A stretch of DNA of 32,461 nucleotides from Verrucomicrobiota bacterium (GTDB lineage Bacteria > Verrucomicrobiota > Verrucomicrobiia > Chthoniobacterales > UBA10450). Of the stretch, positions 1 to 32,461 are shown piece after piece. The stretch spans positions 1 to 32,461 of the forward strand of contig QHPX01000077.1 of NCBI GenBank assembly GCA_003219195.1. Direction: 5' to 3'. The notes below the pieces were generated by a model. That model did no database searches. It was not told where the DNA came from and saw only the letters and a program-made list of their open reading frames with translations. The first letter of the stretch is position 1. Every line of letters begins with the position of its first letter. Both the position numbers and the translations under genes were made by a program.

Positions 1-1
1 C

Positions 2-253
2 GGCTATATTTTTGGCGGACCGGTGCCGGGCATCGACAGTCGCAAGCGCATCATACCGGGAGCTTGGGCCACTCTCGAACAAGACTTTGGCAAGCATCCG
101 CCGAGCTACATCGTCGATACCGAGTCCGGCCCCAGCGGGAATTATCCAGCGCAGAACTTTCCGGTTCTGGCCAAATTACTGGCCGAACGCTATCTGCCGA
201 TAGCGCGAACGAGCGGCGGCATGATTTATCGACTGGATGGTTCTTTCCACTGA
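2..253 (+). CDS. C-terminal fragment of a membrane glycosyltransferase (GT39/ArnT-like)
   Basis: The reading frame is already open at the window edge and ends at 253, giving about 83 C-terminal residues. The stretch WATLEQDFGKHPP-SYIVD followed by YPVLAKLLAERY-like spacing resembles the soluble C-terminal part of GT39-type (dolichyl-phosphate-mannose mannosyltransferase or ArnT-like) proteins. There a short 'PPxYIVD' strand follows the last membrane helices. If so, the protein moves a sugar from a lipid-linked donor at the membrane. The membrane and catalytic part lies outside the window, so no active site can be checked. The family call rests on this tail alone. Confidence 0.5.
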   Translation, partial: GYIFGGPVPGIDSRKRIIPGAWATLEQDFGKHPPSYIVDTESGPSGNYPAQNFPVLAKLLAERYLPIARTSGGMIYRLDGSFH

Positions 254-307
254 CTAGTGATTGCGCGGCTGGACAGTGCCGGACCGTTGAGTTAGTGGAT
301 TGTGCTG

Positions 308-628
308 ATGTTAACTCCCGCAAAAATTTATTTCATCGTTTTCGGTGTTCTCACGATCGCCGGCGGCATCCTCGGTTACGTTAAAGCGGGGAGTTTACCG
401 TCGATTATTGCTGGTTCGATTACCGGAGTGTTATTACTCGTTGCAGCGTCGCTTCTGCCGGAGCATCGCGCGATTGGACTGGCCACCGGCTTCGTGATTT
501 CTCTTCTCCTCGCCGCGCAATTCATTCCCAAATTTATTCGGACCGGCAAGGCGATGCCGGCGGGCATGATGTCGATCTTGAGCGTGATCGGCCTCATCAT
601 TGCGCTGATCGCCTGGGTTAAAAAATAA
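308..628 (+). CDS. Small TMEM14/UPF0136-like membrane protein
   Basis: A protein of about 106 residues, almost entirely hydrophobic, with four predicted membrane segments: residues 4-22, 26-46, 53-72 and 82-102. Gly-rich helices (FGVLTIAGGILGYVKAGS, then SIIAGSITGVLL) fit the TMEM14/UPF0136 family of small integral membrane proteins, whose biochemical role in bacteria is unknown. I chose ATG 308. An in-frame GTG at 302 would add two residues, and neither has a strong Shine-Dalgarno. The next gene starts only 4 bases downstream, so the two are probably co-transcribed. Confidence 0.7.
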   Translation: MLTPAKIYFIVFGVLTIAGGILGYVKAGSLPSIIAGSITGVLLLVAASLLPEHRAIGLATGFVISLLLAAQFIPKFIRTGKAMPAGMMSILSVIGLIIALIAWVKK

Positions 629-632
629 TCGC

Positions 633-2054
633 GTGGCAAGAATTCGTCTGCGGACGTGGCGGCGGCTGGTGCTGTTTTTGCTGGCCGCGATTTTCGTTGG
701 GATTGTTTATCGCTGGATCTCACTCGAACGGCTTCAGCGTTTCGCTCCGGCCGAGATAAAGGCAACACCCGCGCCTGAACCAACACCGACTCGGCCACCG
801 GTCATCACAGGTAAGCCGGACACGGCGAAGTTATTCAACGGGATCACGGTTCACGCCACGGTTGAGACTCCCGCCGGCACTGACGCGACGAGCGAGCGCG
901 TCGATCCGGAAAGTTACGTTCTCAATCTAAAATTACAGGCGCGCCTGCCTTCGCCGAACAAGACGATCGAGGAACTGGCCAAAGTTAGTCCGCAATTGCC
1001 CAGGCTGTTGCCGGGATTAGCCGCGATGATTGCGCCCGACGCGGTCTCGCCGCTTTTCGCGGAGCTTTACAACACCAAGGTAAAAGTGCTGCGCGAAAAT
1101 CTTGTCCGTCTCGATCTTCTTCTGTCGCGGCACAATTTTTACGATTGCCAAACGGTGCTGCGACTGCAACACCCGCAGAGCCATCGCAAGGCACTCCTCC
1201 TCCAGGCGGACATGGATGTCGATGCAGACGGCTCGGATGCCGACCGTGTGCCGATCGGAAATGGTGCGCCGACAAATTTTAAACCTTCTACCAGTTATCG
1301 CTGGCCAAAGAAAACGGCGGCGCCCAATCCATATTTGCCAGCGACGGAGGAGCGATTAAAACGCGCAGAGGATGAGTTTGCCCTCAAGACGACGGCAGCG
1401 GAGCGCAAACGCGAGCTGCGCAACGCGATCACGCAATTGCGCGCTGAAGTCACGACGCTCAAAAAATACAGTTTCCTCATCGGCGCGACCGATCCCTACA
1501 TCGTAATTCCCGGCGCGTTCACGCCTGGCCGTGACGCCGCCAAGACTGGTGATTACGCACTCGCCGTCTTCGGCAACACACTTTATCCCGCCATCGTCGG
1601 CGACATCGGGCCGAACGATAAAGTGGGCGAAGCCTCCCTGCGCATTGCGAAAGAAATCAATGTGCAGTCCACGCCCTACAATCGCCCAGTAAACGATCTC
1701 AAAGTCACGTATTTAGTTTTTGCCGGAACAGCCGATAGGCCCTTCGGTCCGCCCGATTTGGAAAAACTCCAGGCGCGGTGCGAAGCGCTCGTGAATGAGA
1801 TCGGTGGCGCGACCGTGCCGCTGCATCATTGGGAAAATATTATTCCGCCGCCGCCAACACCCACGCCAACCCCGACGCCGACTCCAACAGTAACGGCAAC
1901 GCCAATGGTTGTGCCAACATCGACGTCGTCACCGGCTCTTTCTCTATCAACCAGCCCGTCGGCATCACCCTCAGCCGCATTTGCGTTTCCAGTCGCGAGC
2001 CCGGGCGCGAGCGAAATCCCATCACCGACCCCAGCAACGTCGCCAGCTCCTTAA
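633..2054 (+). CDS. Membrane-anchored or secreted GH75 (chitosanase)-like protein with Pro-Thr tail
   Basis: A 473-residue protein with an N-terminal membrane segment (residues 10-27) and a Pro-rich linker. The GH75-like fold follows: an Asp-rich strand DMDVDADGSDADR at 193-205, then YIVIPG, GDYALAVFGNTLYPAIVGD and GPNDKVGEAS. In fungal GH75 chitosanases an Asp and a Glu nine residues apart are catalytic; D324 and E333 have that spacing here. Residues 236-278 are a charged, coiled-coil-like insertion between the two halves of the domain. The last ~70 residues are a Pro-Thr-Ser tail containing repeated PT units, typical of an exposed surface tail. The start is GTG 633. Substrate is unproven; it may not be chitosan. 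Confidence 0.7.
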   Translation: MARIRLRTWRRLVLFLLAAIFVGIVYRWISLERLQRFAPAEIKATPAPEPTPTRPPVITGKPDTAKLFNGITVHATVETPAGTDATSERVDPESYVLNLKLQARLPSPNKTIEELAKVSPQLPRLLPGLAAMIAPDAVSPLFAELYNTKVKVLRENLVRLDLLLSRHNFYDCQTVLRLQHPQSHRKALLLQADMDVDADGSDADRVPIGNGAPTNFKPSTSYRWPKKTAAPNPYLPATEERLKRAEDEFALKTTAAERKRELRNAITQLRAEVTTLKKYSFLIGATDPYIVIPGAFTPGRDAAKTGDYALAVFGNTLYPAIVGDIGPNDKVGEASLRIAKEINVQSTPYNRPVNDLKVTYLVFAGTADRPFGPPDLEKLQARCEALVNEIGGATVPLHHWENIIPPPPTPTPTPTPTPTVTATPMVVPTSTSSPALSLSTSPSASPSAAFAFPVASPGASEIPSPTPATSPAP

Positions 2055-2075
2055 GCGCAGCATTTGCCGGACGTA

Positions 2076-3658
2076 TCAGTCATTCGGGAAATAGCCAGGC
2101 GGATAGAAAGGCGGTGGCGCGAAGACGTCGGGTCGTTCGAGGAAAACGCGTCCATGCGGGGACGGGACAAATGCGTCTTCGTCATCTGATCGTGGCCTCA
2201 CAGTCACGATGCGGCCAGAAGGCAAACGCAGAATCACTCTTCCGTCAGGCGTCGTGCCAACGAATTGGGTACGCCCCGAACCATGATGGAGCGGCGACAG
2301 TTCTGACTCCTCTTCGTTAGGCAAAGCTCGGGGAATGCGCGCACGTTTGGCTGTCGATGTACGGGAAGACGCCGACCCGAGCGCCTTCTTCTTGCTGTGC
2401 GAACTCGACGACGCCGCTTGCGCCGACGAGTTGTCTTTTTCTCGACCAGAGTTTGCAGCCGAAGCGATTTGCGCCGAAGCGCTCGCAGCCGGAGTTGGTG
2501 CATTGGCAGGAGTTGAAATCGCGGCCGGTTGCGTATTCGAGGTTTGCGCCTGTTGAGCACTCGGTGACAGATTTTGACTTGAATTTGACGCGGCCGGTTC
2601 CGTGTTCGCGACCGGCCGATTTGCAACAGGGGTATGGCGTCCGGGAAGAGATACGCGCCAAGGGCGGTTGCGGCCAGGAGCAGAAGAGCGAACGCGAGGA
2701 ATCCGCGCGACACTTGCGCCAGTGGCGTTTTCGGTTCTCTAGGTTTTTTCGGTTTTTGCGAAATCACCGCCGCCAGCGGAATTCCCAATCGGCGGCCAAT
2801 GGCCTGACGCCTCTCGATTTTTGCCAGGCAGTCCCGGAGTTCACTTTCGAATGCGACCGGGTCTTGCGGACGGTTCTCTGGATTTTCGCGCAGCATGTGC
2901 ACGAGCAAACTCCTCAGCGCTCTTGGCGCCCGTCGCAATTCCGGCAAACGTCTTGTGCGCAAACGCGCTTTCATCCCGCTCACGGCGAGCGGCACCGCAC
3001 CGGTGAGCAGAAAACACATCGTAGCGCCGAGCGAATAAATTTGTGATCGGAAATCAATCTCGTGATCGAGCAACTGTTCCGGGCTGGCGAATTGCGGCGC
3101 TACCGACGGAGCCAGTTCGCGCGCTTCGCTGCCCTCCGAATGCAGCTCCAGGCCAGCGAGACCGAAATTCAAAAGTTTCACAAACGGCCAGCCGCCGTCA
3201 GGCGATTGGCCAGGTACGATCATAAGGTTGGAGGGCTGAATGGCGCGGTGCGCTAAACCAAAGAACGCAGCGGCCGCGACCGCTCTCACTACTTGCAGCC
3301 CGATACGCAGGACCGCGTCGGCCGGCATCGGCCCATGTGCAACGACCCAAGAATCAACCGCTTCGCCTTCCAGATATTCAGAAACCAAGCCGAAATAATC
3401 GTGCTCGACCCCAACCGCTAAGACTTTCGCGATGTTGACGTGATCGAGTTTTCGCGCCGTGCGCGCGCGTTCCTTGAATTGCTTGCGTTTCGTTCGATCG
3501 ACGATCGCGAGCGGGATCAATTGGAGCGTGACCGGTTCCTTCGAGCGCGTGTCGATGGCTTTGTAATTCGTCGCCGCGCCCGTGCGGCTGACTTCGTTCG
3601 GCGAGCCATCCTCGTTCGCGCAGATCCGGTAATGTTTGAAAAAAGTTGTCTGCTCCAT
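2076..3658 (-). CDS. Membrane Ser/Thr pseudokinase, interrupted by a 1-nt frameshift
   Basis: Residues 1-290 have the protein-kinase fold but lack key residues: VAIK lysine is Gln (VTLQL, Q46), HRD is HRA (137-139), DFG is NFG (164-166), and the usual SDIYSLG reads SQIYSLG. N144 and SPE (192-194) remain. A membrane helix (FLAFALLLLAATALGAYLF) follows. The frame then breaks at a G run, 2629-2632 on the + strand. With one more base there, reading continues as an Ala/Ser/Pro-rich exported region with an ILRLPSGRIVTV-type strand, ending at 2076. The protein probably binds rather than phosphorylates a partner. Start ATG 3658 is preferred over TTG 3676. The shift may be an assembly error or true inactivation. 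Confidence 0.75.
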
Positions 3659-3749
3659 AAAGTTGCGATTCGACAAACGTGCAGTCCGCTGTGCGCATGT
3701 CTACTGAAATAAACAACCTCAACGAGCCCGGAGTTGCGCGCGTGATGCT

Positions 3750-3823
3750 TGGCTACCCCGCTTGGATTCGAACCAAGAATAACGCCTCCAAAGGGCGCTG
3801 TGTTACCGTTACACCACGGGGTA
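3750..3823 (-). tRNA. tRNA-Gln (UUG)
   Basis: Read on the minus strand the cloverleaf folds fully. The acceptor stem is TACCCCG/CGGGGTA, and the anticodon stem GCGCC/GGCGT carries the loop CTTTGGA, giving anticodon TTG. The T arm is CTTGG-TTCGAAT-CCAAG. The U1-A72 pair and G73 discriminator are the identity features known for bacterial tRNA-Gln. The 3' CCA is encoded (3750-3752). Confidence 0.95.
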
Positions 3824-4066
3824 GTGAGGCTTTGATTTTCGATTGATCATTGCCGATTTGCAATTGTCGATCTAATCGACAGAGCAAGACTTAACTCGCA
3901 AGCTACAAGAAGCAATTCTGCCAATCTCCGCGTAGCGCGGCGCGCGCATGGTGAATGTGCCAATTCGGCACAGATTGCACAGAAAAAGCTCAGGATTTAA
4001 AACGGCCTTTCTACCCGAATCAATGTTCGCAAAAACGGTAAATCTGACTATATTTTGTCCTTCACA
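3824..4066. other. Intergenic region upstream of the suf genes
   Basis: About 240 bases without a gene. It contains an AT-rich stretch (3836-3880) with repeated CGATT-type words and the near-copy ATTGTCGATCTA of the window-wide motif. It also holds a G+C-rich segment (3928-3950) and a perfect 6-bp inverted repeat TGTGCC-AATTC-GGCACA at 3956-3972. The inverted repeat lies about 95 bases before sufC and could be an operator or a small hairpin. No RNA family is recognisable. Confidence 0.5.
4026..4054 (+). promoter_or_regulatory. Possible sigma70-type promoter for sufC
   Basis: TTCGCA (4026-4031) and TATATT (4049-4054) are separated by 17 bases. The putative start point is only a few bases before ATG 4067, which would give a very short leader without a Shine-Dalgarno. 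This is a pattern match only. Confidence 0.3.
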
Positions 4067-4837
4067 ATGAAGAAGGCGCTGACCATAGAAAATTTACGCG
4101 TGACGATCGCCGACCAGGAGATTGTCCGTGGGCTGAGCCTGGCCGTGCCGCGCGGCGAAGTCCACGCAATCATGGGCCCAAATGGGTCCGGCAAGAGCAC
4201 GCTGGCCAAAGTGCTGGCCGGCCATCCCGATTACCAGGTGACAGCCGGATCCGTCACGATGGATGGCGAAAATCTGCTCGAGCTCGAGCCGGACGAACGC
4301 GCGCGCAAAGGCATTTTTCTCGCATTTCAATACCCAAGCGAAGTTCCGGGAGTCACCATCGCAAATTTTCTCCGAGCCGCCGTCCAGTCACGTTTGCCGG
4401 AGGGCGAGGAACTCGAAGCCACTGACTATTACGCGAAGCTTTACGAAAAGATAGAGCTGCTCGGTATGGATCGCTCGTTCACTTCGCGTGCGGTCAACGA
4501 GGGTTTTTCCGGTGGCGAAAAAAAGCGCACGGAGATTTTGCAGCTGGCCATGCTCGAGCCCAAATATGCGATTCTGGACGAGACCGACAGCGGCCTGGAC
4601 ATCGACGCGCTCAAGACTGTCGCACATGGCGTGAATTCGTTGCGCGGACCCGATATTGGCATATTGTTAATCACGCACTATCAGCGCATTTTGAATTACA
4701 TCGTTCCCGACCACGTGCACGTGATGGTGCAGGGGCGGATCGTGCGCAGCGGCGGGAGGGAGCTTGCGCTGGAGCTTGAAGAAAGAGGATATGATTGGGC
4801 GCGCGAGGGAGCCGCTGAACCAGTGTTTACGAGGTAA
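4067..4837 (+). CDS. sufC: Fe-S cluster assembly ATPase SufC
   Basis: A 256-residue ABC-type ATPase of the SUF Fe-S assembly machinery, the cytosolic partner of the SufB-SufD scaffold. It has Walker [10 protein letters not shown] (37-45), Q-loop Q88, the SufC-type signature FSGGEKKR (147-154) and Walker [13 protein letters not shown] (167-178). The Asp-Glu-Thr-Asp-Ser form is characteristic of SufC. Length matches the family (about 250). ATG 4067 gives the normal N-terminus [10 protein letters not shown]; an upstream TTG at 4055 would only add four residues. sufB begins 8 bases after the stop, so the genes form an operon. It is intact, unlike sufB. Confidence 0.97.
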
Positions 4838-4845
4838 CATCGACA

Positions 4846-6181
4846 ATGAAAACTCAAACTAAATCCGTCGACATCGATCGGAGTGCCGGTGACTTCGCTT
4901 ATCCGGAGGTGCACGTCCGGGATGCGGGCGCGGGCTTGAGCGAAAAAACCGTGCACTACATCTCCGATGTCAAAGAGGATCCCGATTGGGTCCGCGAGTT
5001 TCGTCTCCGCGGATTAAAAACATTTCTCGAAAAACCGTTGCCGACCCATTGGGCGAGCAAAGATCTCGAGACAATCAATTTCGACAAAATTCGTTACTAT
5101 CTCGCACCTGGGACCGGGGCAAAGCGCAGCTGGGACGAAGTGCCGGAGGACATCAAGCGCACATTCGAGCGGCTCGGCATTCCCGAGCAGGAGCGAAAAT
5201 TCCTCGCCGGCGTGGAAGCGCAGTTCGATAGCGAGGCGGTTTACTCAAACATCAAGAAAGCCGTGGGCGAGCAAGGCGTTATCTTCGTTGGATCGACCGA
5301 GGGACTAAAAAATCATCCGGAAATTTTCCGAAAATGGTTCGGCAAAGTCATCCCGATCGGCGACAATAAATTTAGCGCGCTCAATTCCGCCGTCTTTAGC
5401 GGCGGCTCATTCATTTACGTACCGCCGGGCGTGAAAGTGAAACATCCGCTCCAGGCTTACTTCCGGATCAACGCCGAAAACTTCGGCCAGTTCGAGCGCA
5501 CGCTCATTATCGCCGACGAAGGCTCGGAAGTGACTTACATGGAAGGTTGCACCGCACCCAAGTTCAACACCACCACCTTGCATAGCGCGGTGGTCGAACT
5601 GATCGCGCTCAAGGGCGCCAAAATTCAATACATCACCGTGCAAAACTGGTCGGCCAATGTTTTCAATCTGGTGACGAAGCGCGGCCTCGCCCATGAAAAT
5701 GCCGAAGTGAAATGGATCGACTGCAACATCGGCTCGCGACTGACCATGAAATATCCGAGTGTCGTGCTGAAAGGCCGCAAATCCCGTGGCGAGGTGCTCT
5801 CGATCGCGCTCGCCAACAACGGCCAGCATCAGGACACCGGCGCGAAGATGATTCACGCCGCTGATGAAACGACCTCGAACATCATTTCGAAATCGATCTC
5901 GGTCGGGCGACGCGCTCCTCATTAATTCGACTTCGCGCACTGACACCTATCCGGCCATCACCGTCCGCGGCACCGGTAACGCCGTGCAACACGAAGCGAG
6001 CGTAAGCCAGGTGAGCGCAGAACAAATTTTTTACATGCAACAGCGCGGCTTGAGCAAGGCGCAAGCCATGAGCGTGAGCGTGAACGGGTTCGTCACCGAT
6101 CTCGTTCGGCAATTTCCAATGGAGTACTCGGTCGAGCTCAAGCGCTTGATCGAGCTCGAGATGGAAGGCTCGGTCGGATAA
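4846..6181 (+). CDS. sufB: Fe-S assembly scaffold SufB, broken by an internal deletion and frameshift
   Basis: SufB forms the scaffold with SufD and SufC. Frame one runs from ATG 4846 through [23 protein letters not shown] and [22 protein letters not shown] to ISKSISVG, then drifts out of frame and stops at 5925. The rest of SufB resumes in another frame: [36 protein letters not shown] and the family ending [11 protein letters not shown], to 6181. The stretch normally between ISKSIS and the DALL strand (about 25 residues, including the YRGLV motif and the Cys equivalent to E. coli SufB C405) is absent. The junction is at about 5900-5911. As read, the gene cannot make working SufB. Assembly error or an undetected second copy remain possible. 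Confidence 0.9.
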
Positions 6182-6202
6182 CTTTTCCGCCCAATTTGAA
6201 AC

Positions 6203-6226
6203 TGTAGCGGCGGTCTATGACCGCCG
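6203..6226 (+). repeat. REP-like palindrome, family A
   Basis: TGTAG followed by a perfect 8-bp hairpin, CGGCGGTC-TAT-GACCGCCG (6208-6226). It lies in the gap between sufB and sufD. Further copies lie at 9663-9721 (a facing pair) and 27394-27419, always between or at the ends of genes. This resembles a dispersed REP element. It could attenuate read-through from sufB to sufD. Confidence 0.8.
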
Positions 6227-6235
6227 TTCTTGTTC

Positions 6236-6245
6236 AAGATCGACA
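6236..6245 (-). repeat. Copy of the window-wide motif TGTCGATCTT (intergenic copy)
   Basis: The sequence reads AAGATCGACA on the + strand, directly before the sufD start codon. By my scan there are 16 exact copies in the window. TGTCGATCTT on the + strand starts at 6416, 9953, 11293, 11458, 12491, 16020, 17322, 19377, 24162 and 25561. AAGATCGACA starts at 6236, 10090, 10929, 21248, 28173 and 29110. The flanks extend the consensus to about (A)TTGTCGATCTTGC. See the findings for interpretation. Confidence 0.8.
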
Positions 6246-7580
6246 ATGTCGTTAGTTGCCCATGATGAAGTGAGTCAGGCCGGATCGATCCTGTCCGGCC
6301 CCGCCGCTTTGCGCGATTTCCCGGATTGGTTTCGCGACCAGCAGAGTGAAGCGTGGAAACAATTCGAATCGCTTCCGTCGCCGACGCGTAAAGATCAGCT
6401 CTGGCGGTTTTCCAATGTCGATCTTCTCGATCTTTCGCCGTTCAAGTTTGGCGGAGCTCAGAGTGATGATGTTCGCGACGCGATTCTCGAGCAATCGCGC
6501 GGACTTGAGAAAGTCGCGGCGCGATTGATTTTCGCTGGCGATCAGCTCATCGAACGCGACGTCATTTCTGATCAGCTGAAGAAGCGCGGCGTTATCTTTC
6601 AACCGCTCGAGCGCGCCATGGTCGAACATGTCGACCTTTTCCGAAAACATTTCATGTCCCAACCGGCTGTTCTTGGCTCGGCCAAGTTCGCCGCGCTGCA
6701 CAAGGCGTTGGTTTCGTCCGGAACATTTCTTTACGTGCCGCGCGGGGTTGAAATCGAATTGCCGATTGAAATTTTTCATTGGCTGCACGGCGAGAACGCT
6801 TCCGTTTTTCCGCATCTGCTTCTCGTTACCGACGAGCTCGCCAAGGTCACGGTCGTCGAGCATTTCCGCTCGTTAGATCGACATGAGGAGAAAGAACAGA
6901 CCGCAGGGTTCGCTTGCGGCGTGAACGATCTCATCGCCGGGCCGGGCGCAAAAATCACTTACGTTTGCGCGCAAACCTGGGGCGAAAATGTGCGTGCATT
7001 GCAGATGAACACCACCACAGTCGATCAGGATGCTTCGGCGTTGAGTCTCAATCTGCATCTCGGCGCAAAATATTCGCGCTTCGAAAGTCTCAGCCGTCTC
7101 ATCGGCGAAGGCGCGCGCAGCGACCTGCTCGCCGTCTCCGTCGCGGATGGGGCGCAGGAATTTGATGCTCGCACACTCCAGGATCACGTCTGCCCACACA
7201 CCACCAGCGATCTGCTTTACAAAAATGCGCTGAGCGACCGCGCCCGAAACATTTTCGGCGGCCTCATCCGGGTCGAGCCGCACGCGCATTTCACCGACGC
7301 CTATCAAAAGGTGCGCAACCTTCTCTTGAGCGATGACGCCGAGGCCAACTCAATGCCCGGCCTTGAAATTCTCGCCGATAACGTCCGCTGCACCCACGGC
7401 GCCACCTCCGGTCAAGTCGATGAAGAGGAGCTGTTTTACCTGCGATCACGGGGAATTCCCGTGCCGGTCGCCCAACGTCTCATCGTCACCGGTTTCTTGA
7501 ACGAAGTCATCCAGCGCCTCGATCAACCAGCGATCGCGGCGCATTTACACGGGTTGATCGAAGAAAAATTCTCGGTGTAA
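6246..7580 (+). CDS. sufD: Fe-S cluster assembly protein SufD
   Basis: A 444-residue protein of the SufB/SufD family that pairs with SufB to form the scaffold driven by SufC. The middle part is a right-handed beta-helix-like region (FLYVPRGVEIELPIEI; NTTTVDQDASALSLNLHLGAKYSRF). The C-terminus has the signature DNVRCTHGATSGQVDEEELFYLRSRGI; H384 in CTHG matches E. coli SufD H360, needed for cluster assembly. Length is normal and the gene is intact. A REP-like element separates it from sufB. No sufS, sufE or sufU follows, although the cysteine desulfurase often lies there; instead a lower-G+C TIR unit starts 48 bases downstream. Confidence 0.95.
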   Translation: MSLVAHDEVSQAGSILSGPAALRDFPDWFRDQQSEAWKQFESLPSPTRKDQLWRFSNVDLLDLSPFKFGGAQSDDVRDAILEQSRGLEKVAARLIFAGDQLIERDVISDQLKKRGVIFQPLERAMVEHVDLFRKHFMSQPAVLGSAKFAALHKALVSSGTFLYVPRGVEIELPIEIFHWLHGENASVFPHLLLVTDELAKVTVVEHFRSLDRHEEKEQTAGFACGVNDLIAGPGAKITYVCAQTWGENVRALQMNTTTVDQDASALSLNLHLGAKYSRFESLSRLIGEGARSDLLAVSVADGAQEFDARTLQDHVCPHTTSDLLYKNALSDRARNIFGGLIRVEPHAHFTDAYQKVRNLLLSDDAEANSMPGLEILADNVRCTHGATSGQVDEEELFYLRSRGIPVPVAQRLIVTGFLNEVIQRLDQPAIAAHLHGLIEEKFSV

Positions 7581-7628
7581 TTTTTTGCGCGATCGTCCGC
7601 TGCCAAGTCAAAGAGCAGGCTCTCGGTT

Positions 7629-7883
7629 ATGGCGCTGAATATTAAGGAACTAGTCAAACGCGCAAAGGAGTACGTCGAGCTCGAGGCCCAGACGACTGTC
7701 ACCAGCGTTGGTTTTGCAGAGCGATTTCATTTGTTTGGACGAGAAGACGTCGTGCTGTCTGTCAGCACTACTGACAAAGAAGAGCCTGGATGGTGGGTCG
7801 TAGGCGGTTCGACGCCGATGAACTTGTATGCGAAGTCGCATTTCCACACCGCCGATGAAGCTTTTCGATACACACAGGTTTGA
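7629..7883 (+). CDS. Small unknown protein paired with a TIR-domain gene
   Basis: An 84-residue soluble protein that I do not recognise. It has an amphipathic N-terminal helix (NIKELVKRAKEYVELEAQ), a strand-rich middle, and a GWWVVGGSTPMNLY motif followed by HFHTADEAFRYTQV. There is no signal peptide or membrane segment. Its TGA overlaps the ATG of the following TIR gene (TGATG at 7881-7885), so the two are translationally coupled and probably act together. This segment has lower G+C than the adjoining suf genes, which suggests separate acquisition. Confidence 0.6.
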   Translation: MALNIKELVKRAKEYVELEAQTTVTSVGFAERFHLFGREDVVLSVSTTDKEEPGWWVVGGSTPMNLYAKSHFHTADEAFRYTQV

Positions 7884-8348
7884 TGCTCCGCCTGACTGCA
7901 CGGGACTTCGAACGATCAGACATTGCGCCGGGCGAAATCGGGTACGACGCGTTCATTTGCCATGCATCGGAAGATAAAAAATCTGTAGTGCGCCCTTTAG
8001 CGCGGTTCCTCGACAAACTCGGACTTCGTGTTTGGTAATGACGAGTTCGAGCTAACAGTTGACGACAGCCTTCGGCAGTCAATTGACAGAGGTCTCGTAA
8101 ACTCGCGTTACGGTATCGTTGTTTTATCGAAGGCGTTCTTTGCGAGAGATTGGCCGCAATATGAACTTAATGGCCTCACAGCAAAGGAAGTCGGCGGGGA
8201 GAAAGTCATTCTTCCTGTATGGCACGGCGTAACCAAGGCCGATATTCTCCCGTATAGTCCGCCATTAGCTGACAAACTAGCCGTCGCCACGAAGGACCAA
8301 TCAGCTACGGAAGTCGCAAAAGCACTCGCGAAAGTTTTGGCGGCTTAG
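7883..8348 (+). pseudogene. TIR-domain protein with a 1-nt frameshift
   Basis: The first frame reads MLRLTARDFERSDI, then the TIR opening strand YDAFICHASEDKK, to LDKLGLRVW and a stop at 8037-8039. The remaining TIR domain continues in the next frame: DEFELTVDDSLRQSIDRGL, RYGIVVLSKAFFARDWPQYELNGL, KVILPVWHGV. Removing one A from GGTAATGACG (8037/8038) restores WYDEFEL and a protein of about 155 residues. The Glu in the WPQYEL region aligns with the catalytic Glu of NAD-cleaving TIR domains. Many bacterial TIR proteins act in antiphage defence. GTG 8028 might allow the C-terminal part to be made alone. Whether this is a dead gene or a sequencing error cannot be told. Confidence 0.75.
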
Positions 8349-8371
8349 CACTCAGTTGACAAGGTCCCCGA

Positions 8372-9124
8372 ATGGAAATTCCCGAAGCAAGGCCAGAACA
8401 AACCTGCTGCCCGATAGTTGAGTTCCGGCAGTACACGCTTCATCGGGGAAAGCGGGATGTGTTGATCGATCTCTTCGACCGGGAATTTATCGAACCTCAG
8501 GAAGCGCTCGGGATGAAGATCATCGGTCAGTTCCGGGATGTTGATAATCGAAATCGATTCGTCTGGCTCAGAGGTTTCCGTGACATGGCTTCACGCGCAC
8601 AAGCGCTGCAGGATTTTTACGGCGGGCCGGTTTGGAAGGCGCACCGCGAAGCGGCGAACGCTACGATGGTTGACTCGGACAATGTCCTGCTCCTGCGCCC
8701 GGCGTCGCCGACCTCCGGGTTCTCGCTCGAAAACAAGGAACGTTCTCGGACTGGATCGAACGAAGTTCTGAAGGAATTGATCGTGGCGACGATTTATTAC
8801 TTTGGTGCGCCTTTGAGCGCCGGCTTCGTTGAATTTTTCGAGCAAACGCTCCAGCCAGCCGTGACAGATACCGGCGCATCGATCCTCGCTTATTTCGTGA
8901 CCGAGGATAGTGAAAACACTTTTCCCGCGCTGCCGGTGCGCGAAGGTGAAAATGTTTTTGTCTGGCTCGCGCGCTTCAAAGATCAAACTGCGTACGAACT
9001 TCACGTCGCCGCTCTGGCTCGGTCCTCGCGTTGGCGAGACGAGATTTCGGAAGAACTGGCGCGACGTCTTAAACAAGCACCTGAGGTCTTGAAACTATCG
9101 CCGACGGCGCGTTCGCTCTTGTAG
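8372..9124 (+). CDS. NIPSNAP family protein
   Basis: A 250-residue protein with two ferredoxin-like NIPSNAP domains. The first (about residues 14-110) has the family pattern IVEFRQYTLHRGKRDVLIDLF ... FVWLRGFRDMASR. The second (about 133-240) repeats it in weaker form: ATIYYFGAPLSAGFVEFF ... NVFVWLARFKDQTAYELH. NIPSNAP proteins resemble dimeric alpha-beta barrel domains, and most bacterial members have no known reaction. There is no signal peptide. It starts 23 bases after the TIR gene, but its base composition is that of the chromosome, so it is likely native and not part of the TIR unit. Confidence 0.85.
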   Translation: MEIPEARPEQTCCPIVEFRQYTLHRGKRDVLIDLFDREFIEPQEALGMKIIGQFRDVDNRNRFVWLRGFRDMASRAQALQDFYGGPVWKAHREAANATMVDSDNVLLLRPASPTSGFSLENKERSRTGSNEVLKELIVATIYYFGAPLSAGFVEFFEQTLQPAVTDTGASILAYFVTEDSENTFPALPVREGENVFVWLARFKDQTAYELHVAALARSSRWRDEISEELARRLKQAPEVLKLSPTARSLL

Positions 9125-9206
9125 CACCGCGACGGAAATTTCTTTTGCATCGCAGACCGGCGCTGTTGTATTTTAGTTCCCCTTTTAAAAGCGTAATTGT
9201 CGATCT

Positions 9207-9656
9207 ATGGACGTAAGCGGACACATCGGCGCAATTTTGAATCAAAAGAGCGACGAGATTTTTTCGATCTCACCCGCGAGCACAGTCTTCAAGGCCATCG
9301 AAATGATGGCGGACAAAAACGTCGGCGCATTGCTCGTGATGACGGGAGAGAAATTGATCGGTATCATGTCGGAGCGCGATTACACGAGAAAAGTGTTTCT
9401 GCGCGGCAAATCGTCGAAAGAAACGCGCGTCGACGAAATCATGTCTAAAGATCTGACAGTCACGCATCCGCAGGAAGGCGTGCAAGAATGTTTGCGGGTC
9501 ATGACCGACAAACATATTCGCCACTTGCCCGTGCTCGACGGCAAGAAAGTGGTGGGCATCATTTCAATCGGCGACCTGGTCAAGCACGTGATCTCCTGTC
9601 AAAGCGCGGCGATCGCGCATCTGGAGAGTTACATTCACGGCGGCTATTCGGGGTAG
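9207..9656 (+). CDS. Stand-alone CBS-domain-pair protein
   Basis: A 149-residue protein made of one Bateman module. CBS1 is about residues 12-65 (VFKAIEMMADKNVGALLVM ... LIGIMSERDY) and CBS2 about 75-132 (VDEIMSKDLTVTHPQEGVQECLRVMTDKHIRHLPVL ... VVGIISIGDLVKHVI). Such proteins bind adenine nucleotides or S-adenosyl compounds and act as energy or ligand sensors on a partner that is usually encoded elsewhere. A near-copy of the window motif (ATTGTCGATCTA) lies directly at the start codon. The gene converges on pyrC across a REP pair. Confidence 0.93.
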   Translation: MDVSGHIGAILNQKSDEIFSISPASTVFKAIEMMADKNVGALLVMTGEKLIGIMSERDYTRKVFLRGKSSKETRVDEIMSKDLTVTHPQEGVQECLRVMTDKHIRHLPVLDGKKVVGIISIGDLVKHVISCQSAAIAHLESYIHGGYSG

Positions 9657-9662
9657 CTGTTC

Positions 9663-9721
9663 TGTAGCGGCGCTCTATGAGCGTCGAAATTTACATCCGG
9701 CGGTCACAGACCGCCGCTACA
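9663..9721. repeat. Inverted pair of REP-like palindromes between convergent genes
   Basis: Two family A copies face each other. The left copy (9663-9686) is a degenerate hairpin around CGCTC-TAT-GAGCG. The right copy (9697-9721) is in reverse orientation with a perfect GGCGGTC-ACA-GACCGCC hairpin, and the outer arms TGTAGCGGCG/CGCCGCTACA can also pair. The layout resembles paired REP elements (BIMEs) in enterobacteria. It lies between convergent 3' ends and could act as a bidirectional terminator or 3'-end stabiliser. The right copy supplies the pyrC stop codon. Confidence 0.75.
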
Positions 9722-11000
9722 ACTTCCAGACCGTTTTCCCACTTACAATCGTCTGCACCGCCCGGCCCCTCAGTTTCCAACCGTCAAACGGCGAATTCCG
9801 CGACGCGGACTGAAACGTGTCGGTCTTGACCGCCCATTCCAGATTCGGATCGATCAGCGTGACGTCGGCCACGGCACCCGACGACAAAGTTCCGGCTTCG
9901 ATCCTGAGCAATCGCGCCGGCTCGATCGTGTGCATCTCGATCAAACGTCCGATGTCGATCTTGCCATGTTTGTGCACGAGCAGATCGATAAAAATTCCAA
10001 GCTCCGTTTCCAATCCGACGACGCCGAATGGTGCGACATCGAACTCAACTTCCTTTTCAAAATCTGCGTGCGGCGCGTGATCCGACGCCAAGATCGACAA
10101 CGTGCCGTCCGCGATTCCTTCCAGAAGCGCATCGACATCACGCTGCGAGCGCAGGGGCGGGTTTATTTTGAAATTAGTGTCGAAGTTTTGGATCGCCTCG
10201 TCGGTTAAGGCGATGTGGTGCGGACAAACTTCGCCGCTGATCTTGACGCCGCGTGTGCGCGCTTCGCGAAGCAATCGCACGCTTCCGGCCGCGCTGATGT
10301 GCTGGCAATGGATACGATGATCGCAAAGTTCCGCCAGCAAAATATTTCGCAGGACAATCGCCTCCTCGCCCGCCGCCGGCCAACCCGGCAAACCAAGCAG
10401 CGTGCTCCAATAACCCTCGTGCACGACGCCATTGCCAACGAGATTGTAATCCTGACAATGATCGAGCACCGGCAAACCAAACATGCGCGCGTACTCGACC
10501 GCGCGGCGCATCAGCTCATGATTTTGCACGCAATGACCGTCGTCCGTGATCGCGACCACCCCCGCCTCCTCGAGCGAGCCGATCGGCGCCAGCTCTTCGC
10601 CGGCGAGGTCTTTTGAAATCGCACCGCTCGGTAAAACATTCACGCACCCTGTTTCGGCCGCGCGGTCCTTGATCCACGCGATCGTGCTCGGATTGTCCGC
10701 CGGCGGCGACGTGTTGGGCATGCACACAATCGTGGTAAATCCGCCCGCCGCAGCCGCTCGCGCGCCGGATGCAATCGTTTCCTTGTGACTGGATCCCGGT
10801 TCGCGCAGATGCACGTGCATGTCGATCAACCCGGGCGCAACGATTAAGCCCTTGGCATCGATCTCTTCAACTTCTGACTTCTGGCCACTAATCTCTGACC
10901 TCTGAGCGATCCGCCCATCAACAATCGCAAGATCGACAATCTCGTCCCGCTTGTTCGCGGGATCGATCACGCGACCGTTGCGAATGATGGTCGCGCTCAT
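9717..11000 (-). CDS. pyrC: Dihydroorotase (class I)
   Basis: A 427-residue enzyme that closes carbamoyl-aspartate to dihydroorotate in pyrimidine synthesis. The zinc motif [10 protein letters not shown] (H62, H64) is followed by [22 protein letters not shown], the ligand-type region [12 protein letters not shown], and ASDHAPH near the C-terminus. ATG 11000 overlaps the pyrB stop (ATGA), so translation is coupled. Residues 33-46 ([14 protein letters not shown]) are encoded by a degenerate TCTGACTTCTG-type dispersed repeat that has entered the frame at a surface loop before the zinc motif. The TAG stop belongs to the adjoining REP element. Confidence 0.96.
10868..10905 (-). repeat. Dispersed CAGAAGTCAGA-type repeat inside pyrC
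   Basis: Units TCAGAGG, TCAGAGAT and CAGAAGTCAGAAG follow each other on the minus strand and are read as [13 protein letters not shown]. The low-complexity hexamer-like pattern differs from the coding style on either side. It resembles intergenic repeats of this word type that I recall from Verrucomicrobiota and Planctomycetota genomes. Confidence 0.6.
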
Positions 11001-11950
11001 GGCGTTGCGATTCCTCCGCACAGATAAAGAACGGCCATGCGCACGGCGAGGCCGTTGGTGACCTGGTCGAGAATGACGCTTTGCAATCCGTCCGCGACTT
11101 CGCTGTCGATCTCGACGCCACGATTGATCGGCCCCGGATGCATGATCAAACAATCCGGCTTCAAAAGTTTCGCCCGCTCTTTTGTCAGCCCGAACAGTTG
11201 CGTGTATTCGCCGATACTGGGAAAATATTCTTTGCGCTGACGTTCGTGCTGAATGCGCAGCAGATTTACGACGTCCGCATCCGGGAGGACATTGTCGATC
11301 TTGTGCGAAATGCTGACGCCGAGTTTTTCGAACTCGCGCGGCGCCAGCGTGCTGGGACCGACCAGCGTGACGCGCGCGCCAAGTTTGAGCAGACCAAAAA
11401 TGTTCGAACGGGCGACGCGGCTGAATAAAATATCGCCGACGATGACGACGTTGAGATTGTCGATCTTTTCTCGCTTTTCACGAATTGTGTAAAGATCGAG
11501 CAACCCTTGCGTGGGATGTTCGTGGGCGCCGTCGCCGGCATTGATGACACTCGACTTCAATCGTTGCGCGAGAAACTGCGGCGCGCCGGCCGAGCTATGG
11601 CGCAAAACAATAATGTCCGCGTGATTCGCTTCCAAAACTTTTGCCGTGTCCTTGAGCGTTTCCCCTTTCGTCAGGCTCGACGTGCTTGCCGAAATGTTGA
11701 TCACGTCGGCGCTCAAGCGAGAAGCGGCGAGTTCGAACGACGTGCGCGTGCGCGTGCTCGGCTCGACAAAAAAGTTGACGAGCGTCTTGCCGCGGAGCGC
11801 TGGCACTTTTTTAATCTCCCGCGTGCCAACTTGCTTAAACGCGTCGGCTGTCTCGAGGATGAAATTGATTTCGTCGGCCGACAATTCGCGCAGCCCGAGC
11901 AGATCTTTTCGGTTCCAGCGTCTGTTCATATCTGGGGAGCGCACGTTCAT
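10997..11950 (-). CDS. pyrB: Aspartate carbamoyltransferase catalytic chain
   Basis: A 317-residue enzyme that joins carbamoyl phosphate and aspartate, the committed step of pyrimidine synthesis. The carbamoyl-phosphate motif STRTRTS (65-71) lies in [18 protein letters not shown]. The second-domain motif [16 protein letters not shown] (141-156) and the C-terminal [13 protein letters not shown] are intact. It overlaps pyrR upstream and pyrC downstream by ATGA at each junction, so the three genes are one translationally coupled operon. No regulatory pyrI is seen. ATG 11950 is preferred because it forms the ATGA overlap. Confidence 0.97.
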
Positions 11951-12504
11951 TCTTTGAATAACCAGACCGCATCGGATTCGCTGTCGGTTTGCTCGAGCCG
12001 CACGCGCACTTTCTCGCTGGCCGCGCTCGGCAGATTTTTGCCGACGTAATCGGCACGGATTGGCAACTCGCGATGCCCGCGATCGATCAGGGCCGCGAGT
12101 TGGATTCGTGCCGGCCGGCCGAAGGAGTTGATTGCATCCATCGCGGCGCGCACCGTTCGGCCGGTATAGAGAACATCATCGACAATAATGAGCGTTCGGC
12201 CTTCCAGCGGCAGCGGAAGTTTTGAGGCGCGAACAACCGGCAGCTCGGCGCGCGCGCCGACATCGTCGCGATGCATCGCAACATCGACAATCCCCGTCTC
12301 GATCTCGATCTTTTCACTCGCGCGGATGAACTCGGCGATGCGGCGCGTGATTTCCACTCCGCGTGAAGGGATTCCCGCAAGCACGACCGAGCGAAGATCG
12401 GGATTCCGCTCGACAATCTCATGCGCGACTCGTCGAAGCGCGCGCTGAATCGCAGCCGCGTCCATGATGGGGACGGCGGCAGAAGTTGATTGTCGATCTT
12501 TCAT
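11947..12504 (-). CDS. pyrR: Bifunctional pyr operon regulator / uracil phosphoribosyltransferase PyrR
   Basis: A 185-residue type I phosphoribosyltransferase. The PRPP loop is [16 protein letters not shown] (106-121); the N-terminal half has [17 protein letters not shown], and [26 protein letters not shown] is the PyrR-typical C-terminal segment. In PyrR-regulated bacteria the UMP-bound protein binds a conserved loop in pyr mRNA to lower expression. A matching loop lies just upstream at 12516-12533. The ribosome site AAGGA (12510-12514) is well placed for ATG 12504. It is the first gene of pyrR-pyrB-pyrC and the likely sensor for the operon. Confidence 0.95.
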
Positions 12505-12515
12505 TGTATTCCTTG

Positions 12516-12533
12516 GCGACCTCGCAGGATCGC
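12516..12533 (-). promoter_or_regulatory. PyrR-binding RNA loop in the pyr leader
   Basis: The minus-strand RNA reads GCGAUCCUGCGAGGUCGC. It contains UCCNGNGAGG exactly, the core of the known PyrR recognition consensus ARUCCNGNGAGGYU (12 of 14 positions match). GCGA and UCGC at the ends pair to form the stem. The element ends one base before the AAGGA ribosome binding site of pyrR. PyrR binding here would block initiation, as described for mycobacterial pyrR, rather than act through a terminator. No terminator lies between it and pyrR. Confidence 0.75.
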
Positions 12534-12540
12534 GTTAAAG

Positions 12541-12582
12541 GAACAAAAATTTAGGAGGCGGACTTTTCGGTGCGCGCCTCCT
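12541..12582 (-). terminator. Rho-independent terminator at the end of the small gene, upstream of pyrR
   Basis: A perfect 8-bp stem AGGAGGCG/CGCCTCCT (12575-12582 with 12553-12560) and a 14-base loop are followed on the minus strand by AAATTTTTG. The stem lies within the last codons and stop of the gene ending at 12551. It would insulate the pyr operon from upstream transcription. Confidence 0.6.
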
Positions 12583-12796
12583 TCATTCTTCGGTCTCGCC
12601 AGTTGGAGCGATGTTTCACGATCCAATCGAGCAAGGCTTTCTCAAAGCCGATGTCCTTCCCGGCTTTTTCGCTCTCGATCCATTTGTGCTTCAAAATTTC
12701 TTCGCGCTCGGCAAGGAACTCTTTGTAGAGCACTGAGTTCTTAACGAACTGGGACCGATCCTGTTGCGTTGGGGGCATGGGAGGACTCTTTTCCAT
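12551..12796 (-). CDS. Small conserved protein of unknown function
   Basis: An 81-residue, highly charged and mostly helical protein without membrane segments or signal. The central part, LYKEFLAEREEILKHKWIES, is followed by GKDIGFEKALLDWIVKHRSNW. The pattern ExxxHKWxxSExxGxDIGxExA resembles a segment I recall from DUF4032-type proteins, but the match is weak. No function is assigned. A terminator overlaps its 3' end and its transcription unit is probably monocistronic. ATG 12796 has no clear ribosome site; ATG 12778 is an alternative. Confidence 0.65.
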   Translation of the reverse strand: MEKSPPMPPTQQDRSQFVKNSVLYKEFLAEREEILKHKWIESEKAGKDIGFEKALLDWIVKHRSNWRDRRMKEARTEKSAS

Positions 12797-12886
12797 AAAA
12801 ACAAGAACTGGTCAATACAAAGTGAATAACTCGCGAATAAGTAAGACGTAGCATCAGCCATACCTATTTAATCCAACTGACCCTAA

Positions 12887-13927
12887 TCATGGCAGGGTCT
12901 GTTGGATTTGCCGCGCGATTTTGGCGAATTCTGCCGCCACAGCTGACCCCCGATCTTCGGCGACAATGGGCATCCCGCGGTCGCCGGCCTCGCGCGTGGC
13001 AATGTCGATTGGGATTTGACCGAGCAAAGGAACGCGCAACCGTTTGGCTTCCCGTTCGCCGCCGCCACTGCCGAAAATGTCGTAGCGTTTGTGATCGGAA
13101 GGCGAAACGAAATAGCTCATATTTTCAATCAAGCCGAGCACGGGCACGTTCACTTTCTCGAACATGGTGGCGGCTTTGCGCGCGTCGATCAACGCAACTT
13201 CCTGCGGCGTGGTGACGATAATGGCGCCGGAAAGTGCAACCGTTTGCACAATCGTAAGCTGGATGTCGCCGGTGCCGGGCGGAAGATCGAGAACGAGAAA
13301 GTCGAGCTCGCCCCATTCGACCTGCCGCAAAAATTGCTGCGTGTAACGCGTCACCATGGGGCCGCGCAAAATCGCCGGCGAAGTGTCGTCGAGCAGAAAT
13401 CCCATCGACATGAGGCGAAGGCCGTACTGCTCGATCGGCACAATCCTGTTTTCGTCTGTGGCCATCGGCCGCTCACGCGTGCCGAACATGAGCGAAATGC
13501 TCGGCCCGTAGATATCGCAGTCGCAAAGACCGACGCGCGCTTTGGTTTGCTCGAGCGCGACGGCGAGATTGGCCGCAACCGTCGATTTCCCGACGCCGCC
13601 TTTGCCGCTGGCCACGGCGATGACGTACTTTATGCCCGGGATGTGCGTCGCGCCCACGCCGGCACCCGCTCCAGCAGGCGGTGCGTGGATATCGATCAAA
13701 ACTTTCGCGCTTTGAACGCCGGCAATGTCCAGCAACACCTTTTCGGCGTCGTTTTTGATCGCGGCTGGAATGTTCGGATCGTTGGTGGCGAGCGCGATCT
13801 GCACTTTGACTTTGCCATTGTCGATGTTGACCGATTTGAGCAGGCCGAACGAAACAATATCGCGGGTGAAGCCCGGATATTTCACGGACTTGAGCGCCTC
13901 GCGGACCATCTCTTCGGAAAGCGACAT
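12887..13927 (-). CDS. mrp: Mrp/NBP35-family P-loop ATPase lacking the CxxC motif
   Basis: A 346-residue protein. Residues 1-80 form a MIP18/DUF59 domain (VREALKSVKYPGFTRDIV). The P-loop ATPase follows with GKGGVGKST (108-116), CDCDIYGPS and LDLPPGTGD. Family members carry and transfer Fe-S clusters, and many use a CxxC in ENMSYFVCPxC to hold a bridging cluster. Here that place reads ENMSYFVSPSD (268-278), with both Cys gone, so cluster binding by the usual route is unlikely. The ATPase parts look intact. ATG 13927 is preferred over GTG 13930. Confidence 0.93.
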   Translation of the reverse strand: MSLSEEMVREALKSVKYPGFTRDIVSFGLLKSVNIDNGKVKVQIALATNDPNIPAAIKNDAEKVLLDIAGVQSAKVLIDIHAPPAGAGAGVGATHIPGIKYVIAVASGKGGVGKSTVAANLAVALEQTKARVGLCDCDIYGPSISLMFGTRERPMATDENRIVPIEQYGLRLMSMGFLLDDTSPAILRGPMVTRYTQQFLRQVEWGELDFLVLDLPPGTGDIQLTIVQTVALSGAIIVTTPQEVALIDARKAATMFEKVNVPVLGLIENMSYFVSPSDHKRYDIFGSGGGEREAKRLRVPLLGQIPIDIATREAGDRGMPIVAEDRGSAVAAEFAKIARQIQQTLP

Positions 13928-14015
13928 CACCAGAAACTAGCGAGTCGGAGAGGCCAGTAAAGATGTGCCTCTTCTTCTCTTGAAAAGCTTTGGCGCAGCC
14001 GACAGGATGGACGGC

Positions 14016-14402
14016 ATGAAAATGCAATCCTCTCTCCGAATCGTTTTCGCCGGCGTTCTATTTCTGCTACTGAATGCTTGCGCCACGTATCCACAATCAG
14101 GACGATCTGCCCTCGTCGGCACATGGACGAACTCGCTCGGAACTGTCTGGATGATCAAGACTGACGGCACGTTCGATGTTGATCTTAAACACCAAGGCAA
14201 ACGTGACGCATGGGGCACGTATACTGTCTCGGGCGGCACCGTGACATTGCAAAGAACCGGCGGAATCAACCCGAGAGGCTGCACGGGCCCCGGCGTTTAC
14301 AAGTTCACGCGCCCTGACAAAGACTCGCTGCATTTCGCGCTCGCCAGCGATGCCTGCAAGTTACGCAAGAAAAACGTGCTGCTCGCCTGGCATCGCAAAT
14401 AA
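14016..14402 (+). CDS. Lipoprotein, first of a tandem pair
   Basis: A 128-residue protein with a lipoprotein signal: a charged N-terminus, a hydrophobic stretch and lipobox LLNAC (lipidated C22). The mature part begins TYPQSG, then LVGTWTNSLGTVWMIKTDGTFDV, WGTYTVSGGTVTLQRTGG and CTGPGVYKF, ending LAWHRK. The pattern of a short beta-barrel with GTW at its start resembles lipocalin-like domains, but no family is certain. ATG 14016 has AGGA 8 bases upstream, and the same arrangement precedes its neighbour. The gene at 14545 is a clear paralogue in the same orientation. Confidence 0.8.
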   Translation: MKMQSSLRIVFAGVLFLLLNACATYPQSGRSALVGTWTNSLGTVWMIKTDGTFDVDLKHQGKRDAWGTYTVSGGTVTLQRTGGINPRGCTGPGVYKFTRPDKDSLHFALASDACKLRKKNVLLAWHRK

Positions 14403-14544
14403 CTCCTCGCCGGGTCGCCGGTTCGATCCGGAAGTTCAGCTTCAGCCGCGACCGCTCCGGCGGTTAGGCGCGGGTCCTTTGACTGCGTTGATTCGATAGG
14501 AATGTGAACTTGACCTTCAGTTGCCGCGAGTCAGGATGGCCGGG

Positions 14545-14922
14545 ATGAAAATACAACCTTCTTTCCGAATCATTTTCACTGGCGCTCTGGTCGCGCTTTT
14601 AAGTGCGTGTGCTACTTATGCGCCCGCCGGTCCAGGGCCCCTTGTCGGGACGTGGACAAACTCGCTCGGCACTGTTTGGACGATCAAAACTGACAACACC
14701 TTCGATGTCGTCGCTCCCAAACGCCACATTTGGGGCAATCTTACAATAGCCGGGGATACCGTCACCATCCAAGAAACGGGCGGCAAAGCCGCCAAAGGCT
14801 GCCACGGCCCGGGTGTCTACAAGTTGAGCCGCACCAGCCAAAACACCCTCGCGTTCACGTTGGTTGAGGATAGCTGCAAGGAGCGGATCAAAAACGTGAC
14901 GCTCGCCTGGCATCGAAAGTAA
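14545..14922 (+). CDS. Lipoprotein, second of a tandem pair
   Basis: A 125-residue paralogue of the gene at 14016. It shares the leader pattern, lipobox LLSAC (C22), GTWTNSLGTVWTIKTDNTFDV, GCHGPGVYKL and the identical ending LAWHRK, and both copies keep the two later Cys that may form a disulfide. Even the 5' region (AGGATGGCCGGGATG versus AGGATGGACGGCATG) is conserved, so this is a tandem gene duplication. It is probably anchored in the outer or cytoplasmic membrane. Role unknown. Confidence 0.8.
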   Translation: MKIQPSFRIIFTGALVALLSACATYAPAGPGPLVGTWTNSLGTVWTIKTDNTFDVVAPKRHIWGNLTIAGDTVTIQETGGKAAKGCHGPGVYKLSRTSQNTLAFTLVEDSCKERIKNVTLAWHRK

Positions 14923-14972
14923 CTTCTAGCCGATTTAAGCGCTAATCTTCGCACCGAGAGAGCGCGCGGCGG

Positions 14973-15206
14973 TCAGACGCGGTCTTTCAGGTCCGTCTTC
15001 CCGCCGGCGCGCGCGCAATTGACGCAGCAAAAGATTTTGCCGTTTTGCTCCACGCCGTGGCCGATGACCCGGCAGTCGCAGTGCGGACAAACCGGTGCCA
15101 GCGCGTGGATTGCGCACTCGAAACTGTCGAAGGTATGCCGCGTGCCAGCGACAACGACGTCGAATGACTTGTCATAGTCGTTTTCGCAAACTTCGCATGT
15201 AGCCAT
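14973..15206 (-). CDS. Small Cys-rich zinc-binding protein (prokaryotic metallothionein-like)
   Basis: A 77-residue protein with nine Cys: CEVC (4-7), C31, CPHCDC (40-45) and CCVNC (60-64). The central HTFDSFECAIHALAP and the C-terminal GxxFCCVNCAR pattern match small actinobacterial and other proteins annotated as prokaryotic metallothionein or zinc ribbon. It probably binds zinc structurally or as a metal store. ATG 15206 gives the usual start MATCEVC. There is no signal peptide, so it is cytosolic. Confidence 0.75.
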   Translation of the reverse strand: MATCEVCENDYDKSFDVVVAGTRHTFDSFECAIHALAPVCPHCDCRVIGHGVEQNGKIFCCVNCARAGGKTDLKDRV

Positions 15207-15370
15207 ACAAAATGATTTCGCGCGCCGCGGACTCGGCGGCGGTATGCAATTTGCGTCTCGTAAACGAAAGTCTCCCGAGGCCCGAGCTCGTGCTCGTTGC
15301 AAGATAGACATGCTGCTGACCACATCACATTTCGTTGTCTGGTTTTTCCCAACACGAAGCTGGAGAAGTG

Positions 15371-15718
15371 AAAGATTATCGCTCGCCGATTCGATCGAAA
15401 TTAGAGGAGGAACTCGTTTCCTTTCTTGAGTCGCCTGCTTCTTATCCGGACAAGCCGCAGGCGGTTCGCGTGCTCCAGACCCATATATCCTGGGTGTTTA
15501 TCGCGGCTCCCCTTGTCTTCAAAGTAAAGAAACCGGTGAATCTCGGGTTTCTCGATTTCAGCACCTTGGAAAAGCGCCGCTATTTTTGTCAACTCGAGCT
15601 CTTTCTCAATCGGCGGCTTTCTCCGGATGTGTATTCGCTCCAGGCAAACGGAGAAGCCGCCGAGTACAGCGTAAAGATGAAAGAGCTGCCATGGATTAAA
15701 AACAGCACCGGGCCGTGA
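15371..15718 (+). pseudogene. Truncated aminoglycoside phosphotransferase-like/ATP-binding protein, N-terminal remnant
   Basis: About 115 residues match the N-terminus of the roughly 500-residue bifunctional phosphotransferase/AAA proteins: LVSFLESPASYPDKPQAV, then THISWVFIAAPLVFKVKKPV and NLGFLDFSTLEKRRYFC, with LNRRLSPDVY. KVKKPV would carry the nucleotide Lys of the kinase-like domain. After KMKELPW the match is lost and a stop follows at 15718. The catalytic half and the whole P-loop domain are missing. A dispersed repeat begins about 50 bases later. The start is uncertain: GTG 15371, or TTG 15335. Confidence 0.75.
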
Positions 15719-15769
15719 CTCTTTCAAAAGTCTCACGAACTTTTCGACTGGTTCGGCGGACATAATCTT

Positions 15770-15896
15770 TTAAGCACCAATCACCAACATCCAAGCTCGA
15801 GGAAAATTCCAATCAGCAAATTCCAAGATGCAGTGACTAATTTGGACATTGGAGTTTGGAGTTTCTTTGGATGTTGGAGCTTGGGATTTGGAGCTT
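15770..15896. repeat. Dispersed CCAACATCCAAGCTC / GGATGTTGGAGCTTGG repeat
   Basis: Rich in words such as CACCAACATCCAAGCTC at the left and GGATGTTGGAGCTTGGGATTTGGAGC at the right. The two are roughly complementary, and the middle repeats TTGGA/GGAGTTTGG words. The composition is unlike either flanking gene. It fills the gap between two truncated genes, directly before the capA-like start codon. Confidence 0.6.
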
Positions 15897-15906
15897 ACGC
15901 TGAATT

Positions 15907-16782
15907 ATGCGTCTGTTTCTGTGCGGCGATGTCATGACCGGTCGCGGCATCGATCAGGCATTGCCGCATTCGGTGGATCCGGTTTTGCACGAACCGTTCG
16001 TTTGTGATGCGCGTGAATATGTCGATCTTGCCGAGAAAGCCAACGGCCCGATCCTGCGACCGTTGAGCTTCGATTACATCTGGGGCGACGCCTTGCCAGA
16101 ACTGGAACGCTTCGGGACAGATCTCAGAATAATTAATCTGAAGACCCCCATGACGTCGACGGAGACCCACTGGCCTGACAAAGAAATTCATTATCGCATG
16201 CACCCGCTGAACATCGGCTGCCTTTCCACTGCCGGGATCAACGCATGCGCGTTGGCGAACAACCACGTGTTGGACTGGGGATATGAAGGATTGTCCGAGA
16301 CGCTGCGCACTTTGGATGCGGCGCACATTTGCCGCGCGGGCGCGGGGGAGGATGTCAAGGAGGCAGCAGCTTCCGCGGTTATCGACGTACCGGACAAAGG
16401 CCGCGCACTTCTCTTCTCATTTGGATCGACAGCCAGCGGTATTCCGCCGGGCTGGCGCGCCACTAGCGTTTCTCCGGGAGTAAATCTGCTGGACGATCTT
16501 TCGGAAGCAACCGCATCGCGAACCGCGAATCAGATGCGGCAATTTCAGCACTCGGGCGAAGTACTCATCGCGTCGATCCACTGGGGCGGCAATTGGGGCT
16601 ACGAAATTCGGCGTGAACAGATCGCGTTTGCCCATCGCTTGATCAGGGAAGGAATCGCAGTCATACATGGCCATTCCTCTCATCACGTTAAAGCGATCGA
16701 AGTGTTCGACGGTCGTCTCATCCTGTATGGCTGCGGGGATTTCCTCACCGATTACGAAGGAATCAGCGGCTATGAAATATGA
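15907..16782 (+). CDS. CapA/PgsA-type metallophosphatase-like protein, C-terminally truncated
   Basis: A 291-residue protein of the CapA (poly-gamma-glutamate capsule) family. Motifs in order are LFLCGDVMTGRGID, INLKTPMTS (usually INLE; the Glu is Lys here), ALANNHVLDWGYEGL, IHWGGNWGYE and IHGHSSHHVKAIE, then LILYGCGDFLTDYEGISGYE. The metal-binding His and Asp of the metallophosphatase fold are present. Family members normally continue some 60-80 residues past the last motif, but here a stop follows at once, 19 bases before the convergent gene's end. This looks like a 3' truncation, and with the E-to-K change it may not be functional. Confidence 0.8.
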   Translation: MRLFLCGDVMTGRGIDQALPHSVDPVLHEPFVCDAREYVDLAEKANGPILRPLSFDYIWGDALPELERFGTDLRIINLKTPMTSTETHWPDKEIHYRMHPLNIGCLSTAGINACALANNHVLDWGYEGLSETLRTLDAAHICRAGAGEDVKEAAASAVIDVPDKGRALLFSFGSTASGIPPGWRATSVSPGVNLLDDLSEATASRTANQMRQFQHSGEVLIASIHWGGNWGYEIRREQIAFAHRLIREGIAVIHGHSSHHVKAIEVFDGRLILYGCGDFLTDYEGISGYEI

Positions 16783-16801
16783 ATCAACTGGTCCGAGAGG
16801 T

Positions 16802-19471
16802 TCAGGCAAGTTTGGCTACGCTATCGTGCAAAGCGCTGGCGATCTGCTGGTGCGATTTTTCGCCGCGGCCCTTCCGCTTCAGCTCACGCGCATCCAGCGG
16901 CTTACCGAAAACCACACGAATCGCATGCGGCCGGGGGAAAAACTTGCCGGGCGGCAAAGCTTCGCGCGTGCCATGAACGAAAACGGGAATGACGGATGTC
17001 GGAAAATGTTCGAGCAACATCCCGATGCCCGGCTTGAACTCTTGCAGTTCGCCGCTGGCCGAGAGTCCGCCCTCGGGAAACCAAACGAGATTCTTCTTGC
17101 TCTTCAGGATAGTGGCGCCAAAGGCCAGACTTGAACGCGCAGCGCGCATGGGCTCGACCGGCAAGATTTTTCCCAGCCGGCTGAGGAAACGCATCACCGG
17201 GTTCGCGAAGGCGACGCCGGTCCAACCGGCCCAGTAGGTTTTGCGCAGCTGGCTCCAGTCGAGCAGCGCGGCGATCGCGAACGGATCGAGATAACTGACG
17301 TGGTTAGGCGTAAGCACCCATTGTCGATCTTGCGACAGATGCTCCAGACCTTTGGCGCGAACGCGAAAGAGCAGGCGCATCAGCATCCGATTCACGGCAT
17401 AGAGAAAACGCGCCGTCGCGGCGGCGAGCGGGCCGAGCGGCTTGAGCCAGCGTTTTTGTTTCTCGTCGAGGGCTTCGTCCGGCTTTGCCAGCGGATCGAT
17501 CGCTTCGCCTTCGCCACCCTCGGTCACTTCGCGCAGGAGATCGCGCACCGTCTCGATCCGGGCGATCGCTTCCTCGGTCAATTCCACTCCGCTCGATTCG
17601 GCGATTTCGAGAGTCAAATTCAGCCATTCGAGCGAGTCGATGCCTAGATCGAACTGCGGACTTGTATCCGGCGTCAGACGCTTGTCGCGATATCGCTTCG
17701 CGAGCAATTCCCACGCGGCTTGCGCGGCAGAATCTTCCAGCAGCGCGCGATCTTCGCCTGACATTTCATCGACATCCATCGGCCCGGCAGCGGCAGCTTT
17801 TTCGCCGCCTTCTTTCGTCTGTTCGTAGCGCTCAGCCAGCCGATGACGCTGGATTTTGCCAAGCCGCGTCCGCGGCAACGCATCGGGGGTGATCGCGTAA
17901 TCCGAAATACGCTGGTGACTCGGCAACCGCTTTGAAGCTGTTTCGACCGCCTTGCGGACAGTGTCCTTTGCATCGCTATCCGTCTTCTTCGGCACCACGA
18001 GCGCGACAAGCTTTCCTTTTTTCTCGAGCACGCCGATCTCGCGAATCGCGGATTCCTCGGCATACGCCGCTTCGACATCCTCCGTTTGGATCTTCTCGCC
18101 GCTCTCGGTCTTGATCAGCGTCGAGAGGCGCCCGAGGAGATGCAGATTACTATCGGCATCGAAATAACCCATGTCGCCGGTGCGAAACCATCCGTTCTCG
18201 GTGAAGACCTCGTTCGTCTTATCTGGAAGATTCCGATAGCCGCTGAAGACATTCGGCCCGCGCGCAAGAACTTCGCCGACCTCATGTCCGCTGATACGCT
18301 CTTCTTTTTCGAGCGCACCCGATTCAATCCGAATCTCCACTCCGGCAACCGGTTTTCCCGCGCTGTCTCGTCGCGACTCGTTAGGCAACTTCACCGCGAG
18401 CAGCGGCGAAGTCTCGGTGAGTCCGTAGCCGATGGCGACTTGCCAGCCGAGCGCTTCGAGTTTCGAAGCCAGCTCGGGGTCGAGCGCCGAGCCGCCGGAA
18501 GCGAGCAGCCGCAGGTTTTCGCCAAAACGTTTGTGCAGCGAGCGAAACAGCAACTTGCCGGCGCGGAAGCCGAGCCATCCGCCTAAGGCGGATAGCACAA
18601 ATCCACTTACGGCGAGAAAAACATTGAACAATCTGCGCGCGATCCAGCCGGATGATGCTACTCGTGCTTCAATGCCGGAATAGAGCGCGCTGTAGAGTCG
18701 CGGCACGCCCACAATCGCGGTCGCTTCACCCTCCCGCAAAGCCCGCAGCAATTGCTGCCCGCTCAGTGAAAATGGCAGAATCAATGGCAAACCCAGAGCG
18801 AGCGGGGCCAGCATGCCGATCACAAACGGATAGACATGATGCAAAGGCAGCGGGAGCAGCACACGATCACCGCCGGTGATGAGCTGCACTTCGGCAGCCG
18901 TATCGAGCTGCGAGACAATATTGCCGTGACTCAGCGGCACGCCTTTGGGCGGGCCGGTTGTTCCCGATGTGTAAAACAGCACTGCTTTATCGTCGCGGCT
19001 GACCGTCGGGAGCTTCGTCTCATCGCTCTCAAGGAATCGCTCCCAACTTTGTTCGTCGTCCTCGTCGGCATCGAGCAGGATGAGCTTTGGTTTTTCTTTG
19101 AGATCGAGTTTCTCGATCCGTTCCACCCGCTTTTTCGTCGTGATAATCGCGCGCGCATCACTGTCTCGCAGCGTATGAACCAAAGTTTTGTTGCCAAGCT
19201 GGACATCCAGCGGCACAGCCACCATACCCGCGCGAATGATTCCCAACGCGGCCGCAATCCATTGCGGGCTGTTTTCCGCAAAGAGCGCAACGGTATCGCC
19301 GCGTTTGAAATCATTCTTGGCGAGCCCGTTCCCGAAAGATCGCGCGCAATCCGCGAGTTTTTTAAAAGACCAACCATGTCGATCTTTCTTGCCGAAGAAG
19401 ACTAAAGCCGCCTTCTCGCCGTGCTCGCCTAACGAGTCCACGACCGACTGTAACGTTCGCACCGATCTCAT
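16802..19471 (-). CDS. Fused acyl ligase - acyl carrier - PlsC acyltransferase
   Basis: An 889-residue three-part protein. Residues 1-545 are an adenylate-forming ligase: P-loop YTSGTTGPPKG (167-177), GYGLTETSP (348-356), RTGD (430-433) and catalytic Lys K539 in RLGKIQR. Residues 580-650 are an acyl carrier domain with the phosphopantetheine Ser S613 in GIDSLEW. Residues 690-880 are a PlsC-type acyltransferase with NHVSYLD (H724, D729) and FPEGG (798-802). The layout is like E. coli Aas, but with a carrier domain between the two enzymes. It could activate a fatty acid, hold it on its own carrier and transfer it to a lysophospholipid. Possible membrane helices are at 284-300. Confidence 0.9.
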   Translation of the reverse strand: MRSVRTLQSVVDSLGEHGEKAALVFFGKKDRHGWSFKKLADCARSFGNGLAKNDFKRGDTVALFAENSPQWIAAALGIIRAGMVAVPLDVQLGNKTLVHTLRDSDARAIITTKKRVERIEKLDLKEKPKLILLDADEDDEQSWERFLESDETKLPTVSRDDKAVLFYTSGTTGPPKGVPLSHGNIVSQLDTAAEVQLITGGDRVLLPLPLHHVYPFVIGMLAPLALGLPLILPFSLSGQQLLRALREGEATAIVGVPRLYSALYSGIEARVASSGWIARRLFNVFLAVSGFVLSALGGWLGFRAGKLLFRSLHKRFGENLRLLASGGSALDPELASKLEALGWQVAIGYGLTETSPLLAVKLPNESRRDSAGKPVAGVEIRIESGALEKEERISGHEVGEVLARGPNVFSGYRNLPDKTNEVFTENGWFRTGDMGYFDADSNLHLLGRLSTLIKTESGEKIQTEDVEAAYAEESAIREIGVLEKKGKLVALVVPKKTDSDAKDTVRKAVETASKRLPSHQRISDYAITPDALPRTRLGKIQRHRLAERYEQTKEGGEKAAAAGPMDVDEMSGEDRALLEDSAAQAAWELLAKRYRDKRLTPDTSPQFDLGIDSLEWLNLTLEIAESSGVELTEEAIARIETVRDLLREVTEGGEGEAIDPLAKPDEALDEKQKRWLKPLGPLAAATARFLYAVNRMLMRLLFRVRAKGLEHLSQDRQWVLTPNHVSYLDPFAIAALLDWSQLRKTYWAGWTGVAFANPVMRFLSRLGKILPVEPMRAARSSLAFGATILKSKKNLVWFPEGGLSASGELQEFKPGIGMLLEHFPTSVIPVFVHGTREALPPGKFFPRPHAIRVVFGKPLDARELKRKGRGEKSHQQIASALHDSVAKLA

Positions 19472-19478
19472 TGCCTTG

Positions 19479-19529
19479 ACGCAGACAATCCTGTCTGCGT
19501 CCCAATATTCGCAGGCAGGTTTGCCCGCG
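19479..19529. repeat. Palindromic repeat, family B, upstream of osmC
   Basis: A perfect 9-bp stem ACGCAGACA/TGTCTGCGT with a 4-base loop (19479-19500), then GCAGGCAGGTTTGCCCGC (19511-19528). A second copy lies just after osmC at 19997-20029. It occupies the divergent gap between the ligase and osmC, so any promoters for both genes must share this region. Confidence 0.7.
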
Positions 19530-19566
19530 TCACGACCGATCCGACGGTGAGCGGCGATCTAAGAGC

Positions 19567-19992
19567 ATGAATCGAAAAGCGTCCGCTGTCTGGCAGGGTG
19601 GCCTCAAAGATGGCCGCGGTACCGTTTCCACCGAAAGCGGCGTGCTTTCCAACGCCGCGTATTCTTTCAGCACGCGCTTCGAGAACGAAAAGGGCACTAA
19701 CCCTGAAGAACTTGTTGGCGCTGCGCACGCGGGCTGTTTCTCGATGGCGCTCTCCGCGCAGCTTGGTGAGGTCGGCCTCAAGCCCGAGCGCATTGAGACC
19801 GCCGCCACTGTCACACTGGAAAAGGCGGGCGACGGTTTCGCCGTGACCGCTGTGCATCTCGATGTGAATGCGAAGGTTCCCGACACCGACGATGACAAAT
19901 TCCAAGCCGCCGCCAAAAAAGCAAAAGAGGGCTGCCCGATTTCGAAGCTGCTCAACACCAAAATTACCATGCGGGCGCGGCTGACCGCGTGA
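19567..19992 (+). CDS. OsmC-family peroxiredoxin
   Basis: A 141-residue protein of the OsmC/Ohr family that reduces organic hydroperoxides. The two redox Cys are C57 in GAAHAGCFSMALS and C123 in EGCPISKLL, with the typical spacing of about 65 residues. The Arg/Glu-rich N-terminal strands (AVWQGGLKDGRGTV) suit the OsmC subgroup rather than Ohr. It is full length with no signal peptide. Family B palindromes flank the gene on both sides. Transcription may continue into the THEP1 gene 55 bases on. Confidence 0.92.
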   Translation: MNRKASAVWQGGLKDGRGTVSTESGVLSNAAYSFSTRFENEKGTNPEELVGAAHAGCFSMALSAQLGEVGLKPERIETAATVTLEKAGDGFAVTAVHLDVNAKVPDTDDDKFQAAAKKAKEGCPISKLLNTKITMRARLTA

Positions 19993-19996
19993 TGTG

Positions 19997-20029
19997 ACGC
20001 AGGCAATCGTGCCTGCGACTTTGCCCGCA
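19997..20029. repeat. Palindromic repeat, family B, downstream of osmC
   Basis: Stem CGCAGGCA/TGCCTGCG with loop ATCG (19998-20017), followed by TTTGCCCGC, the same tail as the copy upstream of osmC. It lies between the osmC stop and the likely THEP1 start. An upstream GTG at 19994 would translate it, which argues for the later start. Confidence 0.7.
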
Positions 20030-20047
20030 CTGTCAGAGGCGCACGTT

Positions 20048-20575
20048 GTGACCGAGAAGGTTATGCTCACCGGCCGTCCCGGTTGCGGCAAGACGACGCT
20101 GATCAAGCGTGTCGTAAATAATCTGCCGCAACGCGCCGGTGGTTTTTACACCGAGGAGATCCGCGACCGTGGCACACGCATCGGATTCAAGATCGTGACG
20201 CTCGATGGTGATGAGGTCGTATTCGCCCATGTCGCTCTCAAAACGTCTGAGCGCGTTGGAAAATACAGGCTAGATCGTTCCGCGCTCGAAGCGGTTGGCG
20301 TCAAAGCCATCCGCGAAGCGGTGCAGGCGCAGCGGCTTGTCGTGATCGATGAAATCGGTCCGATGGAAATCCGTTCAGCGATTTTTCGGGACGCAGTAAA
20401 CAAGGCGCTCGACAGCGAAGTTCCGGTGCTCGCGACAATCTTCGGGCGATCCCTGCCGTTTACCGACGCGATCAAGTCGCGTCCTGATGTGACACTAATC
20501 GAGGTTCGTCCGGACAATCGCGAGCGACTCGTCTCGAAACTGTCGGGCAGGATTCAAGCGCTGAATCCAGGCTGA
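20048..20575 (+). CDS. THEP1-type nucleoside triphosphatase
   Basis: A 175-residue P-loop NTPase. Walker A is TGRPGCGKTT (8-17) and Walker B is RLVVIDEIGPME, the family's hallmark. GGFYTEEIRDRGTRIGFKIVTLDG is the conserved segment after the first helix. Members hydrolyse ATP/GTP in vitro with unclear physiological role. I chose GTG 20048: it has GAGG 8 bases upstream and puts the Walker A at the normal distance from the start. GTG 19994 would add a translated palindromic repeat. It converges on the gene ending at 20598. Confidence 0.88.
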   Translation: MTEKVMLTGRPGCGKTTLIKRVVNNLPQRAGGFYTEEIRDRGTRIGFKIVTLDGDEVVFAHVALKTSERVGKYRLDRSALEAVGVKAIREAVQAQRLVVIDEIGPMEIRSAIFRDAVNKALDSEVPVLATIFGRSLPFTDAIKSRPDVTLIEVRPDNRERLVSKLSGRIQALNPG

Positions 20576-20597
20576 TGAAGCAATTCGCGGCAGCTCT

Positions 20598-20975
20598 TCA
20601 GCATGTCGTGTGGAACAGTCCGCCCACCGACTCTGTTTCTGCGAGCCGGTTGTAAAGTTGCGCCGCCTCAGCCGTAGGCAACACGTGCGCCTCGATCTGC
20701 CTCTTTTTCAAGAACTCCAGGGTTTCGGGTGGAACTTTGAGGCATTCCTTCATTCCGCGCGAGAGCACGATGATTTTAGCGCCGTGATCGAGCAGTTCCT
20801 GCACGTCAGCTTGCTGAATGCCGGGCACATGATTGGTGCCTGTCTCCCGCCAGTTCCATTCACGCGATCCTCCGGGAAAAAGCTTTGCATCCTTGTACGG
20901 CTCGGCTCTTCCCTCGACCTCGAGTCGGCCCCAAGAAACATGGTTGATCCGAGGCGAACGATTTTTCTCCGTCAC
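20598..20975 (-). CDS. Mth938-like domain protein
   Basis: A protein of about 125 residues with the Mth938/NDUFAF3-like fold: INHVSWGRLEVEGR, YKDAKLFPGGSREWNWRETGTNHVPGIQ, DVQELLDHGAKIIVLSRGM and a C-terminal VGGLFHTTC. Bacterial members are uncharacterised; the eukaryotic relative assists respiratory complex I assembly. GTG 20975 is the only start that retains the conserved N-terminal strand. Its 5' end overlaps that of the divergent MBL gene by about 30 bases if that gene starts at TTG 20944. Confidence 0.8.
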   Translation of the reverse strand: MTEKNRSPRINHVSWGRLEVEGRAEPYKDAKLFPGGSREWNWRETGTNHVPGIQQADVQELLDHGAKIIVLSRGMKECLKVPPETLEFLKKRQIEAHVLPTAEAAQLYNRLAETESVGGLFHTTC

Positions 20976-21699
20976 AACGAAGCTCACGTTTCTCGGCACG
21001 CGTGGGGAAATCGAAGCGCGGACGCGGCGGCATCGCATGCACAGCTCGCTGCTCGTGTCGTATCGCGGCGCCGACGTGATGATTGATTGCGGCCTTGATT
21101 GGCTGGGAAAATTTGAGCGGCTGCACGCCAACGCGATCGTGCTCACGCACGCGCATCCGGATCACGCCTGGGGCTTGAAAAGCGGCGCGGCTTGTCCGGT
21201 GCACGCGCCGGCGAAGACGTGGCGAACGTTGAAAAATTGCCACATCCAAGATCGACATGTGATCAAGGAGCGCGCCCCTACCAAGATTTGCGGTATCACG
21301 TTCGAGGCTTTCCCGGTTGAACACTCAATCTTGGCTCCGGCCGTCGGATACCGCGTGAGCGCAGGCCGCGTCTGCATTTTTTACGGGCCGGATCTCCTTT
21401 TCATCCATGACCGCAAGGCGGCGTTGAAAGAGGTGCAGGTTTACATCGGCGATGGCGCGACGCTCACGCGCTCGTTCGTTCGCAAGCGAAGCGCAAAGCT
21501 CATCGGGCATGCGAGCGTCCGCACGCAAATCGGCTGGTGCGCGAAAGAAAGCGTTCCACAAGCCGTCGTCACTCATTGCGGGTCGGAAATCGTCACCGGC
21601 GATGAGCACAAGTTGGAAGGAAAACTGCGCGGTATGGCCGCCGAGCGCGGCATCATAGCATTCATTGCCCACGACCGGATGGAGCTGACTTTACGCTAA
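20944..21699 (+). CDS. MBL-fold metallo-hydrolase
   Basis: About 250 residues of metallo-beta-lactamase fold. The opening strand KLTFLGTRGEIEART is followed by HSSLLVSYRGADVMIDCG and the zinc motif THAHPDHAWGL (HxHxDH). FEAFPVEHS, CIFYGPDL and THCGSE provide later metal-site residues. Closest in style to RNase Z/PhnP-like hydrolases; substrate unknown. No good ATG precedes the first strand, so TTG 20944 is the best available start. The next residues suggest translation might begin even closer to KLTFLG. The N-terminus is therefore uncertain. Confidence 0.85.
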   Translation: MIRGERFFSVTTKLTFLGTRGEIEARTRRHRMHSSLLVSYRGADVMIDCGLDWLGKFERLHANAIVLTHAHPDHAWGLKSGAACPVHAPAKTWRTLKNCHIQDRHVIKERAPTKICGITFEAFPVEHSILAPAVGYRVSAGRVCIFYGPDLLFIHDRKAALKEVQVYIGDGATLTRSFVRKRSAKLIGHASVRTQIGWCAKESVPQAVVTHCGSEIVTGDEHKLEGKLRGMAAERGIIAFIAHDRMELTLR

Positions 21700-21752
21700 T
21701 AAGATCATACGAAAAAGACGGCTGGATCAGAACGCCGCGGCGAAATGTTTGT

Positions 21753-22304
21753 ATGAACTCATTTCCAACTTGGTTAATCGCGCTGACATCGTTGTTGGTC
21801 ACGTCCGCTACGGCGCAGACGCCGGTGCCGGAAGAAAAATCGCCGGCTCCGTTAAAAGCCGTCGCCGAGCTTCATCCCACCGCGGGCAACAAAGTGAGCG
21901 GAACTGTCACCTTCACTGAAGTCGCCGACGGAGTCCAGGTTCAGGCGGATATCACCGGCCTGACTCCTGGCAAGCATGGTTTTCACGTTCATGAATTCGG
22001 CGATTGCAGCGCGAGCGATGCCGCCTCTGCCGGTGCTCATTTCAATCCAACCAACCAACCCCACGCCGGACCTGACGCGCAAGCACGTCACGTGGGCGAC
22101 ATGGGCAATATTGAAGCGGATGCTTCGGGTGCGGGAAAAGTGAATTACCTCGATCATAATATCTCGCTGGCCAATGACCAACGCTCGGTCGTCGGCCGCT
22201 CAGTCGTTGTTCACGCCAAGGCCGACGATCTCAAAACGCAACCGGCCGGCGACTCTGGAGCGCGCGTTGCCTGCGGCGTGATTAGCCGCGCAAAAAGTCA
22301 ATAG
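21753..22304 (+). CDS. sodC: Cu/Zn superoxide dismutase, exported
   Basis: A 183-residue protein with an N-terminal signal peptide, likely cut after TSATA (residue 21), so it acts outside the cytoplasm on superoxide. Copper ligands are H78 and H80 (HGFHVHE), H96 and H154 (VVVHAKADD). Zinc ligands are H96, H104, H113 and D116 (RHVGDMGN). C85 and C174 form the conserved disulfide, and R171 is the active-site Arg in GARVACGVI. All required residues are present. It converges on the glycosyltransferase gene. Confidence 0.96.
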   Translation: MNSFPTWLIALTSLLVTSATAQTPVPEEKSPAPLKAVAELHPTAGNKVSGTVTFTEVADGVQVQADITGLTPGKHGFHVHEFGDCSASDAASAGAHFNPTNQPHAGPDAQARHVGDMGNIEADASGAGKVNYLDHNISLANDQRSVVGRSVVVHAKADDLKTQPAGDSGARVACGVISRAKSQ

Positions 22305-22341
22305 CGCGCAGCTGTCCGATTAAAACGTAACAGCGTCCGAT

Positions 22342-23562
22342 TCATTCTCGCAGACGGAAATTTTTGTCGAAGGCACCGAAAAGGTCGAGATACTGCTCGA
22401 CGTATCGGGTGAGCAGAAATTTCTCACGCACTGTTTCGCGACCTTTCCTTCCAATTTCTTCGCGCAATTTTTTGTCCTTGAGCAGCCACACAATGCACTC
22501 GCCCGCTTCCTCAACTGATGAAACGAGAAAGCCATTCACGCCGTCTTCGATCTGATACCGGATGCCGCCAACATTCCCGCCGATCACCGGCGTGCCTTTC
22601 CACATCGCTTCGGCGACCGTGAGACCGAATCCTTCGCGCAACGATTTTTGCAAAACGACCGCGGCGCGCGTTTGCAACGCATTCACCAACGCCGTGTCAT
22701 CGCCCTTGGTCAGAATCAGGATCCGTTCCTCTTGACAGGCGCGCAACGATTCGAAAATCTGACTGCCTTCGGGGTCGTCGGTCGCGAAGTTACCGAGCAA
22801 GACGAGCGTGGCCTCGACCTCTTTGCGGGCGAGCTTGAACGCTTTGACTACTCCTTCCGGGTCTTTCCACGGGTCGAAGCGCGAAATCTGCACGACCAAC
22901 GGCAGGTCGGTCGGAATTTTGTAATGCGCCAGCCGCTCATCGATCTCCTTATCGCTCAATTGGCGATTCTTAATATTGAACGGATTAATCGCAGGCATGA
23001 ACACGCGCTGCGGCGGCTTCATCTCCTGCTTGTATTCCGGACAACTTAGAATCGCCGCGTCGTACTTGTCGATCCAACGCCGCAGATATTTCCACATCTC
23101 GGCCTCGGGCCGTGAAAGATCGATGTGGCAGCGCCAAATCCACGGGCATTTTTTCTCGTAATGCTCGACCAACGGCAGCGGCTGCGGATCGTGCACAATT
23201 ACAAAGTCGTGCTCAAGAAAATTCCGCACGCTGTTTTCGTAAATGACCTGCTCGAAGATTTCCTTTTTGATGCCGGAGAGATCGATCTCGCCGCCCTGGA
23301 GCGCATTGTGCATTTTCTTCGTGATCGAGAAGAAATCGGCCGTGCCCTGAATCACACGCCACTCGGTGCGAAGACCGAGACTATTCATGAGCAGGGTGAG
23401 CGAGGAAATCATCTCGGCCACGCCGCCGCCGTAATAGGTGGAGTTGAAATTCGCCACCCGCAGCCCTTTGAACTTCCGCGCCTTGTCGCGGATACGCTCA
23501 ACCTGTTCGCGCCCGACGAGCGGCTCGTAATCTTCAATCTGCGTGAGTCGATATTGCGCCAT
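22342..23562 (-). CDS. GT4-family glycosyltransferase, TreT-like (trehalose synthase)
   Basis: A 406-residue GT-B glycosyltransferase. The N-terminal domain has ANFNSTYYGGGVAEMISSL and HDPQPLPLVEHY. The C-terminal domain has QISRFDPWKDPEGVV, with the R and K that bind the nucleotide diphosphate, and EGFGLTVAEAMWKGTPVIGG with the retaining EX7E pair (E310, E318). The GGGVAEM motif and overall length match trehalose glycosyltransferring synthases (TreT), which join NDP-glucose and glucose. Other GT4 functions are possible. Intact. Confidence 0.85.
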   Translation of the reverse strand: MAQYRLTQIEDYEPLVGREQVERIRDKARKFKGLRVANFNSTYYGGGVAEMISSLTLLMNSLGLRTEWRVIQGTADFFSITKKMHNALQGGEIDLSGIKKEIFEQVIYENSVRNFLEHDFVIVHDPQPLPLVEHYEKKCPWIWRCHIDLSRPEAEMWKYLRRWIDKYDAAILSCPEYKQEMKPPQRVFMPAINPFNIKNRQLSDKEIDERLAHYKIPTDLPLVVQISRFDPWKDPEGVVKAFKLARKEVEATLVLLGNFATDDPEGSQIFESLRACQEERILILTKGDDTALVNALQTRAAVVLQKSLREGFGLTVAEAMWKGTPVIGGNVGGIRYQIEDGVNGFLVSSVEEAGECIVWLLKDKKLREEIGRKGRETVREKFLLTRYVEQYLDLFGAFDKNFRLRE

Positions 23563-23653
23563 TTCTTAATTGATTCGTTTGCCCTGAGGAACACGCTCGC
23601 CAGCTCTACGAGCCGCGATTAATTTCTCGAAGGAATGCCTCCATTTGTTGTCG

Positions 23654-23914
23654 ATGCAAAAGCCAAAGGTAGATGACAAACTCAACCTTCTGACCGACTT
23701 CGGCGAGACGGAAGCGATCTGCGCCGAAGTGCTCGACGATCCCACAGCCGAGGGCGGCACATTGCTCAAAGTGATGGCGCGAGGACCGTTCCAAGAAGGC
23801 CAACAATGCTGGATCGTCAGTCGCGACGGATCGAAAATCGGCGCCACCGTCGAGAGCGTCTTCAAGCAAACCATCGACAGCGAGGTCACCCTTTCAACCG
23901 TGCTCCCTGCCTAG
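23654..23914 (+). CDS. Small uncharacterised protein
   Basis: An 86-residue soluble protein that I do not recognise. It looks beta-rich and acidic: DDKLNLLTDFGETEAICAEV, GGTLLKVMARGPFQEGQQCWIVS and GSKIGATVESVFKQTID. The complementary strand also has an open frame, but this one has the more natural composition. It is divergent from the glycosyltransferase and 23 bases before the next gene, with which it may be co-transcribed. The start is ATG 23654. Confidence 0.55.
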   Translation: MQKPKVDDKLNLLTDFGETEAICAEVLDDPTAEGGTLLKVMARGPFQEGQQCWIVSRDGSKIGATVESVFKQTIDSEVTLSTVLPA

Positions 23915-23937
23915 GCAAATCGCCACAAGAATGCTTC

Positions 23938-24774
23938 ATGAAAACGAGTAATCGCGAGCGCAGCTTTCCGTTTCTCACAATTAACGAGCGCGAGTCCAAG
24001 CCACGAAAGCGCGGGCTAACTGAAATCCGCGGGCCGTACTACACGTTCGTCGGCCGGCGGTATCTCGAAGATCTGTTCGAAACAATGGGCGCTTACGCCG
24101 ATTCACTAAAATTCGCCGGCGGCTCGTTCACCCTGATGCCCAAGCAAGCGGTGCGCGAGATTGTCGATCTTTGCCACAAACATGACGTGCTCGTTTCTAC
24201 CGGCGGTTTTATCGAGCGCGTCCTCGTCCAAGGAGCCGAGGCAGTGCGAAAATATGTCGTCGAATGTAAAGAGCTCGGCTTCGACATCGTCGAAATCTCG
24301 GCCGGTTTCGTTTCAATCCCGACCGACGACTGGCTGCGCCTCATTGAGTTGGTGCGGAAATCCGGAATGAAGGCGAAGCCCGAGGTCGGGATTCAATTCG
24401 GCGCCGGAGGCGCGACTGCCGCCGAAGAACTGGAAGCTGAGGGAACGCGCGATCCGAACTGGGCGATCGCGCAGGCAAGACGGTTTCTTGATGCCGGCGC
24501 GGAAATCATCATGATCGAGAGCGAAGGCATCACGGAGAATGTCGATCCGTGGCGGACGGACGTGCCGGCGCGATTCATCGACGAAATAGGGATGGAAAAG
24601 CTCATGTTCGAAGCCGCCGATCCGGAAGTGTTCGCGTGGTACATTAAAAATTATGGCGCAGACGTGAACCTGTTTGTCGATCATAGCCAGATCGTACAGC
24701 TGGAATGTTTGCGTGCCGGCATCTGGGGCACGAAAAGCTTATGGGGCCGGGTGGTGACTTACAAAGAGAGTTAG
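23938..24774 (+). CDS. comA: Phosphosulfolactate synthase family protein (ComA-like)
   Basis: A 278-residue TIM-barrel protein of the ComA family, which adds sulfite to phosphoenolpyruvate to make phosphosulfolactate. Motifs include TEIRGPYYTFVGRRYLEDLFE, LKFAGGSFTLMP, VSTGGFIERVL, DIVEISAGFVSIP, KPEVGIQFGAGG and IMIESEGITE, with FVDHSQIVQLECLRAGIWG at the C-terminus. The archaeal enzyme makes coenzyme M precursors; bacterial members may make sulfolactate or do other reactions, so the substrate is not certain. Length is normal. It ends 14 bases before the convergent hydrolase gene. Confidence 0.85.
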   Translation: MKTSNRERSFPFLTINERESKPRKRGLTEIRGPYYTFVGRRYLEDLFETMGAYADSLKFAGGSFTLMPKQAVREIVDLCHKHDVLVSTGGFIERVLVQGAEAVRKYVVECKELGFDIVEISAGFVSIPTDDWLRLIELVRKSGMKAKPEVGIQFGAGGATAAEELEAEGTRDPNWAIAQARRFLDAGAEIIMIESEGITENVDPWRTDVPARFIDEIGMEKLMFEAADPEVFAWYIKNYGADVNLFVDHSQIVQLECLRAGIWGTKSLWGRVVTYKES

Positions 24775-24788
24775 CGCGGAGATCGCGC

Positions 24789-25352
24789 TCAGTGCGGCCC
24801 GCCACTGCCGGCGGCATGGAGCAGAAACCAATCGCTCGCCAGAGCTTGTTCATTAAGGTCGATGACCACGTGATCTTCGCCGCCAACGATGAGCAGCGTC
24901 GGCGCCTCGACTTTGGGCAGGGCGTCGCCGGCCAAATCGGGACGCCCTCCGCGCGAAACGACCGCGCCAACTTCACGGGGCAACTCAGCCGCGGCCAATA
25001 GCGCCGCGCCTCCACCGGTGCTCGAACCGAAATAGCCGATACCCAAATCGCGCGCTTGCGCTTGCTGCTTCGCCCAATTCGTCGCCTGAATCAAACGCTC
25101 GGCCAGCATGTTGATGTCGAATCGATGCTCGCGCGTCCACGCATCGACCGACTCTTCTTCCGGCGTGAGCAAGTCAAAAAGCAACGTGGCCAGCCCGGCG
25201 TTGTTCAGCGTGCGCGCGACAAATTGATTGCGTGGACTCAAGCGGCTGCTGCCGCTGCCGTGAACGAAGAGGACCAGCGCGCTGGCTCCATCGACAATCG
25301 TCAAATTGCCATCAAGCGTCGCGCGTCCAGCGGGAATGCGCACCTCGTTCAT
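24789..25352 (-). CDS. Alpha/beta hydrolase with an internal deletion removing the catalytic His
   Basis: A 187-residue dienelactone-hydrolase-like protein. The oxyanion region is LFVHGSGSSRLSPRNQ, nucleophile S111 lies in GYFGSSTGG and acid D160 in LLIVGGEDHVV. Relatives continue after the LNEQALA position with about 30 residues containing a GATHLFEEPG-type motif with the catalytic His, then xxWF and a short helix. Here LNEQALA runs straight into SDWFLLH, in frame, so that segment is absent. The enzyme is probably inactive, unless the gap is an assembly artefact. It is the last gene of an operon with the esterase (2-base gap) and phosphoribosyltransferase. Confidence 0.8.
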   Translation of the reverse strand: MNEVRIPAGRATLDGNLTIVDGASALVLFVHGSGSSRLSPRNQFVARTLNNAGLATLLFDLLTPEEESVDAWTREHRFDINMLAERLIQATNWAKQQAQARDLGIGYFGSSTGGGAALLAAAELPREVGAVVSRGGRPDLAGDALPKVEAPTLLIVGGEDHVVIDLNEQALASDWFLLHAAGSGGPH

Positions 25353-25354
25353 GA

Positions 25355-26680
25355 TTACACTGTGAATGGATAAGTCTCCGGCAATTCGCCTTTCTCCCAG
25401 ACGCTCGTCCGTTCGAGCGGCCCGAGAGCGCGCGTTTCGTCGATGTGAATGATCGCGTCGAACTGCTCCGGCAAGCGCGCATGAAAATAATGGCTGAGCC
25501 GTTCCGTTTCCGGCCGATAAATCACGCCGATGGCGCGTTCGAGCCGCGCTTCGCGCAAGATGTCGATCTTGCGACCGCCTTCGCGCAGATCGATCAGAAA
25601 CCCGGGCACGCCCACTTCGTGAAAGAGTTCTTCATAACTCCCGGGAAGCGCGGGCCGGACTCGTTTTCGTTCGGCGATCTCACCCCAATCGGAAGCTGCG
25701 GTCACGCTACCGTGATGGGTAGTGAAGCCGACGAGCACGGCTTCATTTCCAAAACGCTCACGAATTAGCTGACCAACATTCAGTTCGCCGCGCTCGCTCA
25801 TCTCGGTCGCGCGCGCATCGCCCAGGTGGGAATTGTGCGCCCAAACGATTGCCTTCGGCTGGCGGCTGCCATTGAGATGCGCGACCAGCGCCTCAATCGT
25901 CTCAACCATGTGGCGATCGCGCAAGTTCCATGACGATGCCCGGCCGCGAAACATCGAGCGATAATATTGCTCGGCATTTTTGACCAGACGTGCGTTTTGT
26001 TCGGCAAAGAAAAGTTCGTCCGTCGCCCGTTGGCCATCGCGGCTCAAAAATTCCGTGGCCTTTCGTTGTATCTCGACCAGTTGATCGACCACTTCGTCTT
26101 CACATGATTCGATAATGCCGGCGGTGGCGGCGTAGCCGTATTCCTGCGGTTCCTGACTGAAATGTTCGAAGCACGAATAGCGGCGTCGCGCACGCCGTGC
26201 CGCTTCCGGGTCCACTTTCTGGAGGTAACTCAAAACCGCGTCGATCGAGGCGTGCAGACTGTAAAGATCCAGCCCGTAAAAGCCGGCTGGCGCTTTTTTT
26301 GGATCGACATCCTTATTGAACTGGCGTAGCCACTCGACGAATTCGACCACCACCGTATTGCGCCACATCCAGGTCGGAAAACGGCGAAATCCCGAGAGCG
26401 CTTCGTCTGCATTCGAGTCGTTGCTCGCGCCTCGCACGTAGCGATGGACACGATTCGCGTCCGGCCAGTCGGCTTCGATTGCGATCACCGTGAAACCTTT
26501 CTCGATAATCAGCTGTTTGGTAATCTGCGCGCGCTCGAAATAAAATTCGTGCGTGCCGTGCGACGCTTCACCGAGCAAAACGAAGCGCGCGTTCCCAACC
26601 AGGTTCAGGAGCGAATCGTAATCGGCCGAGCTGCCGCTGAGCGGCTGCGTGATTCGGCGAACGATGTCGGCGTCGCTCAT
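25355..26680 (-). CDS. Erythromycin esterase-like protein
   Basis: A 441-residue protein of the erythromycin esterase/Ere-like family. Motifs are LLGEASHGTHEFY (E38, H41, H44), VIAIEADWPD (E69) and IVWAHNSHLGDARAT (H282, H285). These correspond to the His and Glu residues needed in EreB-type enzymes. Chromosomal relatives next to phosphoribosyltransferases are widespread and are unlikely to be dedicated macrolide resistance genes; their native substrate is unknown. It lies 8 bases after the phosphoribosyltransferase and 2 bases before the hydrolase. Confidence 0.9.
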   Translation of the reverse strand: MSDADIVRRITQPLSGSSADYDSLLNLVGNARFVLLGEASHGTHEFYFERAQITKQLIIEKGFTVIAIEADWPDANRVHRYVRGASNDSNADEALSGFRRFPTWMWRNTVVVEFVEWLRQFNKDVDPKKAPAGFYGLDLYSLHASIDAVLSYLQKVDPEAARRARRRYSCFEHFSQEPQEYGYAATAGIIESCEDEVVDQLVEIQRKATEFLSRDGQRATDELFFAEQNARLVKNAEQYYRSMFRGRASSWNLRDRHMVETIEALVAHLNGSRQPKAIVWAHNSHLGDARATEMSERGELNVGQLIRERFGNEAVLVGFTTHHGSVTAASDWGEIAERKRVRPALPGSYEELFHEVGVPGFLIDLREGGRKIDILREARLERAIGVIYRPETERLSHYFHARLPEQFDAIIHIDETRALGPLERTSVWEKGELPETYPFTV

Positions 26681-26688
26681 TGATTTGC

Positions 26689-27339
26689 TCAGGAGAAGCC
26701 TTGCGCAGCGCGGGCCAGCAATTCGCGCACTTCTTCGTCACTCGTCTGCGAGAAATCTTCATAATATTGACCGACCGCCTGAAACCATTCGGGCGCGATT
26801 GCGCAGATAGTTTCGTCCACTTCGATTTCAAATTCGCGGCAGGTCTCCGCCGCGCCCACCGGCACGCCGATGACGATTTTTCCTACATCTCGTTGCCGTA
26901 GCGCCGCCACGGCCGCGCGCATAGTTGCGCCGGTCGCCAAACCGTCATCGACCAGAATGACGACGCGTCCGCGCAGATCCGGCGCTGGTCGCCTATCGCG
27001 ATAGATTTGTTCGCGTCGCTCGAGCTCAGCCGTTTCCTTCGCTGTCACCGATTCAATGATCTCGTTTGCATTCGGCAAAGCACGCACGACATCGTCGTTC
27101 AAAACCCGCACGCCGCCGGAGGCGATTGCACCCACGGCGAGCTCTTCAAAACCGGGCGCGCCCAGCTTGCGGACAATGAAAACATCGAGAGGCACATTCA
27201 GGCGCCGCGCCACTTCATAGGCGACCGGGACGCCGCCGCGCGGCAGACCGAGCACGATCACGTCATCGCGACCGGCGTACTTTTCGAGCTTTTCCGCGAG
27301 GAGACGGCCGGCTTCCGCTCGGTTTGAAAAAGCTCTCAT
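26689..27339 (-). CDS. Phosphoribosyltransferase-domain protein
   Basis: A 216-residue type I PRTase-fold protein. The PRPP motif is VVILVDDGLATGATMRAA (126-143), and the N-terminal VLGLPRGGVPVAYEVARRL and VRKLGAPGFEELAVGAI are the hallmarks of the subgroup often fused to or encoded beside erythromycin esterases and dienelactone hydrolases. Its substrate is not known. First gene of a three-gene operon reading leftward. ATG 27339 is the natural start. Confidence 0.9.
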   Translation of the reverse strand: MRAFSNRAEAGRLLAEKLEKYAGRDDVIVLGLPRGGVPVAYEVARRLNVPLDVFIVRKLGAPGFEELAVGAIASGGVRVLNDDVVRALPNANEIIESVTAKETAELERREQIYRDRRPAPDLRGRVVILVDDGLATGATMRAAVAALRQRDVGKIVIGVPVGAAETCREFEIEVDETICAIAPEWFQAVGQYYEDFSQTSDEEVRELLARAAQGFS

Positions 27340-27393
27340 GCGACTGGGGTTATTCGGCCATCATTGTTCGCGAGGCGGGTCGATCTTGTGTTC

Positions 27394-27419
27394 TGTAGCG
27401 GCGGTCTGCGACCGCCGCA
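27394..27419 (+). repeat. REP-like palindrome, family A
   Basis: TGTAG plus an 8-bp hairpin CGGCGGTC-TGC-GACCGCCG (27399-27417). Same family as the copies at 6203 and 9663. It lies in the gap between the phosphoribosyltransferase start and the M28 peptidase end. Confidence 0.8.
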
Positions 27420-27457
27420 ACCTTCAATCCCTGCTGCGCAATCTGCGAAGTTAAAGA

Positions 27458-27487
27458 GAGATTCCTCGACTCCGCTCGGAATGACAA
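27458..27487. repeat. CCTCGACTCCGCTCGGAATGACA-type dispersed repeat
   Basis: AGATTCCTCGACTCCGCTCG followed by GAATGACA. I recall this word recurring between genes in soil-bacterial genomes, including acidobacterial ones. Its origin is unknown. It abuts the 3' end of the M28 peptidase gene. Confidence 0.5.
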
Positions 27488-27491
27488 AGGC

Positions 27492-28928
27492 TCATCGCGG
27501 CAGCGGCTGCTCGAGATTCGCGAGCGCATAAGCCGCGACCGCGACGACTGCGGAATTTTCGCCCAATTCTTTCGGCATGATTTTGTCGAGCGTGTCGGCG
27601 GCGGTGTGGTGATAATTAAAATAGAAGCGGCTGTCCTGAATTGGACTGAAGGCCGGAATATTCGCCTCTTCCATCGGCTCGATGTCGGCGCCGACGTGCT
27701 CGACGAAATTTGTTCCGCCCGCGCCCGATTCCTGCAACGTGGCCAAGACCGGCGCGAGCATCTTTTTTATTTCCGGTTTTCCTTTGACGTTGAGCCCGAG
27801 CGGATGACCTGCGCCGCCGTCGGTTTCCATCACGGCAAAATGGTTAGACCATTCTTTCTCGTGATTTTTCGCGTACTGTTTCGAGCCGCGCAGCCCGTTC
27901 TCTTCGTTCATCCACGCAATCACGCGGATCGTTCGCTTCGGTTTCAAATGAAGTTTTTGAATCAGGTTCGCCGCTTCCATTGAGACCGCCACGCCCGCGC
28001 CGTCGTCGGTCGCACCCGTTGCCAGATCCCACGAATCGAGGTGACCGGACACGATCACTATTTGCTCCGGATGCTCGGTGCCTTTGATGTCGCCGATGAC
28101 GTTCGCGCTTTCGACATCGGGCAGTTGCTGCGGCGTGAGCACCAATTTCATTCTCACTGGCCCCTGCCTTGCAAGATCGACAATTAACTCCGCGTCTTCA
28201 GCCGTGATTGCAGCCGCCGGAATTTTCGGTGCATCGTCCGCGTATTTTGTGTAGCCGGTGTGTGGCAATCGATAATCCGCGCTGCCGACCGAACGAACCA
28301 GACAGGCAACCGCGCCTTGGCGAGCCGCCGCGCTCGGTCCATCGCCCCGATAGACCACCGCTTCTCCGTACGCTTCGCCGCCGCGCCCTTCGGCCGCCAT
28401 TTGTTTGTCGAACGGATAATTGAAGAGCACGATCTTGCTCGCGACTTTTTCGCGCGGCAGCGCTTTCAATTCGTCGAAATTTTTCGCCGCGATCACTTCG
28501 GCCGTGATTCCTTCCGGCGGCGTTGCCACACTCGGGCCGAGCGCGCAGAGCAGGATTTTCTGCGTCGTGTTTTCGGCCTGACCGGGAAATTGCACGAGCG
28601 TCGCCGTTTCTTCCCCGCGCACCCAGTGGGGCACCATTACTTTCTCGAGCTGCACTTGGCAGCCGATCGCTTTCAATTCATTCGCGACGTACTCGACCGC
28701 TTTTGCCGCCTGCACTGAACCGCTCAAGCGCGGGCCGATGTTATTCGCGAGATGCGCGACTTGCCGGTAGGCGTAATCGCTGTTCAACGCCGTTTGCTGC
28801 AATCGCTTCAAGTCCGCGAGCGTTTGCGGCGAAAAAACGATCGGCGCCGCAGTCGGCGTTGCCGATTGTGCCTCACATCGCACTGCACAAAGAAACAGCG
28901 GCAAGAGTCCGAAAATCCACGCTTTCAT
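27492..28928 (-). CDS. Exported M28-family zinc peptidase with PA domain
   Basis: A 478-residue protein with an N-terminal signal peptide (hydrophobic residues 4-17). A protease-associated domain occupies about residues 140-260. The zinc peptidase follows, with ligands H296 (SGHLDSWD), D308 (GATDDGAG), E343 (MNEENGLRGS, with E342 as general base), D370 (METDGG) and H440/H441 (YHHTAADT). It probably releases amino acids from peptides outside the cytoplasm. Its ATG overlaps the restored stop of the upstream alpha/beta hydrolase (ATGA at 28925-28928), so the two form an operon. Confidence 0.93.
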   Translation of the reverse strand: MKAWIFGLLPLFLCAVRCEAQSATPTAAPIVFSPQTLADLKRLQQTALNSDYAYRQVAHLANNIGPRLSGSVQAAKAVEYVANELKAIGCQVQLEKVMVPHWVRGEETATLVQFPGQAENTTQKILLCALGPSVATPPEGITAEVIAAKNFDELKALPREKVASKIVLFNYPFDKQMAAEGRGGEAYGEAVVYRGDGPSAAARQGAVACLVRSVGSADYRLPHTGYTKYADDAPKIPAAAITAEDAELIVDLARQGPVRMKLVLTPQQLPDVESANVIGDIKGTEHPEQIVIVSGHLDSWDLATGATDDGAGVAVSMEAANLIQKLHLKPKRTIRVIAWMNEENGLRGSKQYAKNHEKEWSNHFAVMETDGGAGHPLGLNVKGKPEIKKMLAPVLATLQESGAGGTNFVEHVGADIEPMEEANIPAFSPIQDSRFYFNYHHTAADTLDKIMPKELGENSAVVAVAAYALANLEQPLPR

Positions 28929-29700
28929 GTTGTCTTGGAAAAAAACTGAAGCACGGCGGCGTTAAACTGGTCCGGGCATTCAACGTGTGGCATATGACCG
29001 CAGTTGTCGATGATGCGCAGTTCCGAAGCCCATCCTCACCGCGAATCATCGAATCGAGAATTCGGCTGACCGTGTAACTGTCGCCTGCCATCACTCGTTG
29101 TCTAAATGCAAGATCGACATCTTCGTAGAAGCGCTTTTGGTGAAATGTCAGCGGCCCGAGATATCGAATGTCGTCGCGGCTGGCTAATCGAAGCGCACTC
29201 AAGGCGCGCGGGTCCATACTTTTTGCCACCGCCGCGTAGCCTGGTGCATCGGAAAGGACAAGGCGTTCGACTCGATCCGGGTGTTTCAAAGCAAAATCGG
29301 CGGCGACCCATCCACCAAACGAATTACCGATCAGCGACGCACGCTTAATTTTCAGTTCGTTCAGAAGACCGTCAAGAAAATCGACAAAAGTGCTGACGCG
29401 ATAGTTGAGCAACGGTTTATCCGAACGGCCGAATCCCAACTGATCGAACGCGATCACGCGATGTTTCGCGGCAAGTGCGGAAATAACGGATGCCCAAACG
29501 CCGATGTCATCAGCCAGGCCGTGCAGCAAGATCACGGGCGGACCGCTTCCGACATCGACATAATGAATCTTCGCGCCAAAAATCATCGCGAATCTGTCGA
29601 TTATTTGTGGCGAGTTCTGCGCTTCTTGGGTATAACAACGCGGCGCGCAGAAAAGCATTAACAGCACGCTGGTTGGGAAGACAAAACGCAGCCTCAACAT
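28925..29700 (-). pseudogene. Exported alpha/beta hydrolase with an out-of-frame internal deletion
   Basis: A signal-like N-terminus (MLRLRFVFPTSVLLMLF) precedes HYVDVGSGPPVILLHGLADD, AFDQLGFGRSDKP and the nucleophile elbow GNSFGGW (S127). After DSMIRGED the original frame reads nonsense. The proper C-terminus, LRIIDNCGHMPHVECPDQF to FFSKTT, continues in another frame and ends at 28925, where its TGA overlaps the M28 peptidase ATG. About 35-40 residues normally lie between, including the strand with the catalytic Asp; the junction is near 29022-29035. The residual nonsense frame ends at 28873. ATG 29700 fits the signal peptide; ATG 29751 is an alternative. Confidence 0.8.
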
Positions 29701-29841
29701 CGCACGCACTTTGTCACAAGGTTGTCGGTCTTCAAAAAAAGGCGCGATCATCAGGACGTAGAGGAAGTCGGCGAAGCTGCGTCGCGAGCCGTAACAAATG
29801 AGTATTCGACTCTGCAGCTATTTTGTCCCGATTAGTTACGC

Positions 29842-30267
29842 TCAGCTTTTTCGACCTTCGTCGAAATCGATCAGGTCCCCAATAGTTTCGATGTCAGTGC
29901 GATTCGCAATTCCGTGCTTTTGTTTTAGCTCTTCGAGCATCGGTGTCCCGAAATCTTTCCAGCCGAGCTTCGAGTTGAAGGAATTCCAGATCATGATATC
30001 GCCCTCGTTCAGTCGCCGCCCTTTCTCGAAACACCACTCCAGAATTTCTTCGTCCGTCCCATCCTGGAGCACGCGCTCGCGAAGATCGCGATAATGCACG
30101 CGCAGAAAATTGCAGCACGCGCCGTCGGCTGCCTTCACCGCGCCGAGGTTCTTGTGATAATCCTCGGACAACTCGCCGCGTGCGTGCACCCGAATCTTGT
30201 CCAACATCCGCGGGAAATACATCATCCCTCTGGTCATTTCTTTCGGGCTTTTTGGATAGGTCATCAT
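29842..30267 (-). CDS. DUF5069 domain protein
   Basis: A 141-residue soluble protein with the DUF5069 pattern: YPKSPKEMTRGMMYFPRMLDKIRVHARGEL, NLGAVKAADGACCNFLRVHY and WNSFNSKLGWKDFGTPMLEEL. The function of this family is unknown; it is common in Verrucomicrobiota and Planctomycetota. Two adjacent Met codons (30267, 30264) can serve as the start, and no ribosome site distinguishes them. It lies 60 bases downstream of gdhA in the same orientation. Confidence 0.85.
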   Translation of the reverse strand: MMTYPKSPKEMTRGMMYFPRMLDKIRVHARGELSEDYHKNLGAVKAADGACCNFLRVHYRDLRERVLQDGTDEEILEWCFEKGRRLNEGDIMIWNSFNSKLGWKDFGTPMLEELKQKHGIANRTDIETIGDLIDFDEGRKS

Positions 30268-30327
30268 GGTTGCAAGTTAGCCGCGTTTTCTCCATCAGCG
30301 ACTAATCACTGGTCACTCATTACTTCT

Positions 30328-31689
30328 TCAGACCAACCCCTGATCCATCATCGCGTTGGCGACTTTAAGGAAGCCAGCGGTGTTCGCGCCGTTTATGTAA
30401 TTTCCGGGGGTGCCGTACTGCTCGGCGGTTTCGCTGCAAATCTTGTGAATCACGCTCATGATGTGGTGCAGCCGCGTGTCGACTTCATCGCGCGTCCATG
30501 AAAGGCGCACGCTGTTTTGCGACATCTCCAGACCCGAGGTCGCGACGCCGCCTGCATTCGCGGCTTTGCCCGGACCGTAAAGAATTTTTGCATCGAGAAA
30601 CCGATGCACGCCGTTAATCGTGGTCGGCATGTTCGCGCCTTCCGACACGACGTAAACTCCATTCTTCAGGAGATTGTCGGCGTCCTTGGCGTTGATTTCG
30701 TTCTGCGTCGCACACGGAAACGCGCACTGCGCCTTATGATTCCAAAGCGGATTGTGATCGAGCTTGGAATTGGCCGGCGTGTAGATCGCACTCTTGAACT
30801 TGTCTGCGTACTCGGCGATCCGGCAGCGGCGGACATTCTTTAAATTCATGACAAAGGCGAGCTTCTCGTCCGTGATTCCCGCTTCATCGTAAATGTAGCC
30901 GGTCGAATCGGACAAAGTGACGGGCCGCGCCCCCAGGTCGATGAGTTTTTCAATGGTGTACTGGGCGACGTTGCCGCTGCCCGAAACCAGACACGTCTTG
31001 CCGGTTAATTCTTCATGACGAGTTTTGAGCATCTCGGCCGCAAAATAAACGGTGCCATACCCGGTCGCCTCCGGGCGAAGGAGTGACCCTCCCCAGGTCA
31101 GACGTTTCCCGGTTAAAACTCCGGTGAACTCATTCCGGAGCTTCTTGTACATTCCGAACATGAACCCGATCTCGCGATGGCCGACGCCGATGTCGCCCGC
31201 GGGCACGTCCGTGTCCGGCCCGATGTGACGAAATAGTTCGCACATGAACGCCTGACAAAAGCGCATCACTTCGGCGTCGCTCTTTCCTTTCGGATCGAAA
31301 TCGGCACCGCCTTTGCCGCCGCCGAGCGGCAACGTTGTAAGCGAGTTTTTGAAGACCTGCTCGAAGGCAAGGAATTTAAGAATCCCAAGATTGACCGAGG
31401 GATGAAACCGCAGCCCACCTTTGTACGGGCCGATTGCGCTGCTCATCTCAACGCGGAATCCCCGGTTGACGTGCATGTTGCCCTGATCGTCCTGCCACGG
31501 AACGCGAAACATGATCACGCGCTCTGGCTCGATAATCCGCTCGAGGATCTTCGCCTTGCGATACTCGGGGTGCCGATCGAGAACGGGCGACAACGACTCG
31601 ACGACTTCGTGGACGGCTTGATGAAACTCCGGCTCCGCCGGGTTCTTCGCCTTAACGTCAGCCATCAACGCCGAGATGTCGTCTTTCAT
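30328..31689 (-). CDS. gdhA: NADP-type glutamate dehydrogenase
   Basis: A 453-residue enzyme of the hexameric type that aminates 2-oxoglutarate to glutamate. The substrate region is GPYKGGLRFHPSVN (K90), the catalytic Lys K126 lies in PLGGGKGGADFDPKGKS, and PAGDIGVGHREIGFMFG follows. The Rossmann motif is VSGSGNVAQYT, and the second strand ends SDSTGYIYD, as in NADPH-specific enzymes, where the position otherwise held by a NAD-selecting acid is Ser. Full length and intact. It assimilates ammonium in the cytosol. Confidence 0.97.
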   Translation of the reverse strand: MKDDISALMADVKAKNPAEPEFHQAVHEVVESLSPVLDRHPEYRKAKILERIIEPERVIMFRVPWQDDQGNMHVNRGFRVEMSSAIGPYKGGLRFHPSVNLGILKFLAFEQVFKNSLTTLPLGGGKGGADFDPKGKSDAEVMRFCQAFMCELFRHIGPDTDVPAGDIGVGHREIGFMFGMYKKLRNEFTGVLTGKRLTWGGSLLRPEATGYGTVYFAAEMLKTRHEELTGKTCLVSGSGNVAQYTIEKLIDLGARPVTLSDSTGYIYDEAGITDEKLAFVMNLKNVRRCRIAEYADKFKSAIYTPANSKLDHNPLWNHKAQCAFPCATQNEINAKDADNLLKNGVYVVSEGANMPTTINGVHRFLDAKILYGPGKAANAGGVATSGLEMSQNSVRLSWTRDEVDTRLHHIMSVIHKICSETAEQYGTPGNYINGANTAGFLKVANAMMDQGLV

Positions 31690-31777
31690 AGAAGCTTATT
31701 TTTTGTAAATCCGCGAAACCTGAGAGGTATGTCCGACTCGGACGAAAACCGAAAGCAAAATCTTGCGGCGGAATAAC

Positions 31778-32146
31778 TCAGCGCTGCGCGTAATGTTCCG
31801 CGCCAAGAAAATGCAGCGACACATACGGCTCATCGCCGACCACCCAACTGTCGTGGCCCGGGCCGATGTAAAACAGATCTCCGGCCCGCATCTCGTAGCA
31901 ACGCCCGTCTTTCATCTGGCAGGCGGCGCAACCGGACACGACCAGGCCGACGTGTTCCACTTCGCAGAAAGCCGCGCCGGTCGCTGCGCCCATGTGCTCC
32001 GACCATTTCCATCCCGGTTCATAGCTCGCGCGACCGATCGTCATCGATCCGATCTTCACTGTTTCGAATTTTCCTTTTTCGAATGTGCGTACTTCATCCG
32101 GTTGCTCGAAGCGCTTGATCAAGAAATCATCGTAGTTCGGTAACAT
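31778..32146 (-). CDS. Cupin-domain protein
   Basis: A 122-residue single-cupin protein. RASYEPGWKWSEHMG is the first cupin motif region; VEHVGLVVSGCAACQMKDGRCYEMRAGDLFYIGPGHDSWVVGDEPY covers the second, with GHDSW giving a metal-type His. Substrate unknown. ATG 32146 starts it. An in-frame shadow on the same strand at 32127-32381 lacks such structure. Confidence 0.85.
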   Translation of the reverse strand: MLPNYDDFLIKRFEQPDEVRTFEKGKFETVKIGSMTIGRASYEPGWKWSEHMGAATGAAFCEVEHVGLVVSGCAACQMKDGRCYEMRAGDLFYIGPGHDSWVVGDEPYVSLHFLGAEHYAQR

Positions 32147-32318
32147 TTCTGAATCTAATCGACTGCCGTTCGATTTCTTCTTCGGATTTGTTCGAGTTGG
32201 CTAATTCGAAATTAGCGGGAGGCATGCTTTCCCTGCGAAATGTTAAATGTTTTAGATCGAGCCTTGGCTGCCTTAACGATCTTGGCGCAGCCGTTAAATC
32301 GCGTATCATCGTCGGGAA

Positions 32319-32461
32319 GTGAACGTCAAAGGCCCGGAATTCATTCGGTTTTTCAAACCGATTCTCCAGATTCTGAAGCAATCAGGTGGTTCAGGGACGA
32401 CCTCCGAAGTCATTGATCGTGCGATTGAGCTTCTTCAAATCCCCGAGTCGGAGCAGGAGGT
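32319..32461 (+). CDS. N-terminus of an Mrr-type protein (partial)
   Basis: Begins at GTG 32319, the only possible start in this frame after an in-frame TAA at 32295. It reads VKGPEFIRFFKPILQILKQS, GGSGTTSEVIDRAIELLQIP and ESEQE to the window edge. The pattern of a short helix, a loop with SG and a winged-helix matches the Mrr N-terminal domain that precedes a restriction-endonuclease-like nuclease domain in modification-dependent enzymes. The catalytic part lies outside the window, so nuclease function is not shown. Confidence 0.6.
   Translation, partial: MNVKGPEFIRFFKPILQILKQSGGSGTTSEVIDRAIELLQIPESEQE

Follow-up and report, generated by a model that had tools for sequence, protein, structure and literature searches.

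The window, a 32,461-nucleotide stretch of Verrucomicrobiota DNA, carries a gene for a membrane pseudokinase. The pseudokinase family is lineage-specific and new, in that it is set apart from known families via the descriptions given in a review; its general kind, the bacterial pseudokinase, is already known. In the reading that we favor, with a probability of about 0.6, the protein is a non-catalytic adaptor or sensor that spans the membrane, with an ancestrally inactive Hanks-type kinase domain as its inner half. The family provides an example of a family-wide pseudokinase which forms one clade in the tree and has its own, probably outer, module, and its invariant residues name a candidate binding surface. 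If the adaptor reading is true, a kinase fold has been turned into a membrane signal relay which works without ATP chemistry. The coordinates of the features are collected in Table 1.

Table 1. Positions of the pseudokinase gene, its parts and its neighbors in the window
Feature	Position	Strand	Basis
Broken ORF	ATG 3656-3658 to stop at 2234	-	Open reading frame listing
Coding stretch with full protein-kinase fold and membrane helix	2633-3658	-	
Pseudokinase domain, residues 1-285	2804..3658	-	Pfam PF00069, AF2 model, PDB matches
Q46, replaces VAIK lysine	3521..3523	-	Motif reading and family residue counts
A139, replaces HRD aspartate	3242..3244	-	Family residue counts
Q141, replaces catalytic-loop lysine	3236..3238	-	Family residue counts
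N164, replaces DFG aspartate	3167..3169	-	Family residue counts
W104, family-invariant	3347..3349	-	Family residue counts
W157-P158, loop preceding the DFG-like motif	3185..3190	-	Family residue counts
Membrane helix, residues 312-337	2648..2725	-	AF2 model and hydropathy
Junction lacking 82 bp, source of the frameshift	2627..2633	-	Comparison with both same-genus gene holders
Arg-rich out-of-frame continuation of the broken ORF	2234..2632	-	
Tail found in frame in orthologues and shifted out of frame here (linker, conserved module and an Arg/Pro-rich stretch at the C-terminus)	2076..2630	-	
Conserved module GxTxDGxxxLxLPSGRxxxV, predicted exported	2193..2276	-	Tail alignment and L002 tail model
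tRNA-Gln(TTG), directly upstream of the pseudokinase gene	3750..3823	-	
sufC, divergent neighbor	4073..4837	+	
sufB split by 74-bp gap	5903-5925		Comparison with G003 and G002

Kinase fold, lost motifs and invariant residues

Residues 29-265 match the Pfam family PF00069 (E 8.9e-22, 78.2 bits for a cut-off of 31.7), and the AlphaFold2 model of residues 1-342 has a mean pLDDT of 84. This model aligns with the structures of PknA, Stk1 and PknB at Z 26.0-27.4, with an rmsd of 2.4-2.9 over 240-255 residues; some eukaryotic kinases align to it with nearly equal scores. With a match above the cut-off and a bilobal model, the domain belongs by its fold to the Hanks-type protein kinase superfamily. 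An earlier note on this DNA had claimed that the kinase fold and the membrane helix are retained while Q46, HRA and NFG replace catalytic residues. The first claim is confirmed by the PF00069 match, the model and the structure alignments, and the second by the reading of the motifs, which in the window are VTLQ, HRAIQPSN and NFG. Judged by these motifs, with Q, A and N at the catalytic positions, the protein is not an active Hanks-type kinase.

The catalytic residues were then counted in 64 family rows from 63 genomes (G040 gives two rows) and in 30 motif-intact kinases, a non-random set composed of other kinases of the window's genus and of matches from the same family, order and class, several of which had already been seen as motif-intact before labelling. 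The HRD aspartate is kept in 0/64 family rows, the catalytic-loop lysine in 1/64, the DFG aspartate in 8/64, the helix-C glutamate in 9/64 and the VAIK lysine in 19/64, whereas each of the five is kept in 30/30 of the motif-intact kinases. The asparagine position of HRDxxxxN holds N or D in 61 of the 64 rows. Orthologues with intact catalytic residues, which for the earlier note would have indicated a recently dead gene only, did not appear. With its degraded motifs and its family-wide conservation, the protein is, on sequence grounds, a bacterial Ser/Thr pseudokinase of the general kind. In five rows K at VAIK occurs together with D at DFG, so ATP binding is possible for some members.

Several residues are invariant or nearly so in the family and rare in the motif-intact kinases: W104 (64/64 versus 2/30), P158 (64/64 versus 1/30), W157 (63/64 versus 0/30), F216 (64/64 versus 8/30), and, each in 61/64 family rows, G150 (2/30), G155 (3/30), R118 (7/30) and D266 (2/30). 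Q122 and K161 are also invariant in the family and are common in motif-intact kinases as well (28/30 and 29/30). The segment that starts at the N of HRDxxxxN and extends to the DFG position has a length of 21 residues in 64/64 family rows, versus 14-21 in the 30 motif-intact kinases. The invariance concerns a patch formed by W104 and W157-P158 rather than the ATP site. Helices D and E and the strand 7-8 turn adjoin one another in kinases, and in MAP kinases they form the docking groove. We infer a putative protein-binding surface at this helix D/helix E/strands 7-8 patch. The pseudokinase domain would bind a cytoplasmic partner through the W104/Q122/W157-P158-K161 patch and not through ATP. 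The window's genome contains eight other kinase-domain genes, and the partner may be the product of one of them.

Membrane helix, predicted outer module and the break in the window's copy

The AlphaFold2 model places a helix at residues 312-337. Its 19-residue hydropathy is 2.28 in the window, and a value of 1.6 is exceeded in 58/58 of the relatives scanned. The C-terminal part is predicted to be exported; since basic residues dominate the N-side of the helix in only 39 of these 58 relatives, export is likely and not settled. The helix is followed by a variable Ala/Ser/Pro-rich linker, then by a conserved small beta-sheet module of about 28 residues, with the consensus GSxRARxVGxTxDGRxILRLPSGRxxIVxP in the tail alignment. 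In the model of the tail of L002, a same-genus gene, the module is three-stranded with a pLDDT of about 92-93 over tail residues 51-70, for a whole-tail pLDDT of 68.8 and pTM of 0.32. The comparison of the module with PDB sequences gave E values of 1.8 and 2 at best. The C-terminal domain of biotin protein ligase (BPL_C) was considered as its identity and rejected: it matches 16/47 tails, with a best E of 1.5e-6, and does not match the L002 tail. The module would lie beyond the cytoplasmic membrane, where it would touch an envelope ligand or protein.

The interval 2629-3658, to which the earlier note had assigned the gene, does contain the kinase domain and the helix, and the frame does break after the helix. 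The proposed cause, a slip in a run of G, was not retained. Compared with the two same-genus relatives that carry the gene, L002 (94% identical to the window) and L003 (91%), both open through the junction, the window is 82 bases short directly behind the helix. These 82 extra bases in both relatives, in open genes, exclude G-run slippage as well as programmed frameshifting at 2629. The gap, private to this assembly, puts the orthologous tail out of frame and would cut off the predicted exported part.

A second gap is found in sufB, where at 5907 the window lacks 74 bases compared with the sister genomes G003 and G002. Apart from these two pieces, no sufB was found in the window's genome, which is 87% complete. 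Both gaps are out-of-frame and they lie 3.3 kb apart; two such gaps so near each other, one of them in a core gene, favor an assembly fault as the cause. For the 82-bp gap, an assembly fault is therefore probable, with a recent loss as the alternative. A real recent deletion, leaving a membrane pseudokinase without its outer part, would fit a gap placed cleanly after the helix, with no assembler-misleading repeat seen at its ends; we consider it rather unlikely, given the second gap in the only sufB found and the presence of the full stretch in two sister genomes. The frameshift after the helix had been read as a meaningful separation of the two halves, a view that finds no support, as the close relatives are open at this point and the sufB gap lies nearby.

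A more specific version of the adaptor can be proposed, in which a one-piece envelope sensor was invented once in the family: the outer beta-sheet module would bind an envelope ligand, and the pseudokinase domain, no longer dependent on ATP, would relay the state through the patch resembling the MAP kinase groove, the recipient being an active kinase or the products of neighboring genes. We regard this version as speculative and doubtful in its entirety.

Descent, selection, distribution and gene neighborhood

In a tree of 91 rows, 61 pseudokinases and 30 motif-intact kinases are split by one branch with support 100/100. Rows left out of both the tree and the counts are L045-L049, which are the same places as L002, L003, L018, L032 and L021, the second L077 copy (stop inside), L146 (132-residue match), both L004 pieces, L010-L012 and L017 (cut). 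L054, L068 and L079, broken or partial, are in the counts and out of the tree, and L107-L129 are places retrieved a second time. The phylogeny that the earlier note had suggested, in order to see whether the loss is shared, gives a positive answer: with this two-sided branch and the HRD aspartate in 0/64 rows, the catalytic loss appears common to the whole clade and to have occurred long ago. The root was set at midpoint, for drawing only, so that the tree is most simply explained by one ancestral loss but does not prove it; the tree tool also warns of long branches, among them L139, L065 and L066 on the pseudokinase side.

Median values of dN/dS are 0.17 for residues 1-285 (range 0.06-0.41, 24 pairs of relatives), 0.35 for the linker (0.14-1.79, 24 pairs) and 0.24 for the last 90 residues (0.11-1.35, 23 pairs). 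When the frame of the kinase codons is shifted by one base, the ratio is 1.58. For motif-intact kinases (seven pairs) it is 0.07-0.23; the pseudokinase values are somewhat higher, which indicates a somewhat looser constraint. For the window and L002, dN/dS is 0.36 at a dS of 0.08, too little divergence to be weighed. These ratios argue that the family members are kept under purifying selection and are not decaying. Since selection retains it, the pseudokinase probably has a role in binding or sensing. The earlier idea of a conserved non-catalytic scaffold is strongly supported by the median of 0.17 together with the complete loss of the HRD aspartate.

A dead or dying kinase gene, in which catalytic loss and frameshift are steps of pseudogene decay, is for the same reasons very improbable. 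It would account for the frameshifted copy of the window, for L054 (G075), shortened to 328 residues, for L025 (G068), which shifts frame in its tail, and for the seven family genomes with a listed completeness of at least 90% in which neither the kinase part nor the tail was found. Against it stand the open orthologues of 482-767 residues in most genomes examined, the contrast of 0.17 with the out-of-frame ratio, and a loss common to the whole clade. Reuse of the fold for a different ATP-dependent reaction, as known from SelO or SidJ, could draw on the N or D kept at HRDxxxxN and on the five rows with VAIK K and DFG D, but it is hardly credible given the rarity of the DFG aspartate, VAIK lysine and helix-C glutamate, and an invariance located elsewhere.

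The distribution of the family was followed with protein and profile searches, in which a limited number of candidates was scored per genome (10, 5, 11 or up to 52, depending on the family, order or class search), so that the absence of a copy is not final. Among the 83 genomes of this bacterial family, the protein search gave matches at E <= 1e-40 in 65, some of which are motif-intact kinases. The kinase profile, searched against the 213 genomes of the order, matches above 300 bits in 63 genomes; the other matches listed reach at most 267 bits, except a second copy in G027. A pseudokinase fragment (L146) is held by G059, and four genomes (G005, G013, G036 and G039) show the tail only, in frames beginning at a contig end. 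Altogether the kinase part and/or the tail module were found in 68/83 family genomes. The tail profile matches 65 of the 83, at one place each (two in G027 and G068), and finds 61 of the 63 kinase-part genomes, the exceptions being G026 and G050, where the contig ends. As this profile was built largely from sequences that it then matches, and most of its rows come from these genes, its informative part is the absence elsewhere, within the candidate limit. In a class sample of 384 genomes, an identical set of 10 genomes, all of this bacterial family, is matched by the kinase profile at E <= 1e-78 and by the tail profile at E <= 1e-7; neither part was found in three family genomes listed in this sample. 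Within the order and class searches and their limited candidates, the kinase part and the module were not found beyond this bacterial family. No copy was found in G002, the third member of the genus. The seven genomes at least 90% complete that show neither part suggest that the gene is dispensable. Two other proteins were observed: L139 (G040:C144), a second and more degenerate pseudokinase, in whose ORF the conserved module is not seen, and L083, a kinase with intact motifs from this bacterial family, in which Sel1 repeats follow the kinase domain.

The gene neighborhood was examined in 25 loci from 24 genomes, few neighbors being compared with Pfam, and neither a constant neighbor nor a partner emerged. 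In 7/25 loci sufC lies on the opposite strand, either directly adjacent or separated by one ORF: the window (g1), one g11 locus and five g14 loci. A member of the sufC cluster stands further off in one g5 locus, and the loci of genus g6 have different neighbors. In 7/8 g14 loci and 0/17 others, the pseudokinase gene is followed by a gene whose product looks secreted and matches CHAP weakly (E 0.036); in L160 this small protein lies at 8845-9657 (cluster c5, on the pseudokinase's strand), a possible cell-wall link. In the window, the convergent neighbor at 633-2054 has a GH75 chitosanase-like domain (PF07335, E 2.9e-10), and its cluster (c10) is also near the pseudokinase gene in other loci. 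Membership in a defense system was rejected, the PADLOC matches being judged generic kinase similarity.

ARAGORN detects a tRNA-Gln(TTG) in 9/15 loci scanned. Judged by its T-loop, the tRNA-Gln is upstream of the pseudokinase gene and shares its strand in the window, L158, L163 and L168, and is upstream on the opposite strand in L049, L159-L162 and L164. In G003, the full tRNA-Gln adjoins suf on one contig, while the pseudokinase, on another contig, adjoins a 58-base copy of the 3' part of the tRNA, which is the expected leftover of an element inserted at a tRNA. The tRNA-Gln thus looks like an insertion site: a 3' tRNA fragment followed by unrelated DNA is seen in G003 and partly in G001 (L102), and the places concerned are 3750-3823 in the window, 17945-18109 in L101 and 2149-2300 in L103. 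The window also contains, at about 6197-6230 and 9659-9693, a repeat of about 30 bases in both orientations, which resembles REP elements; nearly identical copies of it are numerous in all four genus genomes.

Comparison with known kinases and pseudokinases

Bacterial pseudokinases are little studied according to the abstract of a review (PMC12599244), and the string "verrucomicrob" is absent from this review. In the literature searched, no title or abstract opening names the present family, and the primary kinase-atlas families are compared here via this review alone. The PASTA kinases PknB and Stk1, among the best solved relatives in sequence and fold, share the succession of kinase, helix and outer part; they differ in that the window family has lost the catalytic residues, and no PASTA match was found in five family members scanned whole. 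The NCBIfam model NF033483 gives 101.9 bits with the window part and 86.1 and 123.8 with two relatives, for a cut-off of 450. The DYD pseudokinases, which have Arg for the VAIK lysine together with DYD, are different: R at VAIK occurs in 1/64 rows and the window has NFG. The GLW pseudokinases have, like the window family, a membrane region C-terminal to the pseudokinase domain, but in them GLW replaces HRD (PMC12599244), whereas G at the H position occurs in 0/64 family rows.

The MviN pseudokinase and its ActPs3 family resemble the window family by a complete loss of catalytic motifs, a membrane link and a scaffold function (PMC12599244), the latter being putative in the window family. ActPs3 has a hallmark deletion in the activation loop (PMC12599244), which does not characterize the window family: the distance from DFG to APE has a median of 31 residues (18-56) in the 64 rows, versus 32 (28-34) in the 30 motif-intact kinases, some family rows being shorter than any of these 30. 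EssB/YukC, a transmembrane pseudokinase of type VII secretion in Firmicutes, acts as a scaffold (PMC12599244) and is likened to the family by a cytoplasmic kinase fold, the loss of all catalytic motifs and one membrane helix (PMC12599244). EssB is part of a secretion system, whereas for the window family no constant gene context was seen in the 25 loci, few neighbors being compared with Pfam; its domain is still a clear PF00069 match, and its outer part consists of a linker and a small beta-sheet. The window family may work like EssB or MviN.
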